64,000 nucleotides of DNA from Streptomyces sp. NBC_01304 (GTDB lineage Bacteria > Actinomycetota > Actinomycetes > Streptomycetales > Streptomycetaceae). Within the stretch, counting starts at the first letter, position 1. Each line of letters opens with the position of its first letter. The notes beneath the pieces were generated by a model. The model worked only from the letters and a program-made list of their open reading frames with translations, did not search any database and was not told the origin of the DNA. The stretch covers positions 4,154,001-4,218,000 of the forward strand of contig NZ_CP109055.1 of the NCBI RefSeq assembly GCF_035975855.1. Direction: 5' to 3'. Position numbers and translations under genes: made by a program. Below are positions 1 through 64,000 of the stretch, piece by piece.

Positions 1-1715
1 CGGTACCAGCGGGCGGCCTCGACCACGTCCCCGCGCCCGGCGGCGAGCGTGCCGACGCGGACCTGGGCGCGTCGGTGGCCCTGCTCGGCGGCGCGCTCGT
101 ACCACTCCTCGCACTCGCTCTTCTCAGCTGCCGGCTCACCGAGGACCGTGCCGGTGGGCGGCCTGGGGGTGCGCCCGTCGAGCAGGGTGCCCAGGCGGTA
201 CGCGGCCTCGGGGCTGCCGCCGCCGGCCGCGCAGCGCAGATGGCGTTCGGCGCCCTGCTGGTCGCCGTCGCGGACCTTGGCGATGCCGACCTGGAGGGCG
301 GCCTCGGTGTGCCCGGCGGTGGCGGCGCGCTCGTACCAGCGCAGCGCGGCGCTGTCGTCGTCGCGGCCCGCGTAGAGGATGCCGAGGTTGAACGCCGCAT
401 CGACGCTGCCCGCCTCGGCGGCCTTGGAGAACCAGGGCTCGGCGCCCGCGGTGTCGCCTGCCTGCAGGAGCAGCACGGCAAGGGCGTTGGAGGCCTCGCG
501 GTGTCCGGCGTAAGCGGCGCGGCGGTACCACTGCTCGGCCTGCGGGGTGCGGCCCTGCTCGGCGCAGAGCAGGCCGAGGTTGTACGCGCCGTTCACATCG
601 CCCGCGTCCATGGCGGCGCGGTACCAGCGCTCGGCGGTCTGGGTCTCGCCGCGCTCGGCGTGCAGCGCGCCGAGCGCGTTCGCCGCGTTGCCGTCGCCGT
701 CCTGGGCGGCCTTGAGCCACCAGATCAAAGCGTTCTTCTCGTCGCCCGCGTCACGCAGCAGGAAGCCGAGCGCGCAGGCGGCCCGGGGCTCGCCGTCCTT
801 GGCGGAGGTCAGGTACCAGCGCCCGGCCTCCTTGAGCAGGCCGCGCCGCTCGAGGATGGCCCCGAGCTGGAGGGCGGCCCTGCGATGGCCGCGCGCGGCG
901 GCCTGGCGGTACCACTGCTCGGCCTCTTCTGCGGCGGTCAGCTGGAGCGGCTCGGCGCCCGCCGGGGCCTCGGTGGCGGGCGGGGCGCTCCTCGGGGACG
1001 TACCCCCGTCGCACTCCGTGCCCGCCTCCGCATCCTCGATGTCGATCACATGGGAGGCCGAGCGCAGCAGATCCGCGCCGAAGGCGATGGACCGGCCTGC
1101 GGCACGCGCCTCGGTGTCCGTGCGGCGGCGACCGCTGTCCGGCTTGTCCGTCGCGCTCTCTTCGTCGGTGCGCTCCAGGGCGCGCGCGAGGCGGTATGCG
1201 GCCTCGCGGTGGCCCCGCTCGGCGGCGGTACGCATCCAGCGCTCGGCGCCCACGTCACTGCGGTGCTCGAGGAGATCGGCGAGGGCGTACGCGCCGAGGA
1301 CGTGGCCCTGCTCGGCGGACTGGCGCAGCCAGTACTCGGCGGCGGGCTCGTCGCCCCGCTCGCGGTGGTGACGGCCGAGCGCGTGCGCCGCGGCGGCGGA
1401 GCCGGCCACGGCGGCGACCCGCCACCAGCCGGCCGCCTCGTCGGCGTATCCGCGCTGGTGGAGCAGCACTCCGAGGTTGTTGGCCGCCGCGCGGTCGCCG
1501 TCGGCGGTGGCCGCGCGCAGGTGAGGTTCGGCGCCGTCGAGATCGCCGCGGCGCAGGAGCAGGGCGCCGAGGACGCTCATCGACGCCACGTCGCCGGCCT
1601 CGGCGGCGACGCGATGGCGTGCCTCTTCGACGACCGCGCCGGGATCGCCCCGGTCGGCCGACTGCATAAGTCGCCCTGTCTCCAACAGAGTTGCCTTGTC
1701 CCCCATAACGTCCAT
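1..1715 (-). CDS. Sel1/TPR repeat protein, partial (C-terminus beyond left edge)
   Basis: At least 571 residues, built from about a dozen repeats of roughly 36 residues. Repeats carry the Sel1/TPR signatures A-x-G-x3-A-x3-L-G-x-L and A-x-x-W-Y/W-x-x-A-A, for example EQWYRRAAYAGHREASNALA. This is an alpha-solenoid protein that probably acts as a protein-interaction scaffold in the cytoplasm, since no signal peptide or membrane segment is visible. A charged, repeat-free linker of about 70 residues splits the repeats into an N-terminal and a C-terminal array. The ATG at 1713-1715 gives MDVMGDKATLLETGRLMQS; an internal ATG three codons later is the alternative start. Proteins with this opening are common in Streptomyces. 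The specific partner is unknown. The reading frame is open at base 3 and continues out of the window. Confidence 0.85.
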   Translation of the reverse strand, partial: MDVMGDKATLLETGRLMQSADRGDPGAVVEEARHRVAAEAGDVASMSVLGALLLRRGDLDGAEPHLRAATADGDRAAANNLGVLLHQRGYADEAAGWWRVAAVAGSAAAAHALGRHHRERGDEPAAEYWLRQSAEQGHVLGAYALADLLEHRSDVGAERWMRTAAERGHREAAYRLARALERTDEESATDKPDSGRRRTDTEARAAGRSIAFGADLLRSASHVIDIEDAEAGTECDGGTSPRSAPPATEAPAGAEPLQLTAAEEAEQWYRQAAARGHRRAALQLGAILERRGLLKEAGRWYLTSAKDGEPRAACALGFLLRDAGDEKNALIWWLKAAQDGDGNAANALGALHAERGETQTAERWYRAAMDAGDVNGAYNLGLLCAEQGRTPQAEQWYRRAAYAGHREASNALAVLLLQAGDTAGAEPWFSKAAEAGSVDAAFNLGILYAGRDDDSAALRWYERAATAGHTEAALQVGIAKVRDGDQQGAERHLRCAAGGGSPEAAYRLGTLLDGRTPRPPTGTVLGEPAAEKSECEEWYERAAEQGHRRAQVRVGTLAAGRGDVVEAARWY

Positions 1716-1945
1716 CGTCGCACCACCTGCAACCCGGGTACACCTGGTATACCGCAGCCAGTGAGGTCACTACAGCGTTTTGTCGACATGCCCACAGAGA
1801 GATAAGTCAAACACAGACTTCTCAACTCCCCACGGCTGGCCCAGTAGTCGCACATTCCACCGGCAAAACCGGGCGGCGACAGGCGCAGTTGGGCCGCGGC
1901 GGCACCCGTCTACGGGCACGGCGGCACACTCCTGCGGGCACACGA

Positions 1946-1980
1946 CTGAGGCCCGGATCTCAATGAGATCCGAGCCTCAG
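1946..1980 (-). terminator. Intrinsic terminator after tRNA-fMet
   Basis: Inverted repeat with 16-nt arms, one mismatch and a 3-nt AAT loop, starting 9 nt past the 3' end of the tRNA on the minus strand. There is no long U-tract, as is usual for Streptomyces hairpin terminators. The stretch from 1716 to 1945 between this site and the Sel1 gene holds no convincing gene; it should contain the Sel1 gene promoter but I see no clear boxes. Confidence 0.7.
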
Positions 1981-1988
1981 TACTTGAG

Positions 1989-2062
1989 TAGCGGGGACAG
2001 GATTTGAACCTGCGACCTCTGGGTTATGAGCCCAGCGAGCTACCGAGCTGCTCCACCCCGCG
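1989..2062 (-). tRNA. Initiator tRNA-fMet (CAU)
   Basis: A complete cloverleaf can be drawn. The acceptor stem is CGCGGGG with CCCCGCU and discriminator A. The first pair (C1, U72) is unpaired, which is an initiator hallmark. The anticodon stem ends in three consecutive G-C pairs (GGG CUCAUAA CCC), the second initiator hallmark. The T-arm is GCAGG UUCAAAU CCUGU. CCA is not encoded; the genome continues CTC after the discriminator. It lies between the UPF0182 gene terminator and its own terminator, so it is probably a single-gene transcript. A weak TACGGT -10-like hexamer sits 13 nt upstream. Confidence 0.95.
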
Positions 2063-2095
2063 CCGTTGTGTTGCAACCGTACCACGGTGCGGAGG

Positions 2096-2125
2096 GCGGT
2101 CCGCCCGGCCTCCCGGGCGGACCGC
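2096..2125 (-). terminator. Terminator of the UPF0182 gene
   Basis: A perfect 13-bp G/C stem with a 4-nt loop, 11 nt downstream of the UPF0182 stop codon on the minus strand. It also insulates the tRNA gene beyond it. Confidence 0.75.
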
Positions 2126-2136
2126 TTCCGTCGGGC

Positions 2137-5079
2137 TCAGTCGCCCTTGTTGTCCTTGTCCTGGCCCTTGTCCTGGGCCTTGTCCTGGGTCTTGTCCTGG
2201 ACCTTGGCCTGCGCCTCCGCGGCCCGCTGGACGGCCGCCTCGGCCTTCTTGACGGCCTTGCCGTAGGCCTCCAGGTCGCCGGCCTTGAGGGCCTTCTCGG
2301 CGTCGGCGAACGCCTTCTCCGCTTCCGCGAGCGCCTCCTTCACCGTGGGGTCGCTCGTCGACGGCGGCTGGTTCGGATCCTTGGGCGGATCCTCACCGCC
2401 CTCGCTCTGGGCCCCGAAGACCTCGTTGAAGGCCTCGGTGAGGGTGTTCTTGAAGACGGTGTTCCGGTTGTACGAGACGCCGATCTTCTTCAGCAGCGGA
2501 TAGTTCGTGTTGCCGCCCTTGACGTAGACGGGCTCGACAAAGAGGAAGCCGTCATCCATCGGCACCGTCAGCAGATTGCCGTAGACGATGTCGGAGTCGG
2601 TGCCTCTCAGGTTTCTGACGAACTCGGCGACGTCCGGATCACCGTTGAGCTCGGACTGCACCTGTTGTGGCCCTGGAACGTCCGACTTCACGTTCAGAAC
2701 TCTTATCGTGCCGTACTCGTCGCTGTTGGCATCGGCGTCGACGGCCATGAACGCCCCCAGGTTCGGGCGTCCGTTGGGCGTGAACGTCGTCGTCAGCGAG
2801 AACTTCTGCTGGTCCTGACCCGGCATCTTCAGGCTCAAGTAGTACGGCGGAACCGCGTTCTTGTCCTTGTTCGTCGGGTCGCTGGGCACCTGCCACACGT
2901 CCGAGCCGCTGTAGAACTGCGAGGGGCTCTCGACGTGGTAGCGGGTCAGCAGTTCGCGCTGGACCTTGAACATGTCCTGCGGGTAGCGCAGGTGCTCCTT
3001 GAGGTCCTGCGGGATCTCGCTCTTGGCCTTGACCGTGTCCGGGAAGGCCTTCATCCAGGTCTTGAGGACCGGGTCCTTCTGGTCCCACTCGTAGAGATTG
3101 ACCGTGCCGTCGTACGCGTCGACGGTCGCCTTCACCGAGTTGCGGATGTAGTTGACCTGGTTCTGCTGGGCCACCACCGCACGCTGGTTGTTGGCCGCGG
3201 TCAGCGAGTCGGCCGTGGTGTCGCCGAGCGTGGTGCGCGAGGCGTACGGGTAGCCGTTGCTCGTCGTGTACGCGTCGACGACCCACTGGATCTTGCCGCC
3301 GACGACCGCCGGGTAGGCGTCGCCGTCGATGGTGAGCCAGGGGGCGACCGCCTCGACGCGCTCCTTGGGCGTGCGGTTGTAGAGGATCCGCGAACCCTCG
3401 CCGATGGCGCCCGAGTACAGGATCTGCGGCTCGCTGAGAGCCACCGCGTACGCGGCCCGGTTGATCGGGTTGGAGAGGTTGACCCCGCTGTTGCCCTTGT
3501 AGCTCGTCTTCTTCTCGCCGTCGGACTCGTAGTCGAGTTCCTCCTGCGGGCCGCCGACGATCGAGTACTGCTGGGTCTTCTCGCCGTAGTAGATCCGCTG
3601 CTGGTAGTCCTTCGGCAGCATGCCCTTGGTCGGCAGACCGGACTCCGTGAACGCCGGCGAGCCCGCCGGGTCCGCGTTGGGGTCCGTCTCCGTGCCCTTG
3701 GCCGTGATCGCGCCATAGCCGTGGGTGTACGTGAAGTGGTCGTTGATCCAGTTCCGCTTCGGGATGCCGCCGAGGTCCAGCTCGCGCAGGCCGATGACGG
3801 TGTCCTGCTCCTTGCCGTTCGCATCCTTGTAGCGGTCGACGTCAAGGGTGGTCGGGAACTGGTAGTACTTCCGCTCGCGCTGGAGCTGGTCGAAGGTGTC
3901 CCCGACCACGTTCGGGTCGATGACGCGGTAGCTGGCCTGGCCGTCGGCGGTCTTGCGCTGCTGCTCCTTGGCCGCCTCGTCGGAGCTCGTCTTGCCCTTG
4001 CCCGAGTAGTCCTGCACCTTGGCGCCGTCGATGCCGTACGCCTTGCGGGTCGCCTCGATGTTCTGCTTGATGTACGGCGCTTCCTTGGCCTGCTCGTTCG
4101 GCTCGACCTGGAACTTCTGCACGATGGCCGGGTAGAGGCCGCCGATCAGGATCGCCGAGAGCACCATCAGGCCGAAGCCGATGACCGGCAGCTGCCAGGT
4201 GCGCCGCCACAGCGTCGCGAAGAACAGCACGGCACAGATCGCGGCGATGCAGAACAGGATGGTCTTCGCCGGCAGATAGGCGTTGGCGTCGACGTACCTG
4301 AGGCCCGTCCAGTTGCCCGTCGCCTTGAAGTCACTGGACTTCACCGCGAGGCCGTACCGGTCCAGCCAGTACGCGATCGCCTTCAGCGAGACGAACACGC
4401 CGAGCAGCACCGACAGATGACCGGTGGCCGCGGACGTGGCGCGCGCGCCCTGCGTGATCCGCAGCCCGCCGTACAGGTAGTGCGTCAGCGCGGCGGCGAT
4501 CAGCGCGAGCACCGAGGCCGCGAAGCCGAAGCCGAGCAGGAAGCGGTACCAGGGCAGGTCGAACGCGTAGAACGACACGTCCAGGCCGAACTGCGGGTCC
4601 TTCTGGTTGAACGGCACGCCGTTGACCCACAGCAGCCACGTACGCCACTGTCCCGCGGCCGAGGCGCCCGCGATCAGCCCGACCAGGGCCGCGATCGCGA
4701 CGAGGATCCACTTCTTGTAGGGCGCGATGCCCAGGCGGTAACGGTCGAGACTCTGCTGTTCGTTCGACATCGCACCCGGCAGCGGGCGCAACCGGTGCGC
4801 CAGCCAGATGTTGAAGCCGACGGCGGCCGCCATGAGGAGGCCGAAGACGAAGAACAGGCCGACCTTGGTGCTCAGGGTCGTGGTGAAGACGGAGGAGTAC
4901 TTGACCGACCGGTACCAGAGCCAGTCCGTCCAGAACCCCGCGAACATGACGAAGAGCATGGCCAGTACGGCCAGGACACCCAACGTCATGAGCAGGGTGC
5001 GGACACGCCGGGACGGTCGGCCCACTCTGATCCGTGGCCCCGACGGGCCTGAGCCGCGGTCCGGCATCTGGAAAGCCAA
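2137..5079 (-). CDS. UPF0182 family large membrane protein
   Basis: About 980 residues. The N-terminal third has about seven hydrophobic segments, starting with [21 protein letters not shown] and separated by [14 protein letters not shown] motifs. A long extracytoplasmic domain and an alanine/lysine-rich, coiled-coil-like tail ending in Q-D-K repeats follow. Length and segment pattern match the UPF0182 family, which is widespread in actinobacteria and cyanobacteria and has no established function. The start chosen is the TTG at 5077-5079 (MAFQMPDRG), because GAGGTG lies 6 nt upstream. The ATG at 5067 is a second option, and an upstream in-frame start at 5136 lacks a ribosome site. It is divergent from the PPA1309 gene and is probably monocistronic. 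Confidence 0.9.
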
Positions 5080-5202
5080 GGTGCGCACCTCGAAGTTCGC
5101 TGTTGATGTATCAGGCTCCGCGATCGTAGAGCCCACTCATGCAACTTACTGAAGCTTTACTCAGTTCCCGTTTCCGGGTCTGAACCAGGCAGGATATTGG
5201 CC

Positions 5203-5760
5203 ATGCCCAACCATGCCCCCTCCGGCCCTCCGATGGCCGCCAGCCCCCTCACCCGTGCCGTGATCGAAATTGACGAGTACGTCGCCGGTCTCGGCTGGGA
5301 CCAGCCCGCCCGTCTCTTCGCCCTCGTCGACACCGCGAAGCTCCGCTCCCAGGAGCCGGGCCTCGCCGACAAACTCGGCCTGACAGGCGAGGAGTCCGCC
5401 ACCAACCTGACGCCCATCGAGCAGGACGAGCTGCCGGCCGGCAGCCCGCTCGACGAATTCCTCGGCACCATCGCCTGGCCCGACGCAGTGGCCGGCTGCG
5501 CGCTCACCGTGGAGCGTCTGATGCTGCCGCCGTCAGCGGAGGCCTCGGTTCCGGACGGTCTGAGCGAGGCTCAGCTCGCGAAGTGGGTGGCCGGGCACAG
5601 GGACCGCCAGGAGGTCCGGATGACGGTCGCGGTGCTGCGGGACGGGACGCGCGAGTCGGCGCTGCGGCTGCGCGAGAAGGACTCGCCGACCGAGGTGCTC
5701 ACCGGGTCCGACCTGGTGCCGGGCCTCGCCGAGGCACTGACGGCGACGTTCGCGGAGTAG
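5203..5760 (+). CDS. PPA1309 family protein
   Basis: A 185-residue soluble acidic protein without signal peptide or membrane segment. The N-terminal region (TRAVIEIDEYVAGLGWDQP) and the later GCALTVERLMLPP and HRDRQEVRMTVAVLRDG stretches are typical of the PPA1309 family, named after a Cutibacterium protein and restricted to actinobacteria. No catalytic motif is visible and the function is unknown. ATG at 5203 is used, with AGGCAGGA 7-14 nt upstream; an in-frame TTG at 5197 is too close to that ribosome site. It faces the YlbL gene tail to tail across a shared terminator, so it is probably expressed alone. Confidence 0.88.
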   Translation: MPNHAPSGPPMAASPLTRAVIEIDEYVAGLGWDQPARLFALVDTAKLRSQEPGLADKLGLTGEESATNLTPIEQDELPAGSPLDEFLGTIAWPDAVAGCALTVERLMLPPSAEASVPDGLSEAQLAKWVAGHRDRQEVRMTVAVLRDGTRESALRLREKDSPTEVLTGSDLVPGLAEALTATFAE

Positions 5761-5766
5761 CCGCCC

Positions 5767-5801
5767 GGCTTACGTTGCCGGAGTACCCGGCAACGTAAGC
5801 C
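5767..5801. terminator. Bidirectional terminator between PPA1309 and YlbL genes
   Basis: A perfect 15-bp stem (GGCTTACGTTGCCGG and its complement) with a 5-nt loop, placed between two convergent stop codons, 6 nt after one and 14 nt from the other. It should work in both directions. Confidence 0.85.
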
Positions 5802-5815
5802 TCACTTCGCCGTGA

Positions 5816-6928
5816 CTACTTGACCTTGCACTGCGGCAGGTCCGCGGTCTTGCCCTTGCTGATGGCGTCGAGGGACTTCACCGCGTCGTCGATCGTCTTG
5901 ACCTTGACCAGCGTGAGGCCGTCGGGGACGTCCTTGGCGGCGCTCGCGCAGTTGTCCTCGGGCGTCAGGAAGTACTCGGCGCCCTTCTCGCGGGCACCGA
6001 CCGTCTTCATCTCGATGCCGCCGATCGGGCCGACCTTGCCGGCGTCGTCGATGGTGCCGGTGCCGGCGACGAACTTGCCGCCGGTGAGGTCGTCAGGGGT
6101 CAGCTTGTCGACGATGCCGAGGGCGAACATCAGGCCCGCGCTGGGGCCGCCGACGTCGGCGAGCTTGATGTCGATGTTGAACGGGAACGTGTGGTCGAGG
6201 CCGGCGGTGATGCCGACGACCGGGTAGTCCTCCATCTTCCCGGTCTGCGGGTTCCTGCCCGCCTTCTCGGTGGTGATGGTGACGTCCTCGGTCCCGGCGG
6301 GCTCCTCGCGGTTCTTCTCGGCCGCGGCGGCCTCCTTGGCCGGGACGATCGTGAAGACGACGTCCTCGCCGGCCTTGTGCTTGGTGACCAGCTTCGACAC
6401 GTCGGCGAATTCCTTCACCTCGACGCCGTCGACCGCCTTGATGACATCGCCGGCGTGCAGCTTGCCTTCCGCGGGCCGGTCCTTGCCGACGGTGGAGACG
6501 ACGACTCGCGTCTTCACGCCCGGGATGTCCAGCTCCTTGAGGGCCGCGACCTTGGCGCTCTCCTGGGACTGGCTGAATTCCTCGGCGTTCTCCTGGGAGG
6601 ACTGCTCCTCCGTCTTGCCGTCCGGGTAGAGGGTGTCGTGCGGCACCACGATGTTGTCGTGTGCCAGCCAGCCGTACACCGCCTGGAACATGTTCATCCG
6701 GTAGTCGGCGCTGGTGACCCGGACCGTCGTCATGTTGAGGTGACCGGTCGTCGGGTAGGTCTTGTGGCCGGAGATCTGCAGCACCGGCTCACCGCCGTGC
6801 TCGCCCAGGGTGTTCACCGTCGGCCCCGGGGTCATCTCGGAGTACGGCACCGGGTAGAGCACTCCCACGCAGAGCAGCGTGATCAGCATCAGGGTGGAGG
6901 CGAGCATCGTCGCGGTGCGGCGTGGCAT
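5816..6928 (-). CDS. YlbL-type secreted PDZ / Lon-like serine protease
   Basis: A 370-residue protein. One N-terminal membrane segment (about residues 5-25) anchors it facing outward. A PDZ domain follows (about 150-240, with GKLHAGDVIKAVDGVEV), then a C-terminal Lon-type proteolytic domain. The Lon catalytic dyad is visible: Ser in GGPSAGLMFAL and Lys in GGIEMKTVGA. It probably cleaves membrane or cell-wall-associated proteins; in Bacillus, YlbL is linked to recovery of division after DNA damage. The start is ATG at 6928 (MPRRTATML), and the longer in-frame start at 7006 has no support. No Shine-Dalgarno is obvious. The preceding 61-residue membrane protein gene ends 81 nt upstream, so the two may form an operon. 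Confidence 0.88.
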   Translation of the reverse strand: MPRRTATMLASTLMLITLLCVGVLYPVPYSEMTPGPTVNTLGEHGGEPVLQISGHKTYPTTGHLNMTTVRVTSADYRMNMFQAVYGWLAHDNIVVPHDTLYPDGKTEEQSSQENAEEFSQSQESAKVAALKELDIPGVKTRVVVSTVGKDRPAEGKLHAGDVIKAVDGVEVKEFADVSKLVTKHKAGEDVVFTIVPAKEAAAAEKNREEPAGTEDVTITTEKAGRNPQTGKMEDYPVVGITAGLDHTFPFNIDIKLADVGGPSAGLMFALGIVDKLTPDDLTGGKFVAGTGTIDDAGKVGPIGGIEMKTVGAREKGAEYFLTPEDNCASAAKDVPDGLTLVKVKTIDDAVKSLDAISKGKTADLPQCKVK

Positions 6929-7009
6929 GGAACGACAGTACGGGACCGGCCTGTGAGTGCACCGCTGGGGCCGGTCCGTCCGGGGACGACCCCGGTGGCT
7001 GCCCACGCC

Positions 7010-7195
7010 TCAGGCGGCGTCCGTGCCTGTGCTCGTCTTCTCCAGCTCCGACCGCTCCATGGCCTCGCGGAACTTCGCGTACCCCTGAAGCTCGTTGCCG
7101 TCACCGGTCCGGCGATTGCGGGCGGCCCAACTGCCCCATACTCCGGCGCCGATCGCAGCCATAAGCGGAATCAGCAACCAAGCGAGCGATGCCAT
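7010..7195 (-). CDS. Small single-pass membrane protein
   Basis: 61 residues. Residues 3-24 form one hydrophobic helix (LAWLLIPLMAAIGAGVWGSW), followed by RNRR and a charged cytoplasmic tail with YAKFREAMERSELEK, which fits a single-pass protein with the C-terminus inside. GGGAGG about 6 nt upstream of the ATG at 7195 is a good ribosome site. It is same-strand and just upstream of the YlbL protease, suggesting co-transcription and possibly a regulator or substrate adaptor; that is inference. I recognise it only as a conserved Streptomyces hypothetical protein. The 166 bp upstream contain a perfect TTGACA (-35-like, minus strand, 7257-7262) but no clean -10. Confidence 0.75.
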   Translation of the reverse strand: MASLAWLLIPLMAAIGAGVWGSWAARNRRTGDGNELQGYAKFREAMERSELEKTSTGTDAA

Positions 7196-7361
7196 GCCGA
7201 CCTCCCGACCCCATGAGCGACCGCAACTGACTGATCAGCAGATTAACCATCCGCTCTGTCAACGCTCACGGCAGGGCCCGGGTTACGCAACCGGAAGCAA
7301 CGGCTCGGCCAAGGATGCGCGGTGCGGCCCACGCGGAGTCGGACAGGCGCCCCGCGACGGG

Positions 7362-7835
7362 TCAGCAGGCGCCGACCCACTCCTCGGTGCCGTCCGAGAA
7401 CTTCTGGTGCTTCCAGATCGGGACCTCGTGCTTCAGGTCGTCGATCAGCTTGCGGGCGGCGGCGAAGGCCTCCGCGCGGTGCGGGCAGGAGACCGCGACG
7501 ATCACCGCGAGGTCGCCGACCTCGAGATCGCCCACGCGGTGCACGGCGGCCAGGGCGCGCACGGGGTACTCGGCGACGACCTTCTCGGCGACGCGGCGCA
7601 TCTCGGCCTCGGCCGTGGGGTGGCAGGAGTAGCCCAGCTCGTCCACGTCGGCCCCGCCGTCGTGGTTGCGTACCGTGCCCACGAAGAGCGCGGTGCCGCC
7701 CGCCGCGTGGTCGCCCGCCGCCTTGAAGACCTCGTCGAGCGAGAGCGGGGTGTCGCGAATGGCGAGCAGCCGGATCGGGTCCTGTGCTGCCTGCTCGCCG
7801 GGGTGGTCGTACCGTGCTGCTGCCATGCCCTTCAT
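7362..7835 (-). CDS. moaE: Molybdopterin synthase catalytic subunit MoaE
   Basis: 157 residues. MoaE transfers sulfur from MoaD thiocarboxylate to precursor Z (cPMP) to give molybdopterin. Family features include GGTALFVGTVRNHDGG near residues 46-61, the conserved CHP and HRVG segments, SCPHRAEAF, and the catalytic Lys region VPIWKHQKFSDG near the C-terminus. Length is normal for the family. The ATG at 7835 has AAGG 6 nt upstream; a second ATG three codons in (MAAARYD) is possible. NarG, a molybdenum enzyme encoded at 38447, is one consumer of the cofactor. The gene stands alone here; moaA, moaC and moaD are not in the window. Confidence 0.92.
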   Translation of the reverse strand: MKGMAAARYDHPGEQAAQDPIRLLAIRDTPLSLDEVFKAAGDHAAGGTALFVGTVRNHDGGADVDELGYSCHPTAEAEMRRVAEKVVAEYPVRALAAVHRVGDLEVGDLAVIVAVSCPHRAEAFAAARKLIDDLKHEVPIWKHQKFSDGTEEWVGAC

Positions 7836-7918
7836 CGTGCCTTACGCCACTGACATCGCGGAATAGCACGTTCGACCGGCCGCGCGTGTGCCGCGTAGGA
7901 GAGTCCTACATGCGGCGC

Positions 7919-9028
7919 CTACAGGCCGCGGCGCCTGCGCGCCGCGCGCACCACCGCGGCGGCGCCCAGAAGGGCGACGGTCGCACCCGCGGCACCCGCG
8001 GCGGTCGCGTCCTTGCGGCCGAGGCGGCGGCCCGCGACGGTGTGCCGGCCGGAGACCTCTTCGAGGAGTTCGGCGAGGACCTCCTCGTTGCTCCACTGCG
8101 GCCGCCAGCCCGCGTCGTGCAGCCTGCTCACGCTGACCACCCAGGGGTACATCGTGTACGCGAGGTCGCCCGCCGGGGACGGGGTGAGGCCGATCCGGTG
8201 CAGCCGGGCGGCGGCTCCCAGGGCGACCGCCGAGGGCAGCTCCATGCGGCGGATTCCGCTGAGCTCCTCGACCTCCTCCTGCTCCAGCCAGCCGTCGCAG
8301 CCGACGGCCAGGTCGCCGTCGACCTTCTCCAGGACGGCGTACTCGAGCGCGCTGCACAGGTCCTCGACGTGGCAGAACTGCCACACGGGGCGCGAGCCGG
8401 CCACGACGAGCAGGCGCGGCGACTCGAAGTAGCGGGTCAGCGCGGTGTCGCTACCGCCGCCGACCAGGACGGCGGGGCGCAGCACGGTGACGTTCAGGCC
8501 GGGGTGCGCGCGGGGTGCGCGGCGGGCGAGGCGTTCGATCTCAAGGAGGTCGCCGACGCCGGTGGCCTCGGCGGTGGCGCGCAGCTCGGAGTCCTCGGAG
8601 AGCGGGAGCTCGTTGTCCTCCAGCGCCCCGTAGACCATCGCGGAGGTGCAGAGCACGACCCGGTGGACGCCGGCCGCCGCGGCGGCCGTGAGGACGGTCT
8701 GGGTGCCGCGGACGTTGTACGCCGTGCGGGCTGCGGGGTCGGTCTCGAGGTCGAGGTCGAGCGCCAGGTGCACGACGACGTCTGCGCCACGCAGCTTCTC
8801 GGCGATGGCTGGATCCCGTACGTCGAGAATGTGCCACTGCGCCGAAGCGCACTCGCCCCGGCGCTCGTCGATGGCCACGACCTGCTTGATCTCCTCGGAT
8901 GCGGCCAGGCGCTCGACGAGCAGCGCGCCCACACCGGACGCGGCGCCCGTGACGGCCACCACGGGACCTCTCGCGGGCACGGTTGACTCGTTTCGCGCTG
9001 CGCGAACCTGCGGATCTGGGGAACTCAC
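7919..9028 (-). CDS. NAD-dependent epimerase/dehydratase (extended SDR)
   Basis: 369 residues. The Rossmann nucleotide-binding motif lies near the N-terminus (VTGAASGVGALLVERL, a variant of GxxGxxG). An acidic ribose-binding residue follows in VVAIDER, and a catalytic-type SAMVYG segment sits where the SDR Tyr is expected, although the usual YxxxK is not obvious. The C-terminus has a short hydrophobic Ala/Gly stretch ending in RAARRRRGL, so membrane association is possible. GTG at 9028 (MSSPDPQVRAARNE) is preferred because GGAG lies 7 nt upstream. Substrate is unknown; likely a nucleotide-sugar or a sterol/isoprenoid-like compound. It is divergent from the zincin-like gene over a 193-bp spacer in which I see no clear promoter boxes. 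Confidence 0.82.
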   Translation of the reverse strand: MSSPDPQVRAARNESTVPARGPVVAVTGAASGVGALLVERLAASEEIKQVVAIDERRGECASAQWHILDVRDPAIAEKLRGADVVVHLALDLDLETDPAARTAYNVRGTQTVLTAAAAAGVHRVVLCTSAMVYGALEDNELPLSEDSELRATAEATGVGDLLEIERLARRAPRAHPGLNVTVLRPAVLVGGGSDTALTRYFESPRLLVVAGSRPVWQFCHVEDLCSALEYAVLEKVDGDLAVGCDGWLEQEEVEELSGIRRMELPSAVALGAAARLHRIGLTPSPAGDLAYTMYPWVVSVSRLHDAGWRPQWSNEEVLAELLEEVSGRHTVAGRRLGRKDATAAGAAGATVALLGAAAVVRAARRRRGL

Positions 9029-9221
9029 CGGGCGTCTCCAGCGGTTGTCTTCAGTACGTACGTGAATGACGCGTACGGACCAGGTGGCGTCCATCCTGCC
9101 GCAGCCCGCAAGGCAGCGGAGCACCGAGCCCATAAGCGGCTTCGGTGTCTACGCTGGGTGGTGTTGTCGGGCAGTCGCCGTCGGAACCCAGAACCGGCGG
9201 CCTTACGAGCCGAGGATTCCC

Positions 9222-10685
9222 GTGAGTGACACCCCATTCGGATTCGGCCTTCCGCCGGAGGAGCCGGAAAACGGCGACGAGGGCAAGAAGAAGGACCCCG
9301 CGAGCGGTGGCGCCGGCCAGGACCCGGCCAACCCCTTCGGCTTCGGTACGGGCGGCGGCATGCCTGGTATGCCCGGCGGTGGCGACAATCCGTTCGCCGC
9401 GATGTTCGGGAACATGAACCCGAACGACCTGGGCGCCGCCTTCCAGCAGCTCGGCCAGATGCTCTCGTACGAGGGCGGCCCGGTGAACTGGGACATGGCC
9501 AAGCAGATCGCCCGCCAGACGGTCTCCCAGGGCACCGCGGACGGCACCAAGGACGCGAGCGTGGGCCCCGCCCAGCGCACCGCCGTGGAAGAGGCCGTGC
9601 GCCTGGCCGACGTGTGGCTGGACGGCGTGACCTCGCTGCCGTCGGGTGCGGGGTCCGCGGTGGCCTGGTCGCGCGCCGAGTGGGTCGAGGCGACGCTGCC
9701 GGTGTGGCAGGAGCTGGTGGACCCGGTGGCCGAGCGGGTCGGGGCCGCGATGGGCGATGTGCTGCCCGAGGAGATGCAGGCCATGGCGGGCCCGCTGCTC
9801 GGCATGATGCGCTCCATGGGCGGCGCGATGTTCGGCCAGCAGATCGGGCAGGCCGTGGGCGTGCTCGCGGGCGAGGTCGTCGGCTCGACCGACATCGGCC
9901 TTCCGCTGGGCCCGGCCGGGAAGGCCGCGCTGCTGCCGCTGAACATCGAGGCGTTCGGCAAGGACCTGGGCGTCCCGCAGGACGAGGTGCGGTTGTATCT
10001 GGCCCTGCGCGAGGCCGCCCACCAGCGGCTCTTCGCCCATGTGCCGTGGCTGCGCTCGCATCTGTTCGGTGCGGTCGAGGGGTACGCGCGCGGGATCAAG
10101 GTCGACACCGCGAAGCTGGAGGACGTGGTCGGCCAGTTCGACCCGCAGAACCCCGAGGAGCTGCAGAACGCGCTGCAGCAGGGCATGTTCCAGCCCGAGG
10201 ACACCCCGGCCCAGAAGGCCGCGCTCGCCCGTCTGGAGACGGCGCTCGCGCTGGTCGAGGGCTGGGTGGACGCGGTCGTGCACGAGGCCGCCAAGGACCG
10301 GCTGACCTCGGCCGGGGCGCTGCGCGAGACGCTGCGCAGGCGCCGGGCGAGCGGTGGGCCCGCCGAGCAGACCTTCGCCACCCTGATCGGCCTCGAGCTG
10401 CGGCCGCGCCGGCTGCGGGACGCCTCGCGGCTGTGGGCCTCGCTCACGGACGCGCGCGGGGTGGACGGGCGCGACGGCCTGTGGGCGCACCCGGACATGC
10501 TGCCGACGGCCGGGGACCTGGACGACCCGGACGGCTTCGTGCACCGCGGCGAGGCGGGCTCCGACGCCTCCTCCGACGAGCCCAAGCTCGACTTCGACGC
10601 CATCGACAAGATGCTCGGCGAGGCCGCGGGCGGCTCCGGGCCCGACCTCAAGAAGGACGACGACAAGGGCGACGGCGACAAGTGA
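9222..10685 (+). CDS. Zincin-like metallopeptidase family protein (DUF2342/TIGR03624 type)
   Basis: 487 residues. The N-terminus is a low-complexity GFGLPPEEPE / GMPGMPGG region. The core has two helical blocks: IARQTVSQGT followed by MMRSMGGAMFGQQIGQAVGVLAGEVVGSTD, then REAAHQRLFAHVPWL. The latter is the conserved E-x-x-H-x-R-like segment of this actinobacterial family. No canonical HEXXH is seen, so peptidase activity is uncertain. The C-terminus is acidic and lysine-rich (KKDDDKGDGDK). The start is GTG at 9222, with GAGGA at the right distance. The stop overlaps the Nudix start by four bases, so translation of the two is coupled. Confidence 0.85.
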   Translation: MSDTPFGFGLPPEEPENGDEGKKKDPASGGAGQDPANPFGFGTGGGMPGMPGGGDNPFAAMFGNMNPNDLGAAFQQLGQMLSYEGGPVNWDMAKQIARQTVSQGTADGTKDASVGPAQRTAVEEAVRLADVWLDGVTSLPSGAGSAVAWSRAEWVEATLPVWQELVDPVAERVGAAMGDVLPEEMQAMAGPLLGMMRSMGGAMFGQQIGQAVGVLAGEVVGSTDIGLPLGPAGKAALLPLNIEAFGKDLGVPQDEVRLYLALREAAHQRLFAHVPWLRSHLFGAVEGYARGIKVDTAKLEDVVGQFDPQNPEELQNALQQGMFQPEDTPAQKAALARLETALALVEGWVDAVVHEAAKDRLTSAGALRETLRRRRASGGPAEQTFATLIGLELRPRRLRDASRLWASLTDARGVDGRDGLWAHPDMLPTAGDLDDPDGFVHRGEAGSDASSDEPKLDFDAIDKMLGEAAGGSGPDLKKDDDKGDGDK

Positions 10686-11215
10686 GCCTGCACGAAGACG
10701 CGGTGCTCGTACTGAAGAAGTACGAGCACCAAGAAGAGCTGCGCCAGGCCTACTTGGACCATCTGGCGACTCATCCCGACGGCATGTGGAAGGCCTGCGG
10801 GGCCGGGCATCTGACGGCGAGCGCGCTGGTCATCGACCCCACGCGCGGGCGCGTACTGCTGACGCTGCACAAAAAGCTGCAGATGTGGCTGCAGATGGGC
10901 GGGCACTGCGAACCGGGCGATGACACGGTCGCCGCCGCCGCGCTGCGCGAGGGCACCGAGGAGTCCGGCATCGCGGGGCTCACGCTGCTGCCGGGCGGTC
11001 CGGTGCGCCTGGACCGGCATCCGATTCCGGCGCCCTGCAACTGGCATCTCGATGTCCAGTACGCGGCCGTCGCCCCGGCGGACGCGGTCGAGGCGATCAG
11101 CGACGAGTCGCTCGACCTGCGCTGGTTCGCGTACGACGAGGTGGCGGGTGTGGCCGACGAGTCGGTCGTACGGCTGATGGAAGCCACCCGCGCGCGCCTT
11201 GCGGAGCTTGCGTAA
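10682..11215 (+). CDS. Nudix hydrolase
   Basis: 177 residues. A Nudix fold is indicated by a phosphohydrolase box near residues 75-100 (GGHCEPGDD ... REGTEESG). It has one extra residue before the RExxEE core compared with the strict pattern. It probably cleaves an XDP-type nucleotide; the substrate cannot be told from sequence. The N-terminus contains a run of charged residues (LKKYEHQEELRQAYLDHL). GTG at 10682 overlaps the stop of the preceding gene in a GTGA arrangement. Three near-identical 15-16-bp repeats, each ending in GCGTAA, run through the stop codon. Confidence 0.85.
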   Translation: MSLHEDAVLVLKKYEHQEELRQAYLDHLATHPDGMWKACGAGHLTASALVIDPTRGRVLLTLHKKLQMWLQMGGHCEPGDDTVAAAALREGTEESGIAGLTLLPGGPVRLDRHPIPAPCNWHLDVQYAAVAPADAVEAISDESLDLRWFAYDEVAGVADESVVRLMEATRARLAELA

Positions 11216-11246
11216 GCGGAGCACGCGTAAACCGGAGCACGCGTAA
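11201..11246 (+). repeat. Triplicated 15-bp repeat across the Nudix stop codon
   Basis: GCGGAGCTTGCGTAA, GCGGAGCACGCGTAA and a 16-bp copy, head to tail. The first copy carries the real TAA stop, and each of the others repeats a TAA, the second in the same frame. It probably arose by slippage. Confidence 0.7.
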
Positions 11247-11276
11247 GGGGCGACCGCCATGGCGGTCGCCCCTTAC
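11243..11276. terminator. Palindromic terminator between Nudix and AIM24 genes
   Basis: A perfect 34-bp palindrome (GTAAGGGGCGACCGCC, then AT, then its complement) between convergent genes. It can serve both the Nudix transcript and the AIM24 operon. Confidence 0.85.
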
Positions 11277-11307
11277 TGCTGCCCAATGGGCATCCGTCTG
11301 ACGGGAA

Positions 11308-12060
11308 TTACTCCCAGACATTGCCCCGGTTCTGCCCGCGGGCGCCCTGCTGCCCCATGCCGTACTGCGCGGCCATGCCCTGCATCACGACGTTCTGCGG
11401 CGGCAGCACCTCGCTGGGCTGGACCAGGACGAAGCCCGAGCCCATGAAGCTCAGTTCCCAGCCCTCACCGGTGTTGCCGCGGCGGCGGCGCACGTTGGAG
11501 CTGGAGGTCTGGGCCTGCATCTGCACCCGCAGCGACTTGGACCAGCCGACGATCGCGTCGGCGTCGCAGTTCACGTACTTGTCCGGCGTGACCTGCATCA
11601 TCAGCGGCTGACCTGAGGTCATCAGGGCGACCTTGCCGCTGCCGGAGATGTTCAGCTGGTACTTGCCGGACCCGGAGATGCCGTACTGGCTGTCCACCGC
11701 GATGGACTCGGTGTGCAGGACGGAATCGAGCGCGAGGACGTAACTGCTGTCCACGACCAGGCCCTGCTGGTCGATGTCGACGATGTGGATGTACTGCGCC
11801 AGGTTGGCCAGATAGATCGTGCCCTGCCCGGAGCAGCGCATCGGGTCGAGGCCCTCGCCCGTGTTGGCACGCGCGCGCTGCTGCTGACCGGACTGGTACT
11901 CGCCGTCGAACTCGATGAGGCCCTGGTAGGCGACCATCGCGCCCTTGCGGGCGAGGACGTCGTCATGGCCTTCGAGGTGGATCCGCAGCATCTGCGGATT
12001 CTGGATCGCGTAGCGCTCCTGGGACTGCTGCTCGGTAAAAGCGAAAAGCGGGCTCTGCAT
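11308..12060 (-). CDS. AIM24 family protein (third gene of TerD-AIM24 operon)
   Basis: 250 residues with the AIM24 beta-helix pattern: Gly-rich repeats such as GKYQLNISGSGKVALMTSG, MRCSGQGTIYLANLAQYIHIV, and a C-terminal SFMGSGFVLVQPSE. The family name comes from a yeast mitochondrial protein; bacterial members often sit beside TerD-type stress proteins. The Gln/Gly-rich tail (GMAAQYGMGQQGARGQ) looks disordered. The start is ATG at 12060, with a GGGGGAG purine tract upstream. The preceding AIM24 gene ends only 16 nt away, and all three genes share the family fold, so this is one operon of paralogues. The molecular role is unknown; a scaffold or membrane-associated assembly factor is plausible. 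Confidence 0.85.
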   Translation of the reverse strand: MQSPLFAFTEQQSQERYAIQNPQMLRIHLEGHDDVLARKGAMVAYQGLIEFDGEYQSGQQQRARANTGEGLDPMRCSGQGTIYLANLAQYIHIVDIDQQGLVVDSSYVLALDSVLHTESIAVDSQYGISGSGKYQLNISGSGKVALMTSGQPLMMQVTPDKYVNCDADAIVGWSKSLRVQMQAQTSSSNVRRRRGNTGEGWELSFMGSGFVLVQPSEVLPPQNVVMQGMAAQYGMGQQGARGQNRGNVWE

Positions 12061-12076
12061 GGTGTGTTCGCTCCCC

Positions 12077-12754
12077 CTAGCCCCGGACCCGGAGACGGTC
12101 GCTGCTGTCTTCACTGGGCTGTACGACGACGATCCCCTGGCCGGAGAACGCCATCTGGTAGGCCTCGCCGCTGCCCCGGCCGATCATCGAGGACGCCTTG
12201 AAGCTGCGCTTGCCCTTCACCTTGAGGTTCGGTGACCAGGCGACCAGGGCGTCCGGGTCGACGTACGTCTCGTCCTCGCCGCTGCCGCAGTCGACGACGA
12301 TCGGCGCCCCGCGCGAGGTCAGCGCGACCCAGCCCTGGCCCGTCACCTTGACGTTCCACAGGCCCTGGCCGGCGAACTTCGCCAGGCCCTTGACCCGCTC
12401 GACGCCCCACTGGAGGTGCGCGTCGAAGGCAAGGAGGTTGGTGCCGTTCACGGAGAGGGAGTCGCCGTTGAGGTTGATGACGACGACGTCCGCGCCGTAG
12501 TCGGCGAGGTAGAGCAGTCCGTCGCCGCTGGCCTTCATCAGCGGCATGCCCTCGCCGGTGATCCAGGCGCCGGCGATCTGCCGGACGGCCGGCGGATTGG
12601 GCTCGTACTGGACGAAGCCCTCGTACGCGATCATCGAGCCGGTCCGGCAGAAGACGTCCTGGCCGCTCTGCATGGCGATCTTGGCCATGCTGCGGCCGTG
12701 GTTCTCCATCCGGGCCGACACGGGAGTCGGGGCGAAGCCCGCGAGCTGGTTCAT
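12077..12754 (-). CDS. AIM24 family protein (second gene of TerD-AIM24 operon)
   Basis: 225 residues, an AIM24-family beta-structure protein. It carries the paired repeats GDGLLYLADYGADVVVINLNG and LWNVKVTGQGWVALTSRG, and ends in MAFSGQGIVVVQPSE, the same C-terminal signature as its two neighbours. ATG at 12754 has GGGGAG 7 nt upstream. It starts 13 nt after the stop of the TerD-AIM24 fusion gene and 16 nt before the next AIM24 gene. No signal peptide or membrane segment is visible. Three related but clearly diverged AIM24 domains in one operon suggest a hetero-oligomer rather than redundancy; that is inference. Confidence 0.85.
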   Translation of the reverse strand: MNQLAGFAPTPVSARMENHGRSMAKIAMQSGQDVFCRTGSMIAYEGFVQYEPNPPAVRQIAGAWITGEGMPLMKASGDGLLYLADYGADVVVINLNGDSLSVNGTNLLAFDAHLQWGVERVKGLAKFAGQGLWNVKVTGQGWVALTSRGAPIVVDCGSGEDETYVDPDALVAWSPNLKVKGKRSFKASSMIGRGSGEAYQMAFSGQGIVVVQPSEDSSDRLRVRG

Positions 12755-12767
12755 GACTTCGCTCCCC

Positions 12768-14456
12768 TTAGATCTCGTAGGGCTGGACGACGATGAAGTT
12801 GCCGGGCGCACCGCGGAATTGGAGGTTCACGGTCTCCCCGCTGTGGCCGGGGAAGGCCTGCCTGCGCAGGCGCACCTGGCTCGAGATGATGACCTGGGAG
12901 GCGGCCGACCACGCGACGATCGAGTTGGCGTCCGCGAAGGTCGTCGGCGTGACGGGCAGCACCACGGGGGTGCCCTTCGTCTTCACGATCACCGAACCGG
13001 TGCCCTGGAACTGCATGGTGAACAGGGCGCCGCCCGGGATGCCGTGGCCCTCGATGCGACGGACCTCGTGCTGCAGGGACTCGTCGAACGCCAAGACGTT
13101 CTCCGCGGAGACGCAAATGGCGTCGCCCTGGAGCTCGATGGGGTGCAGATGGGCCTCGTTCTCCGCGAGGAAGACCTGGCCGCGGCCGGTGCAGCGCATC
13201 AACTGCATTTCCTGGCCGGTGGCGTTGCCCACGATGCGGCCGGCGAAGCCTGCGCCCTTGTAGCTGAAGTCGACCTTGCCCTGGTACAGCACCATGCTGC
13301 CCTGGCGGGCGAGGACGGCCTGGCCCTGCTGGCCGAGGTCGACGCGGACCATCTGCTCGTTCTGCTGCGTCCAGCGCTGTCCGGTGGGTGCTTCGCGGTA
13401 CTTCTGCAGCGCGGCGGCCACACCGCCGGCCTGCGGGGCGCCCTGCGGCATGCCCTGGGGCTGGCCGTACGGCGACGGCGCGGAGGGCTGGCCGGGGAAC
13501 GGACCGCCCTGCGGCTGGCCCGGAGGCTGGCCGTAACCCGGCGGGGGCGCGGGCTGGCCGGGAACCTGGCCGTACTGCGGCTGCTGGCCCGGGAACGGCT
13601 GCTGCTGGCCCGGGTGCGGGCCGTGCATCGGCTGCTGCTGCGGCTGGCCCGGCTGGCCGTAGCCCGGCGGGGCGGGCGGCGGGACCGTGCCGGGCGGCGT
13701 CGACAGCGGGGCGACGATCGTCGGCGCGGCGTGCACATCCGGCTGCGGGGCCGGCGCGGGGGCCGGGGGCGGGGCGAAGCCCTGCGGTGCGGGCTGCGCC
13801 TGCTGCGGCGGGGCGGGGGCCGGTGCCGGGGCGCCGAAGGACGGGGCCGGGGCGGGGGCCGCACCACCGGGCGGCGGGGCGAAGCCGGGGGCGCCGCCCT
13901 GCGCCTGCTGCGGCGCGGCCTGCTGCTCCTCGGCGACCTCGCCGCCGAAGTTCTTCAGGAGGGCGTCGAGTCCGCCGTCGAAGCCCTGGCCGACCGCGGC
14001 GAACCGCCAGACGTCCTTCAGATAGAAGTCGCCGATCATCACCGCGCGTTCGGTGGAGAACTCCGTGCCGTTGAACGGATAGCGGGCGACCTCTTCACCG
14101 CCCGCGACGATCCGGAGGTACCCGGGGGCGATCTGCGACATCTGACCCGCACCGTCGATCGTCGCCGTGATCGACAACTTGTGGATCTGCGGCGGAATCC
14201 GGTCGAGAGTGACCCGGAACGACTCCGTGTCGCCGGACTGGGCACCGAGGAGCTGGATCGACTCCTCGGGCGACTTGGGCTGGTTGAAGAAGACGAAGTA
14301 GCGATCGTCGGAGAGCTGCTCATTGGCGTCGAGGCCGAAGCAGCTGATGTCGAAGCTCAGTCCGGGGGCCGAGATCTGCACACCTACGTACAGATCCGTC
14401 CCTGCGGTGAGGTCACTGATCTTGGCCTTGTGGCCGCGTTGGAATTCCCTGGCCAT
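12768..14456 (-). CDS. TerD-AIM24 fusion protein with Pro/Gln-rich linker
   Basis: 562 residues in three parts. Residues 1-180 are a TerD-type domain (VGVQISAPGLSFDISCFGLDANEQLSDDRYFVFFNQ), found in tellurite and stress-response proteins and typically Ca-binding through Asp residues. Residues 190-350 form a very Pro/Gln/Gly-rich linker (GYGQPGQPQQQP-type repeats), likely disordered. Residues 370-562 are an AIM24 domain ending in FRGAPGNFIVVQPYEI. The start is ATG at 14456 (MAREFQRGHKAK), with GGGGGAC upstream. It heads the three-gene operon, and the 152-bp gap to the M48 gene holds its promoter, though no clean boxes are visible. TerD proteins are associated with membrane/stress complexes, and the fusion physically links TerD and AIM24 functions. 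Confidence 0.9.
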   Translation of the reverse strand: MAREFQRGHKAKISDLTAGTDLYVGVQISAPGLSFDISCFGLDANEQLSDDRYFVFFNQPKSPEESIQLLGAQSGDTESFRVTLDRIPPQIHKLSITATIDGAGQMSQIAPGYLRIVAGGEEVARYPFNGTEFSTERAVMIGDFYLKDVWRFAAVGQGFDGGLDALLKNFGGEVAEEQQAAPQQAQGGAPGFAPPPGGAAPAPAPSFGAPAPAPAPPQQAQPAPQGFAPPPAPAPAPQPDVHAAPTIVAPLSTPPGTVPPPAPPGYGQPGQPQQQPMHGPHPGQQQPFPGQQPQYGQVPGQPAPPPGYGQPPGQPQGGPFPGQPSAPSPYGQPQGMPQGAPQAGGVAAALQKYREAPTGQRWTQQNEQMVRVDLGQQGQAVLARQGSMVLYQGKVDFSYKGAGFAGRIVGNATGQEMQLMRCTGRGQVFLAENEAHLHPIELQGDAICVSAENVLAFDESLQHEVRRIEGHGIPGGALFTMQFQGTGSVIVKTKGTPVVLPVTPTTFADANSIVAWSAASQVIISSQVRLRRQAFPGHSGETVNLQFRGAPGNFIVVQPYEI

Positions 14457-14608
14457 ACGTAACGACCGTCCCCCATCCCGAATGTGAATGCGCCGCGCCA
14501 GGCTAACCGCAAACACTGACAGTGCGCGAAGCCGGGACAGAGCCGGTACAGAATCGTCGCTTGGGGCCTACACCACGTGCGTGGATGTCACGCGCTGCGC
14601 GGCCGGTG

Positions 14609-15205
14609 TCACTCGCTGCGCGCTGCGGGGAGGTGCGGCAGCCGGTCCGCGGCGACGACGCCCTCGAGATAGCCGCGGGCTCGTTCCGTACGCGGATACG
14701 CCTCCAACAGCCGCCAGAACCTGGGGCCGTGCCCCGGCACCAGAAGGTGGGCGAGCTCATGGACCAGGACGTAGTCGACGACGTACTCGGGCATGCCCTG
14801 CAGCCGGTGCGAGAGACGGATGCTGCCTTCGGCCGGAGTGCACGAGCCCCAGCGGGTGTTCTGGTTGGTGACCCAGCGCACCGAGGTGGGCCTGGCCCGG
14901 CCCTCGAAGTACTGGTCCGACAGATATTCGGCCCGCTCGGCGAGTTCGGCGTCGCCGAGAAGACGCTTGCTCTCCTGCGCGGCGAGCTTGTCCAGCATCA
15001 CGCCGACCCAGCGCTGCTCCTCCGCCTCCGACATCCGGGCGGGGATCAGCACGATCGTGCGGTCGCCCTCGCGATACGCGGAGACCGTTCTGCGCCGTCT
15101 GGCACTCCGGCGGACCTCGACCGCGCTCACCGCCGAGCCGCGTGGCGGCTGGTTCGTCGTGCTGCGCTGTGGACTTCCGGCGCGGTGCAGTGGGTCGGCT
15201 GGCAC
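14609..15205 (-). CDS. M48/YgjP-like metallopeptidase
   Basis: 198 residues. A zinc peptidase motif HELAHLLVPGH (HExxH plus a third His) lies near residues 149-159, preceded by NTRWGSC, which is the YgjP/DUF45 signature. It is cytoplasmic: no signal or membrane segment is visible. Related proteins are predicted minigluzincin-type peptidases, often near DNA-processing or modification genes. The start is uncertain. GTG at 15205 is used with no clear ribosome site, and GTG at 15130 is the alternative. It is divergent from the ThiF-like gene. Confidence 0.85.
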   Translation of the reverse strand: MPADPLHRAGSPQRSTTNQPPRGSAVSAVEVRRSARRRRTVSAYREGDRTIVLIPARMSEAEEQRWVGVMLDKLAAQESKRLLGDAELAERAEYLSDQYFEGRARPTSVRWVTNQNTRWGSCTPAEGSIRLSHRLQGMPEYVVDYVLVHELAHLLVPGHGPRFWRLLEAYPRTERARGYLEGVVAADRLPHLPAARSE

Positions 15206-15309
15206 GCCCCGACGTTACCCGCTGGCAGTGGGGGAAGTCCCGCCTCCGGGACGGTTCGGGGCTGATCCACCCCTTGCGTGGATTGTTTGTACGACTATTG
15301 ACCACCGCC

Positions 15310-15318
15310 TGTGGATAA
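15310..15318 (-). promoter_or_regulatory. DnaA box (single)
   Basis: TTATCCACA on the minus strand, identical to the classic DnaA 9-mer. It lies in the divergent spacer (15206-15447) between the M48 and ThiF-like genes. It is a single box, so regulatory rather than origin-like if functional. Confidence 0.4.
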
Positions 15319-15398
15319 CTTTCGGGGCCTTCGCGGCGGAGGCGGCATGCTGGCGATGCGGCTCGGGGATCGCCTCCGGTCCGCGGACCACGACCACG

Positions 15399-15426
15399 GA
15401 TCACGGATCACGGATCACGGATCACG
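15399..15426 (+). repeat. Four tandem heptamers (GATCACG)
   Basis: GATCACG repeated four times without interruption, preceded by related GACCACG units and ending 21 nt before the ATG of the ThiF-like gene. It could be an iteron-like protein-binding site or just slippage. It lies in the leader or promoter of that gene. Confidence 0.7.
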
Positions 15427-15447
15427 GGGACAGTACGGGGGACAGTC

Positions 15448-16620
15448 ATGCATCCGATGGTGAAACCTGCGCTGCGGCGCGCCTGGCGGGATCTCACCAC
15501 CGTGCAGTTCGGCATCGCACCCGCACACGCGGTGGTGCTCGGACCGCTCGACCTGGCGACGGCCGGCCTGCTCCACCGGCTCGACGGCACGCGCGGGTTG
15601 CCGCTGCTGCGCGAGGAAGGACACGGGCTCGGGCTGCCCGAAGGACATGTGGACATGCTGGTGGAGCGGCTGGCCGCGGCAGGTCTGCTCGATGACACCA
15701 CGGGCGGCGGTCCGGCCGCGGACGCGCTGCGCCGCAGGCCGGGCGCGCTGGACCGGCTGCGCCCCGATCTGGCGTCGCTGTCCCTCGTGGACCGGGAACC
15801 CACGGGCGGGATAAGGCGGTTGGCGGCACGGAGCGCCATGCGTGTCCAGGTGCGAGGCGCCGGCCGGGTGGGGGCGGGCATCGCCGCCGTGCTCTCGGGG
15901 GCGGCGGTCGGCAAGGTCGATGTGCTGGAGGGCGGGTGCGTCGAGCCGTGGGACGTGTCGCCCGGCGGGCTGCCCGCGCAGTCGGTCGGGGAGCGCAGGG
16001 ACGCGGCCGCACGACGCCTGGTGCGCCGATGCGCACCGGTCCGACCACCACGACGGAGGCGAACCGGACCCGCGGGCAGCGGCGAGGTACCCGAGGACGG
16101 GCAGGGCGTCGAGCCGGGGCTTTCGCTCGTGGTGGTGGCGCCGCGGGACGGTCTGGCCGCCTTCGCACCCGACCCCGCTGTCGTGGAGCCACTCGTGGCG
16201 GCGGGCACACCGCATCTTTTCGCGGGGGTGATCGAGGGCACCGGGGTGGTGGGGCCGTTGGTGCTGCCGGGCGTTTCAGGCTGCGCCGGGTGTCTCGATC
16301 TCGGGCGGGCGGAGCGGGACGCCGGGTGGCTGCGGATGCTGGCCCAGTGGCGCTCGGGGCGGGCGTCCAGGGCGGTGCCGTCCTGTGATCTGGCGCTGGC
16401 GACGGCGGTCGCGGGGCTTGCCGCCTCGCATGCACTGGCCTTCCTGGACGGGGCGCTCCCGGCTGCCGTCGGGACACGGTGGGAGGCTCCGCTGCCGGGG
16501 CTCGACTGGCGGTCGGAGCGGGTGCGGCCGCACCCCGACTGCTCCTGCGGGGCGGCCTCTCGAGATGAGAGGGAGGACACCTCAAGAGAACGCGCGTCAC
16601 ACGAGACAATGGCCGGGTAA
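15448..16620 (+). CDS. ThiF/E1-like protein of the cyclodehydratase (TOMM leader-binding) type
   Basis: 390 residues. The N-terminal part (1-120) is a winged-helix-like region of the kind that binds leader peptides in azole/TOMM pathways. From about 130 a Rossmann E1-like fold appears (VRGAGRVGAGIAAVL, then VDVLEGGCVEPWDV). Two paired cysteine motifs, CAGC near residue 278 and CSC near 370, fit the zinc-binding Cys4 of E1 and ThiF proteins. No separate YcaO or peptidase maturation gene is adjacent, so a natural-product role is not shown. ATG at 15448 has a GGGGGAC ribosome site. The ABC1 kinase gene follows 91 nt later on the same strand. Confidence 0.72.
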   Translation: MHPMVKPALRRAWRDLTTVQFGIAPAHAVVLGPLDLATAGLLHRLDGTRGLPLLREEGHGLGLPEGHVDMLVERLAAAGLLDDTTGGGPAADALRRRPGALDRLRPDLASLSLVDREPTGGIRRLAARSAMRVQVRGAGRVGAGIAAVLSGAAVGKVDVLEGGCVEPWDVSPGGLPAQSVGERRDAAARRLVRRCAPVRPPRRRRTGPAGSGEVPEDGQGVEPGLSLVVVAPRDGLAAFAPDPAVVEPLVAAGTPHLFAGVIEGTGVVGPLVLPGVSGCAGCLDLGRAERDAGWLRMLAQWRSGRASRAVPSCDLALATAVAGLAASHALAFLDGALPAAVGTRWEAPLPGLDWRSERVRPHPDCSCGAASRDEREDTSRERASHETMAG

Positions 16621-16711
16621 CGACCGTCGGCGGGAGCAGGTGCCGACGCTCAGGGGCACAGGCCATGCCGAGGGCACAAGCGGCACAGCTGTCTGGGAAT
16701 TGGAGGGGCGC

Positions 16712-18097
16712 ATGTCTGATCTTCCCCGGAAGGCGGTCACCCGGACCGCCAAGCTGGCCGCGCTGCCACTCGGCTTCGCGGGCCGGGCGACATGGGGGCT
16801 CGGTAAGCGGATCGGCGGCAAGTCGGCGGAGATCGTGGCCCGTGAGCTGCAACAACGCACGGCGGAGCAGCTGTTCAAGGTGCTCGGTGAGCTCAAGGGC
16901 GGGGCCATGAAGTTCGGGCAGGCACTGTCCGTCTTCGAGTCGGCACTGCCGGAGGAGATAGCCGGGCCCTACCGCGCCGCGCTCACCAAGCTGCAGGAAG
17001 CGGCGCCGCCGATGCCGACGCGCACCGTGCATGCGGTGCTCGCCGAACGGCTCGGCGAGGACTGGCGGGAGCAGTTCCTCGAGTTCGAGGACAAGCCGTC
17101 GGCCGCCGCGTCCATCGGCCAGGTGCACCGGGCCATCTGGCACGACGGCCGGCAGGTCGCCGTCAAGGTGCAGTACCCGGGCGCCGGGGAGGCGCTGCTC
17201 TCCGACCTGAATCAACTCAGCCGGTTCGCGCGCCTGCTCGGCCCGCTGATTCCGGGGATGGACATCAAGCCGCTCATCTCCGAGCTGCGCGACCGGGTGT
17301 CCGAGGAACTCGACTACGGCCTGGAGGCGCAGGCCCAGCGGGCGCACGCCGAGGAGTTCGCGGGCGATCCGGATGTGCTGGTGCCCGCTGTGGTGCATCA
17401 GTGCGAGCAGGTCCTGGTGACCGAGTGGATCGACGGGATACCCCTGTCCGAGGTGATCGCGGACGGCACCGAGGAGCAGCGCAACCGGGCGGGTCAGCTC
17501 CTGACCAGGTTCCTCTTCTCCGGCCCGGCCCGCACCGGACTGCTGCACGCCGACCCGCACCCGGGCAACTTCCGGCTGCTGCCCACCGGGGAGGGCGGCG
17601 AGGACGGCGAAGGGGACGTGGCCCACTGGCGGCTCGGGGTGCTCGACTTCGGCACGGTGGACCGGCTGCCGGGCGGACTGCCCGACACGATCGGCTATGC
17701 CCTGCGGATGACGATCGAGGGCGAAGCCGAGGCGGTGTACGAGATGTTGCGCGAGGAGGGCTTCGTCAAGGAGTCCATAGACCTCGACCCGGACGCGGTG
17801 CTCGACTATCTGCTGCCGATCATCGAGCCCGCCCAGGCCGACGCGTTCGAGTTCACCCGGAGCTGGATCCGCAATCAGGCGGGGCGGATCGCCGATCCCC
17901 GCTCCCCCGCGCATCAGTTGGGCAAGCAGTTGAATCTGCCGCCCTCGTATCTGCTGATACACCGGGTGACGCTCAGCACGATCGGGGTGCTCTGTCAGCT
18001 GGGGGCGACGGTGCGGATGCGGGACGAACTCGAGGCGTGGCTGCCCGGATTCCTGCCCGAGGACGAGTCCGAGGCCGAGGCGGCCGTCGAGGCCTGA
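16712..18097 (+). CDS. ABC1/UbiB (AarF) family atypical kinase
   Basis: 461 residues. All family marks are present: KFGQ at 67-70, the Ala-rich loop AAAS at 131-134 in place of a normal P-loop, VAVKVQYPG with the ATP-binding Lys, the catalytic HADPHPGN, and the metal-binding LDFG (about residue 310). ABC1 proteins support quinone biosynthesis or membrane lipid homeostasis; in Streptomyces the quinone would be menaquinone. No transmembrane anchor is obvious at the C-terminus. ATG at 16712 has TGGAGGGG just upstream. It probably shares a transcript with the ThiF-like gene. Confidence 0.92.
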   Translation: MSDLPRKAVTRTAKLAALPLGFAGRATWGLGKRIGGKSAEIVARELQQRTAEQLFKVLGELKGGAMKFGQALSVFESALPEEIAGPYRAALTKLQEAAPPMPTRTVHAVLAERLGEDWREQFLEFEDKPSAAASIGQVHRAIWHDGRQVAVKVQYPGAGEALLSDLNQLSRFARLLGPLIPGMDIKPLISELRDRVSEELDYGLEAQAQRAHAEEFAGDPDVLVPAVVHQCEQVLVTEWIDGIPLSEVIADGTEEQRNRAGQLLTRFLFSGPARTGLLHADPHPGNFRLLPTGEGGEDGEGDVAHWRLGVLDFGTVDRLPGGLPDTIGYALRMTIEGEAEAVYEMLREEGFVKESIDLDPDAVLDYLLPIIEPAQADAFEFTRSWIRNQAGRIADPRSPAHQLGKQLNLPPSYLLIHRVTLSTIGVLCQLGATVRMRDELEAWLPGFLPEDESEAEAAVEA

Positions 18098-18134
18098 GGA
18101 AGTTGGCCAGGGGCGGTTGACCTGACGGGACGGC

Positions 18135-18332
18135 TCACCACCAGCTGGAGTCGAGTCGTCCCTCGATGGCCCTGATGTTGGCGCGGGCGCAGTCGTCGCA
18201 GAAGTACTGGCGGCTGCCGTTCTCCACGGAGCAGGTCCAGGTCGGCCGGGCGCCCTCGGCGGTGGCGCCACAGCGGGAACACACGACGCTCTCGGCACCC
18301 GGCTGCGGAGGGTGATGAGGTTCCTTGTCCAC
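18135..18332 (-). CDS. Small zinc-ribbon protein
   Basis: 65 residues with two CxxC knuckles: CSRCG near residue 18 and CDDC near 46, plus a middle Cys in TWTCSVENG, and a C-terminal SSWW. This fits a zinc-ribbon or treble-clef module. The function is unknown, and I recognise it only as a conserved Streptomyces small protein. GTG at 18332 has no Shine-Dalgarno, but TACATT lies 6 nt upstream, the arrangement of a leaderless transcript beginning at the start codon. It sits convergent to the ABC1 kinase gene and downstream of the wblC group. Confidence 0.75.
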   Translation of the reverse strand: MDKEPHHPPQPGAESVVCSRCGATAEGARPTWTCSVENGSRQYFCDDCARANIRAIEGRLDSSWW

Positions 18333-18380
18333 CTGGCGAATGTAGCGCCGCGGCCGGGAGTTGGGTCGTACAACGCACCG

Positions 18381-18410
18381 CGGGGGCCGCTCCGTTCGGA
18401 ACGACCCCCG
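18381..18410 (-). terminator. Terminator after the wblC operon
   Basis: A 13-bp stem with a short TTC/GAA loop. On the minus-strand RNA the two mismatched positions become G-U pairs, so the hairpin is stable only in that direction. It lies 51 nt past the stop of the gene downstream of wblC. Confidence 0.7.
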
Positions 18411-18461
18411 TGGATGGTCATGCGGTTCGGGGCCCGAGGGCACCCGGATGCGGCTCGGCGA

Positions 18462-18785
18462 TCAGTGCATGACCGCCATGGCGAGCGCGCGGCGGGCACG
18501 CAGCGACGCGCGCTCGGCGCGGCGCTGCATCCGGCGGGCGGTGATCAGCCGCAGGGCGAGGCGCTCGGAAGCGGCCTCACGGCGTTGCTCGTGCATATGT
18601 GCGCGAGCCAGGGCTTCTGGTTGGAGTTGCATTTCGCGGGTCCTGTTCTGGCGCGAGGAGTTCGCACCGAAGTTGTACGTGTCTGTGGTCGCGGAGCCGG
18701 CGGGCTCGCTGGTGAAGGGCTTCATCGGGGCCTGATTCATGGGGTCGTGCGTGTGGGGGCGATCGATGGTTCCGGTGGCGTTCAT
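18462..18785 (-). CDS. Small basic protein translationally coupled to wblC
   Basis: 107 residues. The C-terminal half is an amphipathic, Arg-rich helical region (LARAHMHEQRREAASERLALRL, with further RRMQRRAERASLRARRALA), isoelectrically very basic and suited to RNA or DNA contact. The N-terminal half is hydrophilic and weakly conserved in appearance. The ATG at 18785 overlaps the wblC stop (ATGA), so it should be translated from the wblC message and share its induction. Later ATGs (MKPFTSE, MQLQPEA) are alternatives if coupling is not used. No known family recognised. Confidence 0.65.
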   Translation of the reverse strand: MNATGTIDRPHTHDPMNQAPMKPFTSEPAGSATTDTYNFGANSSRQNRTREMQLQPEALARAHMHEQRREAASERLALRLITARRMQRRAERASLRARRALAMAVMH

Positions 18786-19147
18786 GCGGCGACCGGGTTC
18801 TTGCGCGGGCGACCACGCGGCCGCTTGCGGGCAACGACCACACCCTGGACGAACAGCTCGCCACCCCAGACGCCCCACGGCTCACGCCGCTCCTTGGCGC
18901 CGGCCAGGCAGGCCTCCATCAGCGGGCAGGTACGGCAGAGCGACTTGGCGTACTCGACATCGGCCGGCGACTCGGCGAAGAAGACCTCCGGGTCGAAGCT
19001 GCGGCAGGGGACGGGTACGCCGAGGTTCTCGATGGCGTCGTCGAGCGCGGTGAGCGCAGTGAGCGGAGTCAAGGTGTTCTCCTGAAGGCCGGGCGGCGGG
19101 ATGGTCTCTGAAGGCGGTACGGACGGGGCGTGCGTTTCGGTCTGCAC
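18782..19147 (-). CDS. wblC: WblC (WhiB7-type) Fe-S transcriptional regulator
   Basis: 121 residues. Four cysteines in WhiB spacing (C48, C71, C74, C80) bind a 4Fe-4S cluster. G-V-W-G-G (92-96) contacts the sigma factor, and the C-terminal RGRPRK (111-116) is the AT-hook that defines the WhiB7/WblC subclass. WhiB7 proteins act with the main sigma factor to switch on intrinsic antibiotic resistance genes, especially after ribosome inhibition. GTG at 19147 has GAGGAA 10 nt upstream. The gene has a leader of about 600 nt with an upstream ORF and a terminator. AT-rich DNA just above the predicted -35 would allow autoregulation. The stop overlaps the next gene (ATGA). Confidence 0.95.
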   Translation of the reverse strand: MQTETHAPSVPPSETIPPPGLQENTLTPLTALTALDDAIENLGVPVPCRSFDPEVFFAESPADVEYAKSLCRTCPLMEACLAGAKERREPWGVWGGELFVQGVVVARKRPRGRPRKNPVAA

Positions 19148-19249
19148 GGTTGGTTTCTTCCTCGTCGGTCGTTCCGGCCGGGTTGGCCGGGTGGCGGCTT
19201 TGGTACCGGGGTGTTGCGTCCGGTGGCCCCTTCGCTCCGCTTTCCCGTT

Positions 19250-19297
19250 CGGGGAAAACAGAAGGGCCGCGGATCCCGGGTGGGATTCCGCGGCCCT
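19250..19297 (-). terminator. Attenuator-type terminator in the wblC leader
   Basis: A 15-bp G/C stem with one bulged A (AGGGCCGCGGAATCCC against its partner), a 4-nt loop and a U-rich tail (UUCUGUUUU) on the minus-strand RNA. It begins 22 nt after the stop of the upstream ORF and ends about 100 nt before the wblC start. This position is typical of transcription attenuators. Confidence 0.8.
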
Positions 19298-19308
19298 GAA
19301 GGCGCCGG

Positions 19309-19324
19309 CCTGATCTGGATCAGG
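19309..19324 (-). promoter_or_regulatory. Small hairpin over the upstream-ORF stop codon
   Basis: CCTGATCCAGATCAGG folds as a 6-bp stem with a 4-nt loop. The uORF stop TGA is inside the 5' arm. A terminating ribosome would melt it. It sits directly before the terminator stem. Confidence 0.5.
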
Positions 19325-19649
19325 CTGGATCACTCCAGGGTTCGAGCCCGCGGAAGGCCCACATGTGCTGCTGCGTCGTCTGCTTCCGGGATCCGGCACC
19401 GGCTGCCGCAAAGGCATAGGCATGTGCCTGGGCCGTTGCTACTGCTGCTTCCGGTGCCAACATCGGTCGCTCATCACGCTCATTGCGCTCACGGCTCACA
19501 AGAGCCGGGAGACCCAGGGCGGCGACGGGGCTGGCGGCATTAATGCCGGACAGACCGGTGCCCTGGAACGAGATGCCGAGCGGGCAGGTGGCGACGACCG
19601 AGCGATCGACGTCGGTCAGTTTGATGTTGCTCTGGTTGATGCTGATCAC
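19320..19649 (-). CDS. Upstream ORF (109 aa) in the wblC leader
   Basis: An open frame starting GTG at 19649 with a near-ideal ribosome site (AGGAGG, 8-nt spacing), ending in TGA 22 nt before the attenuator. The product starts MISINQSNIKLTDVDRS, has a middle RERNERDERP stretch, then an Ala-rich hydrophobic run, and ends WAFRGLEPWSDPA. No family is recognised. Codons for AFRGLEP near its end encode a TTCCGCGG segment (19348-19355) that pairs perfectly with eight bases of the terminator 5' arm (19286-19293). So ribosome position on this ORF could choose between terminator and antiterminator. Translation is probable from the ribosome site; a function of the peptide itself is not shown. Confidence 0.65.
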   Translation of the reverse strand: MISINQSNIKLTDVDRSVVATCPLGISFQGTGLSGINAASPVAALGLPALVSRERNERDERPMLAPEAAVATAQAHAYAFAAAGAGSRKQTTQQHMWAFRGLEPWSDPA

Positions 19650-19756
19650 TGGACTCGCCTCCTCTCGGCGTCTCGGAGACCGGGGTGAACCGGTCAAGGT
19701 TGTTAAGTACAGCACGGAACCAGGGCTTCAGAGAAGTCGCTGTTCCCGTGGTTAAG

Positions 19757-19786
19757 AACCTATGGGTCTTCCTTGGGCGTGCGCAA
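19757..19786 (-). promoter_or_regulatory. Predicted wblC promoter
   Basis: On the minus strand TTGCGC (-35, 19781-19786) and TAGGTT (-10, 19757-19762) are separated by 18 nt. An AT-rich patch (GAAAATAGT, 19787-19795) lies directly upstream, where an AT-hook WhiB7 protein would bind. The start point would be about 100 nt before the uORF. Confidence 0.5.
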
Positions 19787-19809
19787 ACTATTTTCTCGAC
19801 GAGTTTGTA

Positions 19810-22026
19810 TCAGTCGCCCTCGACCACTGCTTCAACTCCCGTCTCAGGCTCCTCACCTGCACAGATGGCCAGGACGTCGGCGCCGAAGCGATCCATTTTC
19901 CGGACCCCGACGCCGGCGATGCGGGCGAGCTCGCCCTCGGCCGACGGACAGGCCTCGGCGATCGCCATGAGCGTCTTGTCCGTGAACACGCAGTATGCGG
20001 GCTGGCTGAGCTGGGCCGCCTGCTCGGCCCGCCAGTCGCGCAGGCGCTCATAGAGTCCTTCGTCCATGTCGGAAGGACAGTCTTCGCACCGCATCAGCTT
20101 CATCTCGCCGGCGTCGGTCAGTGTCCGCCCGCACACGCGGCAGTGCACGGGACCCCGGCTCCGGCGCTTGCGGGCCGCCCCGCGCTCGATGCCGCCCGCA
20201 CCGCCCGCGCTGCGGGGGGCGGCCGCGGCCGAGCCCGGCCGCAGGCCGTTCAGGAACCGGCTGGGCCGGCGCGAGGCGCGGCCGCCGGGCGAGCGGGACA
20301 GCGCCCAGGACAGGGAGAGGTGCACCCGGGCCCGGGTGACCCCGACATAGAGGAGGCGGCGCTCCTCCTCGACCTGCTCGTCGGTCTTGGCGTACGCGAT
20401 CGGCAGCATGCCTTCGGTAAGGCCGACCAGGAAGACCGCGTCCCACTCCAGGCCCTTGGCCGCGTGCAGCGAGGCGAGCGTGACGCCCTCCACGGTCGGC
20501 GCGTGCTGGGCGGCGGCCCGCTCGTCGAGCTCCGCGATCAGGTCGGAGAGCGTGGCTTCGGGCCGGACCCGGGCGAAGTCCTCGGCCAGGCGGACCAGCG
20601 CCGCCAGGGACTCCCAGCGGTCCCGGACCGCGCCGGAGCCCGCCGGGGGCTGGCTCGTCCAGCCCTTGGTGGACAGCACGGCCCGCACCTGCGAGGGCAC
20701 GTCCACGGCGTCGTCGAGCAGCGCGTCATTGCCGCCGAAGCGGGCCGCCCCGCGCAGGGCCGCGCCCGCCTCGCGGACCTCCTGGCGCTCGAAGAACCGC
20801 TCGGCGCCGCGCAGCTGGTACGGCACACCGGCGTCGGCGAGCGCCTGCTCGTACAGCTCGGACTGGCCGTTCGTCCGGAAGAGCACCGCGATCTCGCCGG
20901 CCGTGACGCCAGACTTGATCAGGTCGCGGATGCGGCGGGCGGTGTGCTCCGCCTCGGTGGGCTCGTCGCCGTACTCCGTGTAGACCGGCTCGGGTCCGGC
21001 CTCGCGCTGGGAGATCAGTTCCAGGCGGTGCTCGGCGGCGCGGCCCTTGGCCTGGGCGAGCAGGCCGTTGGCGAGGTGGACGACCTGGGGCGTGGAGCGG
21101 TAGTCGCGGACCAGTTTCACGACCGTGGCCTGCGGGTGCCGGGTGCGGAAGTTCAGGAGGTGGTCGGGGGTCGCGCCGGTGAAGGAGTAGATCGTCTGGC
21201 TGGCGTCGCCGACCACGCAGAGGTTGTCCCGGTCGCCGAGCCACAGTTCCAGGAGGCGCTGCTGGAGCGGGCTGACGTCCTGGTACTCGTCCACCACGAA
21301 GTGCGAGTACTGGGAGCGGACCTGCTCCGCGACGGCGTAGTTGTCCTGCAGGATGCCGACCGTCAGGAGCAGTACGTCCTCGAAGTCGATGACGCCGCGG
21401 TCCTGCTTCAGCTGCTCGTACATGGCGTAGATCTGGGAGATCTCGGCCGGGTCGCGGGGTACCTCGCGGCCGGCCTTGAGGGCGATGGCCGGGTAGTCGA
21501 CGGGGACGGTCTGGGTGACCTTGGACCACTCGATCTCGCCGGTGACATCGCGCAGCTCACCCCGGTCGAGCCGGATCCGGCAGCGGGCCGCGGCCTCTGC
21601 GACCAGCTGGACCTTCCGCTCGACCAGGCGGGGCAGCGGTCCGCCGACGGCCTTGGGCCAGAAGTACTGGAGCTGGCGCAGGGCGGCGGAGTGGAAGGTG
21701 CGGGCCTGCACGCCGTTGACCCCGAGTTGGCGGAGGCGCCCGCGCATCTCCCCCGCGGCGCGGTTGGTGAAGGTGACGGCGAGCACGCCGCCCGGGGGCA
21801 GGATGCCCGCCCGCACCCCGTACGCGATCCGGTGGGTGATCGCCCGGGTCTTGCCCGTGCCGGCACCGGCCAGCACGCACACAGGCCCCTGCAGGGCGGT
21901 GGCCACCGCGCGCTGCTCGGGGTCCAGCCCGGCGAGCACGGCGTCCGCGTCCGGGGGCGGGGCCGTGTACTGGCCTGTGCCGCCCGGTTCCTGCGGGAAC
22001 AGTGGGGAGTGCGTTGCTGATGTCAC
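19810..22026 (-). CDS. UvrD2-like superfamily 1 DNA helicase with HRDC domain
   Basis: 738 residues. SF1A motor motifs are in order: Walker A GAGTGKT, TFTNRAA (Ia), VDEYQD (II), GDASQTIYSF (III), RDYRSTP (IV), the helicase 2B insertion, LHAAKGLEWDAVFLVG (V) and VGVTRA (VI). A four-cysteine zinc knuckle follows (CRVC ... CEDC, near residues 640-665), and a C-terminal HRDC domain (FTDKTLMAIAEACPS, then GVGVRKMDRFG). This arrangement is that of actinobacterial UvrD2, a repair helicase. GTG at 22026 has no strong ribosome site, and the longer upstream frame is not supported. It is divergent from mycoredoxin; the spacer holds a DnaA box. Confidence 0.9.
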   Translation of the reverse strand: MTSATHSPLFPQEPGGTGQYTAPPPDADAVLAGLDPEQRAVATALQGPVCVLAGAGTGKTRAITHRIAYGVRAGILPPGGVLAVTFTNRAAGEMRGRLRQLGVNGVQARTFHSAALRQLQYFWPKAVGGPLPRLVERKVQLVAEAAARCRIRLDRGELRDVTGEIEWSKVTQTVPVDYPAIALKAGREVPRDPAEISQIYAMYEQLKQDRGVIDFEDVLLLTVGILQDNYAVAEQVRSQYSHFVVDEYQDVSPLQQRLLELWLGDRDNLCVVGDASQTIYSFTGATPDHLLNFRTRHPQATVVKLVRDYRSTPQVVHLANGLLAQAKGRAAEHRLELISQREAGPEPVYTEYGDEPTEAEHTARRIRDLIKSGVTAGEIAVLFRTNGQSELYEQALADAGVPYQLRGAERFFERQEVREAGAALRGAARFGGNDALLDDAVDVPSQVRAVLSTKGWTSQPPAGSGAVRDRWESLAALVRLAEDFARVRPEATLSDLIAELDERAAAQHAPTVEGVTLASLHAAKGLEWDAVFLVGLTEGMLPIAYAKTDEQVEEERRLLYVGVTRARVHLSLSWALSRSPGGRASRRPSRFLNGLRPGSAAAAPRSAGGAGGIERGAARKRRSRGPVHCRVCGRTLTDAGEMKLMRCEDCPSDMDEGLYERLRDWRAEQAAQLSQPAYCVFTDKTLMAIAEACPSAEGELARIAGVGVRKMDRFGADVLAICAGEEPETGVEAVVEGD

Positions 22027-22065
22027 CCCGCCATGCTGCCAGGTCGGCGGAGGTGGCCGAGCCCG

Positions 22066-22074
22066 TTGTCCACA
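22066..22074 (+). promoter_or_regulatory. DnaA box (single)
   Basis: TTGTCCACA, the preferred Streptomyces DnaA box, in the divergent spacer between the helicase and mycoredoxin genes. It is upstream of the SigR-type promoter. Confidence 0.4.
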
Positions 22075-22101
22075 GGGGTGCAGCATTGGTCGTACTAATG
22101 C

Positions 22102-22128
22102 GGGAATGGTGACCGGGTCGCGTACGTT
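22102..22128 (+). promoter_or_regulatory. SigR-type promoter of mycoredoxin
   Basis: GGGAAT at 22102-22107, then exactly 18 nt, then GTT at 22126-22128. This matches the thiol-oxidative-stress sigma factor SigR consensus (GGAAT, 18-19 nt, GTT) and sits about 70 nt before the start codon. Confidence 0.7.
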
Positions 22129-22197
22129 CAAAGCAGGTGCGAGGACGCACCCGAGCGGTGTGCGGAACGCACCGAGCAGCGAAGGAGCACAAAAGAC

Positions 22198-22440
22198 ATG
22201 CCGGGCACTGTGACGATGTACAGCACCACGTGGTGCGGCTACTGCCAGCGGCTGAAGAAGCAGCTGGACCGCGAGGGCATCGCGTACAAGGAAATCAACA
22301 TCGAGCACGACCCGGAGTCCGCGGCGTTCGTCGAGAAGGCGAACGGCGGCAACCAGACGGTCCCGACCGTGCTCTTCGAGGACGGCTCGACGCTGACCAA
22401 CCCTTCGCTCGCCCAGGTCAAGCAGAAGGTCGGCGCCTGA
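22198..22440 (+). CDS. mrx1: Mycoredoxin
   Basis: 80 residues, a glutaredoxin-fold oxidoreductase with the CGYC active site (Cys13, Cys16) in YSTTWCGYC, plus the conserved TVPTV cis-Pro loop (about residue 56) and GxTLTNPS. Mycoredoxins reduce mycothiol-mixed disulfides in actinobacteria, which use mycothiol instead of glutathione. ATG at 22198 has AAGGAG 10 nt upstream. The SigR-type promoter upstream suggests induction by thiol oxidation. A terminator follows the stop, so it is monocistronic. Confidence 0.93.
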   Translation: MPGTVTMYSTTWCGYCQRLKKQLDREGIAYKEINIEHDPESAAFVEKANGGNQTVPTVLFEDGSTLTNPSLAQVKQKVGA

Positions 22441-22458
22441 GGGTCGCCGCGTACGCGC

Positions 22459-22486
22459 AAGGCCCCCGCCTCCTGGCGGGGGCCTT
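22459..22486. terminator. Terminator between mycoredoxin and OsmC genes
   Basis: A perfect 12-bp stem (AAGGCCCCCGCC and its complement) with a TCCT loop between convergent genes; usable from both sides. Confidence 0.85.
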
Positions 22487-22495
22487 CGTGTGTCC

Positions 22496-22942
22496 TCAGC
22501 CGCCCTCGAAGCCGGTCGTGCCGTCCGGCAGGATCGCCTCCACGTGGGCGCCGTGCTCGACCGTGCGGCTGACCGTGCAGTGCTGCTCGTGGGTCAGCCG
22601 GACGGCGCGGGCGAAGACCTCGGCGGCCTTGCCGCCGTTGGCCTCCGCGGGGATGTCGAGTTCGTACGTGACCCGGATGCGGCCCACCCGGCCGTCGTCC
22701 TCCGGGGTGGAGATCGAGTCGACGACGATCTTCAGGTCGTCGTGCTCGACAGCACGCGCGGTGCGGTCGACGACCATGCCGCCGCAGCCGCCCATCGCGG
22801 CGAGCAGCAGCTCGACCGGGGTGAAGGACGGCTGCGCCGCCTCGTCGTCGGCCGGGCCCATGTGGACCTCGGCGCCGCGGTCGTTGCGGGCCGTCCAGGT
22901 GCGGTAGCCGGTGCGTACGGTCTCGATGCGGTAGTCCGCCAT
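22496..22942 (-). CDS. OsmC family peroxidase-like protein
   Basis: 148 residues. Two conserved reactive cysteines are present: Cys53 in MGGCGG and Cys122 in EQHCTVSRTVE. This is the OsmC/Ohr fold, which reduces organic hydroperoxides by a dithiol mechanism. The Cys122 context (HCTVSRT) is of the OsmC/YhfA-like branch rather than the organic-hydroperoxide Ohr branch. ATG at 22942 with an AAGGAAGG purine tract upstream. It lies between a redox protein and the NAD diphosphatase on the same strand. SigR-like control is not evident here. Confidence 0.88.
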   Translation of the reverse strand: MADYRIETVRTGYRTWTARNDRGAEVHMGPADDEAAQPSFTPVELLLAAMGGCGGMVVDRTARAVEHDDLKIVVDSISTPEDDGRVGRIRVTYELDIPAEANGGKAAEVFARAVRLTHEQHCTVSRTVEHGAHVEAILPDGTTGFEGG

Positions 22943-22974
22943 GGGTTCTGCGCCTTCCTTCGAGGCCCCCGCCG

Positions 22975-23937
22975 TCAGGCTACGGGCCTGGGCAGCGGCT
23001 TGCCGTACCAGAGCTCGATCAGCCGGGCCGCGATGGAGATGCCGAAGGGCGGCAGGACCTCGCCGGACTCGAAGGCAGCGCGCAGGTCGTCGCGGGAGAA
23101 CCAGCGGGCCTCCTCGATCTCCTCGCCGTCGACGTTGATCTCCTGCGAGGTGGCGCGGGCCATGAAGCCCAGCATCAGGCTGGACGGGAACGGCCAGGGC
23201 TGGCTGGCGACGTACTCGACGTCGCCGACCTTGACGCCCGCCTCCTCCCAGACCTCGCGGCGTACCGACTGCTCGATCGACTCGCCCGGCTCCACGAAGC
23301 CCGCGAGTGTCGAGAAGCGGCCCTCCGGCCAGTGCACCTGGCGGCCGAGCAGGATGCGGTCCTCGTCGTCCGTGACCGCCATGATCACGGCCGGGTCGGT
23401 GCGCGGGTAGTGCTCGGCACCGCAGGCCGCGCAGCGGCGGATGTGGCCCGCGGCCGCGATGTTCGTGCGCTCGCCGCAGCGGGAGCAGAAGCGGTGCAGG
23501 CGCTGCCAGTTCTCCAGGGCGACCGCGTGCACGAGCAGGCCCGCGTCGCGCGGGGACAGGAGCAGGCCCGCCTCGCGCAGCCCGGCGGGGCGCGCGGACT
23601 GGTCCATGCGGCCGGGGAGCGCGTCCTTCTGGAGCGCGAAGTAGCTGACGCCGTCGTCGTCCGTGCCGAGGAAGTAGCGGTGGGTCTCGGTGATCGGCGC
23701 CTCGAAGGCCGGCGTCATGACGAGTTCGGTGCGGCCGTCCTCCGTGTCGTCGATGAGCGCCTGGCCGCCGGAGACCACGAAGACCCGCGTCGTCGGGTGG
23801 CTCCAGGCCGCGGCGAGCCAGGCCTCGTCGAGTCGGTGGTGGGCCTCGCGGTCGATGCCGCTGTCCGCGGTCAGCGAGATGGGCCGTTCGGTCAGCGAGA
23901 TGGGCCGGTCAGTGGCGCGGTCGGTCCAGGTGGTCAC
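22975..23937 (-). CDS. nudC: NAD(+)/NADH diphosphatase NudC
   Basis: 320 residues. Domain order is classic for NudC: an N-terminal NADH-binding region, a zinc ribbon with four cysteines (CSRCGERTN ... CAACG, about 155-180), then a Nudix box (GFVEPGESIEQSV, REVWEEAGV) and SQPWPFPSSLMLGF, the motif specific for NAD diphosphatases. It hydrolyses NAD(H) to NMN(H) plus AMP and can remove NAD caps from RNA. GTG at 23937 has GGAAG 5 nt upstream; the TTG at 23949 is less likely. An 18-21-bp tandem duplication near the start encodes a repeated PISLT. Confidence 0.92.
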   Translation of the reverse strand: MTTWTDRATDRPISLTERPISLTADSGIDREAHHRLDEAWLAAAWSHPTTRVFVVSGGQALIDDTEDGRTELVMTPAFEAPITETHRYFLGTDDDGVSYFALQKDALPGRMDQSARPAGLREAGLLLSPRDAGLLVHAVALENWQRLHRFCSRCGERTNIAAAGHIRRCAACGAEHYPRTDPAVIMAVTDDEDRILLGRQVHWPEGRFSTLAGFVEPGESIEQSVRREVWEEAGVKVGDVEYVASQPWPFPSSLMLGFMARATSQEINVDGEEIEEARWFSRDDLRAAFESGEVLPPFGISIAARLIELWYGKPLPRPVA

Positions 23938-24021
23938 AGAAACTTCCAACTCCCCCAGTGGAACGGGTCTTTTCGGCAGGACTCTTTCGGCAGGACTCTC
24001 GGGAAACTGCGGCGAGACGGG

Positions 24022-25428
24022 TCAGGGTGCGGCGGTGGGCCCGCTCTCCGCGAGATCGCCCCAGAGGTACGCGGTGGTCTCGACGCCCTTCATGAGCAGA
24101 TCGAGCTCCACCTTCTCGTTCGGCGCGTGCCAGCCGTCGGAGGGGACGGAGATGCCCAGGAACAGCACGGGTGCCTCGAGTACGTCCTGCAGGTCCGCGG
24201 CGGGCCCGGAGCCGCCCTCGCGCGTGAAGCGGATCGGCTGCTCGAAGGCGCGGCCCATGGCGCGCACGACGGACTGCAGCGCGGGGTGGTCGAGCGGGGT
24301 CAGGCACGGGCGGGTGGCGCCGGTCCAGTTGATCGTGTGGCCGATGCCCTCGGGCAGCCGCGTGGCCACCCAGTCGGTCACGGCCTGCTCGACGCGGGCC
24401 GGGTCCTGGCCCGCGACGATCCGGAAGGAGAGCTTCAGGAAGGCCGACGACGGGACGATCGTCTTGCCGCCGGCGCCCTGGTAGCCGCCGCCCATGCCGT
24501 TGACCTCGGCGGTCGGGCGGGCCCAGATGCGCTCCAGGGTGGAGTAGCCGGTCTCGCCGTACGCCCCGTGCGACTTGGCGGTACGCAGCCACTCGGCCTC
24601 GTCGAAGGGGAGCTCGGCGAAGAGCTCGCGCTCGCGGGCGGTGAGTTCGGTGATGCCGTCGTAGAAGCCGGGGACCGCCACGCGCGCGTGCTCGTCGTGC
24701 AGGGCCGCGACCAGGCGTGCCGCGGCGGTCGCCGGGTTAGGCACGGCGCCGCCGAAGGAGCCGGAGTGGATGTCCTGGTCCGGGCCGCTGAGGTCGATCT
24801 GGCACTCGACGAGGCCGCGCATGCCCGTACAGACCGTGGGGGTCGTCTCCGACCACATGCCGGTGTCCGAGACGATCACTACGTCTGCCGTCAGACGGTC
24901 CTTGCGGTCCTCGATCAGGGCCCGGAAGTTCGGGGAGCCGGACTCCTCCTCGCCCTCGATGAGGAGCTTGAGGTGCACGGCGGGGGTGGTGCGGCCGGTG
25001 GCGGCGAGGTGGGCGCGTACGCCCAGGGTGTGGAAGAAGACCTGGCCCTTGTCGTCGGCGGCGCCCCGCGCGTGCAGCCGGTTTCCCCGGACGACCGGCT
25101 CGAAGGGCTCGGTGTGCCAGCCGTCCTCGAGGGCGGCGGGCTGGACGTCGTGGTGGCCGTAGACCAGGACGGTGGGCGCGGCCGGGTTGTCGGAGGGCCA
25201 CTCCGCGTAGACGGCGGGGGCGCCGGGGGTCTCCCAGACCTCGGTGGTCGGGAAGCCGGTCTCCTTGAGCTTGCCGGCGAGCCAGTCGGCGCTGCGGCGC
25301 ACGTCGTCCGCGTGCTCGGGCTGGGCCGAGACCGAGGGGATTCGCAGCCAGTCCTGCAGGTCCTCGAGGAAGTCGATGCGGTTGGCTGCGATGTACGTGC
25401 GGACGGCGCTGTCCGGGGTCTGGCTCAT
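24022..25428 (-). CDS. M20 family dipeptidase
   Basis: 468 residues, cytoplasmic. Zinc ligand motifs of M20 peptidases are visible: YGHHDVQP (about residue 90), the Asp-containing ARGAADDKG, the catalytic Glu pair EGEEESGS, and a C-terminal HAPNEKVEL (His ligand). The family includes carnosinase-like dipeptidases that act on short peptides. A dimerisation lid domain lies between about residues 210 and 330. ATG at 25428 has only a weak purine tract well upstream. It stands alone between the nudC side and adnB. A copy of the dispersed repeat (25542-25617) lies between it and adnB. Confidence 0.9.
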   Translation of the reverse strand: MSQTPDSAVRTYIAANRIDFLEDLQDWLRIPSVSAQPEHADDVRRSADWLAGKLKETGFPTTEVWETPGAPAVYAEWPSDNPAAPTVLVYGHHDVQPAALEDGWHTEPFEPVVRGNRLHARGAADDKGQVFFHTLGVRAHLAATGRTTPAVHLKLLIEGEEESGSPNFRALIEDRKDRLTADVVIVSDTGMWSETTPTVCTGMRGLVECQIDLSGPDQDIHSGSFGGAVPNPATAAARLVAALHDEHARVAVPGFYDGITELTARERELFAELPFDEAEWLRTAKSHGAYGETGYSTLERIWARPTAEVNGMGGGYQGAGGKTIVPSSAFLKLSFRIVAGQDPARVEQAVTDWVATRLPEGIGHTINWTGATRPCLTPLDHPALQSVVRAMGRAFEQPIRFTREGGSGPAADLQDVLEAPVLFLGISVPSDGWHAPNEKVELDLLMKGVETTAYLWGDLAESGPTAAP

Positions 25429-25541
25429 ATGGTCGAGCGTATCCCTCTCCGGGAAGGGGCCGGCGGTCTGGACCTGGGCCTGTGATCAGGGTCTCGGTGG
25501 TGTCTCGGGATGCGGGCGGCGGGGGTGGCCGGGTTTGCTTT

Positions 25542-25617
25542 CCCCACCCCGCCCCTTCCCGAAATCCTGCGGAGCCTGCCGCCCTCCGGGCGGTGTCCTC
25601 AAACGCCGGACGGGCTG
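25542..25617 (+). repeat. Dispersed GC-rich repeat, copy A
   Basis: About 76 bp with the shared elements CCCCGCCCCTTCCCG, CTGCGGAGCC, CCCTCCGGGCGGTG and CCTCAAACGCCGGACGGGCTG. Related copies occur near 29190, 37351, 46269, 46367 (inverted) and 48004. Here it overlaps the end of adnB and supplies its last codons (SPSGV and stop). Confidence 0.8.
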
Positions 25618-28600
25618 GTTTTGCCCGTGGTCAGCAGGCGTTCCAGTTCGTCGCGGCCCGGCAGATTCCGAGGGCGGGACACCTCTCCCGTCCGTATGTA
25701 CACGAACGCCGCCCTCACCGACTCCAGCGGTACGCCGTGCTGCTCCGCCCACGCCAGGCGGTAGATCGCCAGCTGGAGGGGGTCGGCGGTGCGGTTGTGC
25801 GCTGTTTTCCAGTCGACGATTTCGTACGTCGCCTCGTCGCCGGTGCCGTCGCGGTAGACCGCGTCGATGCGGCCCCGGATGACGCGGCCCGCGATCGCCA
25901 GCTGGAAGGGGGTCTCCACCCGGTGGGGGGTGCGGTCGGCGTACGGGGTGCGGCCGAAGGCTTCCTTCAGGGTTTCCAGGTCCTGCTCGTCGGCGATCTC
26001 CGCGTCCGTCCCCGGCAGTTCGTCGGGGGCGAGCATGGGCAGTTCCAGGGCCTCGAAGCGGGACTCGACCCAGGCGTGGAAGCGGGTGCCGCGGCGGGCC
26101 GCGGGCTGGGGCGGGCGGGGCATGGGGCGGGCCAGCTCCTGGGCGAAGCCGTCGGGGTCGGCGGCCATGTGGAGGACCTGGGACGCGGTGAGCGACGCGG
26201 GCAGGGGGACGTCGCGCACGCCCTTGCGGGTCCGGTTCAGCTCCGCTGTGAGGGCTTGCAGGTCGCGGTCCCAGGAGGCGATGGTCCGCTGTTCCTCGGG
26301 GGTGAGGCGGGGGCCCGGGACGGTGTGGGGTTCGGGGGCGTGGGTTCGGGCGGCGTGGGCTCGAGGGGCGTCCTCGAACTCGTCGTCCGGGTAAGGAGGT
26401 TCTTCGTCGTGAGGAGGTTCTTCGTCCTCGTGCGGAGGCTCCTCGTCCTCGTACGGAGGTTCCTCGTCGTCCGGCGGTGGCGGCCACTCCGGGTCGTACG
26501 CCTCGTCCGGTGCGTACGCGTGCTCGTCGGGCCGGGACGTCAGGGCGTCCAGGTGGGCCAGGACCGTGGCCGCGGCGGCGCGGCGGTGGGACAGGGCCGT
26601 CGCGTCCAGCGGGAGGGGCCAGGCCTCGTCGGCGGTGTGCTCGGTGAGGGCCGGGTTCTCCTCGTCCTCGGCCGGCTCGTCCGCCCAGGCCTCGATCTCA
26701 CCGTGGCCCGCCGCGCAGTGGTCGTGCAGGGCGAGCAGGAAGTCCGAGGGGCCGCGGGGCTTCTTCTGGGTCGGGCCCCACCAGTGGCCGGAGCCCAGGA
26801 GGAGGGAGCGGGGGCGGGTGAACGTGACGTACCCGAGGCGGAGTTCCTCGGTGCTCTGGTGGGCCTTCATCTCCTCGTGGAAGGACTTCAGACCCTTGCT
26901 GTCCCATGCCTCGACGTCGGGCAGTGTCGCCGTGTCGCCGCGCAGGTCGTGCGGCAGGACCTTCGACTGGGAGGTCCACTTCTCGCGGCCCTGGGTGGAC
27001 GGGAAGGTGCCGGTGACCAGGCCGGGAACGGCGACCACGTCCCACTCCAGGCCCTTGGACTTGTGGGCGGTGAGGACCTTGACGGTGTTCTCGCCGCCGG
27101 GCAGGGCGTTGTCCAGGCCCTTCTCGTACTGGGCGGCGGTGCGCAGGAAGCCGAGGAAGGCGAGGAGGGAGGCCGAGGGGTCGTTCGACGCGAAGGAGGC
27201 CGCCACGTCCAGGAAGTTGGAGAGCGTCTCGCGGCGGCGGGCCGCCAGGGCTTGGGGGGAGGCGGAGAGCTCGACGTCCAGGCCGGTGGTGGCCAGGACC
27301 CGGTGCAGGACGTCCATCAGGGGGTCGGCGAGCGCGCGGCGCAGGTCGCGCAGTTCGGCCGCGAGGCGGGCGAAGCGCACGCGCGCGTCGGGCGAGAACG
27401 GCAGGTCGTCCGTCGCCGCGTCCGGGTCGAGGAAGGTGTCCAACGCGTCCGCGAGGGAGATCACTTCGGCCGGGTCGATGCCTTCCACGGCCGCGGCCAG
27501 GCGGTGGTCTGCGTCGTCATCGTCGGCCACGCGCGCGTGGTGCACGAGGAGGCGGGCGCGCCGCCCGAGGAGCGCCAGGTCGCGCGGGCCGATCCGCCAG
27601 CGGGGGCCGGTGAGGAGACGTACGAGGGAGGCGTTGGCGCCGGGGTCCTGGAGGACTTCGCAGACGGCGACCAGGTCGGCGACCTCCGGGAGGTGCAGCA
27701 GGCCGGAGAGGCCGACGACCTCGACCGGGATGTCCCGGGCCACCAACGCGCCCTGGATCTGGGCGAAGTCGCCCGCCGTGCGGCACAGGACTGCGATGTC
27801 CCCGGGGGCCTTTCCGGTGCGTACGAGATGGGCGATCGAGTCCGCGAGCCAGTCGATCTCCTCCGCGTGGGTACGCAGCAGGGCGCAGCGCACGATGCCG
27901 TCGCGCTCGGCGCCGGGGGCCGGGCGCAGGGCCTCGACGCCCGCGTGCATGGCGCGCAGGGGCCCGGCGAGGTCGTTGGCGAGGTCGAGGAGGCGGCCGC
28001 CGCTGCGGCGGTTCTCGGAGAGGGAGAAGCGGGTGGCCGGGCTGCCGTCGGCGTACGCGAAGTGCTCGGGGAAGTCGTCGAGGTTGGCCACGGAGGCGCC
28101 GCGCCAGCCGTAGATCGCCTGGCAGGGGTCGCCGACCGCGGTCACCGCGTGGCCGGTGCCGGAGCCGAAGAGGGAGGCGAGGAGGATGCGCTGGGCGACC
28201 GAGGTGTCCTGGTACTCGTCGAGCAGGACGACGCGGAACTCGTCGCGCAGGATGCCGCCGACCTCGGGGCGGGTGCGGGCCAGCTGGGCGGAGAGGGCGA
28301 TCTGGTCGCCGAAGTCGAGGAGGTCGCCGGCGCGCTTCGCCGCGCGGTAACGCCCTACCAGCTCGGTCAGTTCGAGGCGGGCCGCGGCCACCTCGGGGAC
28401 CTTGCGCAGGTCGTCGTTGCTGAGCTTCGCGCGCTGGAGGGTGGCGAGGAGCTCGGTGTCGTACGCACGCAGCCGGTCGGGACGTACGAGGTGTTCGGAG
28501 AGCTCGCCGTCCAGGGTGAGGAGGTCGCTGACCAGGTCGGGGAAGCCGCGGGTCAGCGCCGGGTAGGGGCCGGGGGCCTCGCGCAGCACGCGCGCGGCGA

Positions 28601-29030
28601 GCTGGAAGCGGGTCGCGTCCGCGAGCAGGCGGGTGGTGGGTTCCAGCCCTATGCGCAGGCCGTGGTCGGTGAGGAGGCGGCCGGCGAAGGCGTGGTACGT
28701 CGAGATGACGGGCTCGCCCGGGGGGTTGTCCGGGTCGATCGCGTCCGGGTCGGTGATGCCGGCCTTGATCAGGGCCTTGCGGACGCGCTCGGCGAGCTCG
28801 CCCGCCGCCTTGTTGGTGAAGGTCAGGCCGAGGACCTGCTCGGGGGCGACCTGGCCGGTGCCGACCAGCCAGACCACACGCGCCGCCATGACCGTCGTCT
28901 TGCCCGACCCGGCTCCGGCCACGATCACCTGCGGGGCGGGCGGCGCGGTGATGCAGGCCGTCTGCTCCGGGGTGAAAGGGATCCCCAGGAGCTCTTTGAG
29001 CTGCTCGGGGTCGGTGAGTCGTGCGGTCAC
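25599..29030 (-). CDS. adnB: AdnB: helicase-nuclease subunit (RecBCD/AddAB functional analogue)
   Basis: 1143 residues. The N-terminal SF1A motor has Walker A GAGSGKTT, TFTNKAAGEL, LLDEYQDT, GDPCQAIYGWRG and later HKSKGLEWDVVAVPG. A C-terminal RecB-type nuclease follows, with GRIDAVYRDG and the catalytic VDWKTA. AdnA-AdnB resects double-strand breaks in actinobacteria. The motor N-terminus (VMAARVVWLV) resembles the mycobacterial AdnB partner. Between motor and nuclease is a strikingly acidic EEPPY/EEPPH repeat linker (about residues 845-885). GTG at 29030 has only a weak ribosome site. A lipoprotein gene separates it from adnA upstream. Its last residues come from a dispersed repeat copy. 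Confidence 0.88.
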   Translation of the reverse strand: MTARLTDPEQLKELLGIPFTPEQTACITAPPAPQVIVAGAGSGKTTVMAARVVWLVGTGQVAPEQVLGLTFTNKAAGELAERVRKALIKAGITDPDAIDPDNPPGEPVISTYHAFAGRLLTDHGLRIGLEPTTRLLADATRFQLAARVLREAPGPYPALTRGFPDLVSDLLTLDGELSEHLVRPDRLRAYDTELLATLQRAKLSNDDLRKVPEVAAARLELTELVGRYRAAKRAGDLLDFGDQIALSAQLARTRPEVGGILRDEFRVVLLDEYQDTSVAQRILLASLFGSGTGHAVTAVGDPCQAIYGWRGASVANLDDFPEHFAYADGSPATRFSLSENRRSGGRLLDLANDLAGPLRAMHAGVEALRPAPGAERDGIVRCALLRTHAEEIDWLADSIAHLVRTGKAPGDIAVLCRTAGDFAQIQGALVARDIPVEVVGLSGLLHLPEVADLVAVCEVLQDPGANASLVRLLTGPRWRIGPRDLALLGRRARLLVHHARVADDDDADHRLAAAVEGIDPAEVISLADALDTFLDPDAATDDLPFSPDARVRFARLAAELRDLRRALADPLMDVLHRVLATTGLDVELSASPQALAARRRETLSNFLDVAASFASNDPSASLLAFLGFLRTAAQYEKGLDNALPGGENTVKVLTAHKSKGLEWDVVAVPGLVTGTFPSTQGREKWTSQSKVLPHDLRGDTATLPDVEAWDSKGLKSFHEEMKAHQSTEELRLGYVTFTRPRSLLLGSGHWWGPTQKKPRGPSDFLLALHDHCAAGHGEIEAWADEPAEDEENPALTEHTADEAWPLPLDATALSHRRAAAATVLAHLDALTSRPDEHAYAPDEAYDPEWPPPPDDEEPPYEDEEPPHEDEEPPHDEEPPYPDDEFEDAPRAHAARTHAPEPHTVPGPRLTPEEQRTIASWDRDLQALTAELNRTRKGVRDVPLPASLTASQVLHMAADPDGFAQELARPMPRPPQPAARRGTRFHAWVESRFEALELPMLAPDELPGTDAEIADEQDLETLKEAFGRTPYADRTPHRVETPFQLAIAGRVIRGRIDAVYRDGTGDEATYEIVDWKTAHNRTADPLQLAIYRLAWAEQHGVPLESVRAAFVYIRTGEVSRPRNLPGRDELERLLTTGKTSPSGV

Positions 29031-29150
29031 TCTGCGAGGCTAGCGGGTGGGTCTGACAGGCCTCGATTTGTCGCTGGGCCCCGACCCGGCGGAGGTCGCG
29101 TGCCGCGGGGGCGCTGCGAGCTCTGCCGGACGGGGCCACGTGTGAGGTGG

Positions 29151-29223
29151 GCCCCGGCCCGGCGGAGGTCACGGGGGCGCTGCCCCCCGGACCCCCTGCT
29201 CCTCAAACGCCGGAGGGGCTGAT
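29151..29223 (+). repeat. Dispersed repeat, variant copy B, with an internal near-duplicate
   Basis: The part GGGGGCGCTGCCCCCCGGAC, then CCTCAAACGCCGGAGGGGCTG, is a diverged copy of the family. The first bases duplicate a segment at 29078-29101 (GGCCCCGACCCGGCGGAGGTC). It fills most of the 272-bp gap between adnB and the lipoprotein gene; no other feature is seen there. Confidence 0.6.
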
Positions 29224-29302
29224 TTTTGCCCGATCGCCGGAGAGGCCAGAATTAGCCGGATGGGCGGGATCTACACCGGCCACCGGAACGTTGGACCGAG
29301 CG

Positions 29303-30010
29303 TCAGGCGCCCGGCACCAGGTCCTTCGCCTGCAGGACCTCGCCCTTCGGCGGGGCGGTGACGTCGAACTTCTTGCCGAAGTCGGTGATCGTCGTGGTCG
29401 TCTCGCCCTTCTTGGCTTCCTTGGTGACGACCTTCAGGTAGTAGGGCTCGCCCTCGGCCGCTATGTAGAAGGTCGTGGTCTCGCCCTTCTCCTTCTTGAC
29501 GAGCGTGGCCGCCTTCTTGCCGTCGACCTCGGCGTCGTCGCCGCGCTTGGCGCCCTTGGCGTCGTCGCCCTTGAACATGCTCTTGGCGTCGCACATCTGC
29601 TGGCTCTGGCCCTCGGGCGCCTGCACCCACTTGCCGGCAGCCTTCTTGCCGGGCTCGTCGCTGCCCGTGACGGCCTTCCAGTAGGCGGCGTCGGCCTTGG
29701 TGTAGGAGTCCTTGCCCAGCTGCAGGAACTCGACCTCACCCATGCCGTCGCCGGTCAGCGTGCCCTGACAGTTGCCGTCTCCGGCGATCTCGTAGCTGCC
29801 GGAGGTCGGCTTGCCCTTCTCGTCCTTGCCCGTCATGGACATCTTGAAGGTGTCGGCGTCCTTCATCGCGGCGTCCGCCTTCTTGGCGATCTTGGCCGCG
29901 CTCATGCCCTCGAAGGGGTCCTTGTCCTCGCCGCCGAAACAACCGGTGACCGCGACGAGTGCGGCCGCACTGGCCACTGCCGTCGCAAGGAACTTCCGGT
30001 TGGCTGCCAT
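29303..30010 (-). CDS. Secreted lipoprotein (LolA/LppX-like fold suspected)
   Basis: 235 residues. A signal peptide with lipobox (VAVTGC, Cys23) predicts membrane anchoring on the outer face. The mature part has an alternating DxxxFKMSMTG / GSYEIAGDG pattern with a QMCDA Cys, similar to actinobacterial lipoproteins that carry a LolA-like half-barrel. That resemblance is by eye only. A strong ribosome site GAGGAG is 8 nt before the ATG at 30010. It lies between adnA and adnB on the same strand, an odd companion for a cytoplasmic repair complex. Gaps of 125 and 272 bp on each side leave room for separate promoters. Confidence 0.8.
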   Translation of the reverse strand: MAANRKFLATAVASAAALVAVTGCFGGEDKDPFEGMSAAKIAKKADAAMKDADTFKMSMTGKDEKGKPTSGSYEIAGDGNCQGTLTGDGMGEVEFLQLGKDSYTKADAAYWKAVTGSDEPGKKAAGKWVQAPEGQSQQMCDAKSMFKGDDAKGAKRGDDAEVDGKKAATLVKKEKGETTTFYIAAEGEPYYLKVVTKEAKKGETTTTITDFGKKFDVTAPPKGEVLQAKDLVPGA

Positions 30011-30135
30011 GTTTCAGTCTCCTCAAAGCTGCGGGTAATGACCTTTACCGGGACCTTACGCGGTGCTTGTGGGGACCCTGAGCCCTGGGCCGGTGGCCTT
30101 TCTCACTCCGCCATCGCTCCGCCATCACCGCACGC

Positions 30136-33100
30136 TCACTCCACGATGTGGCGGCCCTCGGGCACCGCGCTGCACGAGGCCTGGAAGGCGCAGTGAGTGC
30201 AGTGCTGGCCACTGGTCGGCGTGAAGCGTTCGTCCAGGACCTTGCCGGCCGCCGTGGCGAGCAGGTCGCCGACCCACTCCCCCTCCAGCGGCTGCTGCGC
30301 CTGGACCTTGGGCAGGGTCTCGCCGCCGTCCTTCTTGGCGGCCGGCTTGCGCAGCTGGACCAGTTCGGCGCCTCCCGAGGGCGGGCGGTCGCCGTCGAAG
30401 GCGGTGTCCAAGGCGCCCTCACGTACGGCCAGTTGGTAGACGGCGAGCTGGGGGTGGCGGGCGACCTCGGCGGCGGTCGGGGCGTTCTTGCCGGTCTTGA
30501 AGTCGACGACGTACGCGCGTCCTTCGGCGTCCGTCTCGACGCGGTCCATGGAGCCGCGGATGCGGACCGCGTACTCGCCGCCCGCCTCCAGGGTCACGTC
30601 GAAGTCGTGCTCGCTGGCGACGGGGGTGCGGCCCGCGCGGTCCATCACGTGCCACTGGAGGAAGCGTTCGAGCGCCACGCGCGCGTGCTCCTTCTCCTGG
30701 GCCGACTTCCAGGGGGCGTCGAAGGCGAGGGCGTCCCAGACGGAGTCGAGGCGTTCCATGAGGACGTCGAGGTCCGCGGGGGTACGGCCGGAGGCGACTT
30801 CGTCGGCCAGTACGTGGACGACGTTGCCGAAGCCCTGGGCGACGCTCGCCGGGGCGTCCGCCTTGACCTCGCGGCCCAGGAACCATTGCAGGGCACAGGT
30901 GTTGGCGAGCTGGTCGAGGGCGCTGCCGGAGAGGGCGACGGGCTTGTCGCGGTCGCGCAGCGGGATCTTGCTGTGCGTGGGCTCGTACATGCCCCACCAG
31001 CGGTACGGGTGCGCGGACGGGACCAGCGGGCGGCCGTCCTCGTCGCTGAGCGCGGCGAGCTTCGCGAGGCGCTGGGCCGCTGCCTCGCGCAGGGCGTCGG
31101 TCACGCGGGGGTCGACGGTGGTGGCGCGCAGCTCGGCGACGAGGGCGGCGACCGAGAGGGGGCGGCGGGGTCTGCCCGTTATGTCCCTTGGTTCGACGCC
31201 GAGTTCGGTGAGGAAGCGGGAGGGCTGGTCGCCGTCGTCGGCCGGGGCCTTGACGGCGGTGACGACCAGGCGGGTGCGGGCGCGGGTGGCGGCGACGTAG
31301 AAGAGCCTTCTCTCCTCTGCGAGGAGGGCGCCGGGGGTGAGGGGTTCGGCGAGGCCGTCGAGTCCGATGCGGTCGGCTTCCAGGAGGGAGCCGCGTCGCC
31401 TGAGGTCCGGCCAGAGGCCTTCCTGGACGCCGGCGACGACCACCAGGGGCCACTGCAGGCCCTTGGAGCGGTGGGCGGTCATCAGGCGTACGGCGTCCGG
31501 GCGGGCCTCACGCTTGGTGAGGGTGTCGGCGGCGATGTCCTGGGCGGACAGCTCGTCCAGGAAGTTGAGGGCGCCGCGGCCCCCTGTGCGTTCCTCGGCG
31601 CGGGCCGCGGTCGCGAACAGGGCGCAGATCGCGTCGAGGTCGCGGTCTGCGTTGCGGCCTGCCGCGCCGCCCCTTTGCGCTGCGCGCTGCAGTCTCTGGG
31701 GCCAGGGGGTGCCGTTCCAGAGGGTCCAGAGGGCGTCCTCTGCGGTGCCGCCTTCCGCGAGGATTTTGCGGGTCTCCTTAAGGAGGGTGCCGAGGCGTTG
31801 GGCGTTCCGGGCGTACGCGGGGTCGTGGGCGGTGAGTCTTTCGGGCTCGGCGATGGCCCTCGCCAGGAGGTCGTCGGAGGGGGGCGGTACTCGGATTCCC
31901 GCTGTCCTTTCCTCCTCGCGGAGTGCTCTGCCGAGGCGGCGTAGGTCTGCGGGGTCCATCCCTGCGAGGGGGGACGTGAGGAGGGTGAGGGCGGTTTCTG
32001 TGTCGAGCCAGGCGGTTGTGTCGGGCCCTGCGTCGTCGGCATCCGGCGGTCGGGGCTTGCTCAGCTCGACTGCGTCGTGGCCCGCTTCGTCGGCAGCCGG
32101 TGCCTGCGGTTCTTCGGGCACGAGTGCGTCGAGGTCTGCTTCACCGGCATCCGGCACCTGCCGCTCGCCCAGGTCGACCACCTCAAGGCCCACCTCACCG
32201 GCGCCCGGCACCTGCCGCTCGCCCAGGTCGACCACCTCAAGGCCCACCTCACCGGCATCCGGCACCTGCCGCTCGCCCAGGTCGACCACCTCAAGGCCCA
32301 CCTCACCGGCATCCGGCACCTCCGCCTGCGCCCACCCGTGCCGCCCTGCGGCACGACTGCCCGCAGGGGTGGCGTCGGCAGAAGCTGTCGCCTCCGCCGC
32401 CGCCCGCAGCGCTGCCAGCAGTGTGGCCACCGCCGGCTCCTGGCTCAGGGCCAGGTCGTCGCCGTCTATTTCCAGGGGGACGCCGGCCGATGTCAGGGCG
32501 CGGCGGAAGGCAGGGATCGTGCGGGTGCCGGCGCGAAGCAGGACGGCCATGTCCGACCAGGGGACGCCGTCCTCCAGGTGGGCGCGGCGGAGGACGTCGG
32601 CGATGTTGTCCAGCTCGGTGCCGGGGGTGGGGTACGTGAAGACCTCGACCTTGCCGCCCTCCGCGATCGGCGAGAGCGCGCGGTGGCGGCGTACCGCATC
32701 CGAGGGGAGGCGGGTCAGGGGCATGCGGCGGGTGAGGCCGCGGGTGGCCTCGAGGAGTACGGAGGACGAGCGGCGGCAGGTCGTCAGGACCTCGACCGGG
32801 GCCGGGGTGCCGTCCGTGCGGGGGAAGGCGGAAGGGAAGTCGAGGATGCCGTTCACGTCCGCGCCGCGGAAGGCGTAGATCGACTGGTCCGGGTCGCCGA
32901 GCGCGACCAGGGTGCGGCCGCCGCCCGCGAGGGCCTGGAGCAGGCGGACCTGCGCCGCGTCCGTGTCCTGGTACTCGTCGACGAACACCGCGTCGTAGCG
33001 CGCCGCCAGTTGGTCCGCGACCTCCGTGCGGTGGGCGAGGAGCACGGCGCGGTGCACCAGCTCCGCGTAGTCGAGGACGCCCTGCGCGTCCAGTACGTCC

Positions 33101-33777
33101 AGGTACTCGGCGAGGAAGGACGCCGCCGCGCCCCAGTCGGGCCGCCCCGTGCGGCGGGCGAACTCGGCGAGGGACGCGGGGCCGAGGCCCAGTTCGCGGC
33201 TGCGCGCCAGGACCGCGCGGACCTCGTCGGCGAAGCCCCGCGTCGTCAGGCACGCGCGCAGTTCGTCGGGCCAGCGCACGCGTGCGTGGCCGGCGTTTTC
33301 CAGGTCGGTCTCGCCGGCGAGGAGGTCGCGTACGACGACGTCCTGTTCGGGACCGGAGAGCAGCCGGAGCGGCTCGGTGAACAGGTCGGCGTCCTGGTGG
33401 GCGCGGACCAGGGCGTAGCAGAAGGAGTGGAAGGTGGTGGCTTGTGGCGCCTGTACGCCGCCGATCCGGAGGGCCAGGCGGTCGCGGAGTTCCACCGCCG
33501 CCTTGCGGCTGAAGGTCAGGACGAGGATGCGCTCCGGGTCCGTGCCCTTGGCCGTCCGCGCGGCCACCGCCTCCACGAGCGTGGTGGTCTTGCCGGTGCC
33601 CGGTCCTGCGAGGACGAGGAGCGGTCCGGACGCATGGTCAACCACAGCGCGCTGGCTTGCGTCCAGATGAGGAGGATCCACCGACACCGGCGGGGTACGC
33701 ACCAGTCGGTAGGCGCCGTGGCTCCTCTGACGTACAGGCGCGTCAGAACTACGCCTGTCGGAAGAAAAGGAGCTCAC
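30136..33777 (-). CDS. adnA: AdnA: helicase-nuclease subunit with Fe-S-type cysteine cluster
   Basis: 1213 residues. The SF1A motor has LDASQRAVVDH, Walker A GPGTGKTT, FVDEYQDTD, GDPDQSIYAFRG and HRSKGLQWPLVV. The C-terminal nuclease has GSMDRVETD and VDFKTGK. Cysteines in TCALQWF and in CTHCAFQASC near the end fit an AddB-type iron-sulfur clasp. Gene order (this subunit first) and the GPGTGKT box match mycobacterial AdnA. A three-copy 54-bp coding repeat (GEVGLEVVDLGERQVPDA-like) sits in a middle insertion. GTG at 33777 is chosen although the ribosome site is weak. The predicted product is larger than its mycobacterial partners because of that insertion. Confidence 0.88.
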   Translation of the reverse strand: MSSFSSDRRSSDAPVRQRSHGAYRLVRTPPVSVDPPHLDASQRAVVDHASGPLLVLAGPGTGKTTTLVEAVAARTAKGTDPERILVLTFSRKAAVELRDRLALRIGGVQAPQATTFHSFCYALVRAHQDADLFTEPLRLLSGPEQDVVVRDLLAGETDLENAGHARVRWPDELRACLTTRGFADEVRAVLARSRELGLGPASLAEFARRTGRPDWGAAASFLAEYLDVLDAQGVLDYAELVHRAVLLAHRTEVADQLAARYDAVFVDEYQDTDAAQVRLLQALAGGGRTLVALGDPDQSIYAFRGADVNGILDFPSAFPRTDGTPAPVEVLTTCRRSSSVLLEATRGLTRRMPLTRLPSDAVRRHRALSPIAEGGKVEVFTYPTPGTELDNIADVLRRAHLEDGVPWSDMAVLLRAGTRTIPAFRRALTSAGVPLEIDGDDLALSQEPAVATLLAALRAAAEATASADATPAGSRAAGRHGWAQAEVPDAGEVGLEVVDLGERQVPDAGEVGLEVVDLGERQVPGAGEVGLEVVDLGERQVPDAGEADLDALVPEEPQAPAADEAGHDAVELSKPRPPDADDAGPDTTAWLDTETALTLLTSPLAGMDPADLRRLGRALREEERTAGIRVPPPSDDLLARAIAEPERLTAHDPAYARNAQRLGTLLKETRKILAEGGTAEDALWTLWNGTPWPQRLQRAAQRGGAAGRNADRDLDAICALFATAARAEERTGGRGALNFLDELSAQDIAADTLTKREARPDAVRLMTAHRSKGLQWPLVVVAGVQEGLWPDLRRRGSLLEADRIGLDGLAEPLTPGALLAEERRLFYVAATRARTRLVVTAVKAPADDGDQPSRFLTELGVEPRDITGRPRRPLSVAALVAELRATTVDPRVTDALREAAAQRLAKLAALSDEDGRPLVPSAHPYRWWGMYEPTHSKIPLRDRDKPVALSGSALDQLANTCALQWFLGREVKADAPASVAQGFGNVVHVLADEVASGRTPADLDVLMERLDSVWDALAFDAPWKSAQEKEHARVALERFLQWHVMDRAGRTPVASEHDFDVTLEAGGEYAVRIRGSMDRVETDAEGRAYVVDFKTGKNAPTAAEVARHPQLAVYQLAVREGALDTAFDGDRPPSGGAELVQLRKPAAKKDGGETLPKVQAQQPLEGEWVGDLLATAAGKVLDERFTPTSGQHCTHCAFQASCSAVPEGRHIVE
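32141..32319 (-). repeat. 54-bp tandem repeat inside adnA
   Basis: Three full copies of 54 bp at 32158-32319, plus a partial upstream copy. Each copy codes for 18 residues, V-P-D/G-A-G-E-V-G-L-E-V-V-D-L-G-E-R-Q. The near-perfect identity suggests a recent expansion. It lies in a linker or insertion of the motor region, not in a catalytic motif. Confidence 0.85.
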
Positions 33778-33855
33778 GTGGATCGCCGGTCCTGGTGGGT
33801 GTACTGGGTGAGGTGCGGCCTCGCGGGTGCGACGGCTGCGGTGGCTGCGAGGTGA
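33778..33855 (+). CDS. Possible 25-aa Trp-rich small ORF
   Basis: GTG at 33778 after AAAGGAG with 5-nt spacing. The peptide opens MDRRSWWVYWVRCG and ends at TGA 33853-33855. The ribosome site overlaps the first codons of adnA in antisense, where the serine/phenylalanine codons force an AAGGAG complement, so chance is a real possibility. No downstream gene with a Trp link is present. The 254-bp gap to the next gene holds nothing else I can identify. Confidence 0.2.
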   Translation: MDRRSWWVYWVRCGLAGATAAVAAR

Positions 33856-34031
33856 CTGGTGCGCTCGACGCTACGCCAGTGGACGGTCGGGATGCGGAGC
33901 TTCCAGGGGTTCGCCGGGCTCGCGCGGGACGGCCGTCGCGCTGCGCGCCGGGTCCCTCGTCCGGCCCACCGCGCCCGCTTCCCCCGTACGGTCCACCCAT
34001 CGCCCGTACGCTGCGCCGATGCCGGAAGCTG

Positions 34032-34388
34032 TCATCTGTGACCGCCCGTCCGCGCAGCGCCGTCCCAGCGCGCCCGCCTCATGTCGAGGCGGTGTTCACC
34101 GGCGCCCGTCGTGCGCAGCGGAGTCGCCTCGGCGCGGTAGTGCTCCAGGGCGCGCAGCTCATGGCCGACGAGCGGCACGCCGTCCGAGCGGACCACCCGC
34201 CACCAGGGCACCGCCCCGCCGTACAGCGCCATGGCCCGTCCGACCTGCCGGGGGCCGCCCTCGCCGAGCCACTCCGCGACATCTCCGTACGACATGACGC
34301 GGCCGGGCGGGATCAGCTCCGCGACCTCGAGCACCCGCTCCGCGTAGTCCGGGATCGTCGGGATCTCCGGCAGGCTCTCGTTGCTCAT
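34032..34388 (-). CDS. Alkyltransferase-like (ATL) protein, MGMT family
   Basis: 118 residues, small C-terminal-type MGMT domain with IPPGRVMSYGDVAEWLG (helix-turn-helix and Arg finger) and GGPRQVGRAM. At the position of the active-site PCHR the sequence reads PWWR, so the alkyl-acceptor Cys is missing. This is the mark of alkyltransferase-like proteins that bind O6-alkylguanine and recruit nucleotide excision repair. ATG at 34388 (MSNESLPEI) is used; ATG at 34397 (MGRMSNES) has GGTGGGG upstream and is an alternative. It is divergent from the LPG-synthase-like gene. Confidence 0.85.
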   Translation of the reverse strand: MSNESLPEIPTIPDYAERVLEVAELIPPGRVMSYGDVAEWLGEGGPRQVGRAMALYGGAVPWWRVVRSDGVPLVGHELRALEHYRAEATPLRTTGAGEHRLDMRRARWDGAARTGGHR

Positions 34389-34615
34389 CCGCCCCATGGT
34401 GCCGCACCCCACCGACAACGGGACCCGGCACGGTCCCGGCGAGGAGGTCGGCCATGGCCCCGACCACGGCGCCGGCCCCGCCACCAGCCACGGACGGCAA
34501 GGCTCCGCTTCGGTGATTGCACCCTGATGCCCCGCACTGTCAGTCGGTCATGCCACCATCGTGCGGGCGGTGACTGGTGATACGTGATCAAAAAGAGTCG
34601 ACGGAGGATCAGGGA

Positions 34616-37324
34616 GTGCAACCCCCGAAGGACGAGGGTGCCCCTGACACTTCGGCGCGCCCTGACGCGTCCGAGCCCGACAACGGCCACGACACCGGCC
34701 ACGACTACGGCCAGGAGAACGGCCACGAGAACTGCGACCCGGCCGAGGCCCGCTTCGACCGCGTAGAGGGCGACGAACCGCTGCTCCCCGCACGGGTCCA
34801 CCGCCCCTCGGACCTGATGCGGATGCTCATCGGCATCCTGGCCATCGCCCTGGTGCTCGCCGTCGCGGCGTTCGCGCTCAAGACCACCTCGGGGCTCGAG
34901 GACGACATCAAGCGGGGCACCACACAGGCGCCCGACATGCTGATCAAGTTCGCGGGTCTGGCCTCCAGCATCGCGGTCCTGTTCGTGCCGGTCGCCTTCG
35001 CGATCGAGCGCCTGATCAAGCGGGACGGGCTGCGGATCGCGGACGGTGTGCTCGCGGCGGTGCTCGCGCACGGCGTCACCCTCGCCACCGATCTGTGGGT
35101 GGCGAACGGCGCACCGGATGCCATCCGGAACGCGCTGACCGAGACCAGCGTCGGCGGCACACTGACCGACCCGGTGCACGGTTATCTGGCGCCGGTGATC
35201 GCCTATATGACGGCGGTCGGCATGTCCCGCAGACCGCGCTGGCGCGTGGTGCTGTGGACGGTGCTCGCGCTTGACGCCCTGTCGATGCTGGTCGCCGGGT
35301 ACACCACCCCGTTCTCGATCATCCTCACGATCCTGATCGGCTGGACCGTCGCGTACGGCACGCTGTACGCGGTCGGCTCGCCGAACGTCCGGCCCACCGG
35401 GCAGAACCTCCTCGCCGGCCTGCGGCACGTCGGGTTCCGCCCGGTCAGCGCGGCCCGCGCCGAGGAGCTGCCGGACGCACCCGACTCGGGCGACCGGGGC
35501 CGCCGCTACTTCGTCCTCCTTGAGGACGGGCCGCCGCTCGACGTGACGGTCGTGGACCGCGAGCAGCAGGCGCAGGGCTTCTTCTACCGCGTGTGGCGCC
35601 GCCTCACGCTGCGCTCGATCACCACCCGGCGCAGCCTGCTTTCGCTGCGCCAGGCCCTGGAGCAGGAGGCACTGCTCTCGTACGCGGCCATCGCGGCCGG
35701 CGCCAACGCACCGAAGCTCATCGCCACGTCCGAGCTCGGCCCGGACGCGGTGATGCTCGTGTACGAGCACCTGGGCGGGCATTCGCTGGACTCGCTGCCC
35801 GACAAGGACATCACCGACGACCTGATGCGCGACACCTGGCTGCAGGTGCAGGCGCTGCAGTCGCGGCGCATCGCGCACCGCAGGCTGGCGGGCGACGCGA
35901 TCGTGGTGGATCGTTCCGCCAAGGTGATCATCACCGATCTGCGGGGCGGTGAGATCGCGGCCGGGGACCTGCTCCTTCGCATGGACATCGCGCAGCTGCT
36001 CACCACCTTCGGCCTGCGGGTCGGCGCCGAGCGCGCGGTGGCCGCCGTGGTCGCGGTGCTCGGCCCGGACGCGGTCGCCGACTGTCTGCCGCTGCTCCAG
36101 CCCATCGCACTGTCCCGGTCGACCCGCGCGGAGCTGCGCAGGCTCGGCCGCGAGCGCTCCCAGCGCCAGCGCGAGGCGGTCCTGGAGGCCTCCAAGCAGG
36201 CCAAGCTGGCGCGCGCGGAGGAGGCCGAGGCGCAGACGCCCGACCGCAAGTCGGTCAAGGCCGAGCGACAGGCCGAGAAGCGGGCGCTCGACGTGGCCCT
36301 GGACGAGGCCCGCGAGGAGGATCTGCTCACCCAGATCCGCCACCAGGTGCTGCTCATCAGGCCGCAGGCCCCAGTGGAGCCGGCCCAGCTGGAGCGGATC
36401 AAGCCGCGCACGCTGGTCAGTTTCATCGCGGGCGCGATCGGCGCGTACTTCCTGCTCACCCAGCTGACGGACATCGAGTTCGCGAAGGTCTTCGGGAACG
36501 CCGAGTGGGGCTGGGTGGCGGTGGCGGTCGCGTTCTCGGCGCTGAGCTACTTCGGGGCGGCGATGAGCCTGCTCGGCTTCGTGCCGGAGCGGGTGCCGTT
36601 CCTGCGGACGGTGGCGGCGCAGGTCGCCGGGTCCTTCGTGAAGATCGTGGCGCCGGCGGCGGTCGGCGGTGTCGCGCTCAACACGCGCTTCCTGCAGCGG
36701 TCCGGGGTGCGCTCCGGGCTTGCCGTCGCCAGTGTGGGGGCCTCGCAGCTGTTCGGGCTCGGCGCGCACATCCTGCTCCTGCTGACCTTCGGCTATCTGA
36801 CCGGGACGCAGAAGACCGCGGAGTTCACCCCGTCCCGGACGGTGATCGCGGGGCTGCTGACCATCGCGGTCCTGGTGCTCGTGGTGACCGCCGTGCCCTT
36901 CCTGCGGAACTTCGTGGTGACGCGCGTGCGGTCGCTGTTCGCCGGGGTGGTGCCGCGCATGCTGGATGTGCTGCAGCGGCCGCAGAAGCTCCTTACGGGC
37001 ATCGGCGGGATGTTGTTTTTGACCACGTGCTTCGTGTTGTGTCTCGACTCGTCGCTGCGGGCGTTCGGGTCGGACACGGGCACGATCAGTCTGGCCGGGG
37101 TTGCCGTGGTGTTCCTTGCGGGGAATGCGCTGGGGTCTGCGGCGCCTACGCCTGGTGGTGTGGGGGCGGTTGAGGCGACGCTCACGGGTGGGCTCGTGCT
37201 GATCGGTGTGCCCAGTGAGGTCGCGGCTCCCGCTGTGCTGCTGTATCGGCTGTTGACGTTGTGGCTGCCGGTTTTGCCGGGGTGGCTCGCGTTCAATCAT
37301 TTGACCCGGAAGGGGTCGCTGTAG
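34616..37324 (+). CDS. Lysylphosphatidylglycerol synthase TM-domain protein with kinase-like region
   Basis: 902 residues, two membrane parts. An N-terminal set of hydrophobic segments (from LMRMLIGILAIALVLAVAA) is followed by a cytoplasmic region (about 260-590) resembling a protein-kinase/aminoglycoside-kinase fold: HRRLAGDAIVV in the catalytic-loop position, where a kinase would have HxDxxxxN, and ITDLRGG in the DFG position. Then come the LPG synthase TM segments (about 600-900, LPG_synthase_TM), with APTPGGVGAVEA. Members modify or transport membrane lipids; a specific substrate cannot be assigned. Kinase residues look degenerate. GTG at 34616 is chosen because GGAGG lies 8 nt upstream; the GTG at 34577 lacks one. 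Confidence 0.82.
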   Translation: MQPPKDEGAPDTSARPDASEPDNGHDTGHDYGQENGHENCDPAEARFDRVEGDEPLLPARVHRPSDLMRMLIGILAIALVLAVAAFALKTTSGLEDDIKRGTTQAPDMLIKFAGLASSIAVLFVPVAFAIERLIKRDGLRIADGVLAAVLAHGVTLATDLWVANGAPDAIRNALTETSVGGTLTDPVHGYLAPVIAYMTAVGMSRRPRWRVVLWTVLALDALSMLVAGYTTPFSIILTILIGWTVAYGTLYAVGSPNVRPTGQNLLAGLRHVGFRPVSAARAEELPDAPDSGDRGRRYFVLLEDGPPLDVTVVDREQQAQGFFYRVWRRLTLRSITTRRSLLSLRQALEQEALLSYAAIAAGANAPKLIATSELGPDAVMLVYEHLGGHSLDSLPDKDITDDLMRDTWLQVQALQSRRIAHRRLAGDAIVVDRSAKVIITDLRGGEIAAGDLLLRMDIAQLLTTFGLRVGAERAVAAVVAVLGPDAVADCLPLLQPIALSRSTRAELRRLGRERSQRQREAVLEASKQAKLARAEEAEAQTPDRKSVKAERQAEKRALDVALDEAREEDLLTQIRHQVLLIRPQAPVEPAQLERIKPRTLVSFIAGAIGAYFLLTQLTDIEFAKVFGNAEWGWVAVAVAFSALSYFGAAMSLLGFVPERVPFLRTVAAQVAGSFVKIVAPAAVGGVALNTRFLQRSGVRSGLAVASVGASQLFGLGAHILLLLTFGYLTGTQKTAEFTPSRTVIAGLLTIAVLVLVVTAVPFLRNFVVTRVRSLFAGVVPRMLDVLQRPQKLLTGIGGMLFLTTCFVLCLDSSLRAFGSDTGTISLAGVAVVFLAGNALGSAAPTPGGVGAVEATLTGGLVLIGVPSEVAAPAVLLYRLLTLWLPVLPGWLAFNHLTRKGSL

Positions 37325-37350
37325 GGCGGGGCTGTGGTGGGGATTTTTTT

Positions 37351-37468
37351 CTCCCCGCCCCGCCCCTTCCCGAAATTCTGCGAAGCCTTCCGCCCTCCGG
37401 GCGGTGTCCTCAAACGCCGGACGGGCTGAATGACCGGACGGGCTGAATGACGGGCGGGCTGAATGATG
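37351..37468 (+). repeat. Dispersed GC-rich repeat, copy C, plus tandem tail
   Basis: Full copy 37351-37429 (CCCCGCCCCTTCCCGAAATT ... CCTCAAACGCCGGACGGGCTGA). Its last GGACGGGCTGAATGA unit is followed by two further near-copies (to 37468). It lies between convergent stop codons of the LPG-synthase-like and YwiC genes and may help termination; a GGGCGGGG/CCCCGCCC pair lies across 37324-37360. Confidence 0.75.
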
Positions 37469-37478
37469 GGCGGAACGG

Positions 37479-38210
37479 CTACGTCAGCAGCACCGTCACC
37501 AGCAGTGCCACCGAGCAGATGACCTCCACCGCGCCCACCACGGCCACCTTCAGGCCCCGCCCGGGCAGCAGCGCCGCGCGGGCCAGGTAGGCCGCGAAAG
37601 GCAGGGCCAGCCACGGGGTCAGGAAGGCCGCCGCTACGAGGGCCACCCCGTGGTACGCCACCGAGCCCCGGTAGTACGCGCGTGAGTCGCGTTCCCGGAT
37701 CATCGTCTTCACGTACGGCACCGTGCCGCCGAAGTAGAGCAGGCACGCCAGCGCCGGGCGCCAGCCGTCCGCCCAGGTTCCGCCGCCGAGGTGCAGCGCG
37801 ACCAGGAGCATGCCGCAGGCCGGGACCACCGCGAGCAGGCCGTTGAGGAGGGCCCGCTCGTTGTTGCGCCAGGCGTAGTACGTGTTCGCCGCGACGAACG
37901 GCGCGGCGCAGGCCGCTGCCGCCACGAGCCAGGGGTGCAGCACGGCCAGCGGCAGCCCGCACACCGCGAAGGCCGCCCCGAAGACGAGCGCCGGCCGGAC
38001 ATGGCGGCGCGGCGCCTTCGGATTGCGCGAGATGCGGCGCAGCCGGAGCCACTGCTGGGCGTGGAACGCCGCGATGTAGCCGAGCAGCCAGGCCGCGAGG
38101 AGGGGGAAGTGGGCCCAGCGCGGACTGCCGAGGAAAACACCCGTGGCAAAGGGCACCGCGAGCATCGCCCAGGCCCCGTGCTGGTTGGGCAGCCAGCGAT
38201 TCCTGCTCAC
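37479..38210 (-). CDS. YwiC-like membrane protein
   Basis: 243 residues with about seven hydrophobic helices and the N-terminal NRWLPNQHGAWAMLAVPF signature of the YwiC family. In Bacillus, ywiC lies by the narK-fnr/nar locus, and here the gene is divergent from narG, which supports a link to anaerobic respiration. Its role is not established; a nitrate/nitrite-related or quinone-related membrane function is a guess. Start GTG at 38210; the ribosome site is weak. The 236-bp divergent spacer carries a DevR-like box and probably promoters for both genes. Confidence 0.85.
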   Translation of the reverse strand: MSRNRWLPNQHGAWAMLAVPFATGVFLGSPRWAHFPLLAAWLLGYIAAFHAQQWLRLRRISRNPKAPRRHVRPALVFGAAFAVCGLPLAVLHPWLVAAAACAAPFVAANTYYAWRNNERALLNGLLAVVPACGMLLVALHLGGGTWADGWRPALACLLYFGGTVPYVKTMIRERDSRAYYRGSVAYHGVALVAAAFLTPWLALPFAAYLARAALLPGRGLKVAVVGAVEVICSVALLVTVLLT

Positions 38211-38347
38211 CTTGAATTCCCGTCCCGTGAAGTCTCGCGATGTCCCGAGTTGCCGACACCATGTCGGCCTTTCTCCTTGCCAGTTGAGGCCCATCCACCT
38301 TCGCACCACAAGGCCTGGGGAATTCAAGGAGGAGGTCCCGGGCCCCT

Positions 38348-38362
38348 GGGACTTCTGTCACC
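38348..38362 (+). promoter_or_regulatory. DevR/OsdR-like box upstream of narG
   Basis: GGGACTTCTGTCACC resembles the GGGACT-N3-GTCCC palindrome of the DosR/DevR/OsdR dormancy regulators, with one mismatch in the right half. It lies 85 nt before the narG start. A second feature, GTCCC...GGGAC, overlaps it at 38334-38352. Confidence 0.45.
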
Positions 38363-38446
38363 GGGTTCCAACAAATGTCCCGCATAGCCTCTTTGGGAGC
38401 CATTGGGAGCCATTCCTGATCCCGCCGATTCCGCCGGAGGACCGCG

Positions 38447-41400
38447 TTGCAGCAGAACCAGGGCGCCGCAGAGGCATTGATCAAGGCGGGGAGCTTCTTC
38501 AGCCGCGCCGAGGTCTCCAAGGATCTGCGCACCGTGCACCACACCGGCGGCCGCGCGGCCGACGTCTTCTACCGGGACCGCTGGAGCCACGACAAGGTCG
38601 TCTACTCGACGCACGGCGTGAACTGCACGGGCTCCTGCCGGTGGAAGGTCTACGTCAAGGACGGGATCATCACCTGGGAGACGCAGGCGACGGATTACCC
38701 GTCCGTGGGCCCGGACCGCCCGGAGTACGAGCCGCGCGGCTGTCCGCGCGGCGCCTCCTTCTCCTGGTACAGCTACTCGCCGACCCGGGTGCGCTACCCG
38801 CATGTGCGCGGCGTGCTCCTCGAGATGTACCGCGAGGCGAAGAAGCGTCTGGGCGACCCGGTCCTTGCCTGGGCCGACATCCAGAAGGACGACAAGCGCC
38901 GCCGCAAGTACCAGCAGGCGCGCGGCAAGGGCGGCCTGGTCAGGGCGAGTTGGGACGAGGCCGTCGAGATCATCTCGGCCGCGCACGTGCACACCATCAA
39001 GGAGTACGGTCCCGACCGCGTCGCCGGCTTCTCGCCGATCCCCGCGATGTCGATGGCCTCGCACGCGGCGGGCGCCCGCTTCCACTCGCTCATCGGCGCG
39101 CCGATGCTGAGCTTCTACGACTGGTACGCGGACCTGCCGGTGGCCTCCCCGCAGGTGTTCGGCGACCAGACCGACGTGCCCGAGTCGGGCGACTGGTGGG
39201 ACGCCGCGTACCTGATGATGTGGGGCTCCAACGTCCCCGTCACGCGTACGCCCGACGCGCACTGGATGACCGAGGCGCGCTATCGCGGGCAGAAGGTCGT
39301 CACCGTTTCCCCGGACTTCGCGGACAACACCAAGTTCGCCGACGAGTGGATGCATCCGCACCCCGGGACCGATGGCGCGCTCGCGCTCGCCATGGGGCAT
39401 GTGGTCCTCAAGGAGTTCTTCGTCGAGAAGAAGAGGGAGTTCTTCGAGAATTACGTACGTCAGTACACCGATCTGCCCTTCCTGGTGTCGCTGCAGGAGA
39501 CCGCCAAGGGGCTGGTTCCCGGCAAGTTCCTGACGGCGAAGGACCTTGGTCAGGAGACCGAGAACGCCGAGTGGAAGACCGTGCTCGTCGACGACGTGAC
39601 CGGTGAACTGACCGTTCCGAACGGCACGTTGGGGCATCGCTGGGGCAAGAACGAGAAGCCGGAATGGAATCTCGACCTCGGTGACACCGTCCCCCGCCTC
39701 ACCCTCATGGAAGAGGGCGAGCACGCCGAGATCACCCTCCCCCGCTTCGACGAGCGAGGCGCTGGCGCGGACACGGTCCGGCGCGGAGTCCCGGTCCGCC
39801 GCGTCGGCGACCGCCTGGTCACCACCGTCTTCGACCTGATGCTCGCCCAGTACGCGGTCGGCCGCGAAGGGCTGCCGGGCGAGTGGCCCACGTCGTACGA
39901 GGACGCGTCGACGCCCGGCACCCCCGGCTGGCAGGAGACCCTCACCTCCGTGCCCGCCGCCCAAGCCGCGCGCGTGGCGCGGGAGTTCGCGCAGACCGCC
40001 GAGGACTCGGGCGGCCGCTGCATGATCCTCATGGGCGCGGGCACCAACCACTGGTTCCACTCCGAGACGATCTACCGCGCCTTCCTCGCCCTGCTCACCC
40101 TCACCGGCTGCCAGGGCCGCAACGGCGGCGGCTGGGGCCACTACGTGGGCCAGGAGAAGTGCCGCCCGGTGACCGGCTGGGCGACCCTGGCGAGCGCGTC
40201 CGACTGGGGCCGGCCGCCCCGGCACATGATCGGCGCGGGCTGGTTCTACCTCCACACCGACCAGTGGCGCTACGACACCCTGCCCGCCGAGGCCCTTGCC
40301 TCGCCCCTCGCGGACGGCCGCTTCGAGGGCATGACGGGCGCGGACTGTCTGGCCGCGTCCGCACGCATGGGCTGGATGCCTTCGTACCCGACGTTCGACC
40401 GCAATCCGCTGGAGCTGGGCGAGGCATCGCAGGACCCGGTCCAGAACGCCGTGCGGATGCTCAAGGACGGCGAGCTGGGCTTCGCCGGCGAGGACCCGGA
40501 CGCGCCCCGCAACTGGCCGCGCGTGCTCAACGTATGGCGGGCGAACCTCCTGGGGTCGAGCTCCAAGGGCAATGAGTACTTCCTGAAGCATCTCCTCGGT
40601 ACGCACTCCAACTTGCCGGAGGACGGGCCGCGTTGTGAGCCCAGGGACGTGACCTGGCACGAGGAGGACGTCGAGGGCAAGCTCGATCTGCTGCTCGCGA
40701 TGGACTTCCGGATGACCTCGACCACGCTCCTGTCGGACGTCGTCCTGCCGGCCGCCACCTGGTACGAGAAGCACGACCTGTCGTCCACCGACATGCACCC
40801 CTTCCTGCACGCCTTCACCCCGGCCGTGGACCCGCCGTGGCAGGCACGCTCGGACTACGACGCCTTCCACGCGATAGCCAAGCGCTTCGGCGAGCTCGCG
40901 AAGGAGCATCTGGGCGTACGCCACGACCTCGTGGCCACCGCGCTGCAGCACGACACCCCCGGCGGCGAGATGGCCCAGCCCGGCGGCGTGGCGCTCGACT
41001 GGTCGAAGGGCGAGTGCGAGCCGATCCCCGGCAAGACCATGTACAACCTGGCCGTGGTCGAGCGCGACTACGGCGCGGTCGGCGAGAGGTTCGCGGCCCT
41101 CGGCCCGCTGATCGACCGCCTCGGCGTGACCACGAAGGCGATCACCTTCGACGTGGCCGAAGAGGTCGCGTACCTGAAGAGCAAGAACGGTGTCGTACGC
41201 GAGGGAGTGGCCGAGGGACGGCCGCGCCTTACGACCGCCCAGCACGCCTGCGAGGCGATCCTCTCCCTCTCCGGCACCTCCAACGGCCGCCTGGCCACCC
41301 AGGGATTCCAGACCCTGGAGAAGAAGGTCGGCACCGAACTGGCGCACCTCGCGGCCGAGGCCGAGGGCAAGCGGATCACCTTCGCGGACACCCAGGCGCG

Positions 41401-42097
41401 GCCCGTACCGGTGATCACGTCGCCCGAGTGGAGCGGCAGCGAGTCGGGCGGGCGCCGCTACACCGCCTTCACGGTCAACACCGAGCACCTCAAGCCCTGG
41501 CACACCCTCACCGGGCGCCAGCACTTCTTCATCGACCACGACTGGATCCACGAGGTCGGCGAGGCACTGCCGGTCTACAAGCCGCCGCTGGACATGCACC
41601 AGCTGTACGGCGAGCCGGAGTTGGGGAAGGTCGACGAGAAGACCGTCGCCGTGCGATACCTCACCCCGCACAACAAGTGGGCGATCCACAGCCAGTACCA
41701 GGACAACCTCTACATGATGACGCTCGGGCGCGGCGGGCAGACCGTGTGGATGTCGCCGCAGGACGCCGAGTCGATCGGGGTCGCGGACAACGACTGGATC
41801 GAGGCCGTGAACCGCAACGGCGTCATCACGGCCCGCGCGATCGTGTCCCACAAGATGCCGCCCGGCACGGTCTTCATGAACCACGCGCAGGAGCGCACGG
41901 TCGGCGTCCCCAAGACGGAGAAGACCGGGCGCCGCGGCGGAATTCATAACTCGCTCACGCGCGTGATGCTGAAACCGACCCATCTGATCGGCGGCTACGC
42001 CCAGTTGACGTGGGCCTTCAACTACCTCGGCCCGACCGGAAACCAGCGCGACGAGGTGACGGTCATCCGTCGCCGCAACCAGGAGGTCCAGTACTGA
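38447..42097 (+). CDS. narG: Respiratory nitrate reductase, alpha subunit
   Basis: 1216 residues, membrane-bound nitrate reductase catalytic subunit. The FS0 ligands of NarG are visible: His56, Cys60, Cys64 (THGVNCTGSC) and Cys99. The rest shows the DMSO-reductase-family fold that holds Mo-bis-MGD, with WGSNVP, QTDVPES and HDWIHEVGE segments. It reduces nitrate to nitrite with electrons from NarH. There is no Tat signal, as in cytoplasm-facing NarG. TTG at 38447 is preceded by GGAGG with 7-nt spacing. The stop overlaps narH (TGATG). DevR-like box upstream suggests hypoxia or redox control. Confidence 0.96.
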   Translation: MQQNQGAAEALIKAGSFFSRAEVSKDLRTVHHTGGRAADVFYRDRWSHDKVVYSTHGVNCTGSCRWKVYVKDGIITWETQATDYPSVGPDRPEYEPRGCPRGASFSWYSYSPTRVRYPHVRGVLLEMYREAKKRLGDPVLAWADIQKDDKRRRKYQQARGKGGLVRASWDEAVEIISAAHVHTIKEYGPDRVAGFSPIPAMSMASHAAGARFHSLIGAPMLSFYDWYADLPVASPQVFGDQTDVPESGDWWDAAYLMMWGSNVPVTRTPDAHWMTEARYRGQKVVTVSPDFADNTKFADEWMHPHPGTDGALALAMGHVVLKEFFVEKKREFFENYVRQYTDLPFLVSLQETAKGLVPGKFLTAKDLGQETENAEWKTVLVDDVTGELTVPNGTLGHRWGKNEKPEWNLDLGDTVPRLTLMEEGEHAEITLPRFDERGAGADTVRRGVPVRRVGDRLVTTVFDLMLAQYAVGREGLPGEWPTSYEDASTPGTPGWQETLTSVPAAQAARVAREFAQTAEDSGGRCMILMGAGTNHWFHSETIYRAFLALLTLTGCQGRNGGGWGHYVGQEKCRPVTGWATLASASDWGRPPRHMIGAGWFYLHTDQWRYDTLPAEALASPLADGRFEGMTGADCLAASARMGWMPSYPTFDRNPLELGEASQDPVQNAVRMLKDGELGFAGEDPDAPRNWPRVLNVWRANLLGSSSKGNEYFLKHLLGTHSNLPEDGPRCEPRDVTWHEEDVEGKLDLLLAMDFRMTSTTLLSDVVLPAATWYEKHDLSSTDMHPFLHAFTPAVDPPWQARSDYDAFHAIAKRFGELAKEHLGVRHDLVATALQHDTPGGEMAQPGGVALDWSKGECEPIPGKTMYNLAVVERDYGAVGERFAALGPLIDRLGVTTKAITFDVAEEVAYLKSKNGVVREGVAEGRPRLTTAQHACEAILSLSGTSNGRLATQGFQTLEKKVGTELAHLAAEAEGKRITFADTQARPVPVITSPEWSGSESGGRRYTAFTVNTEHLKPWHTLTGRQHFFIDHDWIHEVGEALPVYKPPLDMHQLYGEPELGKVDEKTVAVRYLTPHNKWAIHSQYQDNLYMMTLGRGGQTVWMSPQDAESIGVADNDWIEAVNRNGVITARAIVSHKMPPGTVFMNHAQERTVGVPKTEKTGRRGGIHNSLTRVMLKPTHLIGGYAQLTWAFNYLGPTGNQRDEVTVIRRRNQEVQY

Positions 42098-43662
42098 TGC
42101 GCGTCATGGCTCAAGTGGCGATGGTCATGAACCTCGACAAGTGCATCGGCTGCCACACCTGCTCCGTCACCTGCAAGCAAGCGTGGACGAACCGCAAGGG
42201 CACCGAGTACGTCTGGTTCAACAACGTCGAGACCCTCCCCGGCCAGGGCTATCCGCGCCGCTGGGAGGACCAGGAGAAGTGGAAGGGCGGCTGGGAACGC
42301 ACCCGTTCGGGTCGGCTCCGCCTCAAGGCAGGTGGCCGCCTGAAGCGGCTCGGGCAGATCTTCGCCAACCCGGAGATGCCCGAGATCGACGACTACTACC
42401 AGCCGTGGACGTACGAGTACAAGAACCTCACCGAGGCCCCGGCGGGCAACGACATGCCGGTCGCGCGGCCCGTCTCGCAGATCACCGGGGAGCCCATCGA
42501 CAAGATCGAATGGGGTCCGAACTGGGACGACAACCTGGGTGGTGCGCCCGAGCACGCCACCAAGGACCCGATCGTCGAGAAGATCAACAGGCAGATCGAC
42601 GGGAAGATCGACGGCCTCCGTAAGGAGGTGGGCGAACGGATCCGCATGGAGTTCGAGCAGAGCTTCATGTTCTATCTGCCGCGCGTGTGCGAGCACTGCC
42701 TCAACCCGGCCTGTGTGTCGGCCTGTCCGTCGGGCGCGATGTACAAGCGCGCCGAGGACGGCATCGTCCTCGTCGACCAGGACCAGTGCCGCGGCTGGCG
42801 GATGTGCGTGAGCTCGTGCCCGTACAAGAAGGTCTACTTCAACCACTCGACCGGCAAGGCCGAGAAGTGCACCTTCTGCTTCCCGCGCGTCGAGGTCGGG
42901 ATGCCGACCGTGTGCTCGGAGACCTGTGTCGGGCGGATGCGCTACATCGGCGTGATGCTGTACGACGCCGACAAGGTGGGGGCGGCCGCCGCCGTGGAGG
43001 ACGAACAGGACCTCTACCCGGCCCAGTTGGAGGCCTTCCTCGACCCGAACGACCCGGCCGTCGCGGCGGCCGCGCGGGCGAGCGGGATCACCGAGGAGTG
43101 GCTGGACGCGGCCCGCCGCTCCCCCGTCTTCGACCTGATCCGCACCTACCAGGTGGCGCTTCCGCTGCACCCGGAGTACCGCACCATGCCGATGGTCTGG
43201 TACGTCCCGCCGCTGTCGCCCGTCGTCGAGGCGGTCGCCGCGTGCGGGCAGGACGGGGAGGACGCCGGCAATCTGTTCGGCGCGATCGACGCGATGCGGA
43301 TCCCGGTGGAGTACCTGGCGGAGCTGCTCACGGCGGGCGACACGTACGCCGTGGACGCGGTCCTTCGGCGGATGGCCGCGATGCGCGCCTATATGCGGCG
43401 GATCAACCTCGGGCAGGAGCGCGACGAGTCGATCGCGGCCGCCGTCGGGCTGACGGGGACCGAGATGGAGGACATGTTCCGGCTGCTCGCCATCGCCAAG
43501 TACGAGGACCGGTACGTGATTCCGACCGCCGCGCGGGCGGACGCCGACGCGCTGGCCGAGTCCCATCCCCTCGACGGTGACGCGGGCTGTCCGGTGTCGG
43601 ACGAGGCGTTCGGCGCGAGCCCGGTCCTGCTGAACATGAGCCCCACGCGGAGGAGCGCATGA
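42097..43662 (+). CDS. narH: Respiratory nitrate reductase, beta subunit
   Basis: 521 residues, the electron-transfer subunit. Four cysteine groups are present: CIGCHTCSVTC (Cys16-Cys26), CEHCLNPACVSACPSG, CRGWRMCVSSCPYKK (with Trp in place of one Cys, giving the 3Fe-4S cluster) and CTFCFPR. They carry electrons from NarI hemes to NarG. Length is normal for NarH. ATG at 42097 overlaps the narG stop by one base (TGATG), and the stop overlaps narJ. There is no membrane segment. Confidence 0.97.
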   Translation: MRVMAQVAMVMNLDKCIGCHTCSVTCKQAWTNRKGTEYVWFNNVETLPGQGYPRRWEDQEKWKGGWERTRSGRLRLKAGGRLKRLGQIFANPEMPEIDDYYQPWTYEYKNLTEAPAGNDMPVARPVSQITGEPIDKIEWGPNWDDNLGGAPEHATKDPIVEKINRQIDGKIDGLRKEVGERIRMEFEQSFMFYLPRVCEHCLNPACVSACPSGAMYKRAEDGIVLVDQDQCRGWRMCVSSCPYKKVYFNHSTGKAEKCTFCFPRVEVGMPTVCSETCVGRMRYIGVMLYDADKVGAAAAVEDEQDLYPAQLEAFLDPNDPAVAAAARASGITEEWLDAARRSPVFDLIRTYQVALPLHPEYRTMPMVWYVPPLSPVVEAVAACGQDGEDAGNLFGAIDAMRIPVEYLAELLTAGDTYAVDAVLRRMAAMRAYMRRINLGQERDESIAAAVGLTGTEMEDMFRLLAIAKYEDRYVIPTAARADADALAESHPLDGDAGCPVSDEAFGASPVLLNMSPTRRSA

Positions 43663-44339
43663 ACGAGGAACGGGTAACTCCGGATGCCGTCGCACGCATT
43701 GTCGCCGCGCACTGTCTGCGCTACCCCGACGACCAGTTCCACGCCGCCCTCGCCCGGCTCGACGAAGCCCTCGACGGGGCGGCCACCGAACCGGCCGCAC
43801 TCCTGCGTGAGTTCATCGCCCACGCGCGCGTGACGCCAGTTCTCGAACTCGCCGCGCACTACACGGACACCTTCGACACCCGTAACCGCCGCTGCCTCTA
43901 CCTGACCTGGTGGACGGACGGCGACACCCGCAACCGGGGCCTGTCCCTCGTCCGCATCAAGCGGATCTACCGGGACTTCGGCCTGGAGTTCACCGGCGAC
44001 GAACTGCCCGACTTCCTCCCCGTGGCCCTGGAGTTCGCGGCCCGCCACCCGGAGGCGGGCACCGAGCTGCTCACCGAGCACCGGGCGGGTCTGGAACTGC
44101 TGCGGCTCGCGGTGACCGACGCCAACACCGTCTACGCGCGCGTGCTCGAAGCCGTCTGCGCGACGCTGCCCGGCCCGTCCCCGCAGACCAAGGCGGAGGC
44201 CAAGGCCCTTGCCCGCAGCGGGCCGCCGCGCGAGGCGGTCGGGCTCGAACCGCTCGGTCCCGGCGTCGGACCGGGTGCCGAGTTCGGCCCCGGCGTCGAA
44301 CTGCCCTGGCCCGTACTGCCCGAAAGGACCCCCGCCTGA
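43659..44339 (+). CDS. narJ: Nitrate reductase molybdenum cofactor assembly chaperone
   Basis: 226 residues, mostly helical, with the NarJ-type LYLTWWTDGDTRNRG and LPDFLPVALEFAARHPE segments. NarJ binds NarGH and allows cofactor insertion before membrane attachment. A disordered Gly/Pro tail ends at residue 226. The ATG at 43659 overlaps the narH stop (ATGA), and the stop overlaps narI, so translation is coupled through the operon. Confidence 0.95.
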   Translation: MNEERVTPDAVARIVAAHCLRYPDDQFHAALARLDEALDGAATEPAALLREFIAHARVTPVLELAAHYTDTFDTRNRRCLYLTWWTDGDTRNRGLSLVRIKRIYRDFGLEFTGDELPDFLPVALEFAARHPEAGTELLTEHRAGLELLRLAVTDANTVYARVLEAVCATLPGPSPQTKAEAKALARSGPPREAVGLEPLGPGVGPGAEFGPGVELPWPVLPERTPA

Positions 44340-45067
44340 TGTCCCTGCTCCTGTGGGGCGTCATGCCCTACGTCGCCGTCGTGATGCTGATCGCGGGGCT
44401 CGTGTGGCGTGCGCGCTACGACAAGTTCGGCTGGACCACGCACTCCACGCAGGTGCACGAGTCACGGCTGCTGCGCATCGGCTCGCCCCTCTTCCACTTC
44501 GGGATGGCCTTCGTCGTGCTCGGGCACGTCGTCGGCCTCGTCGTCCCGAAGAGCTGGACGGACGCGGTGGGTGTCAGCGACCACACGTACCACCTGGTCG
44601 CGATCTCGACGGGCGCGGTCGCGGGCGTCGCGGCGATCACCGGCATCGGCATCCTCGTGTACCGCCGCTTCAAGGTGCCCGCCGTACGCAGGGCGACGCT
44701 GCGCAGCGACCACCTGATGTACACGTTCCTGCTCGGCGCGATGATCCTCGGCCTGGCCGCGACCGTCCTCAACTCGGCGGGCGCGATGGGCGATTACAAC
44801 TACCGGGACGGCATCTCGCTGTGGTTCCGGTCGCTGTTCACCTTCCAGCCGGACTACGCGCTGATGGGGCAGGCGCCGGTCGCCTTCCAGCTGCACATTC
44901 TCTTTGGGTTCGTGCTGTTCTCGCTGATCCCGTACTCGCGTCTCGTGCACATCTTCAGCGCACCGGTGAAGTACGTGTTCCGGCCGTACGTGGTGTACCG
45001 CAGCCGGGACCCGCAGGAGCTGGCCAATCGTCCGCAGAAGCGCGGCTGGGAGCGGGTGGGCTCGTGA
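44339..45067 (+). CDS. narI: Respiratory nitrate reductase, gamma subunit (cytochrome b)
   Basis: 242 residues, five membrane helices with heme-binding histidines in HFGMAFVVLGH (helix 2) and in FQLHILFGF together with SRLVH (later helices). It takes electrons from menaquinol and passes them to NarH. It ends in a positively charged RPQKRGWERV tail. ATG at 44339 overlaps the narJ stop (TGATG), and its stop overlaps the radical SAM gene (TGATG). The two b-type hemes create a demand for heme under low oxygen. Confidence 0.96.
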   Translation: MSLLLWGVMPYVAVVMLIAGLVWRARYDKFGWTTHSTQVHESRLLRIGSPLFHFGMAFVVLGHVVGLVVPKSWTDAVGVSDHTYHLVAISTGAVAGVAAITGIGILVYRRFKVPAVRRATLRSDHLMYTFLLGAMILGLAATVLNSAGAMGDYNYRDGISLWFRSLFTFQPDYALMGQAPVAFQLHILFGFVLFSLIPYSRLVHIFSAPVKYVFRPYVVYRSRDPQELANRPQKRGWERVGS

Positions 45068-46266
45068 TGCACGGCATGAATACGAAGAGGGCGAAGAACG
45101 TCGTGCGCACCCCGAAGCACTCGGTCGACGACCGGCCCTTCATCGTCATCTGGGAGGCCACGCGCGCGTGCCCGCTGGCCTGTCTGCACTGCCGTGCGGA
45201 GGCGCAGTTGGCGCGGGACCCCGAGGAGCTGGACGGGGCCGACGCGCGGCGGGTCATGGACCAGATCGCGGCGTTCGGGAAGCCGAGCCCGCTGTTCGTG
45301 ATCACCGGGGGTGATCCGTTCCAGCGCGCCGACCTGACCGAGCTCATCGAGTACGGGACCTCGCTGGGCCTGCGGATCGCGGTGTCGCCGTCCGGGACAC
45401 CGACGCTCACGCGGTCGAACCTGACGGCGGTGCGGGATGCGGGGGCGGTGGCTCTTTCCCTGTCCCTGGACGGGTCCACGGCCGAGCGGCACGACTCCTT
45501 CCGGGGTGTGCAGGGCGTGTACGACTGGACCCTGGACGGCTGGCGGACCGCCCGTGAGCTGGGCCTCAAGGTGCAGATCAACACGACCGTGACGCGGTAC
45601 AGCCTGCCGGACCTGGCGGACATCGCGGCGGTCGTGAAGCGCGAGGGCGCGATGATCTGGAGCGGGTTCATCCTGGTCCCGACGGGTCGGGGGGAGGCGC
45701 TTTCCGCACTCGGTGCGGACGAGGTCGAGGACGTCATGCACTTCCTCTACGACGCCGGGGCCGTCATGGCCACGAAGACGACCGAGGGTCATCACTTCCG
45801 GCGGGTCGCCCTTCAGCGCACCATCCTGGCGCGGCACGGGGAGGCGCCTTCGCTGGGGCCCGTGCATGCGTCGCTGTCCGCTCGGGCCGCGGAGCTCGGG
45901 CTGTTCTCCGGGGAGCAGCGGGCCGTTCGCCGCCCTCCGATGGATGTCGGCTCCGGCCGCGGGTTCGTGTTCATCTCGCACACGGGTGAGGTGACGCCGT
46001 CGGGGTTCCTGCCGTTGTCGGCGGGCAATGTGAAGAACCATCCGCTGACGGAGATCTACCGGGGGTCGGCCCTTTTCGCTTCGCTGCGGGATCCGTCGTT
46101 GCTCGAGGGCAAGTGCGGGCGGTGTGAGTTCAACACCGTGTGCGGGGGGTCGCGGTCGCGGGCCTATGGGGTTTCGGGGCGGACGTTGGCCGAGGATCCG
46201 TGGTGTGCGTATGAGCCGGGGTCGTTCGCCTATCAGGAGGAGCTGCGGGAATTGTTGCCGGTCTAA
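45067..46266 (+). CDS. Radical SAM/SPASM protein coupled to the nar operon (possible heme enzyme)
   Basis: 399 residues. The radical SAM CxxxCxxC (CPLACLHC, about 35-42) and ITGGDPF are clear, and a SPASM-type C-terminal cysteine set appears (CGRCEFNTVCGG, with a further Cys in WCAYEPG). It resembles the TIGR04053 group and, in arrangement, AhbD-type heme enzymes. A role in oxygen-independent heme formation or peptide modification is possible. I favour heme because it is translationally coupled to narI and a HemY-type gene follows, but no direct proof exists. ATG at 45067 overlaps the narI stop. No precursor peptide gene is seen nearby. Confidence 0.8.
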   Translation: MHGMNTKRAKNVVRTPKHSVDDRPFIVIWEATRACPLACLHCRAEAQLARDPEELDGADARRVMDQIAAFGKPSPLFVITGGDPFQRADLTELIEYGTSLGLRIAVSPSGTPTLTRSNLTAVRDAGAVALSLSLDGSTAERHDSFRGVQGVYDWTLDGWRTARELGLKVQINTTVTRYSLPDLADIAAVVKREGAMIWSGFILVPTGRGEALSALGADEVEDVMHFLYDAGAVMATKTTEGHHFRRVALQRTILARHGEAPSLGPVHASLSARAAELGLFSGEQRAVRRPPMDVGSGRGFVFISHTGEVTPSGFLPLSAGNVKNHPLTEIYRGSALFASLRDPSLLEGKCGRCEFNTVCGGSRSRAYGVSGRTLAEDPWCAYEPGSFAYQEELRELLPV

Positions 46267-46268
46267 TT

Positions 46269-46347
46269 TCCCCCACCCCGCCCCTTCCCGTAAGGCTGCG
46301 CCGCCTTCCGCCCTGCGGGCGGTGTCCTCAAACGCCGGACGGGCTGA
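46269..46347 (+). repeat. Dispersed GC-rich repeat, copy D
   Basis: A copy of the family (CCCCACCCCGCCCCTTCCCG ... CCTCAAACGCCGGACGGGCTGA) directly after the radical SAM gene stop. Confidence 0.8.
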
Positions 46348-46391
46348 TTCATCAGGCCTCGACCATTCAGCCCGTCCGGCGTTTGAGGACA
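46323..46391. terminator. Large inverted repeat formed by copies D and E
   Basis: The last 25 bp of copy D and the first 25 bp of inverted copy E are perfect complements (46323-46347 and 46367-46391), separated by 19 nt. The resulting hairpin lies in the 360-bp gap between the radical SAM gene and hemY and could stop the nar transcript. No other gene is seen in that gap. Confidence 0.6.
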
Positions 46392-46432
46392 GTCTTTGAA
46401 GCCGGCGGCAGCCTTACGGGAAGGGGCGGGGC
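46367..46432 (-). repeat. Dispersed GC-rich repeat, inverted copy E
   Basis: An inverted, slightly shorter family member (TCAGCCCGTCCGGCGTTTGAG ... CCTTACGGGAAGGGGCGGGG). Paired with copy D it forms a near-palindromic unit. Confidence 0.75.
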
Positions 46433-46627
46433 GAAATCGTTCTTCCGGCACCGGAATTCCGACCATAAGGACGACACCCCAACCGCCCCATGGGAAAACC
46501 CTGTGGAAAGCCCGCCCCAAGGGGGCCGAACTACCCACCCCGAGGGCCGGAAGCCCTCCATTTCCCGCCTCCCCGCCTACGTACCGTAAGAACGCAGCGA
46601 CCAGCGGCCCATCAAGGGAGCAAAACC

Positions 46628-47995
46628 ATGCGCTCAGTGATCGTCATCGGCGGCGGAATCAGCGGCCTCGCCGCAGCCTGGCAGCTCCGCGGGCGGGCCG
46701 ACGTCACGGTCCTGGAGAGCGACCCCCGCATCGGCGGCAAGCTCCGCACCAGCAGCGTCGCCGGCATCCCGGTGGACGAGGGCGCCGAGTCGATCATGGC
46801 GCTGCGGCCCGAGGCCGTGGAGCTCGCACAGGAGGTCGGCCTCGGCGCGGACCTCTGCGACCCGTCCTCGGCCCCCACCACCGTGTGGACGCACAGCGCG
46901 CTGCGCCCCATGCCCCGCGGTCACGTCATGGGCATCCCGACCGAGCCGCGCACGCTCGCCGGCACCGGGCTGCTCAGCGACGAGGGCCTGGAGCGGCTGT
47001 GCCGCGAGGAGGAACTGCCCGCGACGCCGCTCACCGGTGATGTCTCCGTCGCCGGATACCTCGCGGAGCGGATCGGCCAGGAAGCCGTGGACCACCTCGT
47101 CGAGCCGATGCTCGGCGGCGTCTACGCGGGCCGCGCCGACCGCCTCTCGCTGCGCTCCTCCATGCCGCGCCTCGCCGCCGTCGCCGAGCAGGGCGGCTCG
47201 ATCATCGCCGCGCTGCGCCGGGTGCGCGCGGCCGGCGCCCCCAAGGCCTCACCCGTGCAGGGCGTGCGCGGCGGCACCGGGCGGCTCCCGATGGCCGTCG
47301 CCGAGGCCAGCGGCGCCCGCATCCTCACCTCCACCCGCGCCCGCGATCTGCAGCGCACCCCGGCCGGGAAGTGGCGCGTCCTCGCCGTCACCGGTGACGG
47401 GCCGCTCGTCATGGAGGCCGACGCGGTGATCCTGGCGCTTCCCGCGTACGCCGCCGGGGAGCTGCTGCGCGGTCACGCGCCGGCCGCCGACGAGGAGCTC
47501 TCGGCGATCGTGCACGCCTCGACCGCGGTCGTCACCATGGCCTTCAACCGGGCGCAGGCGCCCGTGCTGCCCGACGGCAACGGCTTCCTCGTTCCCGCCG
47601 TGGACGGGCACACCATCAAGGCCGCGTCCTTCCTCAGCAACAAGTGGGGCTGGCTGGCGGAGTCCTCGCCGGACATGTTCGTGCTGCGGGCGTCGATCGG
47701 GCGGGCCGGAGAAGAGGCCCAACTCGATGCGCCGGACCGGCACTTGATCCGTACCGCGGTGTCCGAGCTGCATCTTGCGGCGGGGCGGATGGGTGAGCCT
47801 GTCGCGGCTCGGGTCACTCGGTGGACGCGGGGGCTGCCGCAGTACGGCGTGGGGCATGCGGATCGGGTTTCGCGGATTCGGGAATCCGTGGGCAAGCTGC
47901 CCGGGGTCGAGCTGTGCGGCGCTTCTTACGAAGGTGTGGGGGTGGCTGCGTGTGTGGCCACGGGGCGTGCGGCTGCTCGGCGGCTGGCCGAATAG
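46628..47995 (+). CDS. hemY: HemY/CgoX-type (copro/proto)porphyrinogen III oxidase
   Basis: 455 residues. An FAD-binding dinucleotide fold (VIVIGGGISGLAAAW at residues 4-18 and VLESDPRIGGK) and C-terminal LPGVELCGASYEGVGVAACV are typical of the HemY/CgoX flavoenzyme. In actinobacteria it oxidises coproporphyrinogen III in the coproporphyrin-dependent heme pathway. ATG at 46628 has AAGGGAGC 7 nt upstream. Placement by nar and a radical SAM gene ties it to respiratory heme supply. Since Streptomyces usually keeps a hem cluster elsewhere, this might be a second copy; that needs a genome check. Dispersed repeats flank it on both sides. Confidence 0.88.
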   Translation: MRSVIVIGGGISGLAAAWQLRGRADVTVLESDPRIGGKLRTSSVAGIPVDEGAESIMALRPEAVELAQEVGLGADLCDPSSAPTTVWTHSALRPMPRGHVMGIPTEPRTLAGTGLLSDEGLERLCREEELPATPLTGDVSVAGYLAERIGQEAVDHLVEPMLGGVYAGRADRLSLRSSMPRLAAVAEQGGSIIAALRRVRAAGAPKASPVQGVRGGTGRLPMAVAEASGARILTSTRARDLQRTPAGKWRVLAVTGDGPLVMEADAVILALPAYAAGELLRGHAPAADEELSAIVHASTAVVTMAFNRAQAPVLPDGNGFLVPAVDGHTIKAASFLSNKWGWLAESSPDMFVLRASIGRAGEEAQLDAPDRHLIRTAVSELHLAAGRMGEPVAARVTRWTRGLPQYGVGHADRVSRIRESVGKLPGVELCGASYEGVGVAACVATGRAAARRLAE

Positions 47996-48003
47996 AGATT
48001 TGG

Positions 48004-48103
48004 CCCGCCCCGCCCCTTCCCTGAATTCTGCGAAGCCCGGGGCTCCGCCCCTGGCCCCCAGATCGGCCTGCGGCCTCTGTCCTCAAACGCCGGACGGGCT
48101 GAA
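48004..48103 (+). repeat. Dispersed GC-rich repeat, copy F
   Basis: About 100 bp with an extra GGGGCTCCGCCCC insert in the middle and the same CCTCAAACGCCGGACGGGCTGAATGA end. It lies in the 190-bp gap between hemY and the first peptidase gene. Confidence 0.75.
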
Positions 48104-48187
48104 TGAACGCCGACCGGGCTGACGGGTGATCACCTGTACGGCCCGCGCCCCGAGCGCCCCACCTGACCCCACCGCAGGATGGGACCC

Positions 48188-49711
48188 ATGCCGATCCCGC
48201 GCCGCCGCGCCGCCATGGCCGCCCTCGCCTCCGTCGCCCTCCTGACCGCCACCCTCGGGGCCTGCAGCGACACCAAGGCCGAGGACCTTCCCTCGCAGAA
48301 GCTGAGCTGGAAGTCCTGCCCCGCCCCGGACGCGGCCCAGGGCGGCGGCGAGGCGCCGGGCAAGGAGTGGGAGTGCGCCGGGATGAAGGCGCCGCTCAGC
48401 TGGGACGACCCCAAGGGCGACACCATCGACCTGGCGCTGATCCGGGCCAAGGCCAGCGAGAAGGGGCAGCGCATCGGGTCGCTGCTCTTCAACTTCGGCG
48501 GGCCCGGCGGCTCCGGCGTACTCACGCTGCCCGCGTTCGGCGAGGACTACGCGAAGCTGCGTACGCGCTATGACCTGGTCAGCTTCGACCCGCGCGGGGT
48601 CGGCCGCAGTGCCCCCGTGAAGTGCGAGGACGACGCCCAGCTGGACGCGTACTACCAGCAGGACTCGACGCCCGACGACGCCGCCGAGGAGCAGACCCTG
48701 GTGGAGGGGGTGAAGACCTTCAACGGTGCGTGCGAGGAGAAGTCCGGCAAGGTGCTGCCCCATGTGCGGACCACCGATGCCGCCCGCGACATGGATCTGA
48801 TGCGGCAGGTGCTCGGCGACGACAAGCTGCACTACTTCGGAATCTCGTACGGGACCGAACTGGGCGGCGTCTACGCCCACTTGTTCCCCAAGAACGTCGG
48901 GCGGACCGTCTTCGACGCCGTCGTCGATCCGACGCAGACCCCCGAGCAGGGCTCCCTCGGGCAGGCCAAGGGCTTTCAGCGGGCCCTGGAGAACTACGCC
49001 AAGGACTGCACCTCGAAGGTCGAGGACTGCCCGGTCGGCGACACCGCCGAGGAGGTGCAGACGAAGATCGCAGGCCTGCTGAAGGAGCTGGACGCCAAGC
49101 CGCTGCCGGGTGCCGGCGAGCGCAAGCTGACCCAGACCACGGCGACCAACGGCATCGCGCAGTCGCTGTACTCGCAGGACTTCTGGCCGTATCTGACGGA
49201 GGGCCTGGAACAGGCCTATGACGGCGACGGCAAGATCCTCATGACGCTCTCCGACTCGATGAACGGGCGCTCCCCCGACGGCTCGTACAGCAATATCCAG
49301 GCGGCCAACATCTCCATCAACTGCTCGGACGACAAGCCCCGTTACACGGTGGCCGACGTCAAGGCGAAGCTGCCCGAGTTCCGCAAGGTGTCGCCGCTGT
49401 TCGGCGACTACCTGGCCTGGGGCATGGTCAGCTGCACCGACTGGGCCGTGCCGGGCGCATCGGACCATCCGGACGTGAGCGCCGGCGGTTCGGCACCGAT
49501 CGTGGTCGTCGGCAACACCGGGGACCCGGCGACGCCTTACGAGGGCGCGAAGAAAATGGTCGACGCGCTCGGCAAGGGCGTCGGCGTCGAGTTGACGTAC
49601 AAGGGGCAGGGGCACGGCGCGTACGACAGCGGCAACAAGTGCGTGCAGGACGCCGTGAACGGCTATCTGCTGGACGGCAGGTCGCCCGCGGCCGGCACTG
49701 TCTGCGGCTAG
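48188..49711 (+). CDS. Secreted lipoprotein peptidase, SlpD/Tap-like alpha/beta hydrolase (1 of 4)
   Basis: 507 residues, an extracellular alpha/beta-hydrolase resembling mycelium-associated Slp and tripeptidyl-aminopeptidase enzymes of Streptomyces. A signal peptide ends at the lipobox LGAC, so the mature enzyme is lipid-anchored. The nucleophile elbow GISYGTELGG gives Ser, GDPATP gives Asp, and GQGHGAYDSG gives His. Oxyanion region FNFGGPGGSG is present. It releases short N-terminal peptides by family analogy. ATG at 48188 (MPIPRRRAAM) is preferred on ribosome-site grounds; an in-frame ATG at 48179 exists. It is the first of four tandem paralogues on the plus strand. Confidence 0.85.
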   Translation: MPIPRRRAAMAALASVALLTATLGACSDTKAEDLPSQKLSWKSCPAPDAAQGGGEAPGKEWECAGMKAPLSWDDPKGDTIDLALIRAKASEKGQRIGSLLFNFGGPGGSGVLTLPAFGEDYAKLRTRYDLVSFDPRGVGRSAPVKCEDDAQLDAYYQQDSTPDDAAEEQTLVEGVKTFNGACEEKSGKVLPHVRTTDAARDMDLMRQVLGDDKLHYFGISYGTELGGVYAHLFPKNVGRTVFDAVVDPTQTPEQGSLGQAKGFQRALENYAKDCTSKVEDCPVGDTAEEVQTKIAGLLKELDAKPLPGAGERKLTQTTATNGIAQSLYSQDFWPYLTEGLEQAYDGDGKILMTLSDSMNGRSPDGSYSNIQAANISINCSDDKPRYTVADVKAKLPEFRKVSPLFGDYLAWGMVSCTDWAVPGASDHPDVSAGGSAPIVVVGNTGDPATPYEGAKKMVDALGKGVGVELTYKGQGHGAYDSGNKCVQDAVNGYLLDGRSPAAGTVCG

Positions 49712-49779
49712 CAACGTGGAGGCGCACATGCGGCGCCCGTACGATGGCCGGACTGTCGCTCCAGGGGGGAAGTCCGTCA

Positions 49780-51357
49780 ATGGCAGGTTTCGTACGCACA
49801 ATTCCTGTACGTCCCATAGTCGGGGCCGTGTTGGTCGCCATGCTCGCCGTCGGCTGCGGCAGCGGCGGGTCGGACAAGGGCGAGGGCGACGGCAAGGGCT
49901 CCGCGGAGCCCTCCGCGAGCAAGGCGGCCGACAGCGAGACCACCCCCGCACCCGAGCAGATCAAGCTGCCCGCCGCACTCACCGGGCAGAAGCTGGACTG
50001 GGGCCGCTGTGACAGCGCGGCGGGCGGCAGTTGGCAGTGCGCCACCATGAAGGCGCCGCTCGACTACGCCAAGCCCGACGGCGAGACCATCGGGATCGAG
50101 CTCGTGCGCAGCAAGGCCACCGGCTCCTCGGGGCGCCTCGGTTCGCTGCTCTTCAACTTCGGCGGGCCCGGCGGCTCCGGTGTCTCCGGGCTGCCGCCCT
50201 TCGAGCCCGCGCTCGGCGCGCTGCACGAGCGCTACGACCTGGTGAGCTTCGACCCGCGCGGCGTCGCGGCGAGCGAAGGGGTGCGCTGCCGGGACGACCG
50301 GGAGCTGGAGAAGTCCTTCACCACGGTCGACGTCACCCCGGACACGGCCGCCGAGGAGAAGGCGTACTTCAAGGACGCCGCCGACTTCGGCGCCGGCTGC
50401 GAGCGCCGGGCCGGGAAGGTGCTGCCGTACGTCGCCACGACCGGCGCCGCACGCGACATGGACCTGATGCGGCAGGTGCTCGGCGACAAGAAGCTGCACT
50501 ATCTCGGATTCTCGTACGGGACCGAACTGGGCGGTGTCTACGCCCACTTGTTCCCCAAGAACGTGGGCCGGATGGTCCTCGACGCGGTGGTCGACCCGAG
50601 CGCGGACTCGGTGGGGCACGCCAAGAACCAGACGACCGGGTTCCAGCGGGCCCTGGAGAACTACCTCAAGTCCGAGGGCGAGGACCCGAAGCAGGGCACC
50701 CGGGACATCGCCGCCCTGCTCAAGCGGATGGACGCGGAGCCGCTGCCCGCGACGGACAGCCGGGAGCTCACCGAATCCCTTGCCGTCACCGGCATCACCG
50801 CCGCGCTGTACAGCGAGAGCCGCTGGCCGGAGCTGACCGACGCCCTCTCGGCGGCCAGGGACGGACGGGGCGGCCCGCTGCTCACGCTCGCCGACTCCTA
50901 CAACGACCGTGAGCCGAGCGGCCGTTACGGCACCCAGAGCCACGCCCAGCGCGCCATCTCCTGCGCCGACGCCAAGGGCCGTCCCACGCCAAAGGAGGCC
51001 AAGGCCTCGCTCGCCGAGTTCCGGAAGATCTCGCCCGTCTTCGGCCCGTTCCTCGGCTGGGACACCGCGGGCTGGTGCCACGAGTGGCCGGTCGAGGGCG
51101 AGTTCGAGACGCCCGAGGTGAGCGCGCCCGGCGCGGCACCGATGCTGGTCGTCGGCACGACGGGCGACTCGGCGACGCCGTACGAGGGGGCCCGCAAGAT
51201 GGCCGACGAGCTGGGCGAGGACGTGGGCGTACTCCTGACGTTCAAGGGCGAGGGGCACGGCGCGTACGCGAGCGGCAACGCCTGCGTGGACTCGACCGTC
51301 AACGACTATCTGCTCGATCACGAGGTGCCCGAGGACGGGAAGGTCTGCTCGTCCTGA
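49780..51357 (+). CDS. Secreted lipoprotein peptidase, SlpD/Tap-like (2 of 4)
   Basis: 525 residues with the same architecture: signal peptide with lipobox LAVGC, a low-complexity Ser/Lys/Glu linker, FNFGGPGGSG, the nucleophile GFSYGTELGG, GDSATP and GEGHGAYASG. GFSYG replaces the GISYG seen in its neighbours. ATG at 49780 has GGGGGGAAG about 9 nt upstream. After the stop comes an 18-bp tandem repeat and then a terminator, so it can be an independent unit or end a two-gene transcript with the first paralogue (68-bp gap). Confidence 0.84.
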   Translation: MAGFVRTIPVRPIVGAVLVAMLAVGCGSGGSDKGEGDGKGSAEPSASKAADSETTPAPEQIKLPAALTGQKLDWGRCDSAAGGSWQCATMKAPLDYAKPDGETIGIELVRSKATGSSGRLGSLLFNFGGPGGSGVSGLPPFEPALGALHERYDLVSFDPRGVAASEGVRCRDDRELEKSFTTVDVTPDTAAEEKAYFKDAADFGAGCERRAGKVLPYVATTGAARDMDLMRQVLGDKKLHYLGFSYGTELGGVYAHLFPKNVGRMVLDAVVDPSADSVGHAKNQTTGFQRALENYLKSEGEDPKQGTRDIAALLKRMDAEPLPATDSRELTESLAVTGITAALYSESRWPELTDALSAARDGRGGPLLTLADSYNDREPSGRYGTQSHAQRAISCADAKGRPTPKEAKASLAEFRKISPVFGPFLGWDTAGWCHEWPVEGEFETPEVSAPGAAPMLVVGTTGDSATPYEGARKMADELGEDVGVLLTFKGEGHGAYASGNACVDSTVNDYLLDHEVPEDGKVCSS

Positions 51358-51367
51358 TCCAGGGCCT

Positions 51368-51439
51368 CGTCCTGAACCAGGACCCCGTCCTGAACCAGGA
51401 CCCCGTCCTGAACCCGGACCTCGACCTGATCCAGGACCG
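51368..51439 (+). repeat. Four 18-bp tandem repeats after peptidase 2
   Basis: CGTCCTGAACCAGGACCC three times, plus a fourth degenerate copy, starting 11 nt past the stop. Each unit contains the small palindrome GTCCTG-AAC-CAGGAC. It lies just before the terminator. Confidence 0.8.
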
Positions 51440-51450
51440 CTGACACCGGT

Positions 51451-51482
51451 GCCGTAGGTCCCGACCGGCCGGGACCTACGGC
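51451..51482 (+). terminator. Terminator after peptidase 2
   Basis: A perfect 13-bp stem (GCCGTAGGTCCCG and its complement) with a 6-nt loop. Beyond it, an AT-rich stretch (about 51505-51530) precedes peptidase 3 and may hold its promoter. Confidence 0.75.
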
Positions 51483-51576
51483 CCGCCGAGGCAACCTCCG
51501 AGTGCTTTTACTCTTCATTTACATAGATGAGGCGGCACGCGACAGTGCCCCTGGGGTGGAAGAGCAGGACACCGGC

Positions 51577-53190
51577 ATGGCCAACAAGTTCATACGCGTC
51601 GGCGTCCTCGCCACGGCGCTCGCCGTGGTCACCCTGGCGAGCTGCGACGACGGTGGCGCCGCCCGCTCGGGCAAGGCGCTGGGCAAGGCGGCCGAGCCGC
51701 CCAAGGAAGCCAGGAACCCCGAGCCCCGGCTGCCCGGGGCGCTGACCGGACAGCAGCTCAAGTGGTCCGCCTGCCCCGCCCCGTCCAAGGCGCAGGGCGG
51801 CGGGGACGCCCCCGGCGGCGATTGGCAGTGCGCCACCATGAAGGCGCCCCTCGACTACAAGAAGCCCGACGGCAAGACCATCGACGTGGCCCTGATCCGC
51901 CAACAGGCCACCGGCCCGGACCGCCGCATCGGCTCCCTCGTCTTCAACTTCGGCGGCCCCGGCGAGTCCGGTGTGGCGACGCTGCCCTGGGCCACCGAGG
52001 AGGACTACGCGGACCTCGGCGCCCGCTACGACCTGGTCAGCTTCGACCCGCGCGGCGTCGGCAACACCATCCCCGTGAGCTGCGGCGCCGGTTCCGAAGA
52101 CAGCACGGACGGCGAGGACATGGATGTGGAGGCGTACAACACCGCCTGCGAGAAGCACTCCGGCGACGTCCTCGCCCACGTCGGCACGTCGAGCACCGCG
52201 CGGGACATGGATCTGCTGCGGCAGACGCTCGGCGAGGACAAGCTGAACTACTTCGGGATCTCGTACGGCACCGAACTCGGCGGTGTCTACGCCCACTTGT
52301 TCCCGAAGAACGTGGGCCGCGCGGTCCTCGACGCCGCCGTGGACCCGACCCTGGACCAGGCGGAGATCGCCCTCGGCCAGACCAAGGGCTTCCAGCTGGC
52401 GCTCGACCACTTCACGAAGGACTGCGCCGAGAACCACACCTCCTGCCCCACCGGCACCGACCCGGCGAAGAGCAACGACCGCCTCAAGGCGCTCCTCGAC
52501 AAGCTGGACGAGGACCCGGCGAAGACGGACGACGGCCGCGAGGTCACCTCCGACATCGCGCTGACCGCCATCGCCAATTTCCTGTACGGCGGCGAGGACG
52601 CCTGGGAGTACCTGGTGGACGCCCTGCGCGAGGTGAAGGAGAGCGGCACCGCCAATGAACTCCTGCAGTCCGCCGACGAGTACAGCGGCCGTTACGAGAC
52701 GGCCCTGCGCCCCGGCCCCGGCAGCCGCCCCGGCCTCCGCCCCCGGAGCAAGGGCGAGCCCACCGCCAACAACTCCGAGGACGCCCTCACCGCGATCACC
52801 TGCGCCGACTCCGACCAGCGGTACGACGACTTCGAGGTCGACGACCTGATCCCCAAGTTCGAGAAGGCCTCGCCCATCTTCGGCGAGACCGACGCGATGA
52901 CCCTGTACACCTGCCTGGACTGGCCGGTGGAGGGCGAACGCTCGACCCCGGACGTGAGCGCCGAAGGGGCCTCGCCGATCCTGGTCATCGGCAACACGGG
53001 CGACCCGGCCACCCCGTTCGAGGGCTCGAAGCGGATGGCGAGGGAGCTCGGCGAGGGGGTCGGGGTGCATCTGACGGTGCGGGGCGAGGGACATGGCACG
53101 TACGGCGTGAACGGGTGCGCGACGAAGAAGGTCGACGCGTTCCTGCTCGACGGCAAGGTGCCCGAGCACGGCGCCACCTGTGACGCCTGA
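51577..53190 (+). CDS. Secreted lipoprotein peptidase, SlpD/Tap-like (3 of 4)
   Basis: 537 residues. Signal peptide and lipobox TLASC, then FNFGGPGESG (Glu replaces Gly in the oxyanion loop, a difference from the other three), GISYGTELGG, GDPATP and GEGHGTYGVN. A proline/glycine-rich insertion (PGPGSRPGLRPRSKG, around residue 395-410) is unique to this copy. ATG at 51577 has AGGA with 7-nt spacing. The stop is 58 nt before the next paralogue. Confidence 0.84.
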   Translation: MANKFIRVGVLATALAVVTLASCDDGGAARSGKALGKAAEPPKEARNPEPRLPGALTGQQLKWSACPAPSKAQGGGDAPGGDWQCATMKAPLDYKKPDGKTIDVALIRQQATGPDRRIGSLVFNFGGPGESGVATLPWATEEDYADLGARYDLVSFDPRGVGNTIPVSCGAGSEDSTDGEDMDVEAYNTACEKHSGDVLAHVGTSSTARDMDLLRQTLGEDKLNYFGISYGTELGGVYAHLFPKNVGRAVLDAAVDPTLDQAEIALGQTKGFQLALDHFTKDCAENHTSCPTGTDPAKSNDRLKALLDKLDEDPAKTDDGREVTSDIALTAIANFLYGGEDAWEYLVDALREVKESGTANELLQSADEYSGRYETALRPGPGSRPGLRPRSKGEPTANNSEDALTAITCADSDQRYDDFEVDDLIPKFEKASPIFGETDAMTLYTCLDWPVEGERSTPDVSAEGASPILVIGNTGDPATPFEGSKRMARELGEGVGVHLTVRGEGHGTYGVNGCATKKVDAFLLDGKVPEHGATCDA

Positions 53191-53248
53191 GCCGCGCCGC
53201 ACGCTTCATCGACGTACCGCAAAAAGATCACAAGGAGCAGCAACACAC

Positions 53249-54811
53249 ATGGCGACTCTCATACGGTCCGCAGCACTCGCTGCCGCGACCCTGCTGGCCG
53301 TCACGGCCGCAGCCGGCTGCAGCAGCGGCGCGAAGGACGAAGGGGCGCCGTCCAAGTCCCCCACGAGCCAGGAGAAGAACGGGGATGCCGAGCCCGGCGC
53401 ACTGCCCGCGGCCCTGACCGGCCAGCAGCTCGACTGGGCCGGCTGCGAGGCACCGTCCGTGGCGCAGGGCGGCGGCGACGCCCCGGGCAAGGGCTGGGAG
53501 TGCGCGACCATGAAGGCGCCCCTGGACCATGCGAAGCCGACCGGCGAGACCATCGAGATCGCCCTGATCCGCAAGCAGGCCACGGACAAGGACAAGCGGA
53601 TCGGCTCGCTCGTCTACAACTTCGGCGGCCCCGGCGGCTCGGGCGTCGCGACCCTGCCGTGGGCGGCGGAGGAGTACGGCGACCTGGGCGAGCGCTATGA
53701 CCTGGTCAGCTTCGACCCGCGCGGCGTCGGCGACACGATCCCCGTCAAGTGCCTGACGGACAAGGAGATCGACGAGGAGCGCGCGACCGACGAGGACGCC
53801 CCTCGCAACGCCTCCGAGGAGAAGGAGTTCCTCCAGGACGACAAGGAGTACTCCGAGACCTGCGAGCAGAAGAGCGGCAAGTACCTGCCGTACGTCGGCA
53901 CGAAGGACACCGCCCGCGACATGGACCTGATGCGGCAGGTCCTCGGCGACAAGAAGCTGAACTACTTCGGCATCTCGTACGGCACCGAACTGGGCGGCGT
54001 CTACGCCCACTTGTTCCCGAAGAACGTCGGGCGGACCGTCTTCGACGCGGTGGTCGACCCGACCGCGGACACCGTGCGCAGCTCCATCGACCAGATCAAG
54101 GGCTTCCAGCTCGCGCTCGACAACTACCTCAAGAGCACCGGGCAGGACCCCAAGACGGGGAGCGAGAAGCTGGCCCGGCTGCTCGACCGGATCGAGGAGA
54201 GCCCGCTGCCCACGGACACCGGCCGCAAGCTGACCCGCGGCGGCGCGACGACCGGCATCGCCAGTCTGCTCTACGCCGAGAAGTACTGGGACTGGCTGAC
54301 CCAGGCCCTGGACGAGGCCGAGGCCGGCACGGGCAACCAGCTGCTCAGCTATGCGGACCAGTACCTCGACCGCGACGAGAAGGGCCGCTACTCCAACTCG
54401 ACCACGGCCATGGGCGCGATCCGCTGCGCGGACACCAGCGAGCGCCTCACCATCGCCGACGCGAAGAAGCACATGGCCGAGTTCGAGGCGGCCTCCCCCG
54501 TCTTCGGCCGGGACTCGGCCTGGGGCCTGGTCAACTGTGCGCACTGGCCCGTCAAGGGCAGCACCGTGCACCCCGTGGTGTCCGCGCCCGGCGCCGACCC
54601 CATCGTCGTGATCGGCAACGCGGGCGACCCGGCGACCCCGGTCGCCGGCGCCAAGAAGATGGCGGCGGAGCTCGGCAAGGACGTCGGCGTGAACATCACG
54701 GTGCAGGGCGAGGGCCACGGCACGTACGGCGTGAACTCCTGCGCCACCAAGGCGGTTGACGGCTATCTGCTGGACGGCAAGGTCCCGTCGGACGGGCTGA
54801 CCTGCAAGTAG
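53249..54811 (+). CDS. Secreted lipoprotein peptidase, SlpD/Tap-like (4 of 4)
   Basis: 520 residues with signal peptide, lipobox TAAAGC, FGGPGGSG, GISYGTELGG, GDPATP and GEGHGTYGVNSC, the same catalytic layout as its paralogues. ATG at 53249 has AAGGAG 11 nt upstream. It likely shares a transcript with copy 3. It is followed by a strong bidirectional terminator. Four diverged copies suggest different substrate preferences or dosage; which is not knowable from sequence alone. Confidence 0.85.
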   Translation: MATLIRSAALAAATLLAVTAAAGCSSGAKDEGAPSKSPTSQEKNGDAEPGALPAALTGQQLDWAGCEAPSVAQGGGDAPGKGWECATMKAPLDHAKPTGETIEIALIRKQATDKDKRIGSLVYNFGGPGGSGVATLPWAAEEYGDLGERYDLVSFDPRGVGDTIPVKCLTDKEIDEERATDEDAPRNASEEKEFLQDDKEYSETCEQKSGKYLPYVGTKDTARDMDLMRQVLGDKKLNYFGISYGTELGGVYAHLFPKNVGRTVFDAVVDPTADTVRSSIDQIKGFQLALDNYLKSTGQDPKTGSEKLARLLDRIEESPLPTDTGRKLTRGGATTGIASLLYAEKYWDWLTQALDEAEAGTGNQLLSYADQYLDRDEKGRYSNSTTAMGAIRCADTSERLTIADAKKHMAEFEAASPVFGRDSAWGLVNCAHWPVKGSTVHPVVSAPGADPIVVIGNAGDPATPVAGAKKMAAELGKDVGVNITVQGEGHGTYGVNSCATKAVDGYLLDGKVPSDGLTCK

Positions 54812-54816
54812 GCACA

Positions 54817-54861
54817 CGTAATCGGGGCCCGTCCGCGCGCTGCGGACGGGCCCCGATTACG
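54817..54861. terminator. Strong terminator between peptidase 4 and moeZ
   Basis: A perfect 20-bp stem (starting CGTAATCGGGGCCCGTCCGC) with a 5-nt loop between convergent genes; one of the strongest hairpins in the window. Confidence 0.9.
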
Positions 54862-54872
54862 TACAACAGGTA

Positions 54873-56051
54873 CTAGTAAACCGGCTTGTCGGGCTCGATC
54901 TGGTGGACCCAGCCGATCACGCCGCCGCCGACGTGCACCGCGTCGGAGAAGCCCGCGTTCTTCAGGACGGCCAGGACCTCCGCGGAGCGGACGCCCGTCT
55001 TGCAGTGCAGGACGATCTTCTTGTCCTGCGGGAGGCCTTCGAGGGCGGTGCCCATCAGGAACTCGTTCTTGGGGATCAGCTTGGCGCCGGGGATCGAGAC
55101 GATCTCGTACTCGTTCTGCTCGCGTACGTCGATGATCTCGATGTTCTCGCCCTCGTCGATCCACTCCTTGAGCTGCTTGGGAGTGATCGTCGAGCCGAGC
55201 GCGGCCTCCTGGGCCTCGTCGGACACGACGCCGCAGAAGGCCTCGTAGTCGATGAGCTCGGTGACGGTCGGGTTCTCGCCGCAGACCGCGCACTCGGGGT
55301 CCTTGCGGACCTTGACCTGGCGGTACTGCATCTCCAGGGCGTCGTAGATCATCAGGCGGCCGACCAGCGGGTCGCCGATGCCGGCCAGGAGCTTGATGGC
55401 CTCGGTGACCTGGATGGAGCCGATCGAGGCGCAGAGCACACCGAGGACGCCGCCCTCGGCGCAGGAGGGAACCATGCCCGGCGGGGGCGGCTCCGGGTAG
55501 AGGCAGCGGTAGCACGGGCCGTGCTCCGACCAGAACACGCTCGCCTGACCGTCGAAGCGGTAGATCGAGCCCCACACGTACGGCTTGTCGAGCAGCACGC
55601 ACGCGTCGTTGACCAGGTAACGGGTCGCGAAGTTGTCCGTACCGTCAACGATCAGGTCGTACTGGGAGAAAATGTCCATCACGTTCTCGGCCTCGAGCCG
55701 CTCTTCGTGAAGGATCACGTTCACATACGGGTTGATCCCGAGCACCGAGTCCTTGGCGGACTGCGCCTTGGAGCGGCCGATGTCCGCCTGGCTGTGGATG
55801 ATCTGGCGCTGCAGGTTCGACTCGTCGACCTCGTCGAACTCCACGATGCCGAGCGTGCCCACGCCGGCCGCGGCCAGGTACATGAGGGCAGGCGAGCCCA
55901 GGCCGCCGGCGCCGACACACAGCACCTTGGCGTTCTTCAGCCGCTTCTGCCCGTCCATCCCGACATCGGGGATGATCAGGTGGCGGGAGTACCTGCGGAC
56001 CTCGTCGACGGTGAGCTCTGCAGCAGGCTCAACCAAGGGTGGCAGCGACAC
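54873..56051 (-). CDS. moeZ: Adenylyltransferase/sulfurtransferase MoeZ (ThiF-rhodanese fusion)
   Basis: 392 residues. An N-terminal E1-like domain (CVGAGGLGSPALMYLAAAGVG, then VDGTDNF) with two CxxC zinc pairs (CYRC and CAVC), and a C-terminal rhodanese domain with the active-site Cys in LHCKTGVRS. It adenylates and sulfurates small sulfur-carrier proteins (MoaD and ThiS/CysO types), so it serves molybdopterin and other thio-cofactor pathways. GTG at 56051 has GGAG 6 nt upstream. A GGAACA...TGTTC inverted repeat lies just upstream (about 56080-56096), function unknown. It is same-strand with the polysaccharide genes but is preceded by a 66-bp gap. Confidence 0.92.
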   Translation of the reverse strand: MSLPPLVEPAAELTVDEVRRYSRHLIIPDVGMDGQKRLKNAKVLCVGAGGLGSPALMYLAAAGVGTLGIVEFDEVDESNLQRQIIHSQADIGRSKAQSAKDSVLGINPYVNVILHEERLEAENVMDIFSQYDLIVDGTDNFATRYLVNDACVLLDKPYVWGSIYRFDGQASVFWSEHGPCYRCLYPEPPPPGMVPSCAEGGVLGVLCASIGSIQVTEAIKLLAGIGDPLVGRLMIYDALEMQYRQVKVRKDPECAVCGENPTVTELIDYEAFCGVVSDEAQEAALGSTITPKQLKEWIDEGENIEIIDVREQNEYEIVSIPGAKLIPKNEFLMGTALEGLPQDKKIVLHCKTGVRSAEVLAVLKNAGFSDAVHVGGGVIGWVHQIEPDKPVY

Positions 56052-56117
56052 GGGGACTCCGTAGATCGTTGGTATTGCGGAACAGTTGTTCTTCCCGTAA
56101 CGCTGCCACACCCTTCT

Positions 56118-56870
56118 TCATTCCGAGACACCGCGTCCGATACGCGAGACGAATTCGTCCCAGTAACCGGGCATCGCCTCCCACGGGTCGACCGTGCCGT
56201 GGCGGTCGGAGCGGTCCGTGAAGTACACCGTCGCGGCGCCCTGCCAGCGCGCGATGCGCAGTGCCTCTTCGAGGTGGCGGCGGGGCACGCCGTGCACGAA
56301 GTGGCAGAAGCGCTCGGGCGGATACTCCGCGGTCCACTCGGCGACCTGGGACCAGCGGTAGTCGGTCCAGGCGCCGGAGAAGGTCACCAACTGGTCGGCG
56401 GTCTCGGCGTATCCGGGGTAGGGGTGCATGCCGTGGCCGAGGACGAGGTGACTGTCGTCGCTCAGCGCCCTGAGGGTCGTGGTGATCCGCCGGACCTCCG
56501 GCAGGACGGCCCGCTCGGTGGGGCAGCGGTCCAGATAGAAGCCGTCCACGCGGTACCAGTCGAGGAAGCGGTGGGCGTCGGAGACCAGCTCGCCGAAGGT
56601 GCGGGCGCCGTAGGCCAGGTCGAGATGGCCGAGGACGCGGCCGCCCGCGTTGCGGAGCTTGCCTGCGGCGGTGAGGCAATGGGGATCGGGGCGAGCTCCC
56701 GGCCCATTGGCGACATTTAAGACAGTCCAGCGCAAAGGGGTTGCCGGGCGGGTCAGTTCGGCCCACTCGGCCGGGGCCATCAGCGGGTGCGCGTATCCGG
56801 GTACGCCCACCCCCATCGCGAGGGCGCCGGACCGGGCCTCGGCGCCCTTCGTGGTCGTCAGATGCGACAT
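56118..56870 (-). CDS. Spherulin-4-like protein (GH114-like TIM-barrel hydrolase)
   Basis: 250 residues, similar in layout to spherulation-specific family 4, which is related to GH114 endo-alpha-1,4-polygalactosaminidases. The N-terminus has MGVGVPGYAHPLMAP and LNVANGPGARPD, the barrel strand VLGHLDLAYG, and DGFYLDRCPTE, where the acidic residues of the barrel (FYLDR) suggest catalysis. No signal peptide is visible, so it may be cytoplasmic or exported by a partner. ATG at 56870 overlaps the end of the epimerase gene by 13 bp. A role in cutting or trimming an aminosugar polymer is inferred. Confidence 0.82.
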   Translation of the reverse strand: MSHLTTTKGAEARSGALAMGVGVPGYAHPLMAPAEWAELTRPATPLRWTVLNVANGPGARPDPHCLTAAGKLRNAGGRVLGHLDLAYGARTFGELVSDAHRFLDWYRVDGFYLDRCPTERAVLPEVRRITTTLRALSDDSHLVLGHGMHPYPGYAETADQLVTFSGAWTDYRWSQVAEWTAEYPPERFCHFVHGVPRRHLEEALRIARWQGAATVYFTDRSDRHGTVDPWEAMPGYWDEFVSRIGRGVSE

Positions 56871-57814
56871 GCGGCCTCCATCCAGATGTCGGCGAGCGAC
56901 TCTTCGAGGTTGATCCGGGGCCGCCAGCCGAGCCGGTCGCGGGCAGTCCGTACGTCGGCCTGCTGCCAGCTGCCGCAGCCGTCCGGGTACGGGAACGCGG
57001 CCGGCGAGCCCAACTCCGATTCGGAGCGGGGGTGGCTCAGGGATGGCCGTCCGCCCGGTCCGGAATCGAGCTCGTGCAGCGCGCCCGCGTACCCGGCGAC
57101 CCTGGCCAGCACGGCAGCCGCGTCGCGCAGCCGGATGGCCCGCCCCGAACCGATGTTGACCACGCCCTGCGCGGCGGACAGCGAGGCGGCGTGCACGGCC
57201 CTCGCCACATCCCGTACGTCGACGAAGTCGCGCTGCACCCCGAGCCCGCTGAGCTTGAGCTCACCGTCACCGGCCTGCATCGCGCGGCGCATGGCCTCGG
57301 CGAGGCGGCCCAGCGGGGAGCCCGCGGGGGTGCCGGGCCCGGCGGGCGAGAAGACGCGCAGGACGACGGCATCCAGATCCGAGCCGAGGACCAGCTCGGT
57401 CGCGGCGAGCTTGCTGACGCCGTACGGGCCGCCGGGGCGCGGAACCGCGTCCTCGGGGGTGGAGGAGCCGGGCTGGCTGGGCCCGTACTCGGCGGCGCAG
57501 CCCAGCTGCACGAGGCGCGCCCCGCAGCCGCTGCGCCGCAGGGCCTCGCAGACAGTCGCGACGGCCACGGTGTTGTGCCGGGTCAGGTCGCGGGCGCCGC
57601 CCCTGGTGGCTCCGGCGCAGTTGACGACGACTCCGGGGTGGACGGCGTCGAGGAAGCGGGCGAGCGCGCCGGGGCTGCCGCCCGCGAGGTCGAACCGCAC
57701 GTCCGCGTCGTCGCCGCGCCCTAGCGCGGTCAGCTGCACGGCCGGGTCGGCAAGCAGCCGCTCGGCGACGAAGCGGCCCAGGTATCCATTGGCTCCCAGC
57801 AAGAGCACCCTCAT
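56858..57814 (-). CDS. NAD-dependent nucleotide-sugar epimerase/dehydratase
   Basis: 318 residues of the extended SDR type. GANGYLGRFVAERLL is the NAD-binding GxxGxxG (residues 7-21), and YGVSKLAATE supplies the catalytic YxxxK (about residue 130). It lacks an obvious signal. With the spherulin-4-like protein and a PelF-like glycosyltransferase nearby, a UDP-GlcNAc/UDP-GalNAc 4-epimerase role (PelX-like) is the leading guess. ATG at 57814 has CGGAGG 6 nt upstream, and the start overlaps the stop of a tiny ORF, so translation may be coupled. Confidence 0.82.
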   Translation of the reverse strand: MRVLLLGANGYLGRFVAERLLADPAVQLTALGRGDDADVRFDLAGGSPGALARFLDAVHPGVVVNCAGATRGGARDLTRHNTVAVATVCEALRRSGCGARLVQLGCAAEYGPSQPGSSTPEDAVPRPGGPYGVSKLAATELVLGSDLDAVVLRVFSPAGPGTPAGSPLGRLAEAMRRAMQAGDGELKLSGLGVQRDFVDVRDVARAVHAASLSAAQGVVNIGSGRAIRLRDAAAVLARVAGYAGALHELDSGPGGRPSLSHPRSESELGSPAAFPYPDGCGSWQQADVRTARDRLGWRPRINLEESLADIWMEAACRI

Positions 57815-57858
57815 CGGGCGCCTCCGGAGTTAGCGGCCCAGCACTTGGGGGTGGTCAT
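57811..57858 (-). CDS. Putative 15-aa leader ORF coupled to the epimerase gene
   Basis: ATG at 57858 preceded by GAAGGAG with 8-nt spacing. It encodes MTTPKCWAANSGGAR, and its TGA overlaps the epimerase ATG. The strong ribosome site and exact overlap favour real translation as a coupling or regulatory mini-gene. Whether the peptide has a function is unknown. A TATAAG -10-like element (57971-57976, minus strand) lies about 110 nt upstream, but no matching -35 is clear. The gap 57859-58078 otherwise holds only the G-rich tract. Confidence 0.45.
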   Translation of the reverse strand: MTTPKCWAANSGGAR

Positions 57859-58038
57859 CTGGCGTTCTCCTTCGTGGCATCGCTGTCGACTTGAGTCCCG
57901 CGGTGTCGGCCACGCGGGCTGGGGCCTCCGGCCGGGGCTGGGGGCGCTGGTAAGTGGGGGAAAACGGACACTTATATCGGGGCGAAACGGTCGCCGAGTT
58001 GTCCCTTTCCCCCCACAAGCACTTCGGGGGTCGCGCCC

Positions 58039-58073
58039 GGGGCGGGGGGTGGGGGTGGGGGTGGGGTGGGGGG
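58039..58073 (+). other. G-rich tract (potential G-quadruplex)
   Basis: Six runs of four to six G separated by single T or C, on the plus strand, just downstream of the membrane protein stop (58079). On the minus strand it is a C-rich, i-motif-like run. It could slow polymerase or act in termination. Confidence 0.55.
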
Positions 58074-58078
58074 CCGCC

Positions 58079-59329
58079 TCATCGCGGGGCGCCGGTCGGT
58101 GTCGGGGCGTGGGCCGAAGCCCGGGTCAGAGTCCGGGCCGCCTGGGCCAGGAGGGCCAGCGCCGCGCCTCCGCAGGCGAGGGTCGGAACCGCCCCCACGC
58201 CGAGCGCCGAGGCCAAGGCCTCGACCGGGGCGGCAAGAGCGCCACACCCGGGCAGCCGCCCACCAAGAACCAGGGCAAGAGCGAGCACCTCCGCGCCGCA
58301 GGCCCAGCCCAGCGCCGAGGCGGGCGCGTCCGGGAAGCCGTAGACGGCGAGGAGCCGGGCGAGCAGGAGCAGGGCGCCGAGGGCCACCCCCGGGGCGAGC
58401 CCCGCGGGCTCCCCGAGGACCGCCCCCGCGACGACGAGCAGCAGGGCGAGGCAGGCCAGGAAGAGCCCGAACACGCCGCCCAGCAAGGGCCGGACGCCCG
58501 CCGCGAACTCCGCGAGGCCCCGGCTCACCTCCAGCCGCCGCCCCGCCTGCGCCGCGAACAGCCGGGCGCACCAGGCCGCGGGCCCCACGGACAGGGCGAG
58601 CCCGAGCACGGGGGCCGTGGCCGGCGGCCAGAGCTCGTCGGGCCCGCCGGCCAGCGCCCCGCGCAGGAGCCCGTCGCCGAGGAGCGCGTACGCCAGCAGC
58701 CAGCAGGTCCACAGCCGCGTGGCGGGGACCGTGCGTCCGGCCACGAACAGCGGCCCGTGCCTGAGACCCATCCGCAGCGCTCCCGCCACGGCCAGCGCCC
58801 CGACCAGGAGCACGACGAGCCGCGCCCGCCCGCCGGTCAGCTGCACTCCCGTGACGGCCACCGCGCAGACCGCGCCCGGCAGCATGGCCAGGGCGGCCCA
58901 GCCGGCCGGCGGCGCGGGCAGGGGCGTCACCCGCGAGCCCGGCCCCTGTGCGGCGTCGGCCGCACCTGGCTCGGCGCCGCGGGGCACGCGCGCGTACATC
59001 TCCTCGGCGAGCGAGAACACGTCGCGGTGCCGGAAGCGCGCGGCCGTCCGGTCGGTGACGCCGTGCGCCTCCAGGCCGGCCGCGATCTCCAGCGGGTCCA
59101 CGGCGCGGTGGCACAGCTCGCGGTGCCGGTGCATCAGGGCCTTCACGGGGTCGACGGCGCCGCGCCGCGGGGTTCTGCGCGGCTTCTCCGCCGAGGACCG
59201 CGCGGCCCGTGCGGCACGCGGGGTGAGCGCGGAGGTGGCCAGGATCTCTTCGGAGCGTGTGTCCCAGCTGCCTGCGCCGCCCGGCGTCATCGGCGTATCG
59301 GCGGAGTCCGCCTGCGGTCCGTCGCTCAC
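58079..59329 (-). CDS. Polytopic membrane protein of the glycan cluster
   Basis: 416 residues. The first about 130 residues are soluble and Arg-rich, with a conserved-looking LCHRAVDPLEIAAGLEAHGV and FSLAEEMYARVPR segment. About eight to nine hydrophobic helices follow, including LVVLLVGALAVAGALRMGL, LFLACLALLLVVAGAVLG and ALGALLLLARLLAVYGF. No transporter or flippase motif is recognised; it occupies the position where a PelG- or PelD/E-type membrane partner might be, but it is not demonstrably one. GTG at 59329 overlaps the glycosyltransferase stop (GTGA), so the two are translated together. Confidence 0.75.
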   Translation of the reverse strand: MSDGPQADSADTPMTPGGAGSWDTRSEEILATSALTPRAARAARSSAEKPRRTPRRGAVDPVKALMHRHRELCHRAVDPLEIAAGLEAHGVTDRTAARFRHRDVFSLAEEMYARVPRGAEPGAADAAQGPGSRVTPLPAPPAGWAALAMLPGAVCAVAVTGVQLTGGRARLVVLLVGALAVAGALRMGLRHGPLFVAGRTVPATRLWTCWLLAYALLGDGLLRGALAGGPDELWPPATAPVLGLALSVGPAAWCARLFAAQAGRRLEVSRGLAEFAAGVRPLLGGVFGLFLACLALLLVVAGAVLGEPAGLAPGVALGALLLLARLLAVYGFPDAPASALGWACGAEVLALALVLGGRLPGCGALAAPVEALASALGVGAVPTLACGGAALALLAQAARTLTRASAHAPTPTGAPR

Positions 59330-61134
59330 GACTCTCCCTCCGGGGCGGCCGGGGCAGCCGGAGCACCTACGCTCACCGGCTCACCCGCACCGCCCGCGCC
59401 GTCGGCCACCTCGCCGGCCTCGTCGTCGGTCACGCCGTCGGTCACCCAACTGGGCCCGCTCCGCCCGGAGTTGCGCCCGGCCAGCCACTGCCCGAACCCG
59501 GTCACGCCCTTGGCCGCCGCCCAGCGCCCCGGCACATGCGCCTCCGCCGGATGTCCGAAGGGCAGCGGTTCACCGGACTCGTCCAGGGCCTCCCGGCGCA
59601 CCGGGCAGTGCGAGACGATCTCCAGGTAGATGCCGCGAAATGCCGCGATGTTCTGCTCGACGGTGAAGAGTTCGAGCGCACGCGCGCGTGCCGCCGCCCC
59701 GAGGCGCTCGCGCCGCTCGGGGTCGCGCAGGAGCGCCACGCAGGCATCCGCGAGCGCGCGGGGGTTGCGCGGGGGCACCACCAGGCCCGTGCCGCCGATG
59801 ACTTCGACGACGGCGCCGACGTCGGTGGAGACCGTGGCCCGGCCGCAGAACATCGCCTCGACGAGGCTGATCGGGAAGCCCTCGACGACGCTGGAGAGGA
59901 CGACGACGCCTCCGGCCGCGTACGCGTCGGCGAGTTCGGGGACCTCGGGGCTGCCGATCTCCTCGAAGGAGACGGGGTTGTCGCCGACCGCGTGCACGTC
60001 CTCCGCCTCGTCGGGGAAGAGCTGCGCGGCGAGGGCCCGGCAGTGCGCCAAGTAGGCGGCCGCCTCGGCCCCTTGGGCGGGCGCGCCGACGATCCGCAGC
60101 CTGGCCTTCGGCTCTTCCTTGCGGACCTCGGCGAAGGCGTGCAGGAGGGCGATGAGGTCCTTGGAGGGCTCGATGCGGCCGACCCAGACCAGGGTGTCGC
60201 CGTCCTCGACCGGCTCGCTCTCGCCGACCTCGGCGAAGCGGGCGGACTCCATGCCGGGGTAGACCGTGCGCAGCTTGGCGCGGTCGGCGCCGCACTTCTC
60301 CTGCCAGCGGCGGGCGTGGGTGTTGCCGGGGGTGATCAGGGTGGCCCGCCGGTAGACCTCGGTGGCGAGCCGGCCGTGGAAGGCGGCGAGCAGGGCGCGC
60401 GCGGGGGCGCCGAGCAGGTCCGGGGACGCGCCGAGGTAGTGGGCGCGCAGTTGGACGCCGTACTCGGTGACGAGGAGCGGGACGCCGAAGAAGTGCTGGG
60501 CGAGCAGCCCGGGCAGGGCCGCGGCGCCGCCGGAGGTGGCATGGCAGACGTCGACCGCGCCGAGCCCGCCCTCGACGTCCTCGTACCAGTCGAGGGAGAG
60601 CGGCCGCAGGGCCCGCTCCAGGAGTCCGGCGACGGCGAGCAGATCGGACACGCGCGCGTGCTGCGCGGCACGCAGTGCGCCGGGCGCGCGGCAGGCGCTT
60701 TCGAGGGCGCTCACCGCCGACTCGGAGCGGAGCGCGGCGGCCAGTCCGCCTTCGTCGCGGGCGAGTTCGGCGAGGCCGTACAGCGCCGTGCTGAAACGGT
60801 CCGCCGCAGCGTCGGACGAGCCGGTCCCGGCCTCCCCGGACTCCCCCGCACAGAGCGCGCCGACCAGCTCCCCGAAGTGCTCGGCGAACCGGCGCCGGCG
60901 GCGGCGCCCATAGACCACGCTGTCGTCGTCGGCCCAGTACAGCGGGGCCGTGCGCACCCGGTTGACCTGCGGCGGGAGCGCGATCCAGCCGCGCTCCTCC
61001 TGGTCCGCGCTGCGGGCCAGGGCGAAGATGTCGAACTCGTGCTGGTCCAGTCCGCGCACAAGGCGGTCGCACCACAGCCTGGCCTCGCCGGTCACATACG
61101 GATAGCCACCTTCGGTCAGCAGTCCGATGCGCAC
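59326..61134 (-). CDS. PelF-like GT4 glycosyltransferase (DUF3492)
   Basis: 602 residues. An N-terminal DUF3492 region (RIGLLTEGGYPYVTGEARLWCDRLV), then a GT-B fold with LVWVGRIEPSKDLIALLHAF (UDP-sugar binding) and the retaining GT4 signature EGFPISLVEAMFCG near residue 460. PelF polymerises an aminosugar polysaccharide in Pel systems using UDP-GalNAc/UDP-GlcNAc; a similar activity is plausible here. The C-terminal tail is disordered. GTG at 61134 is preceded by GGGGGTG. The ABC ATPase gene ends 190 nt upstream on the same strand; the gap holds a hairpin. Confidence 0.85.
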   Translation of the reverse strand: MRIGLLTEGGYPYVTGEARLWCDRLVRGLDQHEFDIFALARSADQEERGWIALPPQVNRVRTAPLYWADDDSVVYGRRRRRRFAEHFGELVGALCAGESGEAGTGSSDAAADRFSTALYGLAELARDEGGLAAALRSESAVSALESACRAPGALRAAQHARVSDLLAVAGLLERALRPLSLDWYEDVEGGLGAVDVCHATSGGAAALPGLLAQHFFGVPLLVTEYGVQLRAHYLGASPDLLGAPARALLAAFHGRLATEVYRRATLITPGNTHARRWQEKCGADRAKLRTVYPGMESARFAEVGESEPVEDGDTLVWVGRIEPSKDLIALLHAFAEVRKEEPKARLRIVGAPAQGAEAAAYLAHCRALAAQLFPDEAEDVHAVGDNPVSFEEIGSPEVPELADAYAAGGVVVLSSVVEGFPISLVEAMFCGRATVSTDVGAVVEVIGGTGLVVPPRNPRALADACVALLRDPERRERLGAAARARALELFTVEQNIAAFRGIYLEIVSHCPVRREALDESGEPLPFGHPAEAHVPGRWAAAKGVTGFGQWLAGRNSGRSGPSWVTDGVTDDEAGEVADGAGGAGEPVSVGAPAAPAAPEGES

Positions 61135-61214
61135 GAGTACACCCCCGATCTCCCTTGTGGAGGGCCGTCGTTGGTCGGACGGCCCGCAGCGGGAAGAACG
61201 TATGCGGACATGCC

Positions 61215-61248
61215 GGTGGCGCGGTGGACGGTTGTCCATCGCGCCACC
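61215..61248. other. Inverted repeat between ABC and glycosyltransferase genes
   Basis: 15-nt arms with one mismatch (a G-U pair in the plus-strand RNA) and a GGTT loop. No U-tract follows on the minus strand, so it is not a clear terminator for the ABC genes; an operator or promoter-proximal hairpin is possible. Confidence 0.5.
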
Positions 61249-61324
61249 AAAAGGGGTGAACGGCCGTAACTTTCCCGCGCAGGTTGCGTTCCGTCGCGCT
61301 AGGCGGCCAACTAATTACGCTGCG

Positions 61325-63148
61325 TCAGGCCGCGGCCAACTCCTTCCGCGCTGCTTCCGCTGCCTTTCGCGCCAGTTCCTTCCGTACGGAACGACGCCCG
61401 GCCGCGACCGCGGGATCGAGCGCCGGGACCGCCGCGAGCAGCTGCCGGGTGTACGCGTCCTGCGGCGCCCCGTACACCTCGTCGACCGTGCCCTCCTCGA
61501 CGACGCGCCCCTCGCGCATGACCGCGACCCGGTGGCTGACCTGCCGTACGACCGCCAGATCGTGCGCGACGAAGACCAGCGCGAGCCCTAGTTCGTGCTG
61601 CAACTCCCGCAGCAGGTCGGTCACTTGGGCCTGGGTGGTCACATCGAGCGCGGACACCGGCTCGTCGCACACGATGAGCCGGGGCTCTGGCGCGAGGGCC
61701 CGCGCGATGCCGACGCGCTGGCGCTGGCCGCCGCTGAACTCGTGCGGATAGCGGTCGTAGTGCGCCGCTTCGAGCCCCACCCGTTCGAGGAGTTCGTGTA
61801 CGCGGCCACGGATGGCGTCCCCGTCGCGCCCGCCCGTCGCCCGACCACCGCCCCTCATCGAGGCGCTTCGCACCGCCCCTGCCCATCGCGCCCGCAGCGG
61901 GTCGGCGATCGATTCGCCGACGGTGCGGCGCGGGTTGAGCGAGGAGACCGGGTCCTGGAAGACCATCTGCAGCTGCCCGGCGAGCGGCCGTGCGGCCCTC
62001 CTCCCCGTGCTGCCGGCGATCTCCGCACCCCCGTAACGGAGTTCGCCCGCACTCGGCTCCAGGAGCCCCACCAGCATCCGTCCCAGCGTGGTCTTCCCGC
62101 TGCCGCTCTCGCCGACGATCCCGAGCGTTTCGCCGCGCCGCACTTCGAGGGACACCCCGTCGACGGCGGTGAAGGCCTGCTTTCCGCGCCCGAAGACGCG
62201 GCGCAACTCGGTTGCCCGCACGATCACTTCGGCCCTCTCGGCACCGCCCTCGGCCGTACGGGCGAGGGGCGTGGGCAGGCGGTCGTCCGCGGCCGGGTCA
62301 CGTACCGCGTCCCGTGCCGCGTCCACCCGAGGCACCGCGGCGAGCAGCTGCTTCGTGTACGTCGCCTTCGGTGCGCCGAGCACCTTCGCCACGGCCCCGT
62401 GTTCCACGGCCCGCCCGTGCCGCATGACCAGGACCTCGTCGACGCTCTCGGCGGCCACACCCACGTCATGGGTGACCAGGAGCAGCCCCATCCCCGTCTC
62501 CCGCCGCAGCTCGTGCAGCAGGTCGAGGATCTGGGCCTGCACCGTCACATCGAGCGCCGTCGTCGGCTCGTCGGCGACCAGGAGGCGGGGCTCGCAGGCC
62601 AGGGCCATGGCGATCAGGGCGCGCTGGCGCATGCCGCCGGAGAACTCGTGCGGCCTCGATCTGGCCCGGCGGGCGGCGTCCGCGATGCCGACCCGGTCCA
62701 GGACTTCGACGGCACGCGCGCGTGCCGCCCGGCGCGAGACCCGGTTGTGCACGCGGTAGACCTCGGCGATCTGGTCGCCCACCGCGTAGTACGGGTCGAG
62801 CGAGGAGAGCGGGTCCTGGAACACCATCGCCGCCTCGGCCCCGCGCAGCCTGCGCAGTTCCGCGTCCCCGGCCGCCGTCACGTCGACGCCCGCGACCCGC
62901 ACCGTCCCGCTCACCCGGGCGCCGGTCCCCCGGTGCAGCCCGAGCAAGGCCCCCGCCACGGTGGACTTGCCGGACCCGGACTCGCCGACGACCCCGAGCG
63001 CGGCGCCGGGCGCCAGCGCGAAGGAGAGGCCGTCGACGGCGCGTACTCCCCCGGACTCCACGGACCCGAACTCCACCGACAGATCGGTCACTTCGATGAG
63101 AGGAGCCACGGAGTCGGCAGTAACTGCGGCAGTAACTACAGGGCTCAC
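61325..63148 (-). CDS. Oligopeptide-type ABC transporter, fused dual ATPase
   Basis: 607 residues holding two full ATP-binding modules in one chain, like DppD-DppF fusions. Module 1 has GESGSGKST, FSGGMRQRA (signature) and VADEPTTALDV; module 2 has GESGSGKTT, FSGGQRQRV and VCDEPVSALDV. The LLLVTHD and LVFVAHD switch histidines are present. Each module ends with the oligopeptide-family C-terminal segment (YTKQLLAAVP, YTRQLLAAVP). It energises uptake of peptides, nickel or similar small molecules; the substrate-binding gene is outside the window. GTG at 63148 overlaps the permease stop (GTGA). Confidence 0.92.
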   Translation of the reverse strand: MSPVVTAAVTADSVAPLIEVTDLSVEFGSVESGGVRAVDGLSFALAPGAALGVVGESGSGKSTVAGALLGLHRGTGARVSGTVRVAGVDVTAAGDAELRRLRGAEAAMVFQDPLSSLDPYYAVGDQIAEVYRVHNRVSRRAARARAVEVLDRVGIADAARRARSRPHEFSGGMRQRALIAMALACEPRLLVADEPTTALDVTVQAQILDLLHELRRETGMGLLLVTHDVGVAAESVDEVLVMRHGRAVEHGAVAKVLGAPKATYTKQLLAAVPRVDAARDAVRDPAADDRLPTPLARTAEGGAERAEVIVRATELRRVFGRGKQAFTAVDGVSLEVRRGETLGIVGESGSGKTTLGRMLVGLLEPSAGELRYGGAEIAGSTGRRAARPLAGQLQMVFQDPVSSLNPRRTVGESIADPLRARWAGAVRSASMRGGGRATGGRDGDAIRGRVHELLERVGLEAAHYDRYPHEFSGGQRQRVGIARALAPEPRLIVCDEPVSALDVTTQAQVTDLLRELQHELGLALVFVAHDLAVVRQVSHRVAVMREGRVVEEGTVDEVYGAPQDAYTRQLLAAVPALDPAVAAGRRSVRKELARKAAEAARKELAAA

Positions 63149-64000
63149 TTGAGCACCACCCGTCGATCGGCCACCGCGTACAGCAGATCCGCGACGACAT
63201 TGGCGAGAACCACGAAGAAGCCGGTCACCAGGACCATCCCGACGACCACCGGCAGATCGACGACGTTCACGGCGTGCACCAGTTCACGCCCCATCCCGGG
63301 CAGCCCGAACAGCGTCTCGGTCAGGACCGCCCCGCCGAACATCGTCCCGAAGTCATTGGCGCTGAGCGCGATCACCGGCGCGACCGCCCCGCGCAGGGCG
63401 TGCCGCCCGATGATCGAGCGCTCGCTGACGCCGTACGCACGGAAGGTGCGCACATGGTCCTCGGCAAGGGTCTCCAGCATGGAAGCCCTGGTCAGGCGGG
63501 CGTACTTGGCGGACTCGATCAGGGCGAGCGAGATCCAGGGAAGGAGCAGGCTCCAGGCCCACTGCTCGGGGTTCTCGGTGAAGGGCACGTACTGCGGGAA
63601 GGGCAGCCACTGCAGCTGCCCGCAGATGACGACCATCAGCAGCAGCCCGATGACGAAGACGGGCGTCGCCGTCCCGGCCAGCGTGAGGCCGGTGAGCAGG
63701 CGCTCGCTGAGCCGTCCGCGCCGCCAGGCCGACAGGAGGCCGGTGCCGATGCCGAGGATCAGCCACAGGACCATGGCGCCGAGGGCGAGCGATCCGGTGA
63801 CGGGCAGCTCGCGCAGGATCAGCGCGGTGACCTCCTCGTCGCTCTGGTAGGAGCGGCCGAGGCAGGGCGCGGCACAGTGCACGATCTCGGTGCCGGTGGA
63901 GTAGTCCTGGCCGACGAAGATGCCCTGCAGGAAGTCCCCGTACCGCACCAGGACCGGGTCGTCGAGCCTCAACTGCTCGGTGACCTGCTGGACTTGGGCG
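63145..64000 (-). CDS. ABC transporter permease, DppB/OppB type, partial (5' end beyond right edge)
   Basis: At least 285 residues, open at base 64000. It contains the binding-protein-dependent transport inner-membrane pattern: several helices (LALGAMVLWLILGIGTGLLS, and VFVIGLLLMVVICG), the EAA-type cytoplasmic loop (ARLTRASMLETLAEDHVRTFRAYG), and GMGRELVHAVNVVDLPVVVG. The visible part begins in the family-typical QVQQVTEQLRLDDPVLVRYGDFL region, so little is missing. It partners with the fused ATPase. Confidence 0.9.
   Translation of the reverse strand, partial: AQVQQVTEQLRLDDPVLVRYGDFLQGIFVGQDYSTGTEIVHCAAPCLGRSYQSDEEVTALILRELPVTGSLALGAMVLWLILGIGTGLLSAWRRGRLSERLLTGLTLAGTATPVFVIGLLLMVVICGQLQWLPFPQYVPFTENPEQWAWSLLLPWISLALIESAKYARLTRASMLETLAEDHVRTFRAYGVSERSIIGRHALRGAVAPVIALSANDFGTMFGGAVLTETLFGLPGMGRELVHAVNVVDLPVVVGMVLVTGFFVVLANVVADLLYAVADRRVVLK

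Follow-up and report, generated by a model that had tools for sequence, protein, structure and literature searches.

The wblC leader of Streptomyces sp. NBC_01304, a probable ribosome-controlled transcription attenuator: anatomy and conservation

The leader of wblC (whiB7) in Streptomyces sp. NBC_01304 is very probably the ribosome-controlled attenuator already known for this gene. The sequence-only reading of the locus had proposed that slow or stalled translation of an upstream open reading frame (uORF) turns wblC on; this proposal fits the comparative evidence and has already been published for the gene. The leader is ordinary in kind: it is an ortholog, in another Streptomyces, of the known wblC attenuator, here confirmed in detail. 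What the analysis shows directly is the structures and their conservation, the conservation of the uORF frame and the weakness of selection on the encoded peptide.

The window is the whole stretch of DNA that was analysed, 64,000 nucleotides of contig NZ_CP109055.1, and all positions are counted from its first letter. The promoter core, the uORF, the terminator and wblC follow one another in this order on the minus strand:

19757..19795, minus strand: putative promoter (regular-expression match, coordinates by eye)
19795-19790, minus strand: WblC box GAAAAT, followed by 3 nt to the -35
19786-19781, minus strand: -35 TTGCGC, followed by 18 nt to the -10
19762-19757, minus strand: -10 TAGGTT
19658..19663, minus strand: ribosome site AGGAGG of the uORF, placed by eye, 8 nt before the start
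19320..19649, minus strand: uORF of 109 codons, GTG start at 19649, TGA stop 19322-19320; homologous frame in 67/67 same-genus loci
19395..19458, minus strand: predicted hairpin P1 inside the uORF (RNAalifold), arms 19458-19451 and 19402-19395, 95% of cells paired in 67 loci
19280..19362, minus strand: predicted antiterminator, 31 pairs, -48.7 kcal/mol for transcript 19370-19279
19362-19358/19284-19280, minus strand: antiterminator helix
19355-19348/19293-19286, minus strand: antiterminator helix
19340-19333 and 19331, 19328-19327 with 19306-19294 in part, minus strand: antiterminator helix
19308..19325 (19325-19319/19314-19308), minus strand: apical hairpin GCCTGAT/ATCAGGC, which encloses the uORF stop UGA
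19255..19297, minus strand: predicted intrinsic terminator, stem 19297-19263, T-rich tail to 19255, -31.6 kcal/mol
18782..19147, minus strand: wblC (WhiB7), 121 aa, GTG start; Pfam WhiB PF02467, E 1.4e-14, above cut-off

A WhiB7-type gene thus lies directly downstream of the leader. Its product also gives 15.3 bits with the Pfam AT_hook (PF02178), which is under the cut-off of 17.4. A WhiB match at E ≤ 0.001 was found in 148/148 genomes of the class, a count that includes other WhiB paralogs. The stop codon of wblC contains the start (ATGA) of a 107-residue ORF (18462-18785, minus strand), which is basic by eye and has no Pfam match. An ATGA or GTGA overlap of wblC with this ORF is present in 43/43 same-genus loci with enough sequence, and the pN/pS of the coupled ORF is 0.47 over the 43 loci. 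Control by the attenuator would extend to this ORF, whose product may be a WblC partner. A gene for a UvrD-type helicase with an HRDC domain (19810-22308, minus strand) lies directly upstream of the wblC promoter. Beyond the wblC region, an ABC1-type atypical kinase gene (16385-18097) is on the opposite, plus strand.

The WblC box of the window agrees with the GAAAWY rule given for this box in the relevant passages of PMC7157823. Among the 67 same-genus loci, 66 have the promoter core AAAATAGTTTGC, 65 have it followed by ATAG, and only 15 have the strict GAAAWY form; a relaxed pattern fits 51 of the 76 loci of other families, in a count made without a control. Judged by its sequence, the promoter appears to be autoregulated, the WblC box before the -35 being a putative binding site.

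The genus search covered 61 genomes, the window's own included, 59 with and two without a uORF match; the genus alignment of 67 loci is made of leaders from the searched genomes and of eight same-genus leaders from the class sample. The latter holds 148 genomes in 81 genera, in which 83 loci outside the genus were fetched and 76 counted. The seven loci dropped are L085 and L096 (variant hairpins missed by the search pattern), L105, L120, L136 and L137 (no terminator given by the scan) and L111 (false terminator). A covariance model of the element later placed it in front of wblC in five of these genomes, those of L085, L105, L111, L120 and L137, the genomes of L096 and L136 lying outside the model search.

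A uORF was counted if it had at least 40 codons, a ribosome site and a stop 8–32 nt before the GGCC of the terminator. Such a frame occurs in 67/67 same-genus loci (2.8% of shuffles) and in 73/76 loci of other families (1.4% of shuffles). The sequence-only reading had made its case depend on conservation of this frame, and had described an ideal ribosome site and a stop 22 nt before the terminator; the frame is conserved, and the AGGAGG 8 nt before GTG 19649, the 109 codons to TGA and the gap of 22 nt between the stop and the terminator hairpin were all found again. It had also called 109 codons unusually long for a leader peptide; in this family of leaders, long uORFs are normal. The length ranges from 88 to 127 codons among the 67 same-genus loci, and the median is 108 codons in the genus compared with 78 in other families.

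A Rho-independent terminator is predicted from the sequence between the uORF and wblC, which bears out the strong U-tailed terminator reported earlier. It is missing from the list of a generic promoter/terminator scan, and its stem carries a bulge. Within the genus the terminator hardly varies and therefore says little about covariation there. In other families its stem shows 91% pairing and 29 double-change cells, values reached by 0/300 column shuffles. When the whole leader is present the terminator is the minimum-energy fold, so the switch must be kinetic.

When the transcript is cut at 19279, where only the 5' arm of the terminator is present, the predicted fold of the leader from 19370 is a single extended hairpin of -48.7 kcal/mol, which includes GUGGG, UUCCGCGG, CCCUGGAG and the stop hairpin, up to the terminator arm. 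The sequence-only reading had noticed a small hairpin across the stop codon and an 8-base complement with the terminator arm. Both are real: the hairpin is GCCTGAT/ATCAGGC, and TTCCGCGG at 19355-19348 is the perfect complement of CCGCGGAA at 19293-19286. In the folding model they are parts of one 31-pair antiterminator, which would absorb the 5' arm of the terminator.

The alignment of Streptomyces leaders that had been suggested as a check for covariation supports this structure: 96.9% of the cells of the 31 pairs are standard in the 67 same-genus loci, and parsimony on one FastTree tree of these loci gives eight double-change events. Pair 19325/19308 changes from GC to AU in three events and pair 19324/19309 from CG to UA in four, while 19353/19288 shows one. 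Since the first two of these pairs fall within the last sense codon, the Ala, Val or Thr encoded there follows the pairing. The fold has a z-score below -2 in 65/67 genus loci and 54/76 other-family loci. Pairing with the terminator arm beats 95% of shuffles in 60/67 genus loci but in only 27/76 loci of other families; shuffled GC-rich RNA likewise pairs with this arm. When all pairs of the genus alignment were scanned blindly for covariation against tree-based nulls, the best E was 4.7; the top pairs are read as clade effects.

The other families provide further support. Their stop hairpin is 74% paired with 23 double-change cells, neither value being reached in 300 column shuffles; the terminator and the stop hairpin thus covary in these families as well (76 loci). 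The values of helix B are reached by 1/500 partner shuffles; for helix A, the paired fraction is reached by 9/300 shuffles and the number of double-change cells by 51/300. These shuffles ignore relatedness, and the values are supports rather than probabilities. All three helices treated by columns have a lower paired fraction once the partner is slid. Some slid versions of helix A have more double-change cells (32 and 29 versus 24), and the slid stop hairpin reaches a pairing of 0.48 at best versus 0.74, with one version at 27 double-change cells versus 23. The register of these families pairs GGGNUCCGC with GCGGANCCC, and UGGAG with CUCCA. The models thus predict an antiterminator built of uORF and terminator sequence, with a helix A that is weak outside the genus.

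The effect of the position of the ribosome was computed by folding the RNA ahead of it, with the front of the ribosome placed 13 nt beyond the first A-site base and the RNA behind it ignored. Upstream RNA takes the 5' arm of the terminator with a probability of 0.92 at each of the 11 A-site codons tested from 1 to 93, falling to 0.85 at codon 94, 0.60 at codon 96 and 0.40 at codon 98. This probability lies between 0.27 and 0.62 at the codons tested from 100 to 110, and is about 0.45 at the stop, where the arm is still partly paired with RNA ahead of the ribosome. The model therefore predicts that a ribosome stalled at any point in roughly the first 93 of the 109 codons leaves the antiterminator intact, as would suit a sensor of broad range.

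We infer the kinetics and the response to drugs as follows. RNA polymerase would start at the WblC-responsive promoter, and a ribosome would start on the uORF. As the anatomy suggests, an unhindered ribosome at or near the stop would open the apical stop hairpin and the adjacent helix; the freed 5' arm of the terminator would pair with the 3' arm, and transcription would end before wblC. If a drug or a missing amino acid slows or stalls the ribosome up to about codon 93, the 31-pair antiterminator would form ahead of it and take the 5' arm, and the polymerase would read into wblC, whose product would then boost its own promoter. The uORF would be kept open and long, with the position of the ribosome acting rather than the identity of the peptide.

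The sequence-only reading had left room for the uORF being an unnamed gene in its own right. Its long conserved frame would suit a small functional protein co-transcribed with wblC, and a search with the peptide finds 1221 protein clusters at E ≤ 1e-3; the names among the 120 of these relatives that were listed are "hypothetical" or "uncharacterized" protein. Selection of the strength expected on a gene product is not what the genomes show, since the median pN/pS of same-genus pairs is 0.87 for the uORF, whereas in the same genomes wblC has 0.26, and the coupled downstream ORF has 0.47 (simple proportions with no correction for repeated changes, from pairs that are not independent). By part, pN/pS is 1.16 for codons 2-40, 0.61 for 41-60, 0.92 for 61-95 and 0.37 for the antiterminator part. 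The conserved end of the uORF lies in the antiterminator, and the last residue changes with its RNA partner. The peptide has no Pfam match at E 0.1 and a single, sub-threshold NCBIfam match, and the codon score of the uORF (0.475) is under those of all 33 long window ORFs (0.60 to 0.88), which were picked by third-position GC ≥ 0.85, a choice that favours contrast. The sequences thus suggest conservation of the frame without the conservation of the peptide that a gene would show, and the own-gene reading is hardly credible. A peptide could also matter in the manner of erm leaders, where the nascent chain itself binds the drug and the ribosome and stalls at fixed codons. R/K-X-R/K-type motifs are macrolide arrest motifs, and R-E-R is found at window codons 53-55 and in 29/67 uORFs, any R/K-X-R/K in 43/67. 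Such motifs are nevertheless rarer in the uORFs (0.65 per 100 aa) than in the window ORFs (1.28). A C-terminal segment around MWAFRGPEPWSDPA is conserved in the genus and W-S-P-P-V precedes the stop in many other-family loci, but the last residue (Ala, Val or Thr) varies with its RNA partner, as noted. As far as the published descriptions go, the known inducers are amino acid starvation and a wide variety of ribosome drugs. A conserved peptide sequence, which an arrest peptide should have, is not apparent from the pN/pS of the first three parts (1.16, 0.61 and 0.92) or from the overall 0.87, and we consider this explanation very improbable.

Finally, the hairpin could be a mere terminator of transcription from the upstream helicase gene, the uORF being incidental. 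It is indeed a strong intrinsic terminator in an intergenic position downstream of the helicase ORF. Three observations argue against this explanation, to which we give almost no credence: the promoter some 460 nt upstream of the terminator has a core shared by 66/67 loci, the uORF arm that pairs with the terminator is conserved, and the distance from the end of the frame to the terminator is fixed. The ribosome-controlled attenuator is the reading retained.

Other roles for the peptide were considered and set aside. W-S-P-P-V-stop as a conserved slow-termination peptide was rejected as the main reading because the stretch lies in covarying RNA helices. The uORF as a panel of amino acids is a weak idea that we do not claim: all 20 residues are present in 60/67 uORFs, but before the last 17 codons at least 19 residues are present in 29/67, as against 31.6% of windows from genes, and 66/67 lack Trp in this part.

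Two features of the uORF were less expected: a further conserved hairpin, P1, and a zone in which rare codons abound. The third-position GC of the uORF is below that of wblC in 67/67 same-genus and 57/73 other loci (last 17 codons excluded). In the 67 loci, rare codons make up 30–41% at positions 31-55 before the stop (about codons 55-79), versus a background of 7.7%, with 28% at positions 26-30 and 58% in the last five codons, which belong to the antiterminator. One result speaks against a special role of the rare codons: 0.4% of windows, found in 9 of the 33 ORFs, equal or beat the poorest 13-codon stretch of the window's uORF. All eight pairs of P1 occur in 113/128 non-identical Streptomyces leaders (best-fit search with no shuffle control). 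P1 pair 19455/19398 is A-U in 62 loci and G-C in five, with two events on one tree; it joins the third bases of codons 65 (GCA) and 84 (GGT), which change together. Local folding at P1 is stronger than in shuffles in the genus (mean z -1.7, 34 loci); in other families the excess is weaker and further upstream (mean z -1.1, 38 loci), every second locus having been used in both cases. The low third-position GC and the rare codons are probably owed in part to RNA structure, namely P1.

Codons 61-62 (CGA CCG; 19464-19469, minus strand) are the same in 66 and 65 of the 67 loci. CGA at codon 61 is kept in 66/66, and makes up 2.6% of the Arg codons in the window ORFs used. None of the helices tested, P1 included, explains these two codons. 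Three candidate helices are not claimed: UCGGUCG/CGACCGA (codons 17-19 with 61-63; 81% paired), ACCGA/UCGGU (codons 12-18; 88% paired) and CCGG/CCGG (codons 31-35; 76% paired). In all three the changes for the most part disrupt pairs, and compensation is not clear.

P1 and the rare-codon zone may serve to time the ribosome against the polymerase. In a more specific version, which is tentative and rather doubtful, the uORF would be a built-in timer, in which P1 halts the polymerase until the ribosome arrives, a race follows and the rare codons tune it. Assuming a pause, P1 would halt RNA polymerase about 105 nt before the 5' arm of the terminator is complete, and the ribosome would open P1 at about codon 60, releasing the polymerase. 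The ribosome would then have about 37 codons (111 nt) to go to codon 97, versus about 105 nt for the polymerase, by arithmetic from the positions of P1 and the antiterminator. The rare-codon zone overlaps this race and would set how small a slowing suffices. If this were true, the leader would measure the mean speed of elongation, and not a particular drug or codon. This pause-and-race reading, which we infer from structure, codon usage and distances, would surprise a specialist.

The covariance model finds a match in 94/118 genomes of the class, many of which are in its own alignment. Among 30 genomes of other genera, absent from the alignment and with a wblC match below 1e-20, 22 have the element on the strand of wblC and no more than 300 nt before it (counted by hand). 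It was missed in the other eight, G098 and seven members of a single small-genome family, of which G172 was placed among four genomes absent from the output of the model search. G090 and G165, both in the model's alignment, have no match in that search. In the window's own genome the model is significant only at the wblC leader. The next match (E 0.1) is at the end of an ORF, which we take to be that of glucose-6-phosphate isomerase; as a second attenuator it was rejected and taken as chance. In a sample of the phylum, 18/149 genomes matched at E ≤ 0.01, including eight outside the class, all weak. In one of the latter, L262 (in G289, of another class of the phylum), the weak match (E 0.0025) is directly followed by a WhiB7-like ORF, which hints that the element arose before the class did. 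No Rfam family reaches its gathering score in the leader, where seven sub-threshold matches are all far from the cut-off; only a tRNA elsewhere in the window reaches one.

The wblC leader has reportedly been studied in S. coelicolor by Lee, Lee and Roe (Mol Microbiol 2022, 117:179). Its attenuation mechanism is described in passages of PMC11550727, PMC9618640, PMC10727445 and PMC12421871, which cite Lee et al. 2022: there is likewise a uORF, a Rho-independent terminator and an antiterminator that forms when translation of the uORF is disturbed. The same sources mention responses to antibiotics (PMC11550727, PMC9618640 and PMC10727445) and to amino acid starvation (PMC11550727 and PMC12421871). 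No difference from the present leader appears in these descriptions, on which the likeness rests, S. coelicolor lying outside the 64 named loci.

Similarly, the mycobacterial whiB7 leader is described in parts of PMC4128351, PMC10727445 and PMC13236596 as having a uORF with a ribosome site, a T-tailed stem-loop and attenuation 3' of the uORF; it is likened here by description, and the other families as a group differ by their register and shorter uORF. The toiL uORF of E. coli topAI, according to passages of PMC12121999, also senses several drug classes with one uORF by stalling at different positions, but it has 8 codons and acts on translation and Rho, whereas the wblC leader has a long uORF and an intrinsic terminator. 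The same text states that stalling within the whiB7 uORF is still to be tested.

The leader differs from trp-type attenuators, of which ilvB1 is a case in the account of PMC13236596, by its predicted response to a stall anywhere in about 93 codons. A curated covariance model could help the annotation of genomes, because no Rfam family reaches its gathering score in the leader. In trp-type attenuators, as in the wblC leader, the position of the ribosome decides between terminator and antiterminator, but they respond to particular amino acids, through a few consecutive codons.

WblC/WhiB7 governs the intrinsic resistance of actinomycetes to many ribosome-targeting drugs, according to PMC7157823. 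The map of the structures and the predicted boundary at codons 94-98 make the question of how one leader senses many drug classes testable with reporters, and the possible synchronising hairpin and rare-codon zone are likewise open to simple reporter tests.
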